Origin: Roseimicrobium gellanilyticum
GTDB lineage: Bacteria; Verrucomicrobiota; Verrucomicrobiia; Verrucomicrobiales; Verrucomicrobiaceae
Assembly: GCF_003315205.1 (NCBI RefSeq)
Contig: NZ_QNRR01000002.1
Location: forward strand, 280,881 to 344,880
DNA: 64,000 nt
Direction of reading: 5' to 3'
Every line of letters begins with the position of its first letter. The first letter of the stretch is position 1. The notes below the pieces were generated by a model. The model saw only the letters and a list, made by a program, of their open reading frames with translations, was not told where the DNA came from and ran no database searches. This document shows positions 1-64,000 of the stretch, piece after piece. Both the position numbers and the translations under genes were made by a program.

Positions 1-129
1 AGGGAGCGCCTGAATCCCGGCAATGACGAATGCGGAGCGCCCAACAGGGCCGGAGGGTTGAATGCCGCTCATTTTATGCTCATCCACTTTCCGTCGAATA
101 AACCCCGAGGCACCTCCGTCCATGGCGGC

Positions 130-573
130 ATGAAAGCGCAACCTGCTTCACAACCTCGCTCCTCCCGCCGTTCCTTCCTGCTGTGCCTGTCCCTTCTTGC
201 GACAGGCTTTTTCATCTTCGCCAGCTCCGCCCGGGCTGAAGACTATGTCACCCTGGTCTATCCCTCCGCCTCCACGGAGGTGCGTGTGGCCGAGGGCGAG
301 GTCATTGAGATTGTCACGCTGCACTACGATACCGGCTTCGGCGATCAAACTCCCCAGGCCAGTGACAAGATCCCCTGCATGCGTGTGGTGCGTGGCTATG
401 CGAATGCGCTCTTCGACGTGCCCGTGATGATCAAACACCAGGCCAACGGCGGTCGTTTCCTGATAGCCGGTCCGGCGCTCGTCTCCTTCCTGGATGTGGC
501 CAAGCCGGCCACGCTATTGGTTACCTATCGCAGCTTCAGCTGCCACGGCGGGGATCACGACCACGCGCACTGA
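130..573 (+). CDS. Secreted protein of unknown function
   Basis: I do not recognise the family. From the ATG at 130 the product is 147 aa with a basic N-terminus, a hydrophobic stretch and an Ala-rich cleavage site (SSARA), so it is predicted to be exported. The mature part looks mostly beta, with two Cys (in DKIPC and SFSCHGG), and ends in a His-rich tail, GGDHDHAH, that could bind a metal. The frame extends upstream to a TTG at 58 preceded by a GGAGGG sequence, so a longer form is possible, but the ATG puts the signal peptide at the terminus. It converges on the next gene with only 8 bp between stops. Confidence 0.65.
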   Translation: MKAQPASQPRSSRRSFLLCLSLLATGFFIFASSARAEDYVTLVYPSASTEVRVAEGEVIEIVTLHYDTGFGDQTPQASDKIPCMRVVRGYANALFDVPVMIKHQANGGRFLIAGPALVSFLDVAKPATLLVTYRSFSCHGGDHDHAH

Positions 574-581
574 GGCTTCGC

Positions 582-1541
582 TCAGGCCTCCTCCCGCTCG
601 CGCGCAGGCCACACGGGCTTGCGGTTCTCCAGGCATTCATTCAGCCAGCGCAGCATGCGGGAGAGGGAATCGTGCTTTTTCTTCAGCGTGGAAAGGTGCT
701 GCCAGTCCAGATGCGACCGGTGCGTCCCAATCGAAATGCGCTGGGGCTTCAGCAGGGTCTGGAGGGATTCGAATTCCGCCGCGCTCATCTTCCGGATGTC
801 ATCCGGCAGGGGGAGCTCATCCAGCAGGTCAAGGTCGAGACCGAGGCTGGTGATGCCAATGCCATGCTGGTGGCCCAGGGTGCGCAGCGTCTCCACCAGC
901 GCCTCGTCACTCACGCGCTCCGCGATGAGGATTTCACCCTGGTTCGCCCAGCGGGTGGCGCTCAGCGTCTTGAAGAAATCCTCATTGCACGAGTCCAGCG
1001 TGATGCTGAGCTTCAACTGCGCCGCGGTGAGTTCCACCGTGGAGACGCCGAGGTGGCGTTTCAGATTCAGCATGGTCTCATCCAGCCGGGGAGCGTCATC
1101 GTTGTCCGCCTCGAAATCCCAGTCCGTGATCACCATGTCTGGCAGTTCCCAGTGGCCGCCGGGCGTCTGCATGAGGGCGAAGGGGTAGCGACCGCCGTGC
1201 ACGCAGTGCCGCTCCACCACACTGCGGAAGCGCGCATAGCGCAGCGTAGCCAGGTCCACCGGCGACGCGTCCGCGCCGAAGATGCCCAGATGCATCGCTT
1301 CATTCCGCGATTCGCTCTTGTTCAGCCGCAGGTAGTAGCCCTGGCCCTGATCCACCTTCGCAATGGGCGAGGACGGATCGTAGGAGAGGATGGAGAAATG
1401 GTAGCGCAGTGTCGCGTCGCTGTAGTCATCCGGCAGCTTGTGCCGCACCAGGCGAATGAGTTCAGTGCCCTTGATCGCCTCCACCGGGCTGGCGGGAAGT
1501 ATCTGTGGGAGGATGTCGCGCAACTGTTCGCGAAGACTCAT
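582..1541 (-). CDS. Uncharacterised protein with winged-helix-like N-terminus
   Basis: A 319-aa soluble protein without signal peptide or membrane segment. Residues 1-75 (LREQLRDILP...YYLRL) look like a small winged-helix domain, which is a guess from sequence pattern. The middle has an acidic stretch (WDFEADNDD) and the C-terminus is helical and charged. The start is a clear ATG. I cannot assign a function. A DNA-binding or regulatory role is only suggested by the N-terminus. Confidence 0.6.
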   Translation of the reverse strand: MSLREQLRDILPQILPASPVEAIKGTELIRLVRHKLPDDYSDATLRYHFSILSYDPSSPIAKVDQGQGYYLRLNKSESRNEAMHLGIFGADASPVDLATLRYARFRSVVERHCVHGGRYPFALMQTPGGHWELPDMVITDWDFEADNDDAPRLDETMLNLKRHLGVSTVELTAAQLKLSITLDSCNEDFFKTLSATRWANQGEILIAERVSDEALVETLRTLGHQHGIGITSLGLDLDLLDELPLPDDIRKMSAAEFESLQTLLKPQRISIGTHRSHLDWQHLSTLKKKHDSLSRMLRWLNECLENRKPVWPAREREEA

Positions 1542-1914
1542 GTGTGGTGTCGTTGGCGTGCGAGCATGATGAATGCGCGCAGGGAGTCAAGAAAGATATG
1601 CAATCCCATGGCACACAACAAGAAGACAGTCAGCGAATGCGAAAGAATTTAACGCGGTTTGTGAGATTCTTCGCGCGATCTCCGGCGTTTCAGTTCAACG
1701 CAGAGCAGCCAAGCAGCGGAGAATGAGGATGGAGGTTAGGCCTTCCGGCCTGACAGCGGTCGTTAGGCTTTCCAGCCTGACCAAAACTCAGCCTCACCAC
1801 ACCACCTCGCGTCCCGCACCAACCGCCTCCCTCCCTCAAACCTCTGCGTTCTCTGCGTTCTTTTGCGGCCATTCCTCAAGACCGCCGCCATCTCCCAGCG
1901 CTCCACTCCACCAC
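1542..1914. other. Intergenic region with two hairpin repeats
   Basis: There is no gene in this 373-bp stretch. It holds two copies of a GTTAGGC-loop-GCCTGAC hairpin at about 1735-1754 and 1762-1781, and a low-complexity tract near 1843-1870 built on repeated CTCTGCGTT. It separates two minus-strand genes and probably carries the promoter of the upstream one. Confidence 0.5.
1735..1781. repeat. Tandem pair of short hairpin repeats
   Basis: The unit GTTAGGCYTTCCRGCCTGAC occurs twice, 27 bp apart start to start. Each copy folds into a 7-bp stem (GTTAGGC with GCCTGAC, one G-T pair). This resembles dispersed REP-like hairpins. A transcription-stop role is less likely because no T-tract follows. 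Confidence 0.5.
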
Positions 1915-2622
1915 CTACTTCTCCTCGTTAAACTCCACCCTGACCCGCCGGCTCAGCAGCCAGCTCACGCCAAACATATCCTTCGTCGCCCGCAGTGCGC
2001 GGCTCCAGAAGGTGTACTTGCTCACGCCATGGATGCGCGGGCGATGATTCACCGGCACCTCCGTGATTCGAAACCCTGAATGCCGGATCAGCGCGGGAAT
2101 GAACCGATGCATCCCGTTGAAGGGCAGCAGCGCACTGCGGCACTCCTTGCGCATCGCCTTCAGCGAGCAGCCCGTGTCCCGCACGCCATCGCCGATGAAC
2201 CGGCTGCGCACCGCATTCGCGATGCGGCTCTGCACGCGCTTGAAGGCCGTGTCCTTCCGCTTCTTCCGGTAGCCGCACACAAAGTCGAATCCCTCATCCA
2301 GCTTTTTCACCAGCGAAGGAATGTCCGCCGGATCATTCTGCAGGTCGCCATCCAGCATCGCGATGATCTCGCCCTTCGCCGCCATGATGCCCGCATACAT
2401 CGCCGCGCTCTGTCCCGAGTTCTTCGGGAAACGCAGCAGTCTCACGCGCGCATCCTTCTGCACCTTCGCCGCAGTCGCATCCGAGCTGCCGTCGTCCACG
2501 AAGATGAGTTCAAAGTCATGCCCCGCGAGCGCGGCCGTGAGCTGGCTCTGCATGTCGGGTACGTTTTCCTCCTCATTGTAGAGCGGCACAACGACGGAGA
2601 GCTGGGGTGAGGATTCGGGCAT
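1915..2622 (-). CDS. Family 2 glycosyltransferase (DPM1/DolP-mannose synthase type)
   Basis: A 235-aa GT-A fold enzyme expected to move a sugar from a nucleotide-sugar to a lipid or glycan at the inner face of the membrane. The N-terminus has the family signature VVPLYNEEENV, followed by FVDDGSSD at about residues 41-48 and the metal-binding MLDGDLQNDP at about 89-98. A conserved GCSLKAMR and the C-terminal HGVSKY motif fit polyprenyl-phosphate glycosyltransferases. It lacks the two C-terminal membrane helices of ArnC/GtrB proteins, so it is of the short DPM1-like type. The acceptor is unknown. The start is ATG at 2622. Confidence 0.85.
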   Translation of the reverse strand: MPESSPQLSVVVPLYNEEENVPDMQSQLTAALAGHDFELIFVDDGSSDATAAKVQKDARVRLLRFPKNSGQSAAMYAGIMAAKGEIIAMLDGDLQNDPADIPSLVKKLDEGFDFVCGYRKKRKDTAFKRVQSRIANAVRSRFIGDGVRDTGCSLKAMRKECRSALLPFNGMHRFIPALIRHSGFRITEVPVNHRPRIHGVSKYTFWSRALRATKDMFGVSWLLSRRVRVEFNEEK

Positions 2623-2689
2623 GGACGGGAATCATCATCCCTGAACCGTAGCGAGGCACAGGCAAGCGAAATTTGCGGAAGGCTGCGGT

Positions 2690-2728
2690 AGGGTTGATGG
2701 TCTGTGGTTGATGGTTGATAGCTTGAGG
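2690..2728 (-). repeat. TCAACYA-rich intergenic repeat, copy 1
   Basis: Read on the minus strand this is CTCAAGCTATCAACCATC followed by more TCAAC units. It matches, in opposite orientation, the copies at 2854-2890 and 3209-3246. It is a degenerate heptamer-like low-complexity repeat. Confidence 0.5.
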
Positions 2729-2853
2729 GGAGGCGGTTGCAGGTCTGCGGGCTGGCGGCATTGCAAGCAGCAAGGGAGCTTGCTGGCACACGCGTTTCAT
2801 CTCGGCTGGCTACATGGCTTCCTGCCGTCTCAGCCAGCGTATCCCGAGCGGTC

Positions 2854-2890
2854 TCAGGCTATCAACTATCAACCTTAAACCATCGACCTG
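2854..2890 (+). repeat. TCAACYA-rich intergenic repeat, copy 2
   Basis: It begins TCAGGCTATCAACTATC and continues with degenerate ATCAACC units. It lies about 50 bp before the riboswitch, where promoter elements of thiC are expected. Confidence 0.5.
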
Positions 2891-2938
2891 CCCCCGCTCT
2901 TGACTTCCCGCCCCAGATCCCCCACACTCCCAGCACAT

Positions 2939-5222
<2,284 letters not shown>

Positions 5223-5474
5223 GGAAGTAGTCCGCGAGTCCCTTCGCGGTCACCCCCGCACGTCCCACGATCCAACATCGCGCCTAACGCGAAACAATCT
5301 CACCGCCGTCTACCTTAGGTCTACGAATGGAACTGGTGACGAACGCCTTGGACTGCGGCAGCTTGCTGCCGCTTTCCTGAAGTGCAGCGTGCTGTACCCT
5401 GGCAACGAAAGCTAGTGGAAAAACTGCGCAAAGAGGTAGAATCTCAACCTGCCCTAAATTAGAGGGCGAGGTAA

Positions 5475-6710
5475 ATGAGCCACAACTACGTCAGAAATCA
5501 CTATGTGCCTGCTTGGTATCAGAGGAGGTTTCTAGATCCATCATCGAAAGATAAGGAGCTCTTTTATCTAGACCTTGCTCCATCTCGATTTGTAGACGGC
5601 CGGGGTAAGCCGCACATCAAACGTGCACTGAAGCGTCAAGGTCCGAAGAAGTGTTTCTTTGAAAGAGATTTATACACGATGAATCTTGGGCCTTTTCGAT
5701 CGACAGATATCGAGGAAAATTTCTTCGGTGAAATTGACGACAAGGGAAGGGATGCTGTACATGCGCTTGAGGGATATGCGCCTGGATTTAAGGGTCAAGC
5801 TATAGCTTTTAGCGACCTCCTCCTGTACTTAAGCACGCAGAAACTGAGGACGCCCCGTGGATTGGGATGGCTTCGCGATCAAGTAGATGTCCATGATAGA
5901 ACGCTACTGCTTTTGGAGATGATGGAACTCCGGCAGATGTTCTGCGCAACTTGGGCTGAGTGTATCTGGCAAATAGCCGACGCGCACGGTTCTCCTACGA
6001 AGTTCATCTTATCAGATCATCCCGTGGTCGCTTACAATCGCGAATGTCGACCACTTTCCCCGCACTGCCGCGGTTGTAACGAGCCGGACATCCGCATGAA
6101 TGGAACCCACACAATCTTTCCGCTATCGTCTGAAAAGGTTCTCATTCTGACCAACACTTCCTGGGCACGAAACCCATACCAGTCCGCAACCCGTTTCCGG
6201 CCGAATCCCACTTACTTTCGAAATACTATCATTAAGGTGATGGGCATTCAGGTGGAAAGGCATATGGACGAACAAGAGGTACGAGAAATCAACTACATTA
6301 TCAAACGCCGTGCGAAACGATACATCGCATCTTCGAGGGAAGAATGGCTCTACCCAGAAGCCCACATTTCGGTCGCCGAATGGACTCGCTTTGGTGGGGG
6401 ATACCTTTGCATGCCAGACCCGAGATCAATGGATTTCGATTCTGGAATTTACATTGGGTACAAAGACGGTCGATCAGATGCTTTTGATCTCTACGGACGC
6501 AAGCCTTGGCAGCAAGGTTATTCTCAGGAGCGCAGCGATGCAGAGTGGCAGGCCTTCTTAAACTTCCAGGGTGAATTCGCGCGGCTAGTTGGCCCTCGTC
6601 GTAAGGGCAGGGCATTCCGATTCGGGGAACTTGATAAGGAAGTAGATGACGAAGATTTCCACAAGTATCATTTGAGGCTTGAGACTCGCCGAAGACGTTC
6701 CAAGCTGTAA
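5475..6710 (+). CDS. DUF4238 domain protein
   Basis: A 411-aa protein whose N-terminus (NHYVPAWYQRRF) is the hallmark of DUF4238, with the matching FILSDHPVV motif near residue 175. There is no signal peptide or membrane segment. DUF4238 has no established biochemical activity that I can state. An AGGGCGAGGT sequence just upstream of the ATG serves as ribosome-binding site. Its lower GC than thiC, and its neighbours (a HEPN-motif protein and a nucleotide cyclase pair), suggest acquired accessory DNA with a possible defence role, which is inference from context. Confidence 0.75.
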   Translation: MSHNYVRNHYVPAWYQRRFLDPSSKDKELFYLDLAPSRFVDGRGKPHIKRALKRQGPKKCFFERDLYTMNLGPFRSTDIEENFFGEIDDKGRDAVHALEGYAPGFKGQAIAFSDLLLYLSTQKLRTPRGLGWLRDQVDVHDRTLLLLEMMELRQMFCATWAECIWQIADAHGSPTKFILSDHPVVAYNRECRPLSPHCRGCNEPDIRMNGTHTIFPLSSEKVLILTNTSWARNPYQSATRFRPNPTYFRNTIIKVMGIQVERHMDEQEVREINYIIKRRAKRYIASSREEWLYPEAHISVAEWTRFGGGYLCMPDPRSMDFDSGIYIGYKDGRSDAFDLYGRKPWQQGYSQERSDAEWQAFLNFQGEFARLVGPRRKGRAFRFGELDKEVDDEDFHKYHLRLETRRRRSKL

Positions 6711-6786
6711 ACATACAGCGTTTGACTCTAACATAGTCTGTCTTGGGGTTTGCTTTCATTGACCAATTGACTTTCAGCTTTTCCAC

Positions 6787-7950
6787 ATGCCCTCTCCTCA
6801 TGCGATCCAAGCCATCGAGCGACTCCGCGAGTCTTGGTTCATAAATTGGATGGTCCGCGGGTCGATTCATGACCCATCTATGGGAGGGCATGAGCATCAT
6901 CCCAACTGGCGCCTATTTGGCGCGATGGAGAGGTATTTGAGTGTGCAACAGATCTGTCATGCGGGCGACACTCTCAATACTTACTGCGATTCCATGTTGG
7001 CAGAGATTCTCCATGCCGCTCCTGCGGAGTGGGAGAATGTAAAAAGGCTTCTAAAAGGAAAAAACTTGCTTGAGACAGTAGAGCGTCTGCGAAACCATAG
7101 GCAGTTGGGGGCGAGGGAAGCTATTCGAGATGGGATTGCGACCTATTGGAGTCCAGAGAGCGACATCGTTGTTATTCTCCGAAATAAGCTCGTTCATCAA
7201 GGAGGTCACGACAAAGAAAGGGAGGTGGAGAAGATGGTTGCTTCAAAGAACGGCCAAGCGTGTATAATTCAACCGGTCGATCTTCCTCCCGATGTAGTTC
7301 CCATTTCCTATAATGGGGATGAGCTCGTAGTTGATGCGCAGACAGGCGTTTGGGCATGTCGCCATATTCAGAACCACGTCCATTTGATGGATCAGGACTT
7401 ATGTCACCGATTCTCATTGCCTACAAAGAGACATCGTTCTCGCCCTCTCAGCTTTACGGGATATGCATCTCAGAAAACTCTTCCTTTTCCGCCAGGAACC
7501 CCTCTTCCTACGGATGCTCCGCCAGAACGGCCAGGGGAGGTGCCTTCGACTCCTGAAATTGCCCCCGACTATTCAATGCTTATGGATGAAAAAGAAATTA
7601 CCTGCGCCCAAACTCGCCTTCGATTCCGGAATGAGCTTGATCAAATTTTCCGAACATACTGTGACGAGTCTGGAGTGGCGATTGTCGGTATTGCCGGGGG
7701 AATGCCCGGGAGTTTGATGCCTCACACGATTCGCTGGCACGACCTGAGTCTGGTATATCACCTGCAGGAGCAAGACCGGTCGAGGGATAAGAGTTGTCGA
7801 GTGGAGGTCAGGATTCGTGAGAAGAACCTCGAGCCGTTCTTAACGATATTTGGTCACAATAGCCAGATGAGGGATTTTATGCTGCCCGCAGGTTTTGAGC
7901 AGGGGATTGAATATTTGAAAGAGTGTGTTGACCGTGCATTGCAAAGTTGA
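6787..7950 (+). CDS. Uncharacterised protein with HEPN-like Rx4H motif
   Basis: A 387-aa soluble protein, 76 bp downstream of and codirectional with the DUF4238 gene. Residues about 1-150 are helical and contain ILRNKLVHQGG, which fits the Rx4-6H catalytic motif of HEPN ribonucleases (R-N-K-L-V-H). A Pro-rich linker near 225-260 (FPPGTPLPTDAPPERPG) separates a second alpha/beta part. I do not recognise the C-terminal domain. HEPN domains are frequent in toxins and phage-defence effectors. Assignment here rests on one motif and on location, so it is tentative. Confidence 0.6.
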   Translation: MPSPHAIQAIERLRESWFINWMVRGSIHDPSMGGHEHHPNWRLFGAMERYLSVQQICHAGDTLNTYCDSMLAEILHAAPAEWENVKRLLKGKNLLETVERLRNHRQLGAREAIRDGIATYWSPESDIVVILRNKLVHQGGHDKEREVEKMVASKNGQACIIQPVDLPPDVVPISYNGDELVVDAQTGVWACRHIQNHVHLMDQDLCHRFSLPTKRHRSRPLSFTGYASQKTLPFPPGTPLPTDAPPERPGEVPSTPEIAPDYSMLMDEKEITCAQTRLRFRNELDQIFRTYCDESGVAIVGIAGGMPGSLMPHTIRWHDLSLVYHLQEQDRSRDKSCRVEVRIREKNLEPFLTIFGHNSQMRDFMLPAGFEQGIEYLKECVDRALQS

Positions 7951-7981
7951 GTGATTAAGTGGTCGTAGTGATTTCTTCGAT

Positions 7982-8023
7982 GTTCACCGGGAATGAACAC
8001 CCCCCCTGTAATCGGACAGGGGG
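7982..8023. terminator. Hairpin between convergent genes, probable bidirectional terminator
   Basis: CCCCCTGT at 8002-8009 pairs with ACAGGGGG at 8016-8023 (8 bp, 6-nt loop), preceded by a smaller GTTCA/TGAAC stem at 7982-7998. It lies between the stops of the HEPN-motif gene and the nuclease gene. No clear T-run follows on either strand, so function is inferred from position. Confidence 0.5.
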
Positions 8024-8039
8024 CAGAGCAATCCAGATT

Positions 8040-9089
8040 CTATTGACAGTGATTGGCCTCATTTAGCTTCGTGAGAAACTTCGCGACCTTTGAGTGGTCT
8101 CCGCATGTCAACACCCGCATGGGTTTGTAATAGCGTGGGGCTTCTCCTTGGCCATCACCAGCTATCATTAATCCATGTGCGTAAATTACAACACATGGTG
8201 CTACGTCAGCTTTCTTGAAAAGCGGACCGAGGATACTGTGTACATCACCACTTCCAAGAACATTGCTTAACACTTGACTGACTTCGTTCAATATCACTGC
8301 TGGGGCAGCATGGCTATCCCAGTAAAAGTTTTCGTTGGGCATGAAAAGTTTATCATGATTCAAAAGTGCCGATACATCAATAAACACTATTCCAAGGCCA
8401 GAACCGATACTTTTCTTCCCCAATGCCTTTCTCAGTTGTTTGATGGCATATTCAACATGCTGAATGAAGTTGCTCTTGTTTGTTGAACTGATTGATTTGC
8501 ACGCTATGCCGTAGCGATTTTCACCTTCAACGACAATCAAATCAGGGTTGGGGTTGGTGTCGCTCGAATGTAAAGGGTCTTCCAAGATGACGTCGTCGAA
8601 TTTGTTTAATGCTGCCAATGCTAGCATCAGCTCAATGGATTTCCTAGCTGCGTCGCGTTCCACTTCCTTGTTGATTTTAGTGTCATTCTTCTCCTTTGTT
8701 AACTGTTCATATGCAAATGCTGAATTGAACTGCAGCTTTTGATATGTAGCGTATATTCCAAAGCCACCTGTTCCAACTAACTTTAGGTGAGCTTTGATCT
8801 TCTTGAGCTTCTTCTTGTCTGTAATCTTGTTGATGTATCGGACCAGATCCATGGCTGACGCTACGTAATGGCAGCACTCTTTAAGTGTTTCTGAACCAAA
8901 GAATATTGGCAATATTCCGCGCTGAATGCTTGCGTAGGCTTTTACAGCTGCAAGCATTGAAACTACCTCAACATTGAAGGAGTCGTCTTGGTCGCACAAA
9001 AGGTGCCTGTAGTTATTCAAGCCTTCGATGATGTCGTTGATGTGAAGCTTTTCTGCGTCGACGTTGATTCTCATGGCTAATTGCAGCAT
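8040..9089 (-). CDS. PD-(D/E)xK nuclease-like protein, putative effector of adjacent cyclase
   Basis: A 349-aa protein from the ATG at 9089, 40 bp after the cyclase stop and codirectional. The frame stays open to a TTG at 9278 inside the cyclase gene. The N-terminal half is helical. Residues about 150-245 look like a restriction-endonuclease fold: E153 in a helix (RKSIELMLALAALNKFDDVI), then PNPDLIVVEGE with P182-D183, then YGIACKS with K198, then FIQHVEYAIKQLRKAL and GIVFIDVS. The acidic residue expected two before the Lys is Ala196, so the site is a variant or degenerate. I infer a nucleic-acid-cutting or binding effector responding to the cyclase product. Base composition is clearly AT-richer than the flanks. 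Confidence 0.6.
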   Translation of the reverse strand: MLQLAMRINVDAEKLHINDIIEGLNNYRHLLCDQDDSFNVEVVSMLAAVKAYASIQRGILPIFFGSETLKECCHYVASAMDLVRYINKITDKKKLKKIKAHLKLVGTGGFGIYATYQKLQFNSAFAYEQLTKEKNDTKINKEVERDAARKSIELMLALAALNKFDDVILEDPLHSSDTNPNPDLIVVEGENRYGIACKSISSTNKSNFIQHVEYAIKQLRKALGKKSIGSGLGIVFIDVSALLNHDKLFMPNENFYWDSHAAPAVILNEVSQVLSNVLGSGDVHSILGPLFKKADVAPCVVIYAHGLMIAGDGQGEAPRYYKPMRVLTCGDHSKVAKFLTKLNEANHCQ

Positions 9090-9129
9090 TTCGTGGAAGT
9101 GATTCCGCGTTCTGATCTGAGTATTTTCA

Positions 9130-9801
9130 CTATTTCGAGTCTGCGATGAACTTGTCGATGAACAGATGAATGCCAGGTTTGCATCCGTATAGCTCGATGG
9201 GGGTTGATAAACCACGAAGCCTATGTCTTCCCAAAGCTGAAAAATACTTGGAAACGGAATTCGACTGCACGCTACCAAGTGCTCTCAGAAATAGCACTCG
9301 AACTTTTTCCGTGCAGATAATGTGAAAGGTGTGATCTTTTGTCGCAGCCTCAACACGACTGGCCCAATTTAGAGCCGAGCCAATATATCCAACTTTTTCG
9401 CTTTCATCGACGTCTTTGTAAGTAAATGAAATAGCGCCGCCGTCGTGGAGTCCCATGCCCCAATCGATATCTTGTAGGGGATGGGTTGGGAATAGTTGTT
9501 CAAGCTTGGAGGTATACTCATCAAGCAATGGCTTTATGAATTGCCGGAATACACTTGCGAAACGAAGGGCTGCCAAAGAGCCCCTGTCAGTCTCAAATAT
9601 GAGGATAAATCCGTCGCCCGTATGATTCATCCATGGCTTTTTTTTGAGTTTGCAAATCCGATTGCAAATTCCGCTCAGCTCAGAAGCCTTGTTCAAAAGT
9701 GATTGAATTAACTTTGTAAGTAAGCCAGCCTTGGCATGGTCGGCGAGAAATTGCCTGTGGCTGCTAAAGTTACGAATATCGAAAAATAGGATACCAGCCA
9801 T
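9130..9801 (-). CDS. Stand-alone class III nucleotide cyclase (Pycsar-type candidate)
   Basis: A 223-aa protein consisting of little more than one class III cyclase catalytic domain. Seen: FFDIRNFS with metal-binding D8, HTGDGF with second metal Asp D63, and GSALNWASR with the transition-state Asn145 and Arg149 (N-x3-R). By eye the two adenine-selecting positions of adenylate cyclases, Lys four residues before the second Asp and Asp seven before the Asn, are Asn59 and Gly138, so the substrate is probably not ATP. There is no sensor or membrane domain. Single-domain cyclases followed by an effector are the layout of Pycsar (cCMP/cUMP) defence systems. The next gene is nuclease-like. Clear ATG start. 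Confidence 0.75.
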   Translation of the reverse strand: MAGILFFDIRNFSSHRQFLADHAKAGLLTKLIQSLLNKASELSGICNRICKLKKKPWMNHTGDGFILIFETDRGSLAALRFASVFRQFIKPLLDEYTSKLEQLFPTHPLQDIDWGMGLHDGGAISFTYKDVDESEKVGYIGSALNWASRVEAATKDHTFHIICTEKVRVLFLRALGSVQSNSVSKYFSALGRHRLRGLSTPIELYGCKPGIHLFIDKFIADSK

Positions 9802-10520
9802 AGAGCAATCGTTCAGGATTTTTCGCTACACAACCAATTACAACTGGATAGGACAGTCGTCAAATCTTGGCAAGACAACCCAAATCCCGATGCCCTCTCG
9901 TCGCGGCCAAACGGGAAAAGGCTCTCCCAGATTCCATGATTGAGGTTACTCACCCTTCGTTGGCTCCATCTCATCCGTTGGCTCTTCCGTTCCATGTCCG
10001 AGCCCCAGGCCAGCCATGCCGCCCATCCCCAAGCCTAGATCCATCGCGCCGCCGCCTCCGGTGCCACCACCTTCCTTTCCCTTGCCGCGCTCACGATCCT
10101 CTGATCTGCCGCTGCCACCTCCACCCGGCCTCGCCGGTCCCTGCATGGGAATTTCCAATCCGGTGGGGATGGGTTCCAGGTCCAGGGCCTGGCGGATGAA
10201 GTCACGCAACGAAAGCACCAGTGCACGCGTGTGCCCATGACGTCCGACGACCCGCTCCCGGGCCGCCTGGCGGCTAGCTCCACTTGGGCCTCCGTGCCGA
10301 GCAGGATGATGTCGGTAGGACGCAGCAGCGCCCTACCGGCGTCATGGGCTGGCGGGAGCGGTTCGACCCGCACTTCGGCTCGGCCTGCCAGCTCCGACCC
10401 CTCTTGACCGCGCACGGGCCCTTGCTCAGATAGAGACCGGCGCATTTCCGAACGAGATCAGCTCAGAACCACTTGGCCGCCTCTCTGCCACCCCCACCGC
10501 AACCCCAACCCCTTCTGGTG
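9802..10520. other. Intergenic region at the right edge of the accessory island
   Basis: No intact gene is evident in these 719 bp. The first 140 bp must hold the cyclase promoter. 9946-10445 carries a frameshifted minus-strand coding remnant, listed separately. GC rises sharply within this region, so the boundary of the AT-richer island lies about 9850-9950. Confidence 0.45.
9946..10445 (-). pseudogene. Frameshifted remnant of an unrecognised protein
   Basis: Two overlapping minus-strand frames read as one protein if a single shift is allowed near 10250-10275. The upstream frame from 10445 runs to RPTDIILLGTEAQVELA. The downstream frame continues RQAARERVVGRHGHTRA and LSLRDFIRQALDLEPIP, then a Gly-rich, Met/Gly tail ending at the stop at 9946. 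Neither half has a usual start or known motif. Reading it as a decayed gene is inference from sequence character. It could also be coincidental open frame in GC-rich DNA. Confidence 0.35.
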
Positions 10521-12296
10521 ATGACTTCAGATGCCACGCCCAATCCAGCTTCGGTCCCTTCAGCACCTCAGGCGCACTACAAACCTTTGCGCGTCTGGCC
10601 GGCGCTGATCCTCGTGGTCGTCATCGTGCTGTGCCGCTACGTGCCCCCGTTCATCGAGGGGGCGAGCAGCCAGTATTGGTATGTGCCGGTCTTCTTCCCG
10701 TTGCTGGGCAGCGTCTTGATACTGATCTGGTGGCTGGCGGCGAGTCGTGCGAGATGGTTCGAGAGGCTCATCGGACTGTTCGGATTCCTCGTGGCTGGAG
10801 CGGTCATCGTCCTGCTGAGTCATCCCTCCATGCGAGGCATGATCAGCACGTATCTGACGGTGCCGCTCGGCATGGTCGGACTCGGAGTGGGCGCCCTTCT
10901 TTACCGCTCCAGGCCGCCGAAGCAACGCGTCACCGGCGTGCTTGCCTGTTCCGCACTCGCGATGTCGCTCACGCTGTTGTTGCAGAGCCTTGGCATCACG
11001 GGGGACTACGTGTTTGATTTCCATTCGCGCTGGTCTTCGGCCCCGGGCGCAGGCTCGTGGGTCGAAAACAAAGCGGACGCACCCAAGACGCCCGGCGCCG
11101 CCGCGGCCATCGATGCCGCCCTGGCCACCGCCGAGTGGCCGGGCTTCCGCGGCGCGGACCGCATGGGGCATGCGAAGGCGGCGAAGCTGGCGACGGACTG
11201 GAAGGCCAATCCACCCAAGCTACTCTGGAAAAAACCCGTGGGCGCAGGCTGGTCCTCCTTTGCCGTGGCGGGGCCGTATGCTTTCGCCGATGAACAACGC
11301 GGCCCGCACGAGGTGGTGGCCTGCTACGACCTCGCGACGGGCAACGAAGTCTGGACCCACCAGCGTGAAGCACGGTTCGACGAACCGATGGGTGGCCCCG
11401 GCCCGCGCGCCACACCGACGCTCGCCGATGGCGCTGTATTCACCGCAAGCGCCACGGGCGTGCTGCAGCGATTGAAGGCAGGCACGGGCGAGGTGGTCTG
11501 GCAACAGGACTTCAAGAAACTCTCCGGACGCGAGCCGCTCCCCATGTGGGGCTATTCGGCATCGCCCCTGGTGGTGAACTCCCTGGTCATCGTCTACGCG
11601 GGCGGGGCAGGGGACAAAGGCGTGATGGCATTCGACGCCGCGACGGGAGAAGCGCGCTGGTCCGTGGCTTGTGGTCCCGAGTCGTACAGCTCACCGCAAC
11701 TCAGCAAGGTGCTCGGCGAAGACACCTTGCTCATGCTCACGAATGATGGACTGCTCCTGCTCGATCCCACCACCGGCAAAGTGCGGCTGAACTACGAGTG
11801 GAAGTTCAACGGCTACCGCGCCTTGCAACCGACGGTCGTGGGCGAGGATGTCATCCTGCTGCCCACGCCGATGTCGGAAGGAACCCGCGCCATTCGTGTC
11901 AGCAAGAAAGACGATCAACTCACGGCTGAAGAACTCTGGACCTCGAGGCACCTGAAGACCGACTTCGCCGAACTCATCGCGCACAAGGGCCATCTCTACG
12001 GTATCGATGGTTCCATGTTCAGCTGCATTGATCTCGAGACCGGCAAGCGCACGTGGAAGGATGGGCGCTACGGCAAGGGGCAGGCGGTGCTCCTGGAGAC
12101 CACGGACCAGATCCTGATCGCTGCGGAAGATGGTCGCGTGGTGTTGCTGCAAGCCGATCCCACGGCTCACAAGGAACTCACCTCTTTCCAGGCCCTCAAA
12201 GGCAAGACCTGGAATCACCCCGTGGTCGTCGGCGACAAGCTGCTCGTGCGCAACGGCACCGAAGCCGCGTGCTATGCGTTGCCGCTTGCGCCGTGA
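10521..12296 (+). CDS. Membrane-anchored PQQ-like beta-propeller protein
   Basis: A 591-aa protein from the ATG at 10521 (an in-frame TTG at 10473 is less likely). Residues about 25-160 contain four to five hydrophobic segments, beginning VWPALILVVVIVL. The rest is a PQQ-like propeller with repeated blade motifs such as CYDLATGNEVWTHQ, RLKAGTGEVVWQQ, AFDAATGEARWSV and CIDLETGKRTWKDG. This group (BamB/PQQ-dehydrogenase-like propellers) is common in Planctomycetes and Verrucomicrobia. Most lack known enzymatic activity, and no quinone-site residues can be confirmed here. The propeller is predicted to be periplasmic. Confidence 0.85.
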   Translation: MTSDATPNPASVPSAPQAHYKPLRVWPALILVVVIVLCRYVPPFIEGASSQYWYVPVFFPLLGSVLILIWWLAASRARWFERLIGLFGFLVAGAVIVLLSHPSMRGMISTYLTVPLGMVGLGVGALLYRSRPPKQRVTGVLACSALAMSLTLLLQSLGITGDYVFDFHSRWSSAPGAGSWVENKADAPKTPGAAAAIDAALATAEWPGFRGADRMGHAKAAKLATDWKANPPKLLWKKPVGAGWSSFAVAGPYAFADEQRGPHEVVACYDLATGNEVWTHQREARFDEPMGGPGPRATPTLADGAVFTASATGVLQRLKAGTGEVVWQQDFKKLSGREPLPMWGYSASPLVVNSLVIVYAGGAGDKGVMAFDAATGEARWSVACGPESYSSPQLSKVLGEDTLLMLTNDGLLLLDPTTGKVRLNYEWKFNGYRALQPTVVGEDVILLPTPMSEGTRAIRVSKKDDQLTAEELWTSRHLKTDFAELIAHKGHLYGIDGSMFSCIDLETGKRTWKDGRYGKGQAVLLETTDQILIAAEDGRVVLLQADPTAHKELTSFQALKGKTWNHPVVVGDKLLVRNGTEAACYALPLAP

Positions 12297-12389
12297 GGGC
12301 GCTGTAGGACCGGGTATCGTCACGACCGCTGATGCCTGCAACAGATTTCGCATTGTGTTCCAGGCAAACTGGCCAGTACCCTTCCGCTC

Positions 12390-13649
12390 ATGTCGGACAT
12401 CGCCATCGAACACGTGCGGGGAACCTTGGACTCCCTCTACCGCACCGAATCCTCCCGCATCCTCGCCACCCTCATCCGCCTCCTCGGTGACTTCGACCTC
12501 GCGGAAGATGCCATGCATGACGCGTTCGCCACGGCGCTGGATCAATGGGCACGCCACGGCATCCCGGCCAATCCTCGCGCCTGGCTCATCTCCACGGGAC
12601 GCTTCAAGGCCATCGATGCTCTCCGTCGCCGCGCCCGGTTCGATGCCTCCCAGGAAAAAATCGCCGCCACGCGCGAAGCGGATGCGGGCGACCCATCCGC
12701 TGCCATCGGAAGCGCGGAGGAGGGGAGTGTGGAAGACGACCGCCTGCGCCTCATCTTCACCTGCTGCCATCCCGCCCTCGCTCCCGAGGGACGCGTCGCC
12801 CTGACTCTGCGCGAGGTATGCGGGCTCACCACGGAAGAGATTGCCCGGGCCTTCCTCATCCCCGCTCCCACATTGGCCCAGCGCATCGTGCGGGCGAAAG
12901 GGAAGATCCGCGAGGCTCGCATTCCCTACCAGATACCGCAGGCAGAAGAACTACCAGGCCGCATCGAGACCGTACTGCAGGTCGTCTATCTCGTGTTCAA
13001 CGAAGGCTACGCCGCCTCATCCGGCGCCTCCCTCACACGCGCAGATCTCTCAGGCGAAGCCATCCGCCTCGGACGCCTGCTGCTGGAACTCCTCCCAGAA
13101 CCTGAGGTCATAGGCCTCCTCGCGCTGATGCTCCTGCAGGAGTCACGTCGCGCCGCCCGCACTTCGCCCACCGGTGAACTCATCCTTCTGGAAGATCAGG
13201 ATCGCACGCAATGGAATCGCGCCCACATCACCGAAGGCATTGCTCTCGTGGAACGCGCCCTGACCTCGCGCCGATTCGGCCCCTACACACTCCAGGCCGC
13301 CATCGCCGCCGTGCATTCCGAAGCCACCGAAGCCTCCGCCACCGACTGGCCGCAAATCGTCGCTCTCTACACCGTCCTGTTGCGCGCCGCCCCATCACCC
13401 GTCGTGGAACTGAACCGCGCCGTCGCCGTGGCCATGCGCGATGGCCCCGAAGCCGGCCTCTCCCTCATCGATGCCATCCTCGCCCGCGGCGAACTCACCA
13501 CCTACTATCTCGCCCACTCCGCCCGCGCCGACCTCTGCCGTCGCCTCGGCCGCACCACCGAAGCCCGCGCCTCCTACGAACGCGCCCTCACCCTCACCCA
13601 ATCCGAGCCCGAACGCCGCTTCCTCGAAAACCGCCTGCAGGCAACGTAG
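12390..13649 (+). CDS. ECF42-type RNA polymerase sigma factor with C-terminal extension
   Basis: A 419-aa sigma-70 family protein. Region 2 is at about residues 15-90 (LIRLLGDFDLAEDAMHDAFATAL, then NPRAWLISTGRFKAIDALRRR). Region 4 is near 135-180 (ALTLREVCGLTTEEIARAFL). The remaining 230 residues form the DUF6596/TPR-like extension typical of the ECF42 group (AVHSEATEASATDWPQIVALYTVLL, ERRFLENRL at the end). There is no anti-sigma gene nearby. ECF42 genes are known to sit next to DGPF/YCII proteins, and two such genes follow at 14480 and 15172. What activates this sigma factor is not known to me. Confidence 0.92.
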   Translation: MSDIAIEHVRGTLDSLYRTESSRILATLIRLLGDFDLAEDAMHDAFATALDQWARHGIPANPRAWLISTGRFKAIDALRRRARFDASQEKIAATREADAGDPSAAIGSAEEGSVEDDRLRLIFTCCHPALAPEGRVALTLREVCGLTTEEIARAFLIPAPTLAQRIVRAKGKIREARIPYQIPQAEELPGRIETVLQVVYLVFNEGYAASSGASLTRADLSGEAIRLGRLLLELLPEPEVIGLLALMLLQESRRAARTSPTGELILLEDQDRTQWNRAHITEGIALVERALTSRRFGPYTLQAAIAAVHSEATEASATDWPQIVALYTVLLRAAPSPVVELNRAVAVAMRDGPEAGLSLIDAILARGELTTYYLAHSARADLCRRLGRTTEARASYERALTLTQSEPERRFLENRLQAT

Positions 13650-13705
13650 AACGCTTCCCGAAGGCCCCCAAGAAAGTAGAAGGTCTCTCCAGAGGCCTTG
13701 CATTT

Positions 13706-14056
13706 CCTCACCTCCACACCGCCTCTACTTAAAAAAGAGACGGTAGGGATGCGCTCCTGCGCATCCGCAGATAGCGGGCGGAGGCGGTGGGAACATGCCA
13801 CGTGACACGGCCATTGCATGCCGCACCTCCACACCACTTCGCCGCTAAAAAAAGAGCGGTAGGGATGCGTTCCTGCGCGTCCGTAGATCGCGGGCAGAGG
13901 CGGTGGGAAGATGCCACGTGGCACGGCCATTGCATGCCGCACCTCCACACCACTTCGCCGCTAAAAAAAGAGCGGTAGGGATGCGCTCCTGCGCGTCCGC
14001 AGATAACGGGCGGAGGCGGTGGGAAAATGCCACGTGGCACGGCCATTGCATGCCGT
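13706..14056. repeat. 116-bp tandem repeat, three copies
   Basis: The unit begins CGGTAGGGATGCG at 13741, 13857 and 13973, giving an exact 116-bp period; a partial unit precedes the first copy. Each unit carries a hairpin GGATGCGC-TCCT-GCGCATCC (13747-13766 in copy 1; the later copies keep pairing through G-T wobbles), and copies 2 and 3 contain the 12-bp palindrome TGCCACGTGGCA (13912-13923 and 14028-14039). A GCCGCTAAAAAAAGAG segment joins the units. Preserved pairing suggests a structured or protein-bound element rather than neutral duplication. Confidence 0.85.
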
Positions 14057-14112
14057 CACACATGCTCCTGCGCGTCAAACTAAGCAGCGCATCAAAACCA
14101 GCTCTGCAACTC

Positions 14113-14225
14113 GCTCCCGGAGGGAACACGGAACCCTAGCCGGTGGTGAAGGCCTGTAATCAGGCCGGGAACCACCGGATCTAAGACGTGAAAAAACGTC
14201 GCGTCCCGGAGGGTACGCCGGAAAA
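14113..14225. repeat. REP-like nested hairpin element
   Basis: CCGGTGGT (14140-14147) pairs with ACCACCGG (14171-14178), with an inner AGGCCTG/CAGGCC stem. The hairpin is flanked by CCCGGAGGG boxes at about 14116 and 14205 and followed by a GACGT-GAAAAA-ACGTC stem (about 14185-14200). This organisation resembles REP/RAYT-mobilised palindromic elements. No RAYT transposase is in the window. Confidence 0.55.
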
Positions 14226-14479
14226 TGCGCCGACGCCGCGGCACGAACAATCTCCACCCCCCAAAAAAACTGCTCCCCCCTGTCGATTTCCCCCGATCCC
14301 AATCGACCACTCAATGTGACGGCCAATCAACGACTCAAAATAACTCAAAAGGGGCAGCACTCACGAAACCCTACTTCTGTGTCTTTTGCGTTTTTTTGCG
14401 GCTAAAAATTCAGCAGAACGAAAGCGAGAGCGGCACCCCATCTCCCCCAAACCACAAACCCTACCCATCCACAAACGCC

Positions 14480-14893
14480 ATGAGATTCCTGATGATGATG
14501 ATCCCCCGTGGCTACCAACCTGACACCCCCGCCTCCGAAAAGCAGGAAGACGGCTACCAGCCCACCGCCGAGGAAATGACCCCCATGGGTAAATTCAACG
14601 ACGACATGGAAGCCGCCGGCATCCTCCTCACCGTCGATGGCCTCCACCCACTCTCCCGGGGCGCCCGTGTGACCTTTCCCCAAGGCAACGCCACCGTCAC
14701 CGACGGTCCCTTCATCGAAACCAAGGAAGTCATCGGCGGCTTTTGGATCATCCAGGTAAAATCCAAACAAGAAGCCATCGACTGGGCTCGCCGCTGTCCC
14801 GCCCTCAACGGCGATGTCATCGAACTCCGCGAAATCTGGGAGATGGAAGACCTCCCCGCCGAAGTGCAGAAAGCCGCTGTCCATCGCCAGTGA
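14480..14893 (+). CDS. YCII-related (DGPF) domain protein, first copy
   Basis: A 137-aa protein from ATG 14480 (MRFLMMMIPRGYQ). It has the DGPF signature, VTDGPFIETKEVIGGFWIIQV, near residue 75. YCII-related proteins have a ferredoxin-like dimeric fold of unclear activity and are the standard genomic partners of ECF42 sigma factors, here encoded 830 bp upstream. The frame remains open upstream to 14225, but that part crosses repeat DNA and is not protein-like. Confidence 0.88.
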   Translation: MRFLMMMIPRGYQPDTPASEKQEDGYQPTAEEMTPMGKFNDDMEAAGILLTVDGLHPLSRGARVTFPQGNATVTDGPFIETKEVIGGFWIIQVKSKQEAIDWARRCPALNGDVIELREIWEMEDLPAEVQKAAVHRQ

Positions 14894-15171
14894 CACCCCG
14901 CTACAGGCCCGTTGTCTCATTTCCCTCCTACAGATAAACACGCGACTCTCAGCGACTATTTTAACACTTGTTTAACAATCACATCGAAAATAAAATATGC
15001 ACAACTCTCCGTGCCCTATGCAACGCTCCGCTGCCTCCCTCCCAGAAATCTGCAGTGAACCCCATCACCCGCTGCGCCTCAACGCCTTGCTAAAATGATA
15101 GTTCGTTTGGCCAAAATCTGACTTTTCCCAACTCACCATCATCCATCCCCACCACTAGGAAACCACCCACC
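14894..15171. promoter_or_regulatory. Upstream region of second DGPF gene with dyad and conserved motif
   Basis: Compared with its flanks this 278-bp region is AT-rich and contains the dyad TTGTTTAACAA (14968-14978) and the 20-mer GATAGTTCGTTTGGCCAAAA (15097-15116), 56 bp before the start codon. The identical 20-mer and an equivalent TTGTTAAACAA dyad lie upstream of the sulfatase gene (52824-52843 and 52987-52997). Shared control by one regulator is inferred. Confidence 0.55.
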
Positions 15172-15561
15172 ATGAAATACATCTGCCTTGGCTACATTGA
15201 GTCCCACAAGTTTGAGAACATGTCCGAAAGCGAACGCAACGCGATGGTCGACGAATGCCTCGCCTACGATGATGTGCTGAAGAAGAACGGCCACTTCGTC
15301 GGCGGAGAAGGTCTACAGGGCCCCACCAGCGCCGCGACCCTACGCTGGCAGGATGGCCAGGTCGCCATCACGGATGGTCCCTATGCTGAAACGAAAGAAC
15401 AGATCGGCGGCATCCTCATTCTCGAAGCCCGCGACTTGAATCACGCCATCCAGCTCATGTCCAAACACCCCGGCGTAAAAGCAGGTCCCTTCGAGATCCG
15501 CCCCGCCGCAGACATGAGCGACATGGTGCAGGAGAGTGAAGCAAGAAGGGGTGGGAAGTAA
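15172..15561 (+). CDS. YCII-related (DGPF) domain protein, second copy
   Basis: A 129-aa protein starting MKYICLGYIE with the family motif ITDGPYAETKEQIGGILILEA near residue 70 and a C-terminal PFEIRPAADM. It is a paralogue of the gene at 14480 and a second partner of the ECF42 sigma factor. A CACCATG start lacks a strong Shine-Dalgarno sequence. An upstream shared 20-bp motif may control it separately from the first copy. Confidence 0.9.
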   Translation: MKYICLGYIESHKFENMSESERNAMVDECLAYDDVLKKNGHFVGGEGLQGPTSAATLRWQDGQVAITDGPYAETKEQIGGILILEARDLNHAIQLMSKHPGVKAGPFEIRPAADMSDMVQESEARRGGK

Positions 15562-15718
15562 GCTGCGCTGAGAAGGTTGGAAGGCGCACGGAACCGAGTT
15601 CGCTGTCAAGCGCGAGCCCACGAAAATGCGCCTCATTTGATTGGGCTGCGGAAGGCACTTTACACGGGAGAAACTGTCTCCATTCATATTGCCTTTTTCG
15701 CCCAATCCCCACCTTCAA

Positions 15719-17044
15719 ATGACCACGAAACTCGATCCAAAATTCACCACCCTGCTGACCGATGCCGCAGCCAAGCTGGAGTCGCTCGAACTGCTGCCCA
15801 AGGTGCTGGCAGAGACTGCCCCTGCGCTGAAGGAAACAGCCGATGCTCTTGCACAGCAATTGCGCGCCTTCGCCACCAGCCTGACTGAGGCTCAGGACGC
15901 GAAGACCACCGCGGACATTGCCGAGAAAGAAGCTGCCCAACGCGCCAAGGAAGAAGCCGCGGCCGAGAGAGCCCGATATCTTGCTGAGTTGCTGGCTGCC
16001 AAGGAACAAGCTGCCGCTGAGAAAGCCGCCGAGAAGGCGCGTCTGCAGGAGGAGAAGGAAGCTGCCAAACTGCAAGCTGCGGCAGAGAAAGAAGCCGCTC
16101 AGCGTGCGAAGGAACAAGCCGCTGCCGAGAAAGCCGCGGAGAAGGAGCGTCTCATTGCCGAGAAAGAGGCTGCCAAACAACAGGCTGCCGCAGAGAAAGA
16201 AGCAGCACAGCTCGCCAAGGAACAGGCGGCTGCAGAGAAGGCTGCCGAGGCCGCGCGTCTTGCCGCAGAAAAGGAAGCTGCCAGGCTCGCCAAAGAACAA
16301 GCCGCTGCCGAAGCTACGGCAGAGCGTGCTCGTCGCCTTGCTGAGTTGATGGCTGCCAAGGAACAGGCGGCTCAAGAGAAGGCTGCTGAGAAGGCCCGTC
16401 TCCAGGAGGAGAAAGAGGCTGCGCAGCGTGCGAAGGAACAGGCTGCTGCCGAAAAGGCTGCTGAGAAAGAACGCCTGCAGGCAGAGAAGGAAGCTGCGCG
16501 CATCGCGAAAGAGCAAGCCGATGCGGAGAAGGCTGCCGAGAAAGCACGTCTCCAGGCGGAGAAGGAGGCTGCCAAGCAAAAGGCTGCGGAGGAGAAGGAG
16601 GCTGCGCGCATCGCGAAGGAGCAAGCCGACGCAGAGAAGGCTGCTGAAAAAGCACGCCTGCAAGCAGAGAGAGAAGCCGCAAAACAAAAAGCTGCTGAAG
16701 AGAAGGAAGCCGCTCGTCTGGCTGCTGAAAAAGCAAAGGCGGAACGTGACGCTGCTCGCGAAACCGAGAAAGAACAAGCGCGGCGCGAAATCGAAGCAAT
16801 GAAAGCCGCTACCGCCGCGATGCGTGCGAAGCAGGAAGCGGAACTGGAAGTGAAGCGCAAGGCCGAGGAAGAAGCCAAGGCCAAACGCGAAGCCGTTGCT
16901 GCAAAAGCACGTGCCGAGCAGGAGGCCAAGGACCGCGCTCGTCGTATGGCATCGATGGCAACCATGGCAGCAGACAAAGCGGCGATGAAGGAGGAGAAAA
17001 AGCAGGCGGAAGAGAAGCCTGCGGCTGCAACGCAGTCGGAGTAA
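15719..17044 (+). CDS. Ala/Glu/Lys-rich single-helix or coiled-coil protein
   Basis: A 441-aa protein from ATG 15719 (MTTKLDPKF). Residues 1-65 form a normal helical segment. From about residue 70 to 400 it is a continuous repetitive helix built on units such as EKEAAQRAKEQAAAEKAAEK, with mixed opposite charges every three to four residues. That pattern fits a stable single alpha helix or a TolA-like rod. No signal peptide or membrane anchor is visible. The DNA is internally repetitive, so copy number may vary between strains. The function is unknown; a spacer or scaffold is plausible. Confidence 0.8.
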   Translation: MTTKLDPKFTTLLTDAAAKLESLELLPKVLAETAPALKETADALAQQLRAFATSLTEAQDAKTTADIAEKEAAQRAKEEAAAERARYLAELLAAKEQAAAEKAAEKARLQEEKEAAKLQAAAEKEAAQRAKEQAAAEKAAEKERLIAEKEAAKQQAAAEKEAAQLAKEQAAAEKAAEAARLAAEKEAARLAKEQAAAEATAERARRLAELMAAKEQAAQEKAAEKARLQEEKEAAQRAKEQAAAEKAAEKERLQAEKEAARIAKEQADAEKAAEKARLQAEKEAAKQKAAEEKEAARIAKEQADAEKAAEKARLQAEREAAKQKAAEEKEAARLAAEKAKAERDAARETEKEQARREIEAMKAATAAMRAKQEAELEVKRKAEEEAKAKREAVAAKARAEQEAKDRARRMASMATMAADKAAMKEEKKQAEEKPAAATQSE

Positions 17045-17068
17045 AAGGGAGTGTTCTGGCACCCGTAT

Positions 17069-17095
17069 CCGTTCCCGAGCTCAGCTTGGGAACGG
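17069..17095. repeat. Perfect-stem hairpin repeat
   Basis: CCGTTCCC pairs with GGGAACGG (8 bp) around the loop GAGCTCAGCTT. It lies between convergent genes. This type of palindrome recurs in the intergenic DNA of many bacteria. It could also stop transcription, although no T-run follows. Confidence 0.55.
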
Positions 17096-17117
17096 TGTGG
17101 GGCTTTCAGCCGCTGCC

Positions 17118-17588
17118 TCAAAACAGCTCACCCGGACGTCGCACATCTCCCGGCTCGCTTGGCGGAGGAAGTGACGGGATGCTCGCGATGGTGCCATCAG
17201 AATTGAAGGTCCCAAACAGCGAGAATCGTTCGTCATCGAAATACTTCGTCTGTGCTTCAGTGGATGCGGTGGTGACCAGTTTCGCAAGACGATAGGCGTG
17301 CCCATTCTTCCCCCGTTGCGGAGGCTTCAGAACAAAGAATAGCCTTGCTCCAGGCGGTGCATTTCCCCAGCGAGTTTCTCCAGTGTGTTCGCCTCGGACT
17401 GCCACTGCGGCCACCTCATCGGTTTGGCAGAGATTGCTGCCGGGTTCGCTAAGCCACCATGGGAGTTTCTCAACTTGCGCGGATCCGGCCCACACGCCCT
17501 CCACCTTGGTGCCGTCCTCCAGTGTCAGCGCCATGGGCTTGCCAGGTTTCCATTCGTTGCCGTCATGTGTCCGGAAGAGATGAGGCAT
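17118..17588 (-). CDS. Uncharacterised protein
   Basis: A 156-aa soluble protein starting MPHLFRTHDGNEWKPGKPMAL. Motifs such as LTLEDGTKVEGVWAGSAQVEKLPWWL suggest a small beta-rich domain. The C-terminus is Pro-rich. No family is recognised. ATG start at 17588, facing the coiled-coil gene. Confidence 0.6.
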   Translation of the reverse strand: MPHLFRTHDGNEWKPGKPMALTLEDGTKVEGVWAGSAQVEKLPWWLSEPGSNLCQTDEVAAVAVRGEHTGETRWGNAPPGARLFFVLKPPQRGKNGHAYRLAKLVTTASTEAQTKYFDDERFSLFGTFNSDGTIASIPSLPPPSEPGDVRRPGELF

Positions 17589-17660
17589 GCAAATTCAGTT
17601 AACCTCCTGGCTACAAAGATCTAGGACATTTTTTGAGGCTTCGTGCTCCAAGCCCACAGC

Positions 17661-19325
17661 CTATTGATGGCGTGGTTCCTCGCCACGGTGCTTGGGCACA
17701 TCATTATCCTTTTGTGCGGGGAGCGGGCCGATATTCAGCGCTTCATCCGCGGGAACATTCGGCAGCGGCGGTACCGTCGCGGCTGGATAAAGCCCCATCC
17801 ACCGGCCGAACCAGCCGGTAGTGACCATCTGCGCGGAGAAGGGATAGCTGTGGCCTCCGGGGAAGGAGAACCAACTGAAGCAGTCGCCAGCGTTCAGGCT
17901 ATTGAGATACGAGTCGATGGCCTTCGGCGAGTATTCGTTGTTGTTCACGTAGTAGGCTTGCGTCTCGGCATAGCCGCGCCGTTCTTTTCTTGCTTGGAGT
18001 GGGCTCGGCAGGCCGGAGCCCTTCACGTCTTTCCACTCGGCATAGACCTTCATGGTCTCCATGCATTTGGGGAGGATGTCATGTTGCTTGAACTCGATCT
18101 CACTGGAAATGATCAAGAGTGGTCTGGGAGCGACCATCATCAACAGGCTCTCAAATCCCATGGGTAGTTCGAGGTCGCGGTTCTCGGGCAGAACGTATTT
18201 GTAGAACTTTGGCATCATGATGGCAGGGCCGCTGTTTTGCAGGAAGCCCCAGCGACGCAATGACTCTGCTCCGCTGGAGGGTGGCTCCGTGGCATCCCGG
18301 GTCCATGGTTCCCAGGTAGAAGGCTGGCGGCACCACTGGTTCGCCTTGGGCTTGCCTTTGTAACCCGGCGGATACTTCGGGCGGTCCCAATCCAGCACGC
18401 CGCCATTCGGCACAGCCGCAGCGATGCGCTGATCGAAGGCGGCAGCGAAGAGTGTGACGTGCCCGCCCCATGACCAGCCAGTGCAGCCGATGCCCTTGGG
18501 ATTCACGTAGGGTAGCGATTGAAGATAGTCGACGGAGCGCATCACATCCCAGATCCATTTGCCCATGCATGACCACGCATTCTCCGCCATGGGGTCTGGG
18601 TACCGCTGCTTGTAGAATTGACGGGTATCCAGCGGTCGTTGTCCTGGCTCAATGCGCTCGCCGTCTCCGAGCATGTCGATGCTCAGAGTCACAAATCCCT
18701 GCTTTGCGAGAAGCAGCCCCGATGCGCGACCACCCGCGTACCAAGCATGCATGGCCTCCGCGTCATTCGGATCAGGCATACTGTTGTTATCATAGCGCGG
18801 GTCTTTGCCCGCCAAGTTGGGACGACCTACGAAGCCAAGCTTCGGATCCGAGGCGAAGCGTCCCGCCAAGCCGGCGGGGCTGCTTTTGCCTGAGCCGTAC
18901 GTGGTGCTGTGCAGGCAGATCACCGCAGGGGTTTGCAGCCCGTGTTTCTCGTGGGCTTCCTTCGCGCTGGCCGGCACGAGGAGCCAGCCGTAGATCCAGA
19001 TGTCTGACTGCGTGCCGCCGCTGGAGTCCGTCTCCGCACGAAACTTCACCTTGTACCGTGTGATGTCTCCCGCGCGCATGGGATACGTGGGATCATTTGA
19101 GGAAGTGGGCACCTTCTCGGTACTCAGGACTTGCACATCCAAGGGGGGCTTGCTGGTGGGGAAGGGACCCAGGATTTTCAGCCATTCCTTTTCCAGTTGC
19201 GCCCGTCTCACAGGCCATCTGGCTCCGGCGTCCACAGCAGGATTCGGCGGTGGCGGGGCGTCAGCTCGCAAGACGTTTGGCGAGCCTGCTGAAAGGGCGA
19301 CAAGAAGGAGAAGGTTCCATTTCAT
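17661..19325 (-). CDS. Secreted alpha/beta-hydrolase, acetyl-xylan-esterase-like
   Basis: A 554-aa protein from ATG 19325 with a signal peptide (MKWNLLLLVALSAG...LRADA). The alpha/beta-hydrolase core carries the nucleophile elbow GCTGWSWGG (G-W-S-W-G), an Asp in the usual later position, and a His in PGGHSYPF near the C-terminus. An upstream TTG-type start adds 31 non-signal-like residues and is rejected. It resembles the dienelactone-hydrolase/acetyl esterase proteins frequent in Verrucomicrobia polysaccharide loci. It is divergent from a PL6-type lyase 143 bp away, so a shared glycan substrate is plausible. Confidence 0.8.
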   Translation of the reverse strand: MKWNLLLLVALSAGSPNVLRADAPPPPNPAVDAGARWPVRRAQLEKEWLKILGPFPTSKPPLDVQVLSTEKVPTSSNDPTYPMRAGDITRYKVKFRAETDSSGGTQSDIWIYGWLLVPASAKEAHEKHGLQTPAVICLHSTTYGSGKSSPAGLAGRFASDPKLGFVGRPNLAGKDPRYDNNSMPDPNDAEAMHAWYAGGRASGLLLAKQGFVTLSIDMLGDGERIEPGQRPLDTRQFYKQRYPDPMAENAWSCMGKWIWDVMRSVDYLQSLPYVNPKGIGCTGWSWGGHVTLFAAAFDQRIAAAVPNGGVLDWDRPKYPPGYKGKPKANQWCRQPSTWEPWTRDATEPPSSGAESLRRWGFLQNSGPAIMMPKFYKYVLPENRDLELPMGFESLLMMVAPRPLLIISSEIEFKQHDILPKCMETMKVYAEWKDVKGSGLPSPLQARKERRGYAETQAYYVNNNEYSPKAIDSYLNSLNAGDCFSWFSFPGGHSYPFSAQMVTTGWFGRWMGLYPAATVPPLPNVPADEALNIGPLPAQKDNDVPKHRGEEPRHQ

Positions 19326-19468
19326 GGGAGCGAAGCGTGGGAGGTCCTTGCTGCATGAACGGAGATTGGATGGCAGAAGTATCACTCCGTGCTGTGCCCA
19401 CGTGCGGCTGCGCGGCAAAGTCGCAGACAGGGTTTCATTGTCGGTACGTTTCTTCAGAGAGAGGTTCT

Positions 19469-20836
19469 ATGCGTTCCCGATTTCTTCCTTTTGGCTTTGC
19501 CTGCTTTTTGTGCCTCCTTTTTGGCGCCCATGTCCTGACGGATCATGCTCTTGCGGATGACACGCCGTCCTTGAGTACGCTTCTTCGGGACTTGAAGCAG
19601 GGCACGACTGTCGAAGTGCCGGATGGTACCTATACGACCAAGGGGTGCCGCACGCTTCAGGGGCTGCGTGGAACGAAGGAAAAGCCCATCGTCATCCGTG
19701 CCAAGAATCGTGGCAAGGTGGTGATTGTCGGCGAGTCCGGATTCATTCTCCGGGATTGCGAGTACGCAGTGATTGAAGGCTTCGTGTTTGAGAATGATGC
19801 GGATCAGCAGTGTGTGATGCTGGACAACTGCAAGTACACACGCGTGACTAGGAATGTCTTTCGTCCCAAGGAGCGTGCCAGGCCGAGGCATTGGGAGCAC
19901 TGGGTGACCGTGGATGGCGCTCGCAGCGGATACAATCGCATCGATAGAAACCGGTTTGAGCGAAAGGTGAATCGGGGCAGTCCGCTCTTTGTTCGTGGGG
20001 ATGACGCAGCGCTGGTGTGCTCCCAGCGTGACCGTATTGATCACAACCACTTCCGTGATGTGATCTACGCGGATCGTGAGAATGGCCATGAGACCATCCG
20101 CACCGGAGGCAATGATCTCGGTGCTTCAGGCCGGAGTTCGTTCACGACCATCGAACACAACCTGCTGGAGCGCTGTAGCGGTGAGGACGAGATCATCTCG
20201 ATCAAATCCTCCGACAATATCATCCGTGACAACACACTCATCAACTGCCGCGGTGCCATCTGCATGCGCTTGGGGAATCGAAGCGTAGTGTCTGGCAACG
20301 TCATCGTCGCTACAGAGGATGCTCCAGGGGTCGGTGGCATCAAGCTTTTTGGCTTCGAGCACCAGGTAACGGGCAACTACTTCTCTGGACTCACCGGCAC
20401 CAAGCATGAAGCGCCGTTTTCGCTCATCCCCGGCATGCATGACACGCCCACGACAGAGAACATCGGCAAGAAGTATGATGACATGACCGCCACCGCACCT
20501 ACGCGCTGCACGATTTCAGGAAACACGTGGGTGGACTGCGCGCCGCTGCAGTTTGGCTACGAGAAGGAGGATAAGAAGTGGCCGCTGACTCCGAATGCCT
20601 GCGTCTTCACCGGAAATCACGTCATACGCACCAGGGCCAACCCCAAGCCGATGGTGAATCTCGGTGCCGTGCGAGATCTCCAGGCGAAGGACAACACGGC
20701 ATACAGTGTGCAGGCTTCTCCGCAAGATGCGGCGTGGACATCATGGTTCGTGTGGGAAAGAGAGAAGCCGATTTTCAAAATGCCGGTGCAGCTGACGGAA
20801 GCGGACGTGGGGCCAGATGCAGCGGGGGATGATTAG
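19469..20836 (+). CDS. Secreted PL6-family polysaccharide lyase (alginate lyase/chondroitinase B type)
   Basis: A 455-aa parallel beta-helix enzyme from ATG 19469, which has a GAGAGAGG Shine-Dalgarno and encodes a signal peptide (residues 1-29). The PL6 signature runs from NGHETIRTGGND (about 205-215) through LLERCSGEDEIISIKSSDN to RLGNRSVVSGN. Lys246 and Arg267 have the 21-residue spacing of the catalytic Lys/Arg pair in PL6 lyases, by my alignment. It is expected to cleave uronate-containing glycans by beta-elimination in the periplasm. Alginate is the usual substrate; dermatan or chondroitin cannot be excluded. The longer frame from 19097 overlaps the divergent gene and is rejected. Confidence 0.88.
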   Translation: MRSRFLPFGFACFLCLLFGAHVLTDHALADDTPSLSTLLRDLKQGTTVEVPDGTYTTKGCRTLQGLRGTKEKPIVIRAKNRGKVVIVGESGFILRDCEYAVIEGFVFENDADQQCVMLDNCKYTRVTRNVFRPKERARPRHWEHWVTVDGARSGYNRIDRNRFERKVNRGSPLFVRGDDAALVCSQRDRIDHNHFRDVIYADRENGHETIRTGGNDLGASGRSSFTTIEHNLLERCSGEDEIISIKSSDNIIRDNTLINCRGAICMRLGNRSVVSGNVIVATEDAPGVGGIKLFGFEHQVTGNYFSGLTGTKHEAPFSLIPGMHDTPTTENIGKKYDDMTATAPTRCTISGNTWVDCAPLQFGYEKEDKKWPLTPNACVFTGNHVIRTRANPKPMVNLGAVRDLQAKDNTAYSVQASPQDAAWTSWFVWEREKPIFKMPVQLTEADVGPDAAGDD

Positions 20837-21064
20837 AAAAACTCCGGAAAGGCCGGCAATCAGACGGCTCTGCTATTTGGCCTCCTTCTTAACAGACGCG
20901 GACGCGGCCAGGTGCACTGCGAACTTGGGAGAAGGCTTTCCTGAGCTCAGGGCTCCGTCCATCATGGTGGTTGCATTTTGCATGATGCCTCAAACATTCA
21001 GGTCCAAGTAATCATTTAGGACTTGTGAAGTGCTTGAACCCTGCTTCAGGGGCGGGGTAGCGCC

Positions 21065-21661
21065 ATGAGCGAGCGCCAGCTTACAGCTCTCAAACGACCT
21101 CCACTTCCCACGGAGTACTTTTTCGAACGGTTTCCATGGAATAACCGGTGGATCCTTGTTGGCATCGCCCTGGTCGTTTCCTGTTTTGATTTCCTGGCGG
21201 GTCCGGTGGTCTTTTTTCCCATCCTGTTCTTGGTTCCCGTTTCACTCCTGGCATGGAACTGCGGCCTGCGCACGGGGCTGATCTTGGGAACAGTGCTGTG
21301 TGCGATTCGCTTCGGCATCCAGTATGCCGTCTGGGGGATTCCTTACACGTTGTCCGTCGCAGTCATCAATGCAGTGCTACGGCTTGCGGTGCTGTATGTG
21401 TTCACTTTCCTGTGCGCCAAGCTTGGCGGCACGTTGCGGGCTCTCCGCGCACGTGTCCGCACTCTGGAGGGCATCCTGCCCACGTGCTCATTCTGCAAAG
21501 ATATCCGGGATGAGGAGGGGAACTGGCATCAGATCGAGGCTTACGTGACCTCGCACTCGGAAGCCCGCTTCAGCCATGGAGTGTGCCCGGACTGCGCAGA
21601 AAAGCATTATGGCGATGTCCTTGCCTTGAAGAGAAGCGGAGCCAAACAACCCAGGGCCTGA
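21065..21661 (+). CDS. Membrane protein with C-terminal four-Cys signalling-type motif
   Basis: A 198-aa protein with about four membrane helices (residues 28-120, MASE-like), a short coiled segment (LRALRARVRTLEGILP) and a C-terminal CSFCKDIRDEEGNWHQIEAY ... CPDCAEKHYG motif. This Cys motif is normally found downstream of PAS or receiver domains in histidine kinases and regulators, where it often follows a signalling helix. Here no kinase, GGDEF or receiver domain is present, so it may be a stand-alone sensor module. ATG at 21065. Confidence 0.75.
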   Translation: MSERQLTALKRPPLPTEYFFERFPWNNRWILVGIALVVSCFDFLAGPVVFFPILFLVPVSLLAWNCGLRTGLILGTVLCAIRFGIQYAVWGIPYTLSVAVINAVLRLAVLYVFTFLCAKLGGTLRALRARVRTLEGILPTCSFCKDIRDEEGNWHQIEAYVTSHSEARFSHGVCPDCAEKHYGDVLALKRSGAKQPRA

Positions 21662-21704
21662 GTAGGAGACTGCGGTTCTCAAGCTGTCGCAGGAATCCGG
21701 AGGC

Positions 21705-22571
21705 CTAATGGGTCAGCACATAGAACACGATATTAAGCCCCAGGGGATAGGCGATCTTCTCTGATACCTCCGTGAAATAGTAGGGATCACTCTTCTCCCT
21801 TTCCCACCCATCTCCGAGATCATTGTTGAGGCAGACCAGCATGACCATGCGGCCCTGGTCATCATACACAGCGCGGAAGCGGGGAGTGTCAGCACCCTTG
21901 CGGATTTCATTGGTCATGCGTGTCCAACCCTGCTTGCGCATCTCGTCTACATACACGGAGCTGTGCGACTGGGGTGGCGCAGTCAGGTCGAATACGAGAT
22001 GGAAGATGGGATGCCCGGGATCGAGCTCCACGTAGTCACGGTCAGGCCAGATCTTTTTGAATGAGGGAGCAAAGTCCTTCCAGTCCTCCTCACCCCAGAA
22101 GTCGTCGATCATGAGGAAGCCGCCATTGAGCATGTATTCGCGAAGGAGCTTCGCCTGCTCCTCGCTGATGTTCATATTCCCCGCCTCGCTCACATAAATG
22201 AAGGGATAGTGGCGAAGCTGCTCCGCATCGATGTCCACGATTGCGGGGTAGGGATTCACCTGGATGGAGGTGAGTTGGTGGAGGCGGTACGAGAAATTGA
22301 GTTCGGCCTCTGGGTAGTCCGCCGTCCACCGGCCGCGCTTGCGCACCGGATAACGCAGGCGGGCGAAGGTGAAGACATCATTGGGCAGCTCTGGATTCAC
22401 AGTCCATATCGGCGCACCTTGATGCCGCCATCCTTTGAACTGGCGCGCGTCATGAGGGAAGACATGGGTATGCTCGGCGCCGAAGTTGCGCGGCACCGGT
22501 TCCTGCGAAGGCAGCGCCACGCAGGCGAGGAGCACGGGTACTGGGAGTGTCCACTTCCAAAGCGCGGTCAT
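21705..22571 (-). CDS. DUF4159 domain protein, exported
   Basis: A 288-aa protein from ATG 22571 with a hydrophobic N-terminus (LWKWTLPVPVLLACVAL). The DUF4159 pattern is clear: FTFARLRYP near the start, ELNFSYRLHQLT, YPFIYVSEAG, LLREYMLNGGFLMIDDFWG, and AVYDDQGRMVMLVCLNNDLGD. DUF4159 has a glutamine-amidotransferase/ThuA-like fold. Activity is unknown. A GTG four codons upstream (22583) is an alternative start. Confidence 0.9.
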   Translation of the reverse strand: MTALWKWTLPVPVLLACVALPSQEPVPRNFGAEHTHVFPHDARQFKGWRHQGAPIWTVNPELPNDVFTFARLRYPVRKRGRWTADYPEAELNFSYRLHQLTSIQVNPYPAIVDIDAEQLRHYPFIYVSEAGNMNISEEQAKLLREYMLNGGFLMIDDFWGEEDWKDFAPSFKKIWPDRDYVELDPGHPIFHLVFDLTAPPQSHSSVYVDEMRKQGWTRMTNEIRKGADTPRFRAVYDDQGRMVMLVCLNNDLGDGWEREKSDPYYFTEVSEKIAYPLGLNIVFYVLTH

Positions 22572-22646
22572 GGACAAAAACACTAAACGACTACTGCAAA
22601 AAACACCCGTTCTTTTTTCGTGGGCGAAACCACGCGGGAGCGCTTG

Positions 22647-24227
22647 TCATGAAGTCTCCAGGCTGACCTGGACGTTGGAGAAGTCCCAACGGCGCAGGTC
22701 TTCTTGGTGGATGGAGAAAGTCAGAGTGCCGGCGTCCCAAAAGCAAAAACCGACCTTGCCGTCCCAACCCAACTGCAGGAGCGGGACCCACTCGTGAGGC
22801 TGTCCTTTGCACTCTGCGGCTGCCCTTTCCCCGGCCGATTCGTTCTGGGCGTACGTGTAGCCATTGATGTGGTGATCCCACTGATTGCGCAGGCACTCAC
22901 CATTGTCATAGAGTTCCTGGGCATGATCGCCTGTAACACCCTCTGGAGCATCGTAAGGCAACGAGAATGTGCGCGTGAATTCAACCCGATGGGGATTCTG
23001 CGTGTAGTCATCACCGGGACTGAGCATCACATCTTCGCCAGCGTGCCGAACGGTTAAAAGAGGAGCGCGAATCTCCTGAGTGAACAGAACTCTGCAGTTT
23101 TCGTAATAACCTGTATCGACAAAGAACGAGAGGAGCCCGGAAGGTGGAAGATAACGGTTAAGGGGCGCAATGTCTGCGAGATTTAACTGGGCGAGGAACG
23201 TCCAATATTTGCCGTCCGTCTTGGGGAAAAGGGACGCATCTGTCAATTCGGGGAAACCTCCCAAACGAGAGTTCCCTGACTGAGAATAGTCATCCGGGAC
23301 GGTCGATCTAATCTCGATCGCCTCGCGGGCAACCTTCGCGATGGGTGCAGCGCGCTCGGCCAATCCAGCTTCTTGAATAGCAGACACGAGGGAAGGGTGC
23401 ACGGGGCTGTCTGATGCCACAAAGAGCCGCATCTCCGCCAAGTCCAATTGTGGAGGTTTTTCGCTAGGGCGATAGGACCAATCCATGAAAAGGATGCGCT
23501 TCCCGGACTCAATGGAAATTTCCACCTCCGTCATCGTGGCAAGGCAGGCTGGTAGGGAATCGAAAGGATTGTGTTCAAGATCCAGATCGCGAAGACTTTT
23601 CAGCCGACAAACGGAGTCCGGAAGGCTTCGGAGTTTGTTGAAGCTCAGATTGAGGCTTTCGAGCAGGGCCAGATTTCCGATCGCCTCTGGAACCCGAGAA
23701 AGTTTGTTTACATCCAGAAAGAGACATTCGAGGCCTTTGAGAAGACCTATCCACTCAGGCAGCTCTTCGATCTGATTGTAGGAAAGGCCGAACACAGTCA
23801 GACGCGTTAATCTCTGCGCACAATCTGGAATGCGCCGCAGTTGATTCTGCAGGAGGCGCAGCTCCCTCAGGCTTGCCAGGGCATCCAATCCGTCAGGCAG
23901 TTGGAGTAGACCACAGTTTCCAATCGAGAGTGAACGAAGGTTTTTGAGCCCGAGGATGCTTTCAGGGAATGTGGGGACGTTGCACGCTTGCAGGTGGAGG
24001 TTCTGCAAGTCCTTCAGTTCTCCGAGCAGGGGGAGAAGCTGGCTGACGTCCGAGAGCGAAATGGAGAGTAATTGCAGATTTCGCAACTCGGCGACGCGGG
24101 ACAAGAATGCTGCATCCTGACACTCGCTGGTATCAAAACGAATGACCTTGGCGGTGTTGCGAAGAGCTTCCTTTAAATCATGGAATGTCGGAAATTCTTC
24201 AAGTTCGTCGTCAGTGTAGAGGGCCAT
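22647..24227 (-). CDS. Leucine-rich-repeat protein fused to DUF1963
   Basis: A 526-aa cytoplasmic protein. Residues about 45-240 hold eight to nine LRRs of the bacterial L-x-x-L-P type (LRSLSIGNCGLLQLPDGLDAL, LECLFLDVNKLSRVPEAIGNL and similar). Residues about 275-526 match DUF1963/YwqG: SRLGGFPELTDASLFP, then KYWTFLAQLNLADIAPLNRYLPPSGLLSFFVD and a C-terminal GQPHEWVPLLQLGWD. DUF1963 has no known reaction. LRRs usually bind protein partners. The fusion is unusual enough to note. Confidence 0.87.
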   Translation of the reverse strand: MALYTDDELEEFPTFHDLKEALRNTAKVIRFDTSECQDAAFLSRVAELRNLQLLSISLSDVSQLLPLLGELKDLQNLHLQACNVPTFPESILGLKNLRSLSIGNCGLLQLPDGLDALASLRELRLLQNQLRRIPDCAQRLTRLTVFGLSYNQIEELPEWIGLLKGLECLFLDVNKLSRVPEAIGNLALLESLNLSFNKLRSLPDSVCRLKSLRDLDLEHNPFDSLPACLATMTEVEISIESGKRILFMDWSYRPSEKPPQLDLAEMRLFVASDSPVHPSLVSAIQEAGLAERAAPIAKVAREAIEIRSTVPDDYSQSGNSRLGGFPELTDASLFPKTDGKYWTFLAQLNLADIAPLNRYLPPSGLLSFFVDTGYYENCRVLFTQEIRAPLLTVRHAGEDVMLSPGDDYTQNPHRVEFTRTFSLPYDAPEGVTGDHAQELYDNGECLRNQWDHHINGYTYAQNESAGERAAAECKGQPHEWVPLLQLGWDGKVGFCFWDAGTLTFSIHQEDLRRWDFSNVQVSLETS

Positions 24228-24442
24228 GAGATGGGGAGCTTTGAGGTTCCCGGCATCGAATCAGAAGTCGTGGTGTAGGACGAACTATTTTCAATGAGGT
24301 CTCCAAAAAGCACCGGCGCGCATGCCGCCGTTTCAAGAGTCAGCCCGAGCCGTGTAGTCATCGAGAGTGTGGAAACAGAAGGGAGGAGCAAGGGCGCCCT
24401 CCCTGGAATCGAACAAACTGGAGCTGATGGAGTGTCTCTGCC

Positions 24443-25585
24443 CTATCTTTCGGCAGGATACCCCTTCCACAACCACTCCAGCGCTTGAGGGAGGAACTGC
24501 GCCTTCGCGGGTCCAACGCTGTGGCCGGTATTCAGGCAGTACACATATTGGAAGTGGTAGCCTTTTTCCTTCAGGACTTTGGCCATGCGATGGTTCGCCT
24601 CCACCCAGTCGTGCATGTCGTCACGCATGACATTTGGATTCAGCAGGTCGCGATCGCCCACGGCCATCCAGATGCGGATGGGCTTCACTGGGCTCTCGGG
24701 GATGAGCTTGCTGTGGAAGTCCCACGCGCCACCCGGCGTCTCGGGATTGAATGGCCACTGCTGATTGACGAAGGTGCCGGAGGTGGTGAGTACGCGATGG
24801 TAGAGGTCGGTGCGATACCAGGCCATCGCGAGTGCTGCAGAACCGCCGGAACTGTTGCCCATGGTGGCCCGGCCTTCCGGATCCTTGGTGAGTTTCACGC
24901 CGTAGTTCTTCTCCACCAGAGGCAGCACTTCGTTTTCAATGAACTCAGCATAGAGTCCGGACATGGTGTCGTACTCACGTCCACGCTCGTGGCCCTGGGC
25001 ATCGCCACCGCCACTGGAGATCATGATCGCGATCATGGCAGGCACACGCTTCTGGGCGATGAGGTTGTCCAGGATACGCACGAGGTTCATGTCGGGCTTG
25101 CCCATGCCGGGGCCATCATGCGTGACGATGAAGGGGGCTTCTTTGCCTGCCACATATTGCGCAGGTACATAAACGGTCACGGTGCGCTTGTAGTCGATGG
25201 GATGGGTCTCGACGATGAGGGTCTTGGGATTGTTCGGATCCACGGTGCCGAACTCGTTGCGTGCAATGCCGGGGTTGAAGAGCTTGCAGTCCTTGGAATC
25301 CATCTGGAACTGCTGCACCTTGCCTTGGGGTACGCCTTCGACAGCCTTCATCTCTGGTGCAGGAGTGTAGTCAGGACCGATGACGAAGTCGCCCCCGGTA
25401 TCCACCGGTGGATTCACACCGGGTTTGCCATCCAGTCGCGTGAACTTCGGCGCACCCGGTGCGTCAAAAGGGCGGGTAGGAGGCTGGGGCCGATCAGGCT
25501 TCTTGGGTTGATTCTGACTGAAGACTGGCAAGGCAAAAGCCACAAAACCAAGACCGAGGCAAAGGAAAGAGCGATGTGAGAACAT
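24443..25585 (-). CDS. Secreted esterase of the enterochelin-esterase/esterase D type
   Basis: A 380-aa protein from ATG 25585 with a signal peptide (MFSHRSFLCLGLGFVAFALPVFSQ) and a Pro-rich linker. The alpha/beta-hydrolase part has the oxyanion-region FIVTHDGPGM, the Ser elbow MGNSSGGSAA (G-N-S-S-G), an Asp in WMAVGDRDLL and a His in CLNTGHSVG. This is the Fes/feruloyl-esterase-like family. The natural substrate cannot be read from sequence; removal of acyl or feruloyl groups from glycans is a common role. The region 24228-24442 upstream of the next gene shows nothing. Confidence 0.83.
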   Translation of the reverse strand: MFSHRSFLCLGLGFVAFALPVFSQNQPKKPDRPQPPTRPFDAPGAPKFTRLDGKPGVNPPVDTGGDFVIGPDYTPAPEMKAVEGVPQGKVQQFQMDSKDCKLFNPGIARNEFGTVDPNNPKTLIVETHPIDYKRTVTVYVPAQYVAGKEAPFIVTHDGPGMGKPDMNLVRILDNLIAQKRVPAMIAIMISSGGGDAQGHERGREYDTMSGLYAEFIENEVLPLVEKNYGVKLTKDPEGRATMGNSSGGSAALAMAWYRTDLYHRVLTTSGTFVNQQWPFNPETPGGAWDFHSKLIPESPVKPIRIWMAVGDRDLLNPNVMRDDMHDWVEANHRMAKVLKEKGYHFQYVYCLNTGHSVGPAKAQFLPQALEWLWKGYPAER

Positions 25586-25702
25586 GGAAGACAAAAGTGC
25601 GTACGAATCAACGTGCCGAAGGGCACGTAGCGTTCAATGAAATGATCCGTGATTGCAATCACGGTGATTGCTCCACTTCCGTGAGCGCCGAGCTTGGAGG
25701 CT

Positions 25703-26335
25703 TCACTTCACCTCCACCACATCCACGACATTGAGCTGGATGAATTGGCCATTGAACGGCTGAGGGGCGGGAGCGACATCTGGCACGACAAGTTTCGAAA
25801 AGTTCGTGATCATGCGGCCGTTCTGACCGTTGCCGTGGAAGGTGAGGGTGGCGCCGCCCTCGATCTCTATGGTTGCGGTGTAGTCAATGGTGAAGATGCG
25901 GTGGCCCGTCCTGTCATCGCGATTGAAGAAGAAGTGCGAGGCAGGTGAGGAAACAGTGAGTTGGTAGATGTTGTAGGTGGCATTGTTGGGAGTGCCGCCG
26001 ATGTAGAAGCGCTCGCCCTCCTGCTTGCCGTCCTTGTACATCATGGGCTCCACCACGCCGCGCACACGGAGCGTGACCTTGTATTTCTTGCCGGGTTCGC
26101 CTCCGAACTTTTTCACGTCGGTGAATTTGTCGTTGGTGGCCGGGTCACTGGTCGCGCGAGCCGAGATGCCATCTGCTCCGGGTTTGGGATTCTCCGGCAT
26201 TGGGTCCTTGCAGGGGAACTCGTAGCGGTAGCCATCCAGCTCAGAGGCAATTTTCTTCAGGTCGTCGGCGGCCTGGGTGGGGATGGCGAGCAAAGCACTG
26301 GCGAGCAAGGAGGTGAGGAGGAGGGAGCGATTCAT
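25703..26335 (-). CDS. Secreted protein of unknown function
   Basis: A 210-aa protein with a clear signal peptide (MNRSLLLTSLLASALLAIPTQAA). The mature part is beta-rich (YKVTLRVRGVVEPMMYK, NIYQLTVSSPASHFFFNRDD, IFTIDYTATIEIEGGATLTF) and looks like a jelly-roll or carbohydrate-binding sandwich. No catalytic motif is visible. Confidence 0.7.
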   Translation of the reverse strand: MNRSLLLTSLLASALLAIPTQAADDLKKIASELDGYRYEFPCKDPMPENPKPGADGISARATSDPATNDKFTDVKKFGGEPGKKYKVTLRVRGVVEPMMYKDGKQEGERFYIGGTPNNATYNIYQLTVSSPASHFFFNRDDRTGHRIFTIDYTATIEIEGGATLTFHGNGQNGRMITNFSKLVVPDVAPAPQPFNGQFIQLNVVDVVEVK

Positions 26336-26430
26336 GAATGATTCGGGAACAGGGTGGAGAATTGAGCAGGTCTGTGAACGTCGTCCAGACTGGCGTGTTT
26401 TCGTGAGGACGAGCTATAAACTGGAATGGC

Positions 26431-27894
26431 TCACGTGCCACAGAACGTCTGATAGGACCCAGATCCCGAAGGAAGGGTGTAATCTTCCGGATGCGCCTGC
26501 GCGTGATCATAGGGCTTGGCCAGGATCGCCAGCAGGCGCTCCAGCACACTGAGGTCGCCTGTCTCCACGGCCGCCGTCAGCGCTTCCTCCACCTTGTGAT
26601 TGCGTGGGATGACCGCGGGATTGTGACGCTGCATGCTCTCCATGACTTCGCTCTCTGACGGAGTTTGGCGGGTCAGGCGGTTTCGCCAGCGCTGGTGCCA
26701 CTCGCGGTAGGCGGGATCGGGCGAATACGTGGCGGAGGATGCGCTGCTCAGGGCTCGGAAGGTATTCGTGAAGTCGGCTTGCGAACGTTGCATCCACTCC
26801 AAAAGGGAGTCTATCAACTTGGGGTCGTCGCTCTCCTCGGTGGAGAGTCCCAGCTTCGCCCGCATCCCCTCCAGCCAGTGGTGCTGGAAGCGCTCGCCGA
26901 AACGTCCAATCGATTCATTCGCGATATCGAGCCCCTGTTGCGCGTCCTCATGAAGCAGAGGCAGCAACGTCTCTGCCAGCCGGGCAAGATTCCACTGGGC
27001 AATCAGCGGCTGCCTGCCGTACGCATAGCGGCCCCCGTGGTCGATGGAGCTGAAGACCGCCGAGGGATCATAGACGTCCATGAAGGCGCATGGCCCGAAG
27101 TCGATAGTCTCACCGGAGAGGGCCATATTGTCCGTATTCATCACGCCATGGATGAAACCCACGAGCTGCCACCGGGCGATCAATGCCGCCTGCCTCTCAA
27201 TGACGGCATCCAAAAAGGCGGCATACGGCTGTGCAGCGGTGGTGGCATCTGGGAAGTGACGCTGGATGGTGTAGTCCGCCAGCGCCTGTAGGTTGGGTTT
27301 TTCATCAAGGGCGGACGCGTATTCAAACGTGCCCACACGAATGTGGCTCGCCGCGACCCGGGTGAGCACGGCTCCAGGCAGCGGTGCCGTGCGATAGACC
27401 ACCTCACCTGTCGTCACGACTGCGAGGCTGCGCGTCGTAGGAATGCTCAAGGCCTCCATGGCTTCGCTGATGAGGTACTCCCGCAGCATCGGCCCCAGAG
27501 TGGCCCTTCCATCTCCGCGACGGGAGAAAGGTGTTTGCCCTGAGCCTTTGAGCTGGATGTCAAAGCGCCCTCCACTTGGAGTTAGCTGCTCACCCAGCAG
27601 GATGGCGCGACCGTCACCCAGCATGGTGAAATTGCCAAACTGGTGGCCCGCATAAGCCTGAGCCAGCGGTTGTGCTCCGGGGGGCAGCGCATTGCCGGCA
27701 AAGGATGCGGGGTCGTCCAGCGACGCCGGATTCAGCCCCAAGGATGCTGCCAGGGGGCGGTTCAAGATGACCATCTCTGGCTGGCTTACTGGTCTTGGTT
27801 GGCACGCTATATGGAACACAGATGGTAGCTGCGCATATGAGTGCTCAAGACGCCAGCCGTGGGGCAGGGAGGAACTGGTAGAAGTAGCGGGCAT
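26431..27894 (-). CDS. selO: Protein adenylyltransferase SelO (YdiU)
   Basis: A 487-aa pseudokinase-fold enzyme that AMPylates Ser, Thr or Tyr in target proteins, linked in other bacteria to redox stress. Family landmarks are [20 protein letters not shown] near residue 80, [41 protein letters not shown] near 250, and the C-terminal YQTFCGT with the conserved Cys. Length and start (ATG 27894) fit the family. It is divergent from the DUF1592 gene across 158 bp. Confidence 0.95.
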
Positions 27895-28052
27895 GAAGAG
27901 GGGAGAGCGAAGATGGCCACGCGAGCTTCACGCACAGGAGCTCCCATCGCCAGTGATAAGCGTGGCACGGCGGGTGTCTTGCCTTGGAGCAGATAGACGT
28001 CCGGGCCAGCCTGCGTAAGCATCAAGCTCCCTGATGCAGACTCAAAAAAAGA

Positions 28053-30006
28053 ATGAGAAACCCCCGACTTTTCCTCAGAGGCATATGGCCGATGATCCTC
28101 CTGGCGATTGCGTTCGCAGTGGCCATGCCCTGCCGGGCTGAAATCGCGCCCACTGCCGATGCGGATTTCGAAGCGCAGCAGGCGGAAGCGCGCCGGTCCT
28201 TCCGTGAGCACATTGTCCCCTTCTTCAAGGCGTATTGCACGGAGTGTCACGGAGACAAGAGGATGAAGGGCGGGCTCACGTTTTCGCCTGCGATCAAGAA
28301 TCCGGGCAACGCCGCGGCGAGCAAGAAATGGAAGAAGGCCATCGCTAATGTGCGCGCGCATGACATGCCACCGGATGACGCGGATGCGCAACCCACGGAG
28401 GAGGAGCGCCAGAAGTTCCTGGAGTGGATGAACGGGATCAAATATCTGAGCCAGAAGGATCCTGGCCCCTTTGTCATCCGTCGCCTCACCAAGGTGGAGT
28501 ATGGGAATACCCTGCGAGACCTCTTTGGCGTCGACCCCAAGATCGCTGAAGACCTGCCGGACGAAGTGGCGGGGGAAGGCTACCTGAATACGCTCTCCGC
28601 TCTGCAGTCGGAGCAGTTTCTTGGCATCGCCAATGAGGTGTTGCGTCAGGTCATGGCACCCCAAGGGAAGCCACCCACCGCTGTGCAGAAGCGCCTCTTC
28701 GGTGACCCGCCTGCTCCGGGAGCGGATCTTCGTGCGGAAGCGGGTAAGGTCGCCCGCTCACTGGCCCGCAGTGCCTATCGCAGACCTGCGTCCGATGCGG
28801 AGGTGGAGGTGCTGCTCGGCGTGTATGACCTCGCGCGGAAGAACAAGCTCGAACATCAAGCGGCACTCGGACTGGTACTCAAGGCGGTGCTGGTATCTCC
28901 GCAGTTCCTTTTCATCACCCCGGCGAAGGAAGCGGCTCCGGGACAAACCATGCTGCCGCTGGATGACTATCAGCTGGCGTCGCGATTGTCCTACCTCCTG
29001 TGGGCCACCATGCCGGATGCGGAACTCGCTGCTCTCGCCGATGCGGGCAAACTCCGCGAACCCGCAATTCTGAAAGCGCAGGTGAAGCGCCTGCTCAAGG
29101 ATGCACGCTCGCGCGCTTTGTTTGATGGCTTTGGCTCGCATTGGCTGGGCCTCGGTGCCCTGGAAGACCAGACCTTTGATCCTGCGAAGTTTCCCCAGAT
29201 GACTGCGGAGATGCGCAAGGCGATGTATGACGAAGCGCGTCTGTTCTTTGAGAGCATTGTGTGGGAGAACAGAAGCGTGGTCAGCTTCATCGACAGTGAC
29301 TACACGTTCCTCAATGAAACGCTGGCGGCGCTGTATGGCATGGAGAAGTCGGTGTCCGGTGCTGAGATGCGCAAGGTGAAGCTCACAGATGCCAATCGGG
29401 GTGGCATTTTGGGCATGCCTGGTATTCTTGCGACGACCTCCTTCCCCAATCGCACCAGCCCGGTACGGCGTGGTGTGTGGGTGCTGGAGCAGGTCCTGGG
29501 GGAGCACATACCCTCCGCTCCGCCGAATGTCCCGGCTCTGGAAAAGCAGGACAACAAGACCGTGGCCAACCTGACCCTGCGTCAGCGCACAGAGCTGCAC
29601 CGGACCGACGCCACTTGCGCGAACTGCCACAAGATTCTGGACCCCATCGGTTTCGGCCTGGAGAATTTCGATGCCATCGGACGCTGGCGTGACAAGGACG
29701 ATGCGGGCGGCGCGATTGATGCCGCGGGTGAGCTGCCGGGCGGGAAGCTCTTCTCCACTCCAAAGGAGCTAAAAGGCATCATCGCTGCACGATCCGGGGA
29801 TCTGGCGCGTAATTTTACCCAGAGGCTGCTGGCATACGCCCTGTGCCGACAGCTGGAAGGTTACGACGAAATCGTGGTGGAGCGCATGATGGAGACTATC
29901 GCAAAGGATGGCTACCGCATGCAGACTCTCATTGCCGAGGTCGTCACCAGCTATCCCTTCGTCAATTATCGCACTCAAGACCCTGCAGCCCCCACTTCCA
30001 AGCCCA

Positions 30007-30017
<11 letters not shown>
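28053..30017 (+). CDS. Planctomycete-type cytochrome protein (DUF1587/1592/1588/1585)
   Basis: A 654-aa exported protein with a signal peptide (residues 1-29). A haem-binding CTECH near residue 62 opens the PSCyt-like domain. [17 protein letters not shown] marks DUF1587. The DUF1592 region ([21 protein letters not shown]) is followed by DUF1588, with [20 protein letters not shown] and [19 protein letters not shown], and a C-terminal DUF1585. This family is abundant in Planctomycetes and Verrucomicrobia and is usually followed, as here, by a DUF1552 gene. The reaction is unknown; an oxidative role in carbohydrate use is often suggested. Confidence 0.93.
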
Positions 30018-31389
<1,372 letters not shown>

Positions 31390-31852
31390 GGTGCCGGTAT
31401 TTCAATGGAGCGTGGACACTCTTGTCCGCCGTCCCTGACGTACCACCCTCTTTCAGCTGGCAGGCAAGGCCACATTCCACCACCTGCTCCAGAGGCATTG
31501 CCGGTAGGGCGTATTAAACAAAGTCGTGGCTTTGGATCAGGGGGGACTCGCGGCACCGCGACCAGCGGTCGCAGCCACAGGAGGACCAAGCTTGCTACTG
31601 CTGTATGGTGGATGGCTCAGACTGTGGCTGCGACCGCTGGTCGCGGTTGGGGTGGCGCGCCCCAAGACGAAAATGGCTACACTGCAACTTCAACCGCCAG
31701 TAGCTTCCACATGATGGAGGTCGCTACGCAACAGAACAGCGGACAAGAGTGTCCACGCTCCTTTGCCTGGTCCTCCGTTCCCTATACACAGACCTTTTTA
31801 ACCGTTGATGGAGTAGGGCACTTTGACGAAGCCTCGAATCTCGTAGCAGAAG
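31390..31852. other. Intergenic region dominated by an inverted-repeat element
   Basis: There is no gene in this 463-bp gap between convergent genes. Most of it is the palindromic element 31407-31761. Open frames here, such as one beginning MERGHSCPPS, read across the terminal inverted repeat and are not real genes. Confidence 0.6.
31407..31761. mobile_element. MITE-like element with 23-bp perfect terminal inverted repeats
   Basis: A 23-bp sequence beginning GGAGCGTGGACACTCTTGTC at 31407-31429 is repeated exactly in inverted orientation at 31739-31761. Inside, a second perfect 25-bp inverted pair lies at 31556-31580 and 31622-31646 (core CCGCGACCAGCGGTCGCAGC). The terminal repeat is itself partly palindromic (GGACA-CTCT-TGTCC). 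The element has no coding capacity, so it would be moved in trans if mobile. No target-site duplication is obvious. Confidence 0.6.
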
Positions 31853-32881
31853 CTACTTCAGCCCACCTGGAATCTTCTTCAGCGCATCGTTGAGCAGCTT
31901 GTTGGCCTCGTCTTCAACATCCTTCACCTCGCTGCCCTTGGTAGGTTGGCTGGCGGGCGTGCCGGAAGTGGAAGAGGGTGGTGAGGACCAATCAAGGCCT
32001 TGGGTGAAAACCTTTGCGGTGCAGCCTTTGCCTTCTGGCTGGATCATGATGGTCAGGTCGGCTCCGTTGAGCTTGCGCTTGATGATGGCGTTGGTCTTGC
32101 CGATGAGGCTGCCGGGTTGGTCCTTCCAGCCCTGCTGTTTCAGCTTCTTGGAAAAGTCGGTCGCTACGGCGCTCACGCTTTCATCGGAACGAAACGTGAT
32201 ATGCCCCACCACTTTCTTGTACTCCACATCGCGTGCGGCGGCGGGTAGGGGAAGCTGGGCCACGGGCAACTGCGGTCCGGTGGAAGCAGCAGGCTTTTCG
32301 TTGTCACCTTCCTGCGCCATCTTCTTGGATGAAGAAGCAGGAGTGGCCGCTGGCTTTGGTTCCTCTTCTGTGGCGGCGAATGCTCCCTTGGGCAGGGGTG
32401 CCGAGAACGTGAGTTCGACGTCCCACTTTTGATCAAAGAATTCCTGCGTGCCGCCTGTGCTTAACGTTCCGGAGGCATGTGTCTCCGTCACCTTGAACTC
32501 CTTCATCTTGATCTTGCCTATGGAAGAAAAAGGAGATTTGGAGTGCGCGGTGTGAACGACATCACAGCCGAAGATGCCACCGTCTTTATGGACACTGATG
32601 ACCAGCGCGCTTCCCAGCTTCTTGAATGCGGCATCAAAGTCCGGCTTCTTGGATGAGGATGGATCTTTCTCGGTAAACACCAAGCGGATGGCAGGCTGAT
32701 CGCTGAAAGGTTCGCGAGTCTGCACCACGAGGTATTGAATCTTCCCATCCTTCCCGTCACCGAGGAATGTGCCTGAAACAACGGGCTTGTCCGGAAGCGT
32801 CTGCGCTTGTAGGGCGCAGGCGAACAAGGTGCTGACCAATGCAGTAGCCAGTCGAGGAAAAGGGGAGCGTAACGTCTTCAT
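31853..32881 (-). CDS. Secreted protein of unknown function
   Basis: A 342-aa protein with a signal peptide (residues 1-26, ending ACALQAQ). Residues 28-165 form a beta-rich domain. A low-complexity linker (EEEPKPAATPASSSKK) leads to a second domain around residues 215-290 that contains VGHITFRSDESVSAVATDF and IGKTNAIIKRKLNGADLTI, and a Thr/Ser/Pro-rich region ends in a charged helix. I recognise no family. It is separated from katG by a strong hairpin. Confidence 0.65.
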   Translation of the reverse strand: MKTLRSPFPRLATALVSTLFACALQAQTLPDKPVVSGTFLGDGKDGKIQYLVVQTREPFSDQPAIRLVFTEKDPSSSKKPDFDAAFKKLGSALVISVHKDGGIFGCDVVHTAHSKSPFSSIGKIKMKEFKVTETHASGTLSTGGTQEFFDQKWDVELTFSAPLPKGAFAATEEEPKPAATPASSSKKMAQEGDNEKPAASTGPQLPVAQLPLPAAARDVEYKKVVGHITFRSDESVSAVATDFSKKLKQQGWKDQPGSLIGKTNAIIKRKLNGADLTIMIQPEGKGCTAKVFTQGLDWSSPPSSTSGTPASQPTKGSEVKDVEDEANKLLNDALKKIPGGLK

Positions 32882-32943
32882 GATTCAGCAAGGCTTCGTG
32901 AAACCTCATTGAATTGCAAACGGATTCCGCCGTGCGAAACGAA

Positions 32944-32975
32944 AACGCCCCGGACCTGTGAGAGTCCGGGGCGTT
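32944..32975 (-). terminator. Intrinsic terminator of katG
   Basis: AACGCCCCGGAC and GTCCGGGGCGTT form a perfect 12-bp stem with an 8-nt loop. On the minus strand the stem is followed by a short T-rich run (GTTTTCGTTT). It lies 31 bp downstream of the katG stop codon. Confidence 0.8.
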
Positions 32976-33006
32976 GGATTCAACGATGAAGCAACAAGCT
33001 CGAAGT

Positions 33007-35602
<2,596 letters not shown>

Positions 35603-36559
35603 GTGTTTGTGCCGCCGCTTCATGATTCCCGTCCCGCCTCGCCTGATTCATCCCCGACATGGTTGACCCCTGACCAGTGTAAGAAACTTGAGGAAGCGGG
35701 GACGACGGCACATCGGCTGGGGTCTGGTCCGAACGGGTGGGTGGAGCGCTTGGGCGATGTGGTGAATATCTCCTACAAGAGCGAAACCGCGCTGGAGGAG
35801 CTCCTGGCTGGGTTGGCTGAACAAACCGCCGCGTCCGGTTGGAAGCCGGAGCGGATCTTCACACGGTTCCTGCCGCTCAAGAATGCGGATCGTATCGCGC
35901 CGGTGTTGCACAGCGGGGATGCGTCGTTGCCGTGGACCCTCGTGGTTACGGAAGGCGGGGTTCGCTATGGCATCGACATGGCGGCGGGGTACAGCCATGG
36001 GCTTTTCCTGGATCAGCGGAAGAACCGCGCGCGGCTCAGGATGCTGAAGCCGAAGCGGGTGCTGAACACCTTTGCCCACACCTGTAGCTTCTCGGTGGTG
36101 GCGGCGCTCGGGGGCGCAGAAACCTTGAGCGTGGATCTCTCCCGCAAGTGGCTGGATCGCGGCAGGCAGAACCTTCTGCTTAATGACATCCCGGACACGG
36201 GGCATCGCTTCCTCGCGGAGGACACGCTGGAGTTGCTGCCCAAGCTGGATCCCCGCAAGGAGCGGTTCGACGCCATCATCCTCGATCCCCCGACCTTCTC
36301 ACGCGGCAAGAACAACCGTCGCTGGCAGGTGGAGAATGATTTCGAGCAACTGCTGAATGCCGCGCTGGAGCTGGCGATGCCGAAGTGCGCGATCCTCATC
36401 TCCACGAACTGCACCAAACTCGATGCCGCGTCCCTGGAGCGCCGCGCGCGTCGTTGCGCGAAAGAGCAGCGTCTCGTGGCCGATTATGTGCATGGGCAGT
36501 CGCAGATTGACTTCCCGCCGGGGCATGGGTCCAGCACGCTGTGGATGATGGTTCGGTAG
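35603..36559 (+). CDS. RlmI/RlmK-like class I SAM-dependent methyltransferase
   Basis: A probable 23S rRNA or other RNA methyltransferase of about 318 aa. The SAM site is LNTFAHTCSFSVVAALGGAE, followed by DLSRKWLDRGRQNLLLN and the catalytic-region LDPPTFSRGK. KNRARL before motif I and the C-terminal GHGSSTLWMMV also fit the RlmI/YccW group. A PUA domain is not evident. The start is uncertain: the frame is open from 35480 but the first 40 residues are not protein-like, so GTG at 35603 or 35609 is preferred. It is transcribed away from katG. Confidence 0.8.
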   Translation: MFVPPLHDSRPASPDSSPTWLTPDQCKKLEEAGTTAHRLGSGPNGWVERLGDVVNISYKSETALEELLAGLAEQTAASGWKPERIFTRFLPLKNADRIAPVLHSGDASLPWTLVVTEGGVRYGIDMAAGYSHGLFLDQRKNRARLRMLKPKRVLNTFAHTCSFSVVAALGGAETLSVDLSRKWLDRGRQNLLLNDIPDTGHRFLAEDTLELLPKLDPRKERFDAIILDPPTFSRGKNNRRWQVENDFEQLLNAALELAMPKCAILISTNCTKLDAASLERRARRCAKEQRLVADYVHGQSQIDFPPGHGSSTLWMMVR

Positions 36560-36699
36560 GAAGCTTCAAGAGAATGCAAAATGAAAAGTGGAAGATGAAA
36601 AATGCAAAGTGAGGAGGGATGAGTCGTGGGAGCCGGACTCACTCCGGGTTTCACGGACTTTGAAACTGGGCTGGAGATGCTATGCTGCGCATCCCCATC

Positions 36700-37800
36700 A
36701 TGCCCGCTACTGCCACTGCCTCGCGTTCCCTGCCAGACCTCTCCACGGAGGAGTTGACGGCATGGATGACGGCACAGGGCTACAAGGCGACGCATACGCT
36801 CCCGGTATTGCGGGAGGTGTATGGGGCGAGGGCCGGGGAACACGTGCCCAAGGACCGGCTGCCGGCGGGGTTGATGGAGCACGTCACCTCCACCTTTCCC
36901 AGAGTAGCGGCCAGCCTGGCGAGGCGTCAGGTTTCTGAAGACGGCACATGCAAGCTGCTGCTGCGCCTGCCGGATGGGCGCACGGTGGAGTCCGTGCTGA
37001 TGCCGGACTACCATGCCGACAGGGCGGCGGGTTGCATCTCCAGCCAGGTCGGGTGCGCGATGGGCTGCGACTTCTGCGCGACGACCCAGACGGGCTTTGA
37101 GCGCAATCTCACTTCGGGTGAAATCGTGGAGCAGTTCCTCCACCTCCGGCGTGAGGCGCAGGCGACGGGGCGCACCCTGCGCACGGTGGTCTTCATGGGC
37201 ATGGGGGAACCGATGCTGAACCTGCGCAACGTGCTGGAGGCCGTGCGACGCATGGCTGACAACAAGCTCGGAGCCCTGGGTTGGCGGCAGGTCACCATCT
37301 CCACCGTGGGCATCGTGCCCGGCATCGATGAATTGACGGAGGCAGACCTTGGCGTGCATCTTGCGGTGTCATTGCACGCGCCGGATGATGAGACACGTGC
37401 AGCCCTGCTGCCCATGGGGAAAAGGTTCGCGGTGCAGGATGTGCTGGCTGCGGCGGATCGATATCAAGCGCAGAGCGGACGCATCACCACCATTCAGTAC
37501 TGCCTGCTGGAGGGCGTGAATGATTCGCTGGAGCAGGCTCGCGAACTGGCCCGCTTGCTTCAAGGCCGACGCATGCATGTGAATCTCCTGCGCTACAATC
37601 CCACCGGCTTGAGCTTGAAAGGGCGCACCTATGCGCCCAGTAGCATGGAGCAGACGGAATCATTTCTCGCTACGCTGCGTGAGCACGGTGCTGTAGCGCA
37701 TCTGCGACGAGCACGAGGGCCGGATATTGATGCGGCGTGTGGGCAGTTGAGGAGGCGTGCTGCAGAGCAGGGTGGCAAACTGGCCGGTGCGGCGTCTTGA
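36700..37800 (+). CDS. rlmN: Dual-specificity RNA methyltransferase RlmN
   Basis: A 366-aa radical-SAM enzyme that methylates C2 of A2503 in 23S rRNA and A37 in some tRNAs. The radical-SAM cluster motif is GCAMGCDFC (CX3CX2C) near residue 115, followed by FMGMGEPMLN and STVGIVPGI. The second catalytic Cys is in RARGPDIDAACGQL near the C-terminus. An ATG six codons upstream (36682) is possible. The 140 bp before it contain an A-rich ATGAAAA-type low-complexity tract near 36575-36610. Confidence 0.95.
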   Translation: MPATATASRSLPDLSTEELTAWMTAQGYKATHTLPVLREVYGARAGEHVPKDRLPAGLMEHVTSTFPRVAASLARRQVSEDGTCKLLLRLPDGRTVESVLMPDYHADRAAGCISSQVGCAMGCDFCATTQTGFERNLTSGEIVEQFLHLRREAQATGRTLRTVVFMGMGEPMLNLRNVLEAVRRMADNKLGALGWRQVTISTVGIVPGIDELTEADLGVHLAVSLHAPDDETRAALLPMGKRFAVQDVLAAADRYQAQSGRITTIQYCLLEGVNDSLEQARELARLLQGRRMHVNLLRYNPTGLSLKGRTYAPSSMEQTESFLATLREHGAVAHLRRARGPDIDAACGQLRRRAAEQGGKLAGAAS

Positions 37801-37860
37801 TCCTGACGAAATGCCTACTCGGGTGGCAACACCATGTATGCATCTCAGCGGTGGAGCGAA

Positions 37861-38190
37861 TCACCCCCCGATCGCCAGCCACTGGAACTCCACTCCGTAC
37901 ACCCGGGTGCCAGCCCAAGTGGTGATGGTGGCATGAAATCCTCCGGGGCCGATATTTTCCGCCTTTAGCGTGATGCGTGCGCTATCACGCTGATCGATGT
38001 CGAACCCGGTGAGCCCCAGGTGCACAACGGGCGGCGCTGAAAAGGGGGCGTCAAAGGTCACCTCAACTGGGAAAGAGCAGATGCGCGGGGCATCGGCGCT
38101 TGCATCATCGATGTGATTCAGTTGCCAGCCCTCCGTGAGGACACCGACGGAGACTTGAGCGGAAAGGACCTTCCAAGGTGAGTTTTGCAT
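37861..38190 (-). CDS. H-type lectin domain protein
   Basis: A 109-aa protein from ATG 38190. The sequence FPVEVTFDAPFSAPPVVHLG, then GLTGFDIDQRD, then AENIGPGGFHATITTWAGTR and VYGVEFQWLAIG matches the H-type lectin (discoidin/HPA) fold, which binds N-acetylgalactosamine in eukaryotic members. No signal peptide is seen. The frame extends to a TTG at 38298, which looks less natural. Confidence 0.75.
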   Translation of the reverse strand: MQNSPWKVLSAQVSVGVLTEGWQLNHIDDASADAPRICSFPVEVTFDAPFSAPPVVHLGLTGFDIDQRDSARITLKAENIGPGGFHATITTWAGTRVYGVEFQWLAIGG

Positions 38191-38316
38191 AGGGCAGGGA
38201 CGGATTGAAAGCAGATCACCTGCCAGAGTCACATTCTCTATGACTACAATTTCGACGGAAATGCGGTGGCGCCAAGGAAACCGGTATGTTTCTCTCAATT
38301 CGATGACCTGTGCTGG

Positions 38317-39228
38317 CTATCCCAGCTCAAACGTCGTCACGCCATACACCCAGTCGAGTCGCACCTGAGGAAAGGGGCCCGTATACATGCGCGCCGTGGC
38401 GAAGACTTCGCGCATGCCGTAGCGGGCGACGAGGGCCTTGGCCCCATCGTTCGGTTCGGCGATATCAAGCACGAAGGAGTCGCCCGTGGGAATGCGCTCC
38501 ACCAGTCCGCGAAAGAGGTCGTCCGCAGTATCCGCGTCTTGAGCGAAGAGGGGGCCGATCTTCCAGCCACGTGAGCACTTGCGAATGACCCCGTAGCCCC
38601 GGACTGCGCCAGACGCGGAATTGCCAGCCTCCGCTGCCGCCAGAGCAAAAGCATCCGGCTGGTGCAGCCATGCTTTGAGAAACGCGCTGCGTGGTGCCGG
38701 GAAACACATCCGATCCAGTGCTTCGATTTGTTCTAGAGATACCTCGCAAGCATCGTGCAGTGGCTTGGCAGGGTTCCAGTTGGTGGCTTGTTTCACACCT
38801 TCATAGCGTGCGTTGCGGTAGGCATATACGCGACCGATTTGCTTGTACTTCTCCACATTCTCCAGCACGCCATCGCCGCCCTGGGTGCAGCCCTCCAGGT
38901 GCTGTCGTGCCGCTTCATGAATGGCCATGCCGTAGCCGCGTCCTCGGAAAGGTTCCAAGACTATGTAGCAACCAAGGAAGCCGAAGGTATCGTCGTAGCG
39001 CACTCCGCTCACGGCGGCGATGGGTTGGCCATCGAGTTCGCCCACCAGAAACCCATCCGGGTCGGCCGTGATGAAAGTCTCTGCATCATGCAGCCCTGGG
39101 TTCCAACCTGCGTCACGCATCCAGGGAATGGGCACCGCTGCAAGGCCTCCGGCATCCAGCTTGCGGATGCGATAGCGGCCGGATGCGAGATCCCGTGCTG
39201 CGTCGGAGTTGGTGGCGAGACGTTTCAT
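38317..39228 (-). CDS. GNAT-family N-acetyltransferase with second C-terminal GNAT-like domain
   Basis: A 303-aa protein. Residues about 18-150 form a GNAT domain with VLEPFRGRGYGMAIHEAA as the acetyl-CoA-binding motif A (RGRGYG). The remainder, with RGYGVIRKCSRGWKIGPLFAQD and VLDIAEPNDGAKALVARYGM, matches the YitH/HolE-type acetyltransferase domain. The substrate is unknown. ATG at 39228, with a short gap to the 2'-5' RNA ligase gene upstream (stop at 39247), so they may be cotranscribed. Confidence 0.87.
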   Translation of the reverse strand: MKRLATNSDAARDLASGRYRIRKLDAGGLAAVPIPWMRDAGWNPGLHDAETFITADPDGFLVGELDGQPIAAVSGVRYDDTFGFLGCYIVLEPFRGRGYGMAIHEAARQHLEGCTQGGDGVLENVEKYKQIGRVYAYRNARYEGVKQATNWNPAKPLHDACEVSLEQIEALDRMCFPAPRSAFLKAWLHQPDAFALAAAEAGNSASGAVRGYGVIRKCSRGWKIGPLFAQDADTADDLFRGLVERIPTGDSFVLDIAEPNDGAKALVARYGMREVFATARMYTGPFPQVRLDWVYGVTTFELG

Positions 39229-39246
39229 GCGAGAGAGGAAGATGCC

Positions 39247-39849
39247 TCAGCCAAACAAGTCAGGGGTGTGGAGTGTCGGTGATTCTGAACCGCAGAGTTT
39301 CCACGAGGCAAGATGATGGTGACGTGTGGCACCCACCTCGCTGTGTATCAATCTGAATTCGTCGGCTTTCCAACGCACAGGTGCAATGGGTGCTTCAGCG
39401 ACGTCTTGCCTGTCGTACATCAGGGTGAGGTGAGGCTTGAACTTGCGCCGGCTATCTTTGGGGAGTGGGACTGCCCTGGCCAATTCGCTGACAAGCCTCT
39501 TCTGAAACTGGAAGAGGGCGGGATTGTGTTCCTCGTTTCCGGCCAGGACCAGGGGATGATTTCCCGAGGGCTTGCGAAAGCTAAGGACACGGTCGAGGTG
39601 GATTTCGAATGGAGCGGTCTGCCTGGCGAGCGTCGCACATGCTTTCGTTGCACCCGAGACCAGCGCGTCCGGCACTTCAGGAAAATCGCCGAGCCACTGT
39701 AGCGTGATGTGGAAATGAGTTGAGGGGCGCGGTTGGGCTTTCAGTCCATACTGCTGGCGGAGTGCAACTGCGAGTTCTGAAATGAGATCGATGGTGCTGA
39801 GACTTGGAATGAATGCCAGAAACAGGCGGTTGATGATGGGAGGGCTCAC
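39247..39849 (-). CDS. thpR: 2'-5' RNA ligase / RNA 2',3'-cyclic phosphodiesterase (ThpR/LigT)
   Basis: About 200 aa with the paired HxTx motifs of the 2H phosphoesterase family: HFHITLQWLGDF and KPHLTLMYD. It opens cyclic 2',3'-phosphates and can join 2'-5' tRNA ends in vitro. No internal ATG exists. The family normally starts just before RLFLAFIP, so a GTG at 39849 is chosen over the TTG at 39975. It is divergent from the next gene. Confidence 0.85.
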   Translation of the reverse strand: MSPPIINRLFLAFIPSLSTIDLISELAVALRQQYGLKAQPRPSTHFHITLQWLGDFPEVPDALVSGATKACATLARQTAPFEIHLDRVLSFRKPSGNHPLVLAGNEEHNPALFQFQKRLVSELARAVPLPKDSRRKFKPHLTLMYDRQDVAEAPIAPVRWKADEFRLIHSEVGATRHHHLASWKLCGSESPTLHTPDLFG

Positions 39850-39995
39850 TGCGGCGATGAGTTTTGTTGGCGCTTTCACGAACCCATGCGAGGGGCACGT
39901 TTCATCCGAGGGATGATTGGGCTTCGGACATACCGTGTCAAACACAAGGGGAGCGATCCCTTGGCGGCGACGCAAATTGCGCTTAAGGTGTGGGC

Positions 39996-41399
39996 ATGAA
40001 GGAAGAGGAGCTGGATACCCACCACAAGGCGCTGAAGATCAATCTCGACAAGCGCTGGTATGGAACACTCGCGGAAATCGGCGCAGGGCAGGAAGTGGTG
40101 CGGTGGTTCTTCCGCGTGGGAGGCGCAGCGGGCACCGTGGCAAAGAGCATCTCTGCCTATGACATGGTGGTGAGTGATGCCATCTACGGTGGCACGGAGC
40201 GCTATGTCTCTCGCTCCCGCCTCCAGTCGATGCTGGATCACGAGTATGAGCTGAATGTAGAGAGGCTAAGCGACAAGCGAGGGGACAGCACAGCCTTCTT
40301 TGCCTTTGCGGATACCGTGGTCGCCCGAAGCTTCAAGGGTGGGAACGAATGCCATGGCTGGATGGGTCTGAAGTTCCAATCCCGTCCCCGAGACGAGGCC
40401 AGTCAGATCTGCATCCATGTGCGCATGCTGGATACCGAGGCTGCGCTGCAGCAGGAGGCTCTCGGCGTGGTCGGAGTGAACCTTCTGTATGGGGCTTTCT
40501 TTCTTCATCATGATCCTGACAAACTGGTGGAGAGCTTGCTGGACAAACTGACCGTGGGCCGAATCGAGATCGATGCCATCGAGTTCCAGGGAATTGAATT
40601 CCGCGCGGTGGACAACCGGCTGATCAGTCTCAAGCTCGTGCAGCTCGGCTTGAGCGGCGCTGCCATGTTCGGCCCCAGGGGTGAGGTGCTGCAGCCTTCC
40701 GATGTTTTGTACAAGAAGGCGGTCATGGTGGAGCGCGGCAGCTTTCGCCCACCCACGCATGTGAATCTCGACATGCTGGAGTGCGCGTTGGAGAAGTTTC
40801 AGCAAGATCCTGCCGTGAAGGGCAAGGAGGTACTGCCACTGTACGAGCTCACCATGCGAAATCTGATATCGGAAGGAAATGCGGTGGACCGCCGGGACTT
40901 CCTGGCCCGTGCGGACGTCCTCGCTGCCTGCGGGGTGAATGTGCTGATTTCGGATTACTTCGAGTACTACCGGCTGGCGGCGTACCTCGCCTGGCGGACG
41001 AAGGAGCGCATTGGCATCGTGATGGGTGTGCCGAGTTTGACTGAGTTGTTTGAGGAGAAGTACTATACGCAGCTTCCTGGCGGCATCCTTGAGTCCTTCG
41101 GTCGTCTCTTCAAAAATGACCTGAAACTCTACGTGTATCCCCTGCAGCGCGATGCCTCGGATTTCCTGACCACCGTGCAGAACCTGGAAGTGGCTCCAGA
41201 ACTGAGAAAGCTCTACGGCTATCTCGCGGATCGCGGCAGCTTTGTGGAACTGGACAACTACAATCCCGAGTACCTGAAGTTCTTCTCTCGAGATGCGTTG
41301 AAGAAGATCGCGGCGGGTGATGAATCGTGGAGAGAGATGGTTCCACAAGCCGTCGCTGATATCATCGTGCAACGGGGGTTCTTTGGGTATAGGGCGTAG
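39996..41399 (+). CDS. Conserved protein of unknown function
   Basis: A 467-aa soluble protein beginning MKEEELDTHHKALKINLDKR, with WYGTLAEIGAGQEVVRWFFRVGGAAGTVAKSISAYDM-type conservation near the N-terminus, then DAIYGGTERYVSRSRL. Homologous proteins of this size occur in Bacteroidetes and cyanobacteria from memory, sometimes under doubtful names such as TonB receptor or nicotinate-nucleotide adenylyltransferase. I see no motif that supports either. The GTG two codons earlier (39990) is an alternative start. Confidence 0.8.
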   Translation: MKEEELDTHHKALKINLDKRWYGTLAEIGAGQEVVRWFFRVGGAAGTVAKSISAYDMVVSDAIYGGTERYVSRSRLQSMLDHEYELNVERLSDKRGDSTAFFAFADTVVARSFKGGNECHGWMGLKFQSRPRDEASQICIHVRMLDTEAALQQEALGVVGVNLLYGAFFLHHDPDKLVESLLDKLTVGRIEIDAIEFQGIEFRAVDNRLISLKLVQLGLSGAAMFGPRGEVLQPSDVLYKKAVMVERGSFRPPTHVNLDMLECALEKFQQDPAVKGKEVLPLYELTMRNLISEGNAVDRRDFLARADVLAACGVNVLISDYFEYYRLAAYLAWRTKERIGIVMGVPSLTELFEEKYYTQLPGGILESFGRLFKNDLKLYVYPLQRDASDFLTTVQNLEVAPELRKLYGYLADRGSFVELDNYNPEYLKFFSRDALKKIAAGDESWREMVPQAVADIIVQRGFFGYRA

Positions 41400-41462
41400 A
41401 GGGGTGCGACTGGGCAGGGACTTGGTCGCATGGCCACACCCAGCCGCACGGCTATATTCCGA

Positions 41463-41936
41463 TCAGCCCTGATCCGGAATCTCCGGCTCCACGAGCAGCT
41501 TCAGGAGATACAGTGACTCCTGCCAACCGAGGTAGCAGGCTTCTGCAGGAATGAACGCGGGCACACCTTCCTGGGTGATGTGAAGCTCCGTGCCGCAGGT
41601 GACCTCTTTCAGGGTGATGGTGGTGATCATTTCGCCCGGCATGTTCGGGTCGTCGAACTTGTCGGTGTACTTCAGCAGTTCATTCGGCTTCAGTTCCAGG
41701 TAGGTGCCACCAAAGGAGTGGCTGTTGCCTGTGTTGAAGTTGGTGAAGGACATCTTGTAGGTGCCTCCGACTTTGGCGTCGATTTGGTGGACCTTGCCGG
41801 TAAAGCCGTTGGGGGCCATCCATTTTGCAAGAGCGTCAGCGTCAGTAAAGGCCCGGAAGACGCGCTCGGTCTTGGCGGCAAGCACGCGGTGAAGGCGGAT
41901 GGTACTGGTGACGGGTTTGGTGCTTTCTTTGGACAT
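41463..41936 (-). CDS. SRPBCC/AHSA1-domain protein
   Basis: A 157-aa START-like fold protein. Characteristic AHSA1 features are RVLAAKTERVFRAFTDADALAKWMAP, then GGTYKMSFTN and the C-terminal LGWQESLYLLKLLVEPE. These small hydrophobic-pocket proteins often accompany ArsR regulators or sigma factors. Neither is adjacent here. Ligand unknown. Confidence 0.88.
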   Translation of the reverse strand: MSKESTKPVTSTIRLHRVLAAKTERVFRAFTDADALAKWMAPNGFTGKVHQIDAKVGGTYKMSFTNFNTGNSHSFGGTYLELKPNELLKYTDKFDDPNMPGEMITTITLKEVTCGTELHITQEGVPAFIPAEACYLGWQESLYLLKLLVEPEIPDQG

Positions 41937-42125
41937 GGTGGTATTTGGTTTGGTCTTGGTTCGGGATTCATACTCGTGACGAACGGCGGACGCGGCTCAG
42001 GACATGAGAGGTGAAAAAAATGTCCTCGGGGACCGAAATGGTACTCTCTCAGCAGAAATCGAGGACAAGATTCGCGGAAACGAAATCGTTACTGGGAGGT
42101 CGCTCACGCTTGCATCATCACCTCC

Positions 42126-42863
42126 ATGTTCCGCAGAACTCTACTCAGTCTGGCTCTCTGCTCGCTGGCCACGGTTGCTCATTCGAACGCAGCCGAATCG
42201 AAGCCTGTCGCTTCCCAACAGGGCGACAAGGCTTCCTCACAGATCCGGGTCGTTCTTGCAGGTGATTCCACCGTCACGGATACTGCAGGGTGGGGTGCAG
42301 CTTTCGCCAGGCTGCTGAAGACAGAAGTGGAGTGCGTAAACCTCGCTTCCTCAGGCCAGAGTTCCAAGAGCTTCCGCGATGGCGGAAGGTGGAAGAAGGT
42401 ACTGGAGGCGAATCCCACGTTCGTGCTCATCCAGTTTGGTCACAATGACATGCCCGGCAAGGGACCCAACCGCGAGACCGATCCCGCCACGACCTACCGC
42501 GCCAATCTCATCGCATGCATCAGAGAAGCACGAGACATCGGTGCGCAACCCATTCTCGTCACTTCAGTAGCGCGGCGTGTCTTTGACAATGGAAAGCTCC
42601 GCGGTGAATTGAAGCCCTATGCCGAGGCGATGAAGCAGGTGGCAGTGGATGAGAAAGTGCCTCTCGTGGACCTTTTCTCCCGTAGCATGATACTTCTTCA
42701 GGAGATGGGCCCAGCAAAGGCTGATGAGTTCAATCCACCGCATCCCAAACCAGGGACAACCGACCGCACGCATCTCAATGCGAAAGGCGCTGAGGTCTTT
42801 GCCGCCGTGATTGCGGAGGAGCTGAAGAGGGTGTCACCAGAGGCAGGGAGGCTGCTTCGGTAA
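42126..42863 (+). CDS. Secreted SGNH hydrolase, rhamnogalacturonan-acetylesterase-like (CE12)
   Basis: A 245-aa protein with a signal peptide (MFRRTLLSLALCSLATVAHSNAA). SGNH blocks are visible: VVLAGDSTVTD (block I, Ser in GDST), NLASSGQSSKSF (II), IQFGHNDMPG (III) and DRTHLNAKGAE (V, Asp and His). This order and the GDSTV motif fit CE12 rhamnogalacturonan acetylesterases, which de-acetylate pectin side chains. Confidence 0.88.
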   Translation: MFRRTLLSLALCSLATVAHSNAAESKPVASQQGDKASSQIRVVLAGDSTVTDTAGWGAAFARLLKTEVECVNLASSGQSSKSFRDGGRWKKVLEANPTFVLIQFGHNDMPGKGPNRETDPATTYRANLIACIREARDIGAQPILVTSVARRVFDNGKLRGELKPYAEAMKQVAVDEKVPLVDLFSRSMILLQEMGPAKADEFNPPHPKPGTTDRTHLNAKGAEVFAAVIAEELKRVSPEAGRLLR

Positions 42864-42904
42864 GGGGAGGCTGTGGCGCCTCCTTCTGCCCGGATCGAGG
42901 GTAA

Positions 42905-43120
42905 TCAATCCGCCTTCTCATCAGCACTGTCATCTGTCGGACCAACCGTGGGAGATGGCGGTGGAGCCACGCTTTCGGCTCCACTGGATGGAGTGCTTTT
43001 GGGTGCGGACTTCTCGGAGGGAAGTGAAGCGCTTTTCTTTCGCCCGCCGGACCATGCGCGTTCAGCCCCCTTGAATTTGAAGGGGCGTGGTGTGCGGTTG
43101 TTTTGCTTCTGGCTTCGCAT
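42905..43120 (-). CDS. Possible small basic/acidic protein
   Basis: A 71-aa open frame: the first 40 residues are basic (RTPRPFKFKGAERAWSGGRK), the rest Ser/Pro-rich and acidic (VGPTDDSADEKAD). It lies between convergent genes. No family is recognised. Residue bias is protein-like but not proof of expression. Confidence 0.4.
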   Translation of the reverse strand: MRSQKQNNRTPRPFKFKGAERAWSGGRKKSASLPSEKSAPKSTPSSGAESVAPPPSPTVGPTDDSADEKAD

Positions 43121-43149
43121 GGTCCGGACAGTATCTCATCTTCGTGGCG

Positions 43150-44166
43150 TCATGCCACACCAATCACCGCACTCTGCGCCGTGGGGGCCAGAGGATGAAG
43201 CGCGGCATCTTTGAATCCTGCCTCACCGAGCATCTTCTGGTACTCGGCGAAGGTGTAGGCATCGCCTTCGGGTGTGGTGCCCAGCATCACGAGGCTGAAG
43301 CTGGCGGAGGATGGGGGAGAGATTCGGTCGTCGTTCGGTACGAACTCCACAATCACCACCTTGCCACCTGGACGGAGTGCAGCCTTCACCTTTTTGAGGA
43401 AGCCGGTGCAGTCTGCGATGTTGAAGTGGTGCAGGAAGTTCGGCACCAGCACCACATCGTAGTTACTGCCGAGATCGACGGTGAAGGCGTTTCCGACAAT
43501 CTTGCTGAATCGGTCGCCGAGCCCTGCTGCCTTGGCATTCTCCTCGGTGACTGCGAGCACCGCCTCCCAGTCGAGTGCCACAAGATGTGAGCGGGGGCTT
43601 TTCTGAGCCAAGGCGATGCCGAAGGTGCCGTGGCTGGCGGAGATGTCGAGCACCTTGGTGTCGCGGGAGGTGTCGAGTTCCACGAGCGCAGCAGCACCTT
43701 GGGCGGGGCCGAACATCATGGGTCCCATAGTCCGGGCAAAGTCAATCCACACCGGATGATCTGGCGCCGTGGTGCCTTCTTCGGAGGCATGTACCTTGCC
43801 GTTCTTGATGGTGGAGGTGAGACCATCAAAGGCATCCTTGATGCCGGGAGCCGTGAGGAACTTGATCGCATTGCCAAGGTAGGCCGGCGAATTCTTGTCG
43901 AGGAAGAAGGCCGTGTCCGAGGTCGGCGCATACCTTGAGTCGTCTTTGGTGAGGAAACCAAATAGGGTCAGCGAATCGCAAAGAATACGGATGCCGCGCA
44001 CCGGGCACTGGCAGCGATCGGCGAGTTCCCCCGCTGTGGCGGGGACACCGCCAAACGCGTTGAAGACTCCCAAGTCCACGGCGGCCTTGAGTGCAGCGGT
44101 CCTCTGATACGCATTGATGGTTTCGAAAAAAAGAGTCGGATTCGGAGGGGTGGCAGGGGCGGACAT
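43150..44166 (-). CDS. SAM-dependent O-methyltransferase with dimerisation domain
   Basis: A 338-aa protein from ATG 44166. The N-terminal winged-helix dimerisation domain (AALKAAVDLGVFNAFGGVPATAGELADRC, FGFLTKD) is followed by a class I methyltransferase domain with VLDISASHGTFGIALAQ as motif I, VPNFLHHFN, and LRPGGKVVIVEFVP. The layout is that of hydroxyneurosporene/plant-type O-methyltransferases (AcetylserotoninMT family). The substrate is unknown. Confidence 0.87.
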   Translation of the reverse strand: MSAPATPPNPTLFFETINAYQRTAALKAAVDLGVFNAFGGVPATAGELADRCQCPVRGIRILCDSLTLFGFLTKDDSRYAPTSDTAFFLDKNSPAYLGNAIKFLTAPGIKDAFDGLTSTIKNGKVHASEEGTTAPDHPVWIDFARTMGPMMFGPAQGAAALVELDTSRDTKVLDISASHGTFGIALAQKSPRSHLVALDWEAVLAVTEENAKAAGLGDRFSKIVGNAFTVDLGSNYDVVLVPNFLHHFNIADCTGFLKKVKAALRPGGKVVIVEFVPNDDRISPPSSASFSLVMLGTTPEGDAYTFAEYQKMLGEAGFKDAALHPLAPTAQSAVIGVA

Positions 44167-44259
44167 GGTGGACGAGGGTACTCTGCATTTACAAACTGGC
44201 GAGCAAACTTGGATGCCGTTGCCTGCGGGGGCACGGCTCTGGGCGCACACGCGCTTCCA

Positions 44260-45531
44260 CTACTTTCCTTGTGTCAGGTCGTGGAAGACGATGATGGAAG
44301 GATTGCCCACGGGCGTGTAGTGGCCCGTGAAGGCGAGGTGGCCAGTCTGTCGGTTCACCCGGAAGGTGGCGATGTTGTCTCCACGCTGGTTGCAGGAATA
44401 GAGGAATTCACCCGAGGGATCGAAGCTGAAGCTGCGGGGATAGTCCCCGTGGCTCCACTCCTCCGTGACGAACGTGAGCGTTCCGTCCTTGCCGATGGCA
44501 AAGGTGGCGATGCTGTCGTGCAGGCGATTGCCGGCGTAGACAAAACGTCCATCGGTCGAGACGAGTATCTCCGAACAGAAATTGCTGCCCGCGAATCCAG
44601 GAGGCAGGCTGGATATGGTCTGGCGCGCGGTCAGCCGTCCCTTCTCACCGTCGTAGTCAAATAGGACAATGGTCGAGCCTTCTTCCTGGATGGAGTACAT
44701 CCAGCGCCCGCTGGGATGAAAGGCAAAGTGCCTCGGCCCGTCTCCGGGAGGCAGGGAAATGAACGGAGGATTATTGGCCGTAAGCAACCCCTTCTCCGCG
44801 TCAAACTTCCAGATGAGTATCTGGTCCAATCCCAGGTCCACATGCAGCACAAAGTGCCCGGAGGGATCAGCCTCGATCATGTGGGCATGAGTTTGATCGT
44901 GACCGCTGAAGGCAAAGCTGCCGGGAGGTGCGTTCGTGGCTTTGCGTGGCCCCACAGTTCCCTGGTCCACTTTTACATCAGTCGCCTTCCCCAAGCTGCC
45001 ATCGGCGAGAATGGGCAGCACAGCGACGGAGCCGCCGAAATAGTTCGCCACCAGCACATGCTTCCCGGAGGGGTGAACACTCAGATGTGCAGGTCCTTTG
45101 CCTTCAGAACTGACAGTGTTCAGCAGCTTCAACTGGCCACTTCCGGGATCGATTTGGAATGCGCTTACAGAACCGGCTTCATTGTCTCCAGTCCTCTCGG
45201 TTTCGTTTGCGGAGTACAGGTGAGTCCTCGCCGCATTGAAGGCCAGGCAGGAGGGGCTGGTGCCCATCTCCACCACACCACATGGCGTCATCTCGCCAGT
45301 GGAGCGGTTGACTTCAAAGAGATGGATGCCCCGCCCATTTCCCGGAGGCAGATCCACCTGGGTCGCCTTCATGTTCTGCAGCGGTGAGGTATAGGTGCCC
45401 ACATAAGCGATGAGTTTGCCCTTCTGAGCTGATGGCGCTGCTTTCAGCGGCTTTGGCAGGATGAGGCCTGCCGCAAGTGCGGAGGAAAGTTTCAACAAGG
45501 AGCGACGCGAATGGTGGATGGGGAGGGGCAT
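44260..45531 (-). CDS. Exported lactonase-family beta-propeller (YbhE/Pgl-like)
   Basis: A 423-aa protein from ATG 45531 with a Tat-type signal (HHSRRSLLKLSSALAAGLIL). The 7-bladed lactonase signature follows: LIAYVGTYTS, then repeated PSGKHVLVANYFGG, PSGHFVLHVDLGLDQI, PSGRWMYSIQEEGS and VSTDGRFVYAGNRLHDSI blades. Cytoplasmic members hydrolyse 6-phosphogluconolactone. The export signal here points to a periplasmic sugar-lactone substrate. Confidence 0.9.
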   Translation of the reverse strand: MPLPIHHSRRSLLKLSSALAAGLILPKPLKAAPSAQKGKLIAYVGTYTSPLQNMKATQVDLPPGNGRGIHLFEVNRSTGEMTPCGVVEMGTSPSCLAFNAARTHLYSANETERTGDNEAGSVSAFQIDPGSGQLKLLNTVSSEGKGPAHLSVHPSGKHVLVANYFGGSVAVLPILADGSLGKATDVKVDQGTVGPRKATNAPPGSFAFSGHDQTHAHMIEADPSGHFVLHVDLGLDQILIWKFDAEKGLLTANNPPFISLPPGDGPRHFAFHPSGRWMYSIQEEGSTIVLFDYDGEKGRLTARQTISSLPPGFAGSNFCSEILVSTDGRFVYAGNRLHDSIATFAIGKDGTLTFVTEEWSHGDYPRSFSFDPSGEFLYSCNQRGDNIATFRVNRQTGHLAFTGHYTPVGNPSIIVFHDLTQGK

Positions 45532-45684
45532 GCTGATGGAGGGCGGCAAGACGGATGAAACGGAAACTTTCATCACCTACGCCAGGGATGTCCATGGTAT
45601 TGCATGGGCATGGAGTGACCGGTTCTGGTGTACGGGTGACTTCCTTTCAGTTGTGAAAAGGCCATTCCGTGGCGATGAATTCCC

Positions 45685-46389
45685 ATGAACACCTGGATCG
45701 GCACCTCCGGATTTCAGTACCCCGAGTGGAAGGGCAAGTTTTACCCGGAGACCCTATCCACTGCGAAGATGCTGACGTATTACGCCAGCATCTTCGGCAC
45801 TACGGAAGTGAATTACACGTTTCGCAGCATTCCCAGTGAAAAGACAGTGAAGCGCTGGAGCGATGAGACGCCTGCGAATTTCCGCTTCAGCTTGAAAGCA
45901 CCCCAACGTGTCACCCACTTCGCGAAGCTGAAGGATTGCGGCGAGGTCATGGATGTCTTCCACAAGGCCGCCGTGGGTCTTGGAGAGAAGATGGGGCCTG
46001 TGCTCTTCCAGTTGCCACCCACCTTCAAGGCAGACACGGCCCTGTTGCGGGACTTCCTGGGTTCTCTACCCAAGGAGTTGCGTGCAGCCTTTGAGTTCCG
46101 GCATGAGTCGTGGTTGTCAGACAAGGTCTTCGGCGTGCTCTCGGAGAAGAACGCAGCACTGTGCATTGCGGAGTCGGAGGAGTTTGAGACGCCCCCTGAG
46201 GCGACTGCCAAGTTTGGCTACCTGCGTCTGCGACGCGAGGATTACACCGTACCTCAGATCAAGAAGTGGGCGCAGTTTGTACAGGAGCGGGGCAAGGCAT
46301 GGACGGAGGCCTTCGTCTACTTCAAGCATGAGGAGACCTGCGTGGGGCCGGGATTTGCGAAGACGATGCTGAAGGCCCTGGGGGAGTGA
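45685..46389 (+). CDS. DUF72 family protein (YecE-like)
   Basis: A 234-aa TIM-barrel-like protein with the family start WIGTSGFQYPEWKGKFYPE, then VNYTFRSIPSEKTVKRWSDETP, FRFSLKAPQRVTH and AFEFRHESWL. No biochemical function is established. ATG at 45685. Confidence 0.93.
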   Translation: MNTWIGTSGFQYPEWKGKFYPETLSTAKMLTYYASIFGTTEVNYTFRSIPSEKTVKRWSDETPANFRFSLKAPQRVTHFAKLKDCGEVMDVFHKAAVGLGEKMGPVLFQLPPTFKADTALLRDFLGSLPKELRAAFEFRHESWLSDKVFGVLSEKNAALCIAESEEFETPPEATAKFGYLRLRREDYTVPQIKKWAQFVQERGKAWTEAFVYFKHEETCVGPGFAKTMLKALGE

Positions 46390-46517
46390 TTGGTCTGGAG
46401 CAGGGTGGGCTGGCTGGGCTCGTCCCGGGGCGGGAGGAAAAAGAAAGAGATGCCTGGTAGCTGAAATGCGCTAGAAGCGTGTCGTATCGCCGTTCCTCCC
46501 ATTCCGACTTACGCACC

Positions 46518-47294
46518 ATGCATATCCTCATTCGCCCCGGCCATCTCATTCTCGCTACGGCACTGCTTGCGACCGCTTCCTTCGGCGCTCCGGCCAATGC
46601 TCCCAAGCTTCCCAAGGTGCCGTCCAAGCCTATCGCGGTGAAAAAGGAGCTGCTATTTTCCGATGATTTCCAGGGGGCGACTCCAGACAAGATCTGGCAC
46701 AAGGTCGTGCCTACCTTCGTGGTGGAGAATGGCGTGCTGAAGGGCACGCAGACGCGTGACAAGACCATCCCCGCCGCTGATGGCAAGCCCGAGGTGAGGG
46801 CGCACGCGGCGGTGCACGGCTTGGAGATTCCCACGAAGGACAGCGTGGTGGAGGCCAAGATCCGTTTCGATGGAGCGACGATGATTGACGTGGAATTTGA
46901 TGACCGGAAGTACACCGGCGCCCACTACGGTCACCTCTGCCGTACCCAGGTCCGCTTGAATGGCGTGACCATCATCGATGAGCGTGATGGGAACATGCGC
47001 AACGACATCCGTGAAATGCGCAATGATCCCAGCAAGAAGGAGGAAGTGGCAAAGCTGCTGCAGGGCCGGCAGGTTACTTATCCCGCCAAGTTTGAGACCG
47101 GCAAGTGGTACAACCTCGTGGTGGAGACGGTGGGAGATGAGATGCGTGTCACCATCGATGGCGAGCCTGTGGCATACCTGAAGTCCTCCGGCATCGCTCA
47201 CGAGACGAAGTCGAAGATTGAGCTTGGGGTTGCCGGGAAAGATGGCTGCTTTGACGACATCAAGGTGTACAACGCGGAGCCGGTGAAGAAGTAA
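46518..47294 (+). CDS. Secreted concanavalin-A-like (DUF1080-type) protein
   Basis: A 258-aa protein from ATG 46518 with a signal peptide (MHILIRPGHLILATALLATASFG). LLFSDDFQGATPDKIWHKVV and FVVENGVLKGTQ are the usual opening of laminin-G/concanavalin-like DUF1080 proteins, and WYNLVVETVGDEMRVTIDGE the usual end. It probably binds or acts on glycans. A 26-bp gap to the cupin gene suggests cotranscription. Confidence 0.78.
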   Translation: MHILIRPGHLILATALLATASFGAPANAPKLPKVPSKPIAVKKELLFSDDFQGATPDKIWHKVVPTFVVENGVLKGTQTRDKTIPAADGKPEVRAHAAVHGLEIPTKDSVVEAKIRFDGATMIDVEFDDRKYTGAHYGHLCRTQVRLNGVTIIDERDGNMRNDIREMRNDPSKKEEVAKLLQGRQVTYPAKFETGKWYNLVVETVGDEMRVTIDGEPVAYLKSSGIAHETKSKIELGVAGKDGCFDDIKVYNAEPVKK

Positions 47295-47320
47295 GGACCA
47301 AATCCCAACCGAACGTTTCC

Positions 47321-47845
47321 ATGCCCACCCTACGCGATGGACTCATCATCATGGCTACGCTAGGCGTGGCTATTGGCGCCATGACGGTGGCGCAGGAAGT
47401 TCCCGCTCCTGCCCCGCCGTCTTCTCAACAAACGGCAATCATGGGGTCCACCGTCTTTGACTGGACCCAGCTTCCCGTGAAGAAGACGGCGAAGGGCGAG
47501 GTGCGCAAGGTGGTACAGGCACCCACGGCCACGCTGGATGAACTGGAGTGCCACATCACCACGCTGAATCCAGGGCAGGAGGCGCATGCACCGCATCAGC
47601 ATCCGGATGAGGAACTGCTCATCGTTAAGGAGGGCACGGTGGAATCTCTGGTGAATGGCGTTTGGACGAAGCTCGGACCGGGCTCCGTCATTTTCCAGGC
47701 CTCCAACCAGATGCACAGCATCCGCAACGCGGGGGACACCCTGGCGACGTATCACGTGATCAAGTGGAACTCGCCCGGCATGCTCAAGAAGAAAGCCGCG
47801 GGCAGACTCAAAGCGCAGACGGAGCCTCTAGAGCCGGTAAAGTAG
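47321..47845 (+). CDS. Exported cupin-domain protein
   Basis: A 174-aa protein with a hydrophobic N-terminus (LIIMATLGVAIGAMTVAQ) and one cupin domain. Cupin motif 1 is NPGQEAHAPHQHPDEELLIVKEG (His-x-His and Glu metal ligands) and motif 2 is FQASNQMHSIRNAGDTLA. Metal-dependent activity is likely, substrate unknown. It is 26 bp downstream of the concanavalin-like gene. Confidence 0.87.
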   Translation: MPTLRDGLIIMATLGVAIGAMTVAQEVPAPAPPSSQQTAIMGSTVFDWTQLPVKKTAKGEVRKVVQAPTATLDELECHITTLNPGQEAHAPHQHPDEELLIVKEGTVESLVNGVWTKLGPGSVIFQASNQMHSIRNAGDTLATYHVIKWNSPGMLKKKAAGRLKAQTEPLEPVK

Positions 47846-47851
47846 TGCCGG

Positions 47852-47895
47852 GCTGAAAAAAAGAAGGGAGGTGCCGCCATCGCAGCACCTCCCTT
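47852..47895 (-). terminator. Intrinsic terminator after the 32-aa protein gene
   Basis: AAGGGAGGTGC (47864-47874) pairs with GCACCTCCCTT (47885-47895), an 11-bp stem. On the minus strand it is followed by CTTTTTTTC. It lies 28 bp beyond the stop of the small gene at 47923-48021 and may also serve the convergent cupin gene. Confidence 0.8.
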
Positions 47896-47922
47896 GGAAT
47901 CACGTTTGGCTCAGCCGCGTGC

Positions 47923-48021
47923 TTACTTGTTCTTCTTCTTCTCGGCCTTGGCGGCGCGCTTTTCCTTCAGCGACTTCTGCGGCAGTTTCTTTTTCTCCTT
48001 CTTGGCGTCTTGCGCTTTCAT
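47923..48021 (-). CDS. 32-aa lysine-rich small protein
   Basis: The minus-strand frame from ATG 48021 encodes MKAQDAKKEKKKLPQKSLKE and continues KRAAKAEKKKNK to a TAA at 47923. It is strongly basic (about half Lys/Arg), without membrane segment. A matching intrinsic terminator follows directly, which supports a real transcription unit. Small proteins with a P-x-KSLKEKRAAK core occur in related bacteria, from memory. Nucleic-acid or ribosome binding is a guess. Confidence 0.6.
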   Translation of the reverse strand: MKAQDAKKEKKKLPQKSLKEKRAAKAEKKKNK

Positions 48022-48120
48022 GGTGGGATTGGGTTGCTGGATTTCTTCTTTGAAAACCGCTGCCGTGAAGGGCGGGCGGCATGAGACTGGGTTAAAACGA
48101 ATTTGCGATTACGGCAACTT

Positions 48121-48840
48121 TTATGATCCGCGGCGTTTGCCTGCAGGCATCATTTTGCCCACTTCTTCCTTCCTCGTCGCTACAAAGATGGTGTGATTAT
48201 GGCGCCGGGCGTGGGCATGGGACTTGCTTGAGACGACATCGACCACGAATCCGGCCTTCCCGAGTTCTTTGCCAAATTGCCGGTCTGGGGTGGCGGACCA
48301 GAAGGTGGCGCGGCCTCCGGGCTTCAGTGCCTGCATGATGGCCGCAAGGCCGCGCGCACGGTAGATCCGCGCATTCCCATCTTGCACCATGGCCACGGGA
48401 CCATTGTCCACGTCCAGCAGAATGGCATCGTAGTGTGCGGCGGGAGCACTCGTGAGCGTCTGGAAGACATCCGCGATGACGACCTTCACCCGTGGGTCAT
48501 CCAGCAGCGCGCCATTCACCTCCTTGAGGTAGGCGCGGTTCCACGCTACCACCTCGGGCAGTAGCTCGGCGACTTCGACCTTGGCATGGTGGCCCACCAG
48601 TTCGAGTGTCTGGCGCAGGGAGAATCCAAATCCCAGTCCGCCGATGAGCACGTGCACGCTCTTTCTGCCCTTCAGACCAGCGCAGGCACATTGGGCCAGC
48701 GCCTTCTCGGACTCGGGAGCATTTGTCCCCATGAGCGGCTCGCGATTCACCCGCAGGTAGAAGTGTGCGCCATGCGAGTGCAGCGTGAGTTCCGCGCCCT
48801 GGGGAGTGCGCGCTTGAGCGATGGTGACGAAGGGTGTCAT
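48121..48840 (-). CDS. Spermidine-synthase-like class I methyltransferase-fold protein
   Basis: A 239-aa protein from ATG 48840. It has the spermidine-synthase pattern VHVLIGGLGFGFSLRQTLEL (motif I, GGLGFG), VEVAELLPEVVAWNR, DDPRVKVVIADVF and YDAILLDVDNGP. The N-terminal beta-barrel is shortened. The aminopropyl-transfer residues cannot be confirmed, so a methyltransferase role is equally possible. It is divergent from the next gene. Confidence 0.83.
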   Translation of the reverse strand: MTPFVTIAQARTPQGAELTLHSHGAHFYLRVNREPLMGTNAPESEKALAQCACAGLKGRKSVHVLIGGLGFGFSLRQTLELVGHHAKVEVAELLPEVVAWNRAYLKEVNGALLDDPRVKVVIADVFQTLTSAPAAHYDAILLDVDNGPVAMVQDGNARIYRARGLAAIMQALKPGGRATFWSATPDRQFGKELGKAGFVVDVVSSKSHAHARRHNHTIFVATRKEEVGKMMPAGKRRGS

Positions 48841-49012
48841 GGGGACCGCCTGGAGCGGACAGCCGCTGCCAATCACCTACCAAACGCGCAGGCATGCAGC
48901 TCCGCAAGCAGGAAGGGCCGGGCAAAGGGGGCTTCCTGTGCCGCAAGCGGAATGGCGAATGGTCCTGGCGAATGGTCCTTGTGATTGGAAACGGCATGGC
49001 GGATGGGTGGAG

Positions 49013-50233
49013 ATGGACCCATATTTTGATGAGCTCGGCCGCACGGTGCTGGAGCGATGGAAGAAGGAGAACTTCTCTCTGGAGACGTTCCCGGACATTG
49101 CTCGCGTGGCGCTTGAGGAGCGGCCACCGGCGGAGCATGTGGAGCTGGGGCCATTCATGCGCGAGTTCCTGCTGAATGATGATCAGCCGCTGCAGACCGA
49201 CTCAGGCTTCGGCCAGCCGGAGCTGGTCGCGTACAATCATCCGCGCTTCTACATCCAGATTCTTTTCTGGCTGGATGGCACCACGGACATCCACCAGCAT
49301 GAGTTCTCTGGCGCCTTCCATGTTATGGCCGGGTCCAGCATCCATGCGCACTACGTCTTTGAGAACGCGCAGTCCGTGACGCCGCACTTCCGTGTGGGTG
49401 ACGTGCGCATGAAGCACATTGAGCTGCTGGAGACCGGTCGCACCGTGCCCATCATCTCGGGTCACCGTTGCATCCACTCGCTCTTCCATCTGGACACACC
49501 CTCCGTCACCGTGGTGGTGCGCACGCAGCATGATCCGGGCACGGGCCCCCAGTTCAACTACCTGCCGCCGCATATCGCGCTGGACCCGGTCTTCAGCGAC
49601 ACCCTCACCATGCGCCGCAAGCAACTGCTGGAAGTGATGGAGCAGTCCGACGACCCAGACTACGCAGCATTGGTGCAGGAGATGATTGCCGGGCTGGATT
49701 TTGAGCGCGGCTTTTTCATCCTGCAGCATGCCATGGGTCATCTCGCCCAGATGGATGAATGGGAGCCGGTGCTGGAAGCCTTTGAAGAGAAGCACGGCAA
49801 ACTCGCAGCTGGCGTCGCCGCCACCCTGGAGGAGAATGTGCGGCGGGATGCCATCAAGGAGATGCGCAGTTCCATCTCAGAGCCGGAGCACCGCTTCTTC
49901 CTTGCGCTGCTCATGAATGTGCCGACGCGCAAGGATTTGCTGGAACTGGTGGCACAGCGATTCCCTGCGATGGCTCCGACCGAAACGGTCCTGCGTTGGG
50001 CTATGGAGCTGGCCGGAGAGACGGAGTACTCCTTCGCGATTCTCGACGCCGTATTCCCTGAAGAACCCGGCGTTTCGATGGACGAGCAGCCTGCGTTGTT
50101 CTTGGAGGCATTGCGTCACTTCATGACCGGCGCGAAGAAGGCTCCCGCCTCACTGCGCACGCTGACCGCTGCGAAGCTGAAGATGCTGCGGGATGCGTTC
50201 ACCGCATCGAGCCTCCGAGTGCTGGTGGGTTGA
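49013..50233 (+). CDS. Uncharacterised protein with cupin-like N-terminal half
   Basis: A 406-aa cytoplasmic protein from ATG 49013 (GGGTGGAG upstream). Residues about 70-190 (FYIQILFWLDGTTDIHQHEF, GAFHVMAGSSIHAHYVFE, GHRCIHSLFHLDTPSVTVVV) have the His spacing and beta pattern of cupin-type dioxygenases. The C-terminal half is helical. No named family is recognised. The frame extends to 48821 but would overlap the divergent gene. Confidence 0.7.
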   Translation: MDPYFDELGRTVLERWKKENFSLETFPDIARVALEERPPAEHVELGPFMREFLLNDDQPLQTDSGFGQPELVAYNHPRFYIQILFWLDGTTDIHQHEFSGAFHVMAGSSIHAHYVFENAQSVTPHFRVGDVRMKHIELLETGRTVPIISGHRCIHSLFHLDTPSVTVVVRTQHDPGTGPQFNYLPPHIALDPVFSDTLTMRRKQLLEVMEQSDDPDYAALVQEMIAGLDFERGFFILQHAMGHLAQMDEWEPVLEAFEEKHGKLAAGVAATLEENVRRDAIKEMRSSISEPEHRFFLALLMNVPTRKDLLELVAQRFPAMAPTETVLRWAMELAGETEYSFAILDAVFPEEPGVSMDEQPALFLEALRHFMTGAKKAPASLRTLTAAKLKMLRDAFTASSLRVLVG

Positions 50234-50335
50234 GGAAAGCCTGCATGAAGGCAGGTGCTGGAAGTTCTGCGCATCCTTGAAATCTTCCCTCAACTTTCCC
50301 TGTCCTCCGCAGCCACTCATGTCAAGGTACCCCCT

Positions 50336-50683
50336 ATGATCGTGGAGAGACTCAAGTATGTCATCTGGGCTGCGGACATGAGCCGCGCCGTGGAGTTTTA
50401 TGTGAAGGTCTTCGGCGGCCGGGTGCTCAAGCAGAATGACATCATCAGCGAGGTGGCCATCTGCGAAGGCATCATTGGCATCCATGGCGGTGGTGAAGGC
50501 AAGCGAACGTGGACGGGCCTGAGCTTTCAGGTGCCGGACGTCATTGCGGGGGCTGCAGAGATTGTCGCTGCTGGCGGACAACTCACGCGCGAACCCCAAC
50601 CGGAGGATGACGAGCCTCCGCACCTGGCCATGTGCATGGATACGGAGGGGAATGAAATCATGCTCACTCGGAAGCGGAGGTAG
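50336..50683 (+). CDS. VOC/glyoxalase-superfamily protein
   Basis: A 115-aa protein from ATG 50336 with the opening VERLKYVIWAADMSRAVEFYVKVFGG and the closing PHLAMCMDTEGNEIMLTRK typical of VOC proteins (Glu ligand in GNEI). A single-domain member is expected to dimerise around a metal site. Substrate unknown. It is convergent with the cupin gene. Confidence 0.87.
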   Translation: MIVERLKYVIWAADMSRAVEFYVKVFGGRVLKQNDIISEVAICEGIIGIHGGGEGKRTWTGLSFQVPDVIAGAAEIVAAGGQLTREPQPEDDEPPHLAMCMDTEGNEIMLTRKRR

Positions 50684-50709
50684 CGTCCGGGAGGCGAGGG
50701 GAGTGAGCG

Positions 50710-51189
50710 TCACTCCTCGCTGTCGTAGTAGTCGAGGTCCTCGGAGCGTACGATTCGTCGTTCCGGGGAGCGGACCAGCCATTTGTTGCTGTCCGGGTAG
50801 TGGCAGGATTCGCCGATGGGATTGTCTGCCACCACATAGATGAGCAGATCCACGGTGCCATCATTCGTGATTTGGTGCGGCTCGCCGGGTTTGAAGAGGA
50901 AGGCATCGCCCGCGACGATGGTATCGGTTCCGTCCTTGTGCCGCACTTTACCTGTGCCGGAGATGACGTGGTAGAACTCCCATTGGGCGCTGTGGGAGTG
51001 GTAGGGGTAGGGTGTCTGCCCTGGCTCCACACGAAGAATTTCCACATCGAAGGGATGCCGCTCCATCAAGTCCGTGGAGAGGGGTTTGCGGCCCAGCGCC
51101 TCTGAGATCTCCTTGGCGGATCCGCGAAACTTTCCCTTTGGAGAATCCCAGGTGTCCTCCTCAAGCGTGCCAGTGTTCACTTTGTTCAT
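50710..51189 (-). CDS. Cupin-domain protein
   Basis: A 159-aa protein from ATG 51189. Motif 1 is YPYHSHSAQWEFYHVISGTG (His, His, Glu ligands) and motif 2 is GDAFLFKPGEPHQITNDGT. It is cytoplasmic with an acidic C-terminal tail (SEDLDYYDSEE). Transcription enters from the direction of the sulfatase, which ends 46 bp upstream, so the two may be one operon. Confidence 0.87.
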   Translation of the reverse strand: MNKVNTGTLEEDTWDSPKGKFRGSAKEISEALGRKPLSTDLMERHPFDVEILRVEPGQTPYPYHSHSAQWEFYHVISGTGKVRHKDGTDTIVAGDAFLFKPGEPHQITNDGTVDLLIYVVADNPIGESCHYPDSNKWLVRSPERRIVRSEDLDYYDSEE

Positions 51190-51234
51190 GCTCACGGTAC
51201 GTGTCAGGGTGCGTTCGGCGACTGATTGTTTTTT

Positions 51235-52677
51235 CTACCGGGCGGCAGATTTGGCCTTGTTCGCATTCTTGCGGGCTTTGCCGGTTGCATTCAGCTTTGC
51301 GCGCTCCTCCTCGGTGGGTGGTGTGAACTCAGCTACCGAAGGAGAGTCCACTTTTAGCGGCGCATCATCGCCTACTTCCTTTTGCAGCGACGCGAGCTTC
51401 TTCATCAGGGCTTCCACACGCTCGGCTTGCTCTGGCTGGGTGGCGAGATCATTCACCTCACCGGGATCATCTGACAGGTCGAAGAGCTGTGTCTTGTCGA
51501 CCTGTGGGAAGCGGATCAACTTCCAGCGATCTTCACGGATGGCACGCTGTGTGTTGGTGTAGGAAAGGAAGAGCGCATCACGCACCGAGTCCTCTTTGCC
51601 ATCGATGACGGGGGTCAGGCTCAGGGCATCCATGCCTTGCGGCTTCGTGGCGCCTGCGAGATCGCAGATGGTCGGCATGATGTCCATGAGGTAGCACAGT
51701 GCCTTCGTGCGTCCTTGAGGGATTCCCGGTCCCGCGAAGACCAGCGGCGCGCGGAAGCCATCGTCATACACATTCTGTTTTCCCAAGAGACCGTGGCTGC
51801 CCATGCCGAGTCCGTGATCCGAGGAGAAGATGATGATGGTGTTCTCTTCCAGTTCGAGGGACTTCATCGTGGCCAGCAGCCGTCCGATGTGTCCGTCCAT
51901 GCAGGAGATGACGGCATAGTACTCGTGCAGATGCTGGCGCACGACATCCGGCGTGCGGGGGAAGGGGGCGAGCAGCTCATCCCGCACGGTGTTGGAGCCG
52001 ATGTTCCACGGGTGCTGCGGTGCGTAGTTCTCCGGCAATGGGATGGCATCGCGATCATAGAGCTTCAGGTAGGGCTCTGCGGCCACGCGCGGATCGTGCG
52101 GATTCCCGAACGCGAGATACATGAAGAAGGGGCGCTTCTTGTCCCGCTCCTGCGTAAGGAATTTAATCGCTCCATCCACATAGTCGCGCCCTGGTTCGCC
52201 ATTCAGGCGCTCTCCCTGATCATCGTGGATGTAGTTGTTGTGTTCGAAGGTGGCCTGGATGTTTGTGGCCGTGTTTCCCTTTTTGCCGAGGTGCCAGGTT
52301 TCGTAGCCCGCGCCCTTTAGTGCCACGGGGAGATTCGGTCCATCCGCGGGGGCGAGGTTTTGTCCCTTCCAGCGGAAGTAGGTGCGTCCGCTCAGCAGCA
52401 TGTTCCGGCTGGGTGTGCACACAGCGCCAATGTTCGCACCCAGGCAGAAGGCATTGTCAAAGGTCATGCCCCGCTTCACGAGTGTGTCGATGTTGGGCGT
52501 CTTCACCACCGGATGCCCCAGCGCGCCAATGCAGTCGGCGCGCATGTCATCCGTGAAAAGGAAGAGGATGTTGGGCTTGGCCGGACCTGCTGCCTGCGCG
52601 CTGGTGGTGTGCAGGATGGAGAGCACAGTGACGGCGAGAACCTTCAGAAAATTGTGCAAAAGTCGGCGGAGCTGCAT
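51235..52677 (-). CDS. Secreted type I (formylglycine) sulfatase
   Basis: A 480-aa protein from ATG 52677 with a signal peptide (residues 1-29). LFTDDMRADCIG supplies the Ca-binding Asp pair. GAVCTPSRNMLLSGRTYF contains the CxPxR motif in which Cys becomes formylglycine. SDHGLGMGSHGLLGKQNVYD closes the metal site. It resembles planctomycete/verrucomicrobial choline- or glycan-sulfatase groups; the substrate is unknown. The frame remains open upstream to 52971 without protein-like content. Its upstream region holds a motif shared with the second DGPF gene. Confidence 0.93.
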   Translation of the reverse strand: MQLRRLLHNFLKVLAVTVLSILHTTSAQAAGPAKPNILFLFTDDMRADCIGALGHPVVKTPNIDTLVKRGMTFDNAFCLGANIGAVCTPSRNMLLSGRTYFRWKGQNLAPADGPNLPVALKGAGYETWHLGKKGNTATNIQATFEHNNYIHDDQGERLNGEPGRDYVDGAIKFLTQERDKKRPFFMYLAFGNPHDPRVAAEPYLKLYDRDAIPLPENYAPQHPWNIGSNTVRDELLAPFPRTPDVVRQHLHEYYAVISCMDGHIGRLLATMKSLELEENTIIIFSSDHGLGMGSHGLLGKQNVYDDGFRAPLVFAGPGIPQGRTKALCYLMDIMPTICDLAGATKPQGMDALSLTPVIDGKEDSVRDALFLSYTNTQRAIREDRWKLIRFPQVDKTQLFDLSDDPGEVNDLATQPEQAERVEALMKKLASLQKEVGDDAPLKVDSPSVAEFTPPTEEERAKLNATGKARKNANKAKSAAR

Positions 52678-53115
52678 GGCGATGTAAAATGTGCGCAGGA
52701 GGCGAGTTTGGGACACTGCATGAAACGAAGGTGATGCGGGCACCTTTCCTCGCCGGGGGCATTCCACAGGGTTGGCGGCGGGAACGCAATACTCCTGGGC
52801 TCTCATCCGGCAGAAAAATCGAGTTTTGGCCAAACGAACTATCGTTTGCAGGCTAGTTGCTTGATTTTCAGCAAGCCATGCGATGGCCTTTTGGACATTG
52901 CCGAAGGCAGTTCGTGATAGGCTGACGGGAAGAGGTACCAACACATGAGGAGGAGGCAGTTTTCCATTCAATTTACGCCAATATGTTTGTTAAACAAACG
53001 TTGAATTGAGTGCACTCAGGAAGCTGCCTCATTGAATGATGTACGATAGTCTGACGCGGTAGTCCGCTATTGTCTGCGTCCCTGAGCCGTGCCCTGAAGG
53101 AGCGACGCTTGCCGA
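52678..53115 (-). promoter_or_regulatory. Upstream region of the sulfatase gene with two dyads
   Basis: No gene is seen in these 438 bp. On the minus strand the 20-mer GATAGTTCGTTTGGCCAAAA (52843-52824) lies 147 bp before the sulfatase ATG. Further up is the 15-bp dyad GTTTGTTAAACAAAC (52985-52999), enclosed in a larger imperfect palindrome from GAGGCAG (52953) to CTGCCTC (53030). The 20-mer is identical to one at 15097-15116. An operator for a shared regulator is inferred. Confidence 0.55.
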
Positions 53116-53274
53116 TCAGTCCAGCTGGCCCAAGGTCCGAGCCCAGGTGAGAGCGTAGTTCTCTGCAAAATCTTCGCGTCGGCTCCTGGAGGACTTCTCG
53201 ACAGTCCTGCCATCCTTCACCCGGCCACCCTGGGTGAGGCCGATTTTTCGGCTGCGGCGTGGTGGGTTTTGCAT
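53116..53274 (-). CDS. Possible 52-aa basic protein
   Basis: From ATG 53274 the frame encodes MQNPPRRSRKIGLTQGGR and further basic residues, ending TWARTLGQLD. No family is recognised. It starts 46 bp after the terminator of the HMA gene, and no clear Shine-Dalgarno is seen. It may be a real small protein or chance. Confidence 0.35.
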   Translation of the reverse strand: MQNPPRRSRKIGLTQGGRVKDGRTVEKSSRSRREDFAENYALTWARTLGQLD

Positions 53275-53319
53275 GGAAGTTTCGGCGAGTATCCCACGGG
53301 ACGCTTGGTATTCCACACG

Positions 53320-53356
53320 AAAAAACCGCGACCCTTGTTAGAGTCGCGGTTTTTTT
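53320..53356. terminator. Bidirectional intrinsic terminator
   Basis: AAAAACCGCGAC and GTCGCGGTTTTTTT form a strong stem with A/T runs on both sides, so it can act on either strand. It lies 37 bp downstream of the HMA-domain gene, marking the end of the minus-strand metal cluster. Confidence 0.88.
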
Positions 53357-53392
53357 GCCTGAGCTATACGCAGCATCAACGATTGGAGGTCG

Positions 53393-53716
53393 CTACTGAA
53401 GCTTCTCCAGATCCAGGAGGGTGAAGCTCCTGGCGTCTTCACCCAGTGCCAGGATGGCAGCCTCCTTGGTGATATCTGCGGAGGAGGACTCAATGCGGAC
53501 CTTCTGCACCCCTGTTTCAGAGGTGCTGGTGATCTTCACTTCCGCAACGCCAGCGAGTTTGCGGAGTGATGCTTTCACCTTGCCTGCACAGGCGCCGCAA
53601 AACAGGCCTGTGATGCGGCCCTCATAGACATGAGCGGCTGTGGCTTTGTCCCCAGCCTTGAGGTCCGGCATGATGCCAAGAATCAATGCAACGATGGTAA
53701 GAATGAATCGGGTCAT
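53393..53716 (-). CDS. Exported heavy-metal-associated (HMA) domain protein
   Basis: A 107-aa protein with a signal peptide (MTRFILTIVALILGIMPDLKA) and one HMA domain. The metal motif is LFCGACAGKVKASL (C-x-x-C), where MxCxxC is usual, so Met is replaced by Leu-Phe. It resembles periplasmic MerP-type metallochaperones. It is the last gene of the minus-strand cluster, after SCO and cytochrome c, which points to copper. Confidence 0.83.
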   Translation of the reverse strand: MTRFILTIVALILGIMPDLKAGDKATAAHVYEGRITGLFCGACAGKVKASLRKLAGVAEVKITSTSETGVQKVRIESSSADITKEAAILALGEDARSFTLLDLEKLQ

Positions 53717-53749
53717 ATTTTGGATGTGTGATTTTGGAGTGTATTCTGT

Positions 53750-54454
53750 TTATGACGCAGGCTCGTCCAACAGCTTCTGGACGTCCTGTTGGAGGCGCTC
53801 GCGCATCAGGCTTGCGATCTCCGGTTGTGAGTGGAAGACGGCGTAGTACCCACGCACACACCCGCTGCGGTCCACCAGCACGATGCGGAGATCATGCATG
53901 TGGGTATCGAGCGGGTTGAGTTGCTCTTCCTGGGGAATGGTGGCAGCGGGTTCAAGCTGCAACCCCCCGGTCATGAATGCCCACAGGCTGGATTGCTTCC
54001 CGGTGAGGAACCACCAGGGAGCAGTCTCATCCAGGCCTATGCCTTTCGCGTATGCCGCCAGCATCTCCGCGGTGTCGCGCTCGGGAAGCACCGAGATCGA
54101 CACCTGATGGAAGTCACTGCGCGAACCGTAAGTACGATGAAGTTTCAGCATTTCACCGATGACGGCCGCGCATCCGTGCGGGCACACGGTGTAGAGGTAG
54201 GCGATAGTATGCACTTTCCCGCGGAGATCTGACATGCGCACCTGTTTCCCGGTCCGTTCGTAGGCCTCAAGGTCACGGGACACCGTATGAAAGCGGGGAA
54301 GTGACGCAGGCGACCGGAATCGTTGGTTCAAGACCCGGTAGAAGACTGTGGCGGCTGCCACAATCATCAGACAGACAGTGACCACAACGATCCAGAAGCG
54401 GGTCGCGTTGAATCCCGTGGAGATGCCCTTGGGCGATTCGCTGTCGGCATTCAT
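53750..54454 (-). CDS. SCO1/SenC-family copper protein
   Basis: A 234-aa thioredoxin-fold protein anchored by one N-terminal helix (FWIVVVTVCLMIVAAATVFY). The copper motif is TVCPHGCAAVIGEM (CxxxC), and the distal His ligand is in DTHMHDLRIVLVD. SCO proteins deliver copper to the CuA site of cytochrome oxidase or act as thiol reductases. The ATG overlaps the stop of the cytochrome gene as ATGA (54451-54454), so translation is coupled. Confidence 0.88.
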   Translation of the reverse strand: MNADSESPKGISTGFNATRFWIVVVTVCLMIVAAATVFYRVLNQRFRSPASLPRFHTVSRDLEAYERTGKQVRMSDLRGKVHTIAYLYTVCPHGCAAVIGEMLKLHRTYGSRSDFHQVSISVLPERDTAEMLAAYAKGIGLDETAPWWFLTGKQSSLWAFMTGGLQLEPAATIPQEEQLNPLDTHMHDLRIVLVDRSGCVRGYYAVFHSQPEIASLMRERLQQDVQKLLDEPAS

Positions 54455-54936
54455 TCCACGGAGATCCTCAGGAGTTCCGCCTCGGTCCACGGAGTGGACC
54501 GGGCCTTTTCAGTGCTGCGAATCGCCGCCACTTGCTCCGTAGTGACTGGTGGTGCTGAGTTTCCAAATGAGCTTCGGATGTACGTCAGCACATCCGCGAT
54601 TTGCTGGTCGCTGAGCGTAGCCTGTGGTGGCATCAGCGGCGCAGGCGTTACAAATGGCTTTCCATTCACCGTGATGGGACCGGTGATGCCGTGCAGGATC
54701 ATACGGATCAGGCGGTCAGGCATCTTTGACTTCACCCAATCTGAGTCTGCCAGAGGTGGAAACATGCCGGGCAGGCCTTGTCCGGCCGGCTGATGACAGG
54801 CGAAGCAAACCGTCATGTAGATTTGCTGTCCCGCATGCTTTTGAGCTTCGAGAGCAGGGTCCTGACCTTGTAGTTGCAGGGGCGCAAAGAGAAGAATTGA
54901 GGTCGAGGCGATAAAAAGTATATTCGTATTGTGCAT
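54451..54936 (-). CDS. Monohaem cytochrome c
   Basis: A 161-aa periplasmic protein from ATG 54936 with a signal peptide (MHNTNILFIASTSILLFAPLQ). Haem attachment is MTVCFACHQPAGQGLPGMFPPL (CFACH), and a likely axial Met is in PAPLMPPQATLSDQQIADVLTY. It fits the small cytochromes that pass electrons to terminal oxidases or nitrite reductases. Coupled to the SCO gene by a 4-bp overlap. Confidence 0.9.
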   Translation of the reverse strand: MHNTNILFIASTSILLFAPLQLQGQDPALEAQKHAGQQIYMTVCFACHQPAGQGLPGMFPPLADSDWVKSKMPDRLIRMILHGITGPITVNGKPFVTPAPLMPPQATLSDQQIADVLTYIRSSFGNSAPPVTTEQVAAIRSTEKARSTPWTEAELLRISVE

Positions 54937-55169
54937 GGAAAAACAAAAAATGTGAATGGATAGCGGTAGTGAGGCGCGAACGTGAAGCACGAGCGCGGGG
55001 GCGAGACCTATCCGAGCTCCGAGCCGGATGGCAGTCGAATGCATTGGCGCAGCATGGCACTCGCAACGCGTGCGAGGAGAGCGCCGATTGGAGCCGGGCA
55101 GGTCGCGGCGTGATGGTGTGTTTGACCGTTCCACATGTCAGGAACGCACACCAAACAGGCGCGGTGCGG

Positions 55170-55580
55170 CTACGCGTTCTGGATAGCTCGTGGAGGCGGC
55201 GTTGCGGGTCTGGCCCTGCCTTCTCCTCTCAAGGAGGCGGTAAAGTAAAGACGGGCCTTGGTGGATGCTTCGGGAAATGGAGGCGTCACCTTGAAGGCGC
55301 CCTCCCAAGAAGGGTCATACCATTTGAGGGTCAGGTCCGTTTTCTCCTTTGAGATCGGAGCTTTGTTTTTGCCTGCCTCGTTTTGTGATTCGCGCAGCTT
55401 CAAGCACATGGGACAAGGGCGTTCTCCACTGAAGGTTTCCTTGAAACCTTCCACAAGACCCTTCTCTTCCGAATAGTCTTGTATCATCCGCGCCCAGGCA
55501 ATTGCTTGCAGCATGCCCCAGTGTCCCCCGATGGAAATCATCAGGGAAACAACCAGGGCGATGCGTGCAAGCGACTTCAT
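55170..55580 (-). CDS. Small membrane-anchored CxxC protein, paralogue 1
   Basis: A 136-aa protein with one N-terminal hydrophobic helix (IALVVSLMISIGGHWG). It shares GHWG-x-LQ, AWA-x-MI, EKGL and the ETFSGERPCPMCLKL motif (CxxC) with the protein at 60011-60406. The pair brackets the TonB receptor. The CxxC sits outside the membrane by prediction. Metal or thiol chemistry is suggested, family unnamed. Confidence 0.72.
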   Translation of the reverse strand: MKSLARIALVVSLMISIGGHWGMLQAIAWARMIQDYSEEKGLVEGFKETFSGERPCPMCLKLRESQNEAGKNKAPISKEKTDLTLKWYDPSWEGAFKVTPPFPEASTKARLYFTASLRGEGRARPATPPPRAIQNA

Positions 55581-55606
55581 GACAGTAGCAATAGCACGAG
55601 GGCGTC

Positions 55607-55978
55607 TTATTTGCCCTTGTGTTCGTTGTGACAGGCCTTGCAGTTGCCAGCGGTCTGAAGTTGCTCGGTGGCGCCGGGCTTCTTGTCCACCACGGCCTGT
55701 GCTGCGGCGATGAGTTTGGCCGTCTTTTCCTGCCAGCTCGTGGCTTCACCTTCCGGCGGGGTTTCGGCAGGGAGGGACTTGTAGTAGTCCAGGAGCGCTG
55801 CGGCATCGGTGTCGGTGCCCTTGCCGAGGGCGACCTTCTTGTGCAGGCTGGTGTCGCCTTTCATGGCGTCTTTCATCACAGTGCTGATGCTGCGCTTGGC
55901 AGGTTCCGCCTGAAGACTCCAGCCTGCGAGCAAGCAGCCGGCGACGACGAGTGGGATACGGGTGAGGGTGGTGTTCAT
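55607..55978 (-). CDS. Small cytochrome c-like protein with C-terminal haem motif
   Basis: A 123-aa protein with a signal peptide (MNTTLTRIPLVVAGCLLAGWSLQA). The helical body ends in NCKACHNEHKGK, a CxxCH haem site near the C-terminus, as in cytochrome c' type four-helix bundles. It is 26 bp upstream of the small CxxC gene, within the metal cluster. Confidence 0.83.
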   Translation of the reverse strand: MNTTLTRIPLVVAGCLLAGWSLQAEPAKRSISTVMKDAMKGDTSLHKKVALGKGTDTDAAALLDYYKSLPAETPPEGEATSWQEKTAKLIAAAQAVVDKKPGATEQLQTAGNCKACHNEHKGK

Positions 55979-56177
55979 GGGTGAGAGCAGTGTTTTTGAG
56001 CGGTGATGTTACGGCATGGGACTCCAGCAGGAATAGTGAAAAAGAGGTAGAAGAAAGTGGGCTGTTCGATGGAAGTGCGGCCCGCCCCCTCCGCCAAAAC
56101 GGTGGCGTGGGGACGGGCCGCTGACCCATTGCTCTGCTTAGCTAGGGAAGTGGTGGGAATGAAGGGTCCGCCGGTGG

Positions 56178-58364
56178 CTAGAACTTGTACTCCAGTCCGA
56201 AGAAGTAGGACCTGCCGTCACCGGGCAGGAATTGATTGGAGTTGAAGGGGCCTGCGCGGCTGATCACGCCGGTGGTGGCGGCGTAGATTTCATCCGTGAG
56301 GTTCTTGGCCTCGACATAGAAGGAGAGGCCCTTCTTCGTGCGATAGCCAATCTTGAAACCGAGTAGCGCATAGGAGTCGGCATCAAGCGTGTTCGCGGAG
56401 TCCACGGGGTAGTCGGAGAAGGTCCACTCCAGGTTTGGGCCAGCATAGAAACCGCAGGGGTGCGTGTAGAGCAGCTCGGCGCGGTAGTAGTGCTCGGGGA
56501 TGCCGGGGAGTTGGTTGTCGCCAAACTCGGCGTCATCATCGAAGTGGAAGTTGCTCCACAGATAGTTCTGACGCAGCACGATGCGGTCCGGCTCACGAGG
56601 TTCCACAGCGAGCACGTTTTTCGCGCTCTTGCCGCTCACAGCAGCCACACCCTCCACGCGTTTGGTGAAGAGTCCTTCCAGCAGCGTGATGTCCAGGCCG
56701 AACTCCACTCCCTGGTGGTTGGTCTTGCCGGCGTTCACGGTCTGCGTCAGGCCAGGAGCCACACTGAGTTCCAGAAGCTCGTCTTCCAACCAGGAGTAGT
56801 AGTAGGCGAGATCCCAGCGGATGCGGCCATCTGGTGTCTGCCCACGCGTGCCGAGTTCGAGGGTGGTGGCCGTCTGCGCATCAAGGTCCACCAGTCCTGC
56901 GCCACCGGTGGCAGCCGCGGAGAGTTCACCAAAGCTCGGGGGCTCAAAGCTCCGAGCGGCATTGAAGAAGACCTGCGCGGAGTCCGTCACGTCATAGATG
57001 AAGCCGACCTTTGGGCTGAATCCCCACCAGTCCTGCGTGTCACTGTTGTCCGGGTCCGTGGCGGAAACGGGGAAGTTGTCCTCATTCTCACGGCGCGCAT
57101 AGCTCACCTGGCCGCCGAGGCTCAGGGCGAAGCGGTCCGTGAGGTAGTGCACATTCTCCAGATACAGGTCGAGGTTCATCGAGTCCTGGTCGCTGTCCGC
57201 GAACTTGTCACCGCGATCACCCAGCACGTTGCGATAGCGCTGGTCATGCAGGAAGCCGAAGGTGGGCGTGAGACCCACGATGAAGTTGTTCCTGCGTCCT
57301 GCGAGGTCGGCCTTGTTCACATAGTTGAAGTCGAAGCCGAAGTCGTGACTCTTCTGGTCAATGACGAACAGAATCGGATGGTCGAGTTCCTTGTACGCGT
57401 AAAAGCTGGATACCGTGAAGAGCGCGTCATCACTGAGTGTGAAGGTTGTCTTGTTCGCGATGCGGAAAAGATCGAAGTCACGCTTCCAGTTGCTGTCCAC
57501 GTTGTCGAAGATCTTGTTGAAGCTGCTGCGCGCGGCCTGCTCAGGGTTCGCGTACATTTCCTCCTTCGTAAGATTCCCCGGCAGTTCCGAGTCAGTGTGG
57601 ACGTAGGTGAGGTAGAAGCGAGTCTCGACCGCTTCGCTCAACTTCAGGCCGAAGTTGCTGAAGAGGCGTTGCGTGCTCTGCTCACTGTGATCGCGGAAGC
57701 CGTCCGTGGAGTAGTGAGTACCCGTGACGAAGTAGTCGAAGTTCCCCTCGACTCCCGCCGCGCTGAGCTGGCCACGGAAGGTATTGAAGCTGCCGTACTC
57801 AAAGCGCGCCTGCAGCGGTGGCGCCGTGTAGCCGGTGGGCAATACGAAGTTGATGGCGCCGCCCAGCGTGGTGGAGCCATAGCGCAGCGCATTCGCACCG
57901 CGATACACTTCGATGTACTCCGCGGTGAGAGGGTCTACTGCCTGCATGTCGAAGCCGCCGTCCGCGAGGTTCAGCGGGACGCCATCCTGGAGCAGCTTCA
58001 GTCCGCGACCGTGGAAGGTGCGCTGGATGCCGGAGCCGCGGATGGAGATGCGTGATTCTTCCGCACCGAAGCGCGGCTGCACAAAGACGCCTGGAGAATA
58101 GTCCAGCGCATCCTTCAGTGTGATGGCACGCCCGGTCTTGTACTCTTCGGCATCTACCACATTCACGGCACCGGCGGTGAGTTTTTGGGCTTCCTCCACC
58201 TGCTCAATCGAGGGCACGGTGAGGGAAGGGGAGTCTGCAGTGACAACGACGGGAGGGAGCGTGGTGCCCGATTCGGGGACGGCAGAGGCAGGTGCTGGTT
58301 GCTGGGCCATGAGCGCCGTGCTGCAAAGCATGGTCACCAGGGCACCTAGAGATGATTTTTTCAT
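56178..58364 (-). CDS. TonB-dependent outer-membrane receptor
   Basis: A 728-aa protein from ATG 58364 with a signal peptide (MKKSSLGALVTMLCSTALMAQ) and a TonB-box-like VVVTADS. The plug domain carries DALDYSPGVFVQ, ISIRGSGIQRTFHGRGLKLL and GANALRYGSTTLGGAINF. The 22-strand barrel ends in YFFGLEYKF with the terminal Phe. By sequence it resembles siderophore or metal-chelate receptors. Neighbouring SCO, HMA and cytochrome genes make copper or iron chelate uptake likely, but the ligand is not established. Confidence 0.92.
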   Translation of the reverse strand: MKKSSLGALVTMLCSTALMAQQPAPASAVPESGTTLPPVVVTADSPSLTVPSIEQVEEAQKLTAGAVNVVDAEEYKTGRAITLKDALDYSPGVFVQPRFGAEESRISIRGSGIQRTFHGRGLKLLQDGVPLNLADGGFDMQAVDPLTAEYIEVYRGANALRYGSTTLGGAINFVLPTGYTAPPLQARFEYGSFNTFRGQLSAAGVEGNFDYFVTGTHYSTDGFRDHSEQSTQRLFSNFGLKLSEAVETRFYLTYVHTDSELPGNLTKEEMYANPEQAARSSFNKIFDNVDSNWKRDFDLFRIANKTTFTLSDDALFTVSSFYAYKELDHPILFVIDQKSHDFGFDFNYVNKADLAGRRNNFIVGLTPTFGFLHDQRYRNVLGDRGDKFADSDQDSMNLDLYLENVHYLTDRFALSLGGQVSYARRENEDNFPVSATDPDNSDTQDWWGFSPKVGFIYDVTDSAQVFFNAARSFEPPSFGELSAAATGGAGLVDLDAQTATTLELGTRGQTPDGRIRWDLAYYYSWLEDELLELSVAPGLTQTVNAGKTNHQGVEFGLDITLLEGLFTKRVEGVAAVSGKSAKNVLAVEPREPDRIVLRQNYLWSNFHFDDDAEFGDNQLPGIPEHYYRAELLYTHPCGFYAGPNLEWTFSDYPVDSANTLDADSYALLGFKIGYRTKKGLSFYVEAKNLTDEIYAATTGVISRAGPFNSNQFLPGDGRSYFFGLEYKF

Positions 58365-58416
58365 GAGTTGATGTGAAGAGTGTGATGTGAAACTGAAAGT
58401 GGGAAGGGGCATGAGG

Positions 58417-59667
58417 TCAGCGGGTGTTTGAGTTGCTGCTCACGGTGGAGACTGCGGAAGAAGGGAAAGGTGAGGACTGCCATGTGGTGGGGCCTTCTCC
58501 CTGGCGTTGTGTCCAGAAGACGCGGAACCCACCGTCGGCTGATGCTACCACGCGGGGGTGAGTGGCACTGGGACCGGCACTGGAGAGGCGAACAGCAGTC
58601 TGCCAGCTCTTCCCTCCGTCGGAGGACCGAGCGGCCTCGATGTGGCTGCCCTTTTCATTCGTGGTGTCCCATACCATGATGACCTCCTGGCCGCGTGCGG
58701 CGATGTCTGGATGTGAGGCACCTTTGCCGGCGACGCGCTGTGTCTTCGACCACGTGGCGCCGGCATCAGGCGAGGAGACGTGGTGCACGCCGAGAGAGTC
58801 CTCCATGCCTGTCCACACCACCGCATGCCAGATGGGCGAGGTCTGCTCTCCGCCTGCGGCGAGTCCGCCACCCACATGCGGGCAGCCTTGAAATTCCCAG
58901 TTGAATCCACCCACGCTTACCGGTGCTGACCAGGTGCCCGCAGCGGATGACCATGAGATGGACATGTCGCGTGGTTCCTTGTTGCGATACAGAATGCCCA
59001 CACGGCCATCCGGACCCGCTGCGAGCACATTCCAGCAGCACTCACAGGTTTCCGCATCGACCGTGTCATTTCTGGACCACGTTGTGCCTCCATCTTCCGA
59101 GCGTGCGTAGCGCAGCCCGCGCTTCTCACCGCGTGTGTCCAGCCAAGTGAGATGGAAGCTGCCCCTGGCATCTGCTGCCACGTCGAGGAAGCCATGGCCG
59201 GTGGTCGAGCCATCGTCTGCGGGATTGGGGCCAGCCTTCCAAGTCTTGCCACCGTCACTCGATAGTGCCGTGGCCATGGGACCACCGCCGAACATATCCG
59301 TGCCCGGTGTCATCCACACAGCCATGAGTTGGTCGCCGCTGGCGGCGATTTGGGGATCCATGCCCCGGTGTGCGGCATGGGGCGCGGGCTGACCGGCATC
59401 CACACGGACTGGCGCGGACCAGGTCTTCCCGGCATCGCTGCTGGACTGGTGGTAGAGTTCGGTGCGACTGCCGTCGTTTGAGAGCCCGCCGGTGAGCAGG
59501 TGCAGTTGGGATGTGGTAGCGTACACGTCCAGAGACTGCACACCGGGGATAGTTTCATGATGATGACCCTCCTTCCCGCCAGGCTTGGATGCCTGGACAG
59601 GGAGGCATGGTGTTAGCACGAGGAGTAGCGCTGCGGCCGAGCCGCAGAAACGGAATCGAGAATGCAT
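58417..59667 (-). CDS. Exported Asp-box (BNR/sialidase-like) protein with CECC motif
   Basis: A 416-aa protein from ATG 59667 with a signal peptide. Asp-box repeats are clear: SSDAGKTWSAP, SSDGGKTWKAG, SEDGGTTWSRN, SPDAGATWSKT and SSDGGKSWQTA, giving a six-bladed propeller. A true sialidase catalytic set is not evident. DAETCECCWNVLA (CxCC) and a His cluster (GGKEGHHHETI) suggest metal binding, which fits the TonB and copper-type neighbours. It ends 52 bp before the TonB gene. Confidence 0.85.
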   Translation of the reverse strand: MHSRFRFCGSAAALLLVLTPCLPVQASKPGGKEGHHHETIPGVQSLDVYATTSQLHLLTGGLSNDGSRTELYHQSSSDAGKTWSAPVRVDAGQPAPHAAHRGMDPQIAASGDQLMAVWMTPGTDMFGGGPMATALSSDGGKTWKAGPNPADDGSTTGHGFLDVAADARGSFHLTWLDTRGEKRGLRYARSEDGGTTWSRNDTVDAETCECCWNVLAAGPDGRVGILYRNKEPRDMSISWSSAAGTWSAPVSVGGFNWEFQGCPHVGGGLAAGGEQTSPIWHAVVWTGMEDSLGVHHVSSPDAGATWSKTQRVAGKGASHPDIAARGQEVIMVWDTTNEKGSHIEAARSSDGGKSWQTAVRLSSAGPSATHPRVVASADGGFRVFWTQRQGEGPTTWQSSPFPSSAVSTVSSNSNTR

Positions 59668-60010
59668 GGAGAAAGTATTACGAATAAAGAAACACGGCAC
59701 AGCTAGGTGTGATGGACATGGCCACCACAACAGGGCCGCGGCTCATCAAGGCAGATGAGTGACTGCGTTAGGTATGGAATGGACCTGAAGCGCCTGGTTC
59801 AGGAAGCCCATGAGTAGGGTGGAGAAGGCCATGCGGCACGAGCTCGCATAGACACTATCTCCCGGGAATGCCGTGTGTTTGGGGACCGCTCGAAGCTGCA
59901 ATGGTGCAACTCTCGCAATCATCTACCCCATCTGGTTTCACTGCTGCGACCGATCACCGATCGTACGCGAAACGTGGCAAGGACAGGGCATCATCAACGG
60001 CATGCCGTTG
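59668..60010. other. Intergenic gap in the metal cluster
   Basis: I see no gene, strong hairpin or clear operator in these 343 bp. It separates the small CxxC gene from the Asp-box gene on the same strand, so the latter may have its own promoter here. Confidence 0.4.
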
Positions 60011-60406
60011 TTACACGCCGCATCGTGGCGGTGGTGTCGGGGGAGTCGTCTCCCACTGGGAAGAGCCCAGTTGCATGTCGCCCGATACTTTACCGGGGAC
60101 CAAATCACAAGGCATCACCGTCGTGATGACATAGCCGGACGGAAGGCTGAGCCACTTGGACATCTCCGTGCGGTCCTGCGGGAGAGGGGCTTGCTCGTCG
60201 TTGTGCTTTTTGCTCTCGGCAATCTTCTGGCACATCGCGCAGGGATGTTCGCCGTTGAAGGTTTCCTCGATGCCCTGCACCAGACCCTTCTCGGCGGTGT
60301 AGCTCTTGATCATCTGGGCCCAGGCTACGACCTGCAAAACACCCCAATGCGCCCCGATGGATACCATGAGGGTCACGATCAACAGAAGCCGTGCAGCAGC
60401 TTTCAC
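60011..60406 (-). CDS. Small membrane-anchored CxxC protein, paralogue 2
   Basis: A 131-aa protein with an N-terminal helix (LLLIVTLMVSIGAHWGVLQ) and the motif ETFNGEHPCAMCQKIAESK. It uses a GTG start, which aligns with the ATG start of paralogue 1 (55170-55580). The tails beyond the CxxC differ completely. It is the first gene of the minus-strand cluster. Confidence 0.7.
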   Translation of the reverse strand: MKAAARLLLIVTLMVSIGAHWGVLQVVAWAQMIKSYTAEKGLVQGIEETFNGEHPCAMCQKIAESKKHNDEQAPLPQDRTEMSKWLSLPSGYVITTVMPCDLVPGKVSGDMQLGSSQWETTPPTPPPRCGV

Positions 60407-60566
60407 GAAGAGCAGGGAAGGGGAGGCGCGAGAGGTCGATAATTCAATGCGCTCCCTGTGAAGTCCAGCCCAAAGTGTGAAGTTTTCCGGATCAGGTTTT
60501 CAGCAACGCGCCCAAAATCTGAAGCCGCAATCGTCGCCTCCGGCTCAGACCGCTCCACTATCCCCT

Positions 60567-61934
60567 CTACGCCAGCGCATCCCTCCGCTTCCACCAGGCG
60601 GACGCGGCAGTCACCAGCGGAAAGGTGATCAGGAGCGGCTCCATCTGCGGAATGCTCAACAGGCTGGTGAGTGTCTGGCCATCAAAGATGAGCCCTGTGC
60701 AACCAAAGACCAGCAGTACGAACCACGTGTCCTCACTGGCACGCGCAAGCGAATGCGCTCGCTTCAGCCCAATGAATAGGAGCGTGAGCATGAGCCCCAG
60801 GCCAATCAGGCCACCGTGCACCAGCGTGGCGATGAAGATGCTGTGGTGGTGCATGTGCATGTAGGACAGACTGCGTGTGAAAATCTCTGCCGGTCCCCAC
60901 TGGCCTACGCCGATGAGCCACTCATGCGGATCAATGAATCCACGCATGGCCCGCGCATAGATCTCTGTGCGTCCTCCGTCCCAGCGTGTCAGCATTTCCT
61001 GGATGGGTGCCGAGGTGTGGGAAGCCTCCACGGGAGGGCTTATTGCTCGTGTGGCCACCTGCCAGTTCACCAGTCTCGCTACGGAGGGACCCGTGATCTG
61101 GAACAGCGTAATCGCTCCGAGCAAAGCGACCCACGGCAACGTTGAGCGGCGTACTCCGCGGACGAATGTCAGAGCTACGTGGGCTGCGAGCAGGGCCAGC
61201 AGCGCTCCGCGGCACCGGGTGAAGCATACTGCTGCCAGCAGGATTATCAGTGAGATGTTCAGAAGCAGTCGCTCGCGCGGCGCCGCCACACGATCGCGGA
61301 TGCACCAGAGCCACATGAGGGCGAAGCCGTAGGTGAGGCCCGTGGTCACGGAGTTGAGTCCACCATGGACAAACCAGTTTGTCAGCCGCTCACCAAAGAC
61401 GTGGTTGGGCAGCATGCCGTAAAAGATGACGATGCTCACTGCAGCCGAGAAGGCCGCGCTGTAGCCTGTCCACAGTCCAAGTCGATCCAGGCTGCGCAAA
61501 TCCTGCGCTACATGCCAGGTGACGATGGCAAAGCAAGCCAGCAGCACTCCCCCCAGCAGCCAACCGGTAGCAATCATGCCATCCCTGCCATCCACCATGC
61601 CATAGCCAAACAGGGAGCGGACCGTCATCCAGCAGAGGAAGTACGTGGCAATGGCGCGAAAGGCGTCGCCACGTGCCTGCGTCCAGATGGCCGTCCAGGG
61701 CATGCACACAAACGCAAGAGGCACCAGTGCCAGCATCCAAAGCCCCCGGAGAAAATCATTGTACATCAAGTACTGTCCGCAGAGATAGCCGAGCAGGAGG
61801 ATGCGGCATGCATTCAGGGCTGTTGCATCATCAATGCGCGCATGCCTCCGCCACAGTCTGCTCCACCACCATCCGGTTCTGAGGACGGGTTCGGCGACAC
61901 ATTGGGTGACAACAGCCTCTGCTGGCGGTGGCAT
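60567..61934 (-). CDS. O-antigen ligase/polymerase-like membrane protein
   Basis: A 455-aa protein with about ten to twelve hydrophobic segments. The large periplasmic loop near residues 290-360 with RWDGGRTEIYARAMRGFI, LIGVGQWGP and MHMHHHSIFIATLVHGGLIGL matches the WaaL/Wzy O-antigen ligase family (the His of the H-x-x-H-like SYMHMHHHS region is typical). It is expected to act on lipid-linked glycans at the outer face of the inner membrane. No glycan cluster adjoins it. Confidence 0.83.
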   Translation of the reverse strand: MPPPAEAVVTQCVAEPVLRTGWWWSRLWRRHARIDDATALNACRILLLGYLCGQYLMYNDFLRGLWMLALVPLAFVCMPWTAIWTQARGDAFRAIATYFLCWMTVRSLFGYGMVDGRDGMIATGWLLGGVLLACFAIVTWHVAQDLRSLDRLGLWTGYSAAFSAAVSIVIFYGMLPNHVFGERLTNWFVHGGLNSVTTGLTYGFALMWLWCIRDRVAAPRERLLLNISLIILLAAVCFTRCRGALLALLAAHVALTFVRGVRRSTLPWVALLGAITLFQITGPSVARLVNWQVATRAISPPVEASHTSAPIQEMLTRWDGGRTEIYARAMRGFIDPHEWLIGVGQWGPAEIFTRSLSYMHMHHHSIFIATLVHGGLIGLGLMLTLLFIGLKRAHSLARASEDTWFVLLVFGCTGLIFDGQTLTSLLSIPQMEPLLITFPLVTAASAWWKRRDALA

Positions 61935-62065
61935 TGAGCAACCAATTCAGAATTGGGGTATTGGCGAGTGACAAGAATGTTGCGCACGGATCAATTGCGG
62001 CGCCACCCAATGCCAGACGTGCTACCTTCGGAGATAACAAGGTGACGAAGAAAATGGGTGCGGGC

Positions 62066-62713
62066 TCAATCCACGCGTGCCGTTGGTGTTGCGGGGGTGG
62101 TGTCAGCGCTTTCTTCAGTGCTTTGTGAAGGCTCAGAGGGAAGGGGATGGGCCACCAGCACGAGACGGTGCGGCCTGCCTCCCGGAGCCTCTGCATCGTG
62201 GTACTGGGCCGCGAGTGAGGTGATGCTCTCTGTGAGCTTCTGCGTGAATTCGGCTCTCTCCGCAGCCGAGCGAAAGCGGATTTCAGTATCGATGGATAGA
62301 GTGGCGAGCCGCTTGTCCGCCTCCCGGGCGCGGCGCCACAGGTCACCCACCTCACGTACGATGCGTGCGCCCAGCGCGATGAGGTAGCTGGCGGAAAGGC
62401 GATCTGCCGTGCGCGTGGTATCTGCGGCCACCGGACCCAGGGCTTTGGGCGAGACGACGTATGAGATCGCGGTAGCCACCATGCGCCGCTCCGTGAGACC
62501 ACCCCACTTGCGCTCGCCTGCAGGCTTCACGAGATGGTGCTCCTCCAGCGCCTTCAGGTGGTAGTTCACCTTTTGCCGTGCCAGGCCACAGCGCACTGCA
62601 AGCTCCGCCGCCGAGGCGGGTTGGGCGAGTTCGGACAGCAGGCGGCTTCGCACGGGATGGAGCGCCACGGTGGCGGCTTCCGGATCGGCGATGACTTCCA
62701 CATCGAGCATCAT
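62066..62713 (-). CDS. ArsR-type winged-helix regulator
   Basis: A DNA-binding protein of about 215 aa. The helix-turn-helix spans about residues 20-70: HPVRSRLLSELAQPASAAEL, RCGLARQKVNYHLKALEEHH and LVKPAGERKWGG. The C-terminal part is helical and ligand-like, and the end is disordered. ATGs at 62725, 62713 and 62710 are possible. The dyad just upstream favours one of the two inner starts. The cysteines of metal sensors are missing, so the effector is unknown. Confidence 0.83.
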   Translation of the reverse strand: MMLDVEVIADPEAATVALHPVRSRLLSELAQPASAAELAVRCGLARQKVNYHLKALEEHHLVKPAGERKWGGLTERRMVATAISYVVSPKALGPVAADTTRTADRLSASYLIALGARIVREVGDLWRRAREADKRLATLSIDTEIRFRSAAERAEFTQKLTESITSLAAQYHDAEAPGGRPHRLVLVAHPLPSEPSQSTEESADTTPATPTARVD

Positions 62714-62728
62714 ACCGCACAGCATGCG

Positions 62729-62748
62729 TTGACAAATAAACCTGTCAA
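62729..62748. promoter_or_regulatory. Operator-like dyad TTGACA-N8-TGTCAA
   Basis: A perfect 6-bp inverted repeat separated by 8 bp lies 16 bp before the regulator start and 118 bp before rsmA. The position suits autoregulation by the winged-helix regulator. TTGACA could also be read as a -35 box for either direction. Confidence 0.5.
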
Positions 62749-62866
62749 TGCCGCATGTTCACCGCGATGTTCCTGCGCTGCCGCTGTCATTCCTATCATT
62801 CTTTGCTGCTTCGCTGCTTTGCGTCTACTCTCCGCACTTCATTTGTTCCGCCCCAGACCTGCACTC

Positions 62867-64000
62867 ATGTCCTTCAAACCCAAGAAAAGCCTCGGCCAGA
62901 ACTTCCTCAGTGACGCCAACCTCGCGAAGTGGATTGCCGACCAGATCCAGCCGGATGGTGCTTCCTTTGTCATTGAGGTCGGCCCGGGGCAGGGTGCTCT
63001 CACGGAGCACTTGCTCGGCCGGCCCCAGCACCTGCTGTTGATTGAGAAGGACAACACACTCGCCGCGGACCTGCAGGAGGAGCTGGCGGACAGCGGCCAT
63101 GCGGAGCTCTGGCATGGTGATGCCACCCGCTTTGACCTCCGCCCGCTGTACAGGCACGGTGGCGTGAAGCTGGTGGGGAATCTGCCGTACTCCATGGGTG
63201 GCGAGATCCTGAAGCACTTCCTCACACCGCCCACGCCCGTCGTGGAGGCAGTGTTCATGCTGCAGAAGGAAGTCTGCGAGCGCATCGCCGCGCGTCTGGA
63301 GGATGATGGCTATGGTGCGCTGAGCCTTCTGGTGCAGCATGACTGGGATGCCTCCATCCTGCGCATCGTACCACCAGAAGCCTTCAAGCCGCGTCCCCGC
63401 GTGCACTCCGCCATCGTACGGCTCACACCGAAGGCGCCGGGAACGCTTCCCGTGCACGACCGCCGTTTGTTCGACCGGCTGGTGCGCATGGGCTTCTCCC
63501 AACGACGCAAGCAGCTCAAGAATCTCCTCCCTGAAGCTCCTGGTGGATGGCAGGCACTGATGGACTCACTTGGTAAGCCGGTCACCGTCCGTGCAGAGGA
63601 GCTGTCCCTGATGGAATGGGTGCGCCTCACCCGGCACTATGAGAATCGTCATGAAGAAGACCGGGGTCAGAAGGCCAGCGAGATCTTTGATGTGGTGGAT
63701 GCGAACAATCAAGTGACCGGACAGGCCACGCGTGGAGAGGTGCACGCGAAAGGCCTGTGGCACCGCGCAGTGCATGTGTTTGTGTTCAACAAACACGGCG
63801 AGCTCTGGCTGCAACAGCGCTCTCACCTGAAGGACGTGCATCCCCTCGACTGGGACTCCAGTGCTGCAGGCCACCTGGATGCCGGGGAAGACTATGCTGC
63901 CTCCGCTGCACGTGAGCTGAAGGAGGAACTCGGCATTGAAGCGCCCACTGTATGTGTGGGCACCGTGCCGGCATGTGAAGCCACCGGGTGGGAGTTCGTG
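62867..64000 (+). CDS. rsmA: RsmA (KsgA) rRNA dimethyltransferase fused to a Nudix hydrolase domain, cut by window end
   Basis: Open from ATG 62867 to the last base (378 codons, no stop). Residues 1-262 are RsmA, which dimethylates A1518 and A1519 of 16S rRNA: KKSLGQNFLSD, VIEVGPGQGALT (motif I), and NLPYS at 105-109 (catalytic motif IV). After a short linker the frame continues with SEIFDVVDANNQVTGQATRG and the full Nudix box GX5EX7REUXEEXGU at residues 335-357 (from GHLDAGE to REL-KEELGI). The second half resembles IPP-isomerase/YfcD-type Nudix proteins. The substrate of that half is unknown. Confidence 0.93.
   Translation, partial: MSFKPKKSLGQNFLSDANLAKWIADQIQPDGASFVIEVGPGQGALTEHLLGRPQHLLLIEKDNTLAADLQEELADSGHAELWHGDATRFDLRPLYRHGGVKLVGNLPYSMGGEILKHFLTPPTPVVEAVFMLQKEVCERIAARLEDDGYGALSLLVQHDWDASILRIVPPEAFKPRPRVHSAIVRLTPKAPGTLPVHDRRLFDRLVRMGFSQRRKQLKNLLPEAPGGWQALMDSLGKPVTVRAEELSLMEWVRLTRHYENRHEEDRGQKASEIFDVVDANNQVTGQATRGEVHAKGLWHRAVHVFVFNKHGELWLQQRSHLKDVHPLDWDSSAAGHLDAGEDYAASAARELKEELGIEAPTVCVGTVPACEATGWEFV

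Follow-up and report, generated by a model that had tools for sequence, protein, structure and literature searches.

The window, a stretch of 64,000 nucleotides, contains the 20-mer GATAGTTCGTTTGGCCAAAA at 15097-15116 on the forward strand and at 52824-52843 on the reverse strand, exactly as the original prediction had described it. These are the only two copies in the window, no further ones being found at up to three mismatches, and 100 dinucleotide shuffles of the window gave 0 matches. One copy precedes a gene for a YCII-related (DGPF) protein and the other a sulfatase gene (Table 1). We measured 55 bp from the 20-mer to the YCII/DGPF ATG (15172) and about 146 bp to the likely sulfatase ATG (about 52677), in agreement with the 56 and 147 bp given previously. 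A TTGTTWAACAA dyad had been noted about 120 to 145 bp upstream of each copy; the dyads TTGTTTAACAA (14968-14978) and TTGTTAAACAA (52987-52997) are the only exact matches to this pattern in the window.

Table 1. Features at the two motif copies in the window, with the corresponding regions in the same-genus genome G001.
Feature	Position	Strand	Basis and remarks
Class-1 box TTAACACTTGTTTAACAATCACATCGAAAATAAAAT of copy 1	14957..14999	+	Profile 24.4 bits (in training set); pattern match; promoter-like by eye only
Core of copy 1, AAATGATAGTTCGTTTGGC	15093..15111	+	One mismatch to the family core; includes the first 15 bases of the 20-mer
T-rich tail of copy 1, weakly conserved	15112..15127	+	Column counts; mean pairwise identity 0.47 over 28 copies
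Gene downstream of copy 1: YCII-related (DGPF) protein	15172..15561	+	Pfam PF03795, E 4.9e-21
294 bp between the G001-aligned stretches of two YCII/DGPF genes (68 bp in G001)	14878..15171	+	Extra DNA with box and core
Class-1 box of copy 2	52964..53008	-	Profile 31.4 bits (in training set); pattern match
Core of copy 2, AAACGATAGTTCGTTTGGC	52829..52847	-	Exact family core
T-rich tail of copy 2, weakly conserved	52813..52828	-	Column counts; pairwise identity
Gene downstream of copy 2: sulfatase	51235..52677	-	Pfam PF00884, E 5.4e-48 on 51235-52674; start codon is the authors' reading
2.8 kb without counterpart here in G001 (92 bp there)	52798..55606	-	Edge about 27 bp past the 20-mer end of copy 2

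We searched the window's own genome (G000; 7.93 Mb in 32 contigs) with the 20-mer at up to three mismatches and obtained 22 matches. The flanks of these matches revealed that the conserved part begins further to the left than the 20-mer does. The 19-mer AAACGATAGTTCGTTTGGC, allowed up to two mismatches, has 28 sites in G000 and 0 in the reversed control; a 20-mer with one more base on the left recovered the same 28 sites at up to three mismatches, with 0 at three. Eighteen of the copies match the 19-mer exactly, six have one mismatch, and the four with two mismatches have ...GTTCTGC in common. The window copies are loci L042 and L024 of this family. Three of the first 22 sites (L008, L010, and L018), which lie in coding frames and have no AAAC, were dropped as chance matches; the other 19 are among the 28. 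L008 and L010 each have 16 exact bases in common with the core region, which is above the chance expectation and counts against dropping them; by eye only, we put this likeness down to the protein sequence at these places. The copies are spread over 16 of the 32 contigs, and the list of sites, judged without a formal test, gives no appearance of clustering in one chromosome region or on one strand.

Column counts over the 28 copies show that positions -4 to +14 are almost invariant, followed by weaker T-runs at about +19 to +22 and +26 to +30. Pairwise identity averages 0.95 across the core but 0.47 across the tail and 0.32 past it. The partly matching flanks of the two window copies, reported earlier, are thus real and correspond to the T-rich tail, which is weak across the family. 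The palindrome TTTGGCCAAA, which had been taken for the core, does occur exactly twice in the window, both times here; however, it is not the conserved part, and we rejected it as an operator because only L024 and L042 among the 28 copies read so. The sole strong symmetry is the dyad AAACGA-TAGT-TCGTTT, with at least six pairs in 19 of the 28 copies. In the other nine it is shorter (two pairs in L042, three in L041, L043, L044, and L046, and five in L047 to L050). The dyad, of 2 to 8 pairs across the copies, is internal; MITEs are defined by terminal inverted repeats together with a target-site duplication. None of the 28 cores contains a GTAG or CGTC tag on either strand, and up to 10 bases away from the dyad the only tag is CTAC (GTAG on the opposite strand), in two of the copies. 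A search of the 28 loci of about 3 kb for a second core, at up to five mismatches on either strand, returned nothing beyond the core's own opposite strand. LexA, sigma-54, and flagellar-sigma sites were considered and do not fit the core, as judged against consensus sequences only.

The 19-mer at up to two mismatches is absent from 37 relatives, including the complete genome G001 from the same genus (the reversed control has one match in each of two of these genomes), and at up to one mismatch it is absent from another 287 genomes of the order, which were sampled evenly from a larger group and overlap with the 37. Exact scans of a species-genome collection and of viral contigs, which used 19-mers one base apart and may leave out records of the window's own genome, gave three matches, in one Polynucleobacter MAG, one Balneolaceae MAG, and one viral contig. 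All three lie in unrelated DNA and were judged to be chance. A core-like sequence near 5.38 Mb in G001 (E 0.27 and 0.034 with two profiles) differs at three of 19 bases and was also judged to be chance; nothing better was found with the core profiles on 2.0 Mb of G001. In the open-access full-text literature, we recognised no paper that describes this repeat.

Two of the 28 copies lie inside open frames, in a gene for a protein with DUF7133 and HEAT repeats (L031) and in a family-9 glycosyltransferase gene (L045). Among the remaining 26, a supported co-directional gene follows the copy in 21 (20 supported by Pfam, and L048 by conservation in G001), an unsupported open reading frame follows in two (L040 and L046), and three copies point against the neighbouring genes (L033, L041, and L044). 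With strand left to chance, a split of 21 to 3 has a two-sided binomial probability of about 0.0003 (a hand calculation that leaves out the two unsupported cases). At L034, the supported gene begins 660 bp away, with a 144-aa antisense open reading frame without a Pfam match in between. Some copies with a co-directional downstream gene also follow another gene; at L027, L032, and L043, the upstream frame ends on the TAG of the core as its stop codon, and the frame at L032 has no Pfam match. The downstream genes include those for three PSCyt cytochromes, a DUF1552 protein, the sulfatase, YCII, MetH-like, MurC-like, and SMC-like proteins, L19 (rplS), LspA, a LolA-like protein, H+-pyrophosphatase, acyl-CoA dehydrogenase, MacB, ABC transporter proteins, a halogenase-like protein, and a GDSL hydrolase; by Pfam they have no common functional theme.

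The genome-wide scan with its downstream genes, which had been proposed as a check on a repressor or activator shared by the two promoters, gives a divided answer. The match is not a chance one, the copies lie mostly upstream of genes in sense orientation, and an upstream box is tied to the core (see below), whereas a site private to two promoters, with TTTGGCCAAA as its operator, finds no support in view of the 28 copies, the presence of that palindrome in two of them only, the functionally unrelated genes behind them, the two copies in coding frames, and two that lie in about 35-36 extra bases. A dispersed repeat located mostly inside or downstream of genes had been set against the original prediction; the motif is dispersed, but it is located mostly upstream instead.

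For the comparison with G001, we fetched 2.0 of its 7.96 Mb (about a quarter) and the loci found in searches, which placed homologous DNA in hand for 11 of the 28 sites (L024, L026, L027, L031, L032, L041, L042, L045, L048, L049, and L050). The core is present in G001 at none of the 11, which follows from the whole-genome search. Four of the sites are spanned by the alignment. In the smc leader (L049), both sides align to G001, and about 35 extra bases in G000 contain the core; the CTTTT tract after the core is already present in G001. The glycosyltransferase gene (L045) is 36 bp longer, in frame, than its G001 counterpart, with two-base differences on each side; the stretch is also missing in G002 and G012, and the site is a variable linker. 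No target-site duplication was obvious by eye at L045 or L049. L031 and L032 show the replacement of a similarly long patch, not an insertion; T-rich sequence is already present in G001 at L032. At L024, L027, L042, and L048, DNA that is additional to or differs from that of G001 extends through the core, and homology begins again only 46-75 bp past its GATAG (about 618 bp in G000 versus 40 bp in G001 at L048; Table 1 for the two window loci). L041, L050, and the like are too diverged from G001 for an insertion to be judged. The 2.8-kb block that is absent at this place in G001 carries HMA, SCO1/SenC, and cytochrome c genes (53393-55134, reverse strand).

Two kinds of box recur upstream of the core. 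The class-1 box, with the consensus TTYAACRCTTGTTTAACAANTATATCGGCATAAAAT by eye, lies 136 to 189 bp upstream of the core in nine copies (L024, L025, L028, L029, L035, L037, L039, L042, and L048); L028 and L029 carry short versions, with profile E values of 0.03 and 0.02. Used as a 20-mer pattern with up to three mismatches, the box has six matches in G000, all six of which adjoin a copy of the core, as found with a pattern that misses boxes at the level of divergence seen in L028, L029, and L037, so that coreless boxes may exist unseen. The reversed control has two matches in G000, and ten relatives have 0 to 4 each. A profile built from the nine boxes added no new site within the 28 loci; the window gave just its two known boxes, and 2.0 Mb of G001 gave nothing. 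Because a consensus scan of both window leaders found no sigma-70 promoter, the word promoter for the class-1 box is our reading only.

The class-2 box, GGTGTAYAGTCACC with at most one mismatch, lies 30-75 bp upstream of six copies, and a degenerate one was seen by eye at L041. It has 11 sites in G000, five of them without a core (one in the reversed control), and nine in G001, all coreless; the G001 control has five, so that part of the nine is perhaps chance. Given the coreless sites in both genomes, the class-2 box seems older than the repeat; the class-1 box was seen only together with the repeat. The spacers between box and core look unrelated among the copies by eye, and the coupling of box and core is therefore not the simple copying of one long unit. 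For the class-1 box, this coupling is the remaining unexplained fact, and random insertion does not predict it.

Some of the exact class-2 sites in G001 lie, as judged by eye, before small HTH-type genes. Separately, in both G000 and G001, GGTGTATAGTCACC or GGTGTATAGACACC directly precedes small genes that look to be of HTH or RHH type (L248, L249, L255, L257, L266, and L259); with the domains guessed by eye, this sequence is perhaps a candidate operator of mobile or self-regulating genes.

We considered whether the core could be an operator. A species-specific dimeric DNA-binding protein would bind AAACGA-TAGT-TCGTTT in leaders and repress or activate about 25 genes, and the box TTYAACRCTTGTTTMAACAA would be the promoter region of part of this regulon. 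The core is far more constrained than the tail, the dyad reaches at least six pairs in most copies, and the supported co-directional genes in 21 of the 26 copies outside coding frames and the six class-1 matches that all adjoin a core are as such a site would have them. CIRCE, the leader operator of HrcA, is likewise an inverted repeat between promoter and start codon; here, however, the genes have no common function, no known repressor is at hand, and the element belongs to a single genome. The search for a regulator found none, the dyad is shortened in nine copies, two copies lie in coding frames and three point against their neighbours, and it is implausible that point mutation produced a 19-base sequence at 28 places, identical in 18. 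We therefore regard the operator as an unlikely account of the whole family.

The core could also act at the mRNA level, where a short hairpin and the U-rich stretch behind it would affect stability or processing or be the target of a small RNA. The sense orientation would suit such a role, as would the copies between consecutive co-directional frames in which the core supplies the stop codon of the upstream frame, and a hairpin of -3.7 to -10.5 kcal/mol is predicted in all 28 copies, displaced by some bases in L044. However, changes in the dyad break pairs and do not compensate for one another, the one G-C exchange (in L045) lying just outside the dyad, and Rfam has no match at the two core sites in the window at gathering thresholds. 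An extended hairpin was rejected: the flanks add no stem beyond chance, with permuted left flanks averaging -7.06 against the observed -6.94 and 355 of 500 permutations as low or lower. On this balance, a leader RNA element is improbable. The only Rfam match in the window is a TPP riboswitch at 2932-3041 on the forward strand (68.7 bits against a gathering score of 54.3).

That the core is the right-hand end of larger mobile units, whose opposite end or internal promoter would be marked by the class-1 and class-2 boxes, might account for the extra or different DNA at L024, L027, L042, and L048, but it is very improbable given that the upstream DNA is common to G001 at L031, L032, L045, and L049, that the box-to-core spacers look unrelated by eye, and that the 28 loci hold no second core, inverse or direct.

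We conclude that the motif probably forms the core, almost without variation, of a small dispersed repeat, which spread in this species once the lineage had separated from its nearest sequenced relative. Copying is needed because a sequence of 19-20 bp cannot otherwise recur 28 times, and the 28 near-identical copies in G000, their absence from the relatives searched, and the extra bases at two places all argue for a repeat. Against this stand the small number of insertions (only L045 and L049, whose edges show small differences, with exact ends uncertain by several bases), the replaced patches at L031 and L032, the lack of a linked transposase, the tie between the class-1 box and the core, and the box-to-core spacers that look unrelated by eye. 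The reading as a dispersed repeat is firm, its mobility is likely, and it may now serve as a control element.

The repeating unit would comprise about 20 bp that are fixed within roughly 31-36 bp that are inserted. It may move as short hairpin-forming DNA, most likely through an HUH/Y1 (RAYT-like) enzyme as proposed for REPs, and would settle in pyrimidine-rich gene leaders beside a T-tract. From the two sites L049 and L032 we infer that landing beside such tracts could produce the sense-strand bias without selection. Selection or ongoing copying would preserve the core, with variation in the tail. About 16 copies are joined to one of the two upstream boxes, so that the repeat has probably turned into, or was from the start, part of a control element in leaders. 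Both the strong conservation of the core and its coupling to the class-1 box speak for a function.

Y1_Tnp (Y1 transposase) matches number 13 in G000 and 17 in G001. One of the 13 lies within about 1 kb of a core, at L046, which is one of the 28 copies. This Y1/RAYT-like gene (L046:402-1421, contig C22) is followed by a class-2 box and then the core, at most about 85 bp past the gene end; it scores 47.1 bits with Pfam Y1_Tnp (cut-off 23) and 66.6 bits with NCBIfam NF047646, below the cut-off of 80. At six other Y1 loci of G000, the core search gave nothing beyond a 6-bit profile match (E 0.81).

Very small insertions that bring no transposase of their own are known from Nostoc, whose small dispersed repeats (SDRs) are 21-27 bp long; the repeat described here differs in its coupling to upstream boxes and its bias for leaders, and its sequence is not known to be related to theirs. 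Rickettsia palindromic elements insert in frame into protein genes, as at L045, but they are larger (100-150 bp), and 26 of the 28 copies here lie outside coding frames. REPs are dispersed hairpin-forming sequences of 20-40 bp, sometimes species-specific and at times inside genes, which lie predominantly downstream of genes and for which movement by Y1/HUH (RAYT) transposases has been proposed (PMC3733652, PMC3116915; the latter also names SDRs in passing). The present repeat resembles REPs and REPINs in being small, dispersed, hairpin-forming, and found in one species whose genome encodes Y1_Tnp-like proteins. It differs in its lack of a GTAG/CGTC tag, in having a single core per locus without inverted doublets, in its copy number, which is low for a REP, and in its location mostly upstream of genes in sense orientation. 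Since copying is needed, short insertions are seen, and such copying has precedent in the genus, we place the repeat beside REPs and SDRs, although it fails the REP features of tag, doublet, and location.

Other short repeats occur in these genomes. In 1.6 Mb of G001 (L128-L167 and L184-L223), we found dispersed short repeats of 26 families, each family being a 15-mer at no fewer than five separate places; one looks GTAG-tagged (CAACGTAGCTCGCGAGTCCCTTCGCGAG), and none of the 26 listed families resembles the core by eye. In the window, three adjacent 116-bp direct repeats at 13730-14077 are another dispersed repeat family of the group, with units that recur at dozens of G001 positions and at several in G012.

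A further, tentative possibility is that a two-part control module, made up of the promoter-like box and the 19-bp leader core, spreads through one species by short insertions and forms a regulon with a species-specific regulator. If so, a whole regulon over unrelated genes, including those for a ribosomal protein, the cell wall, methionine, chromosome structure, and cytochromes, would have been assembled after this species diverged from its nearest relative. The rewiring of transcription could plausibly proceed quickly through short repeats that enter gene leaders. This case offers nearly all of the copies, a reference genome of the same genus that has none, short insertions at smc and in a coding gene, and two upstream boxes, of which one was seen only beside the repeat; with strains of the species, the turning of a short repeat into a regulatory site would be directly testable.
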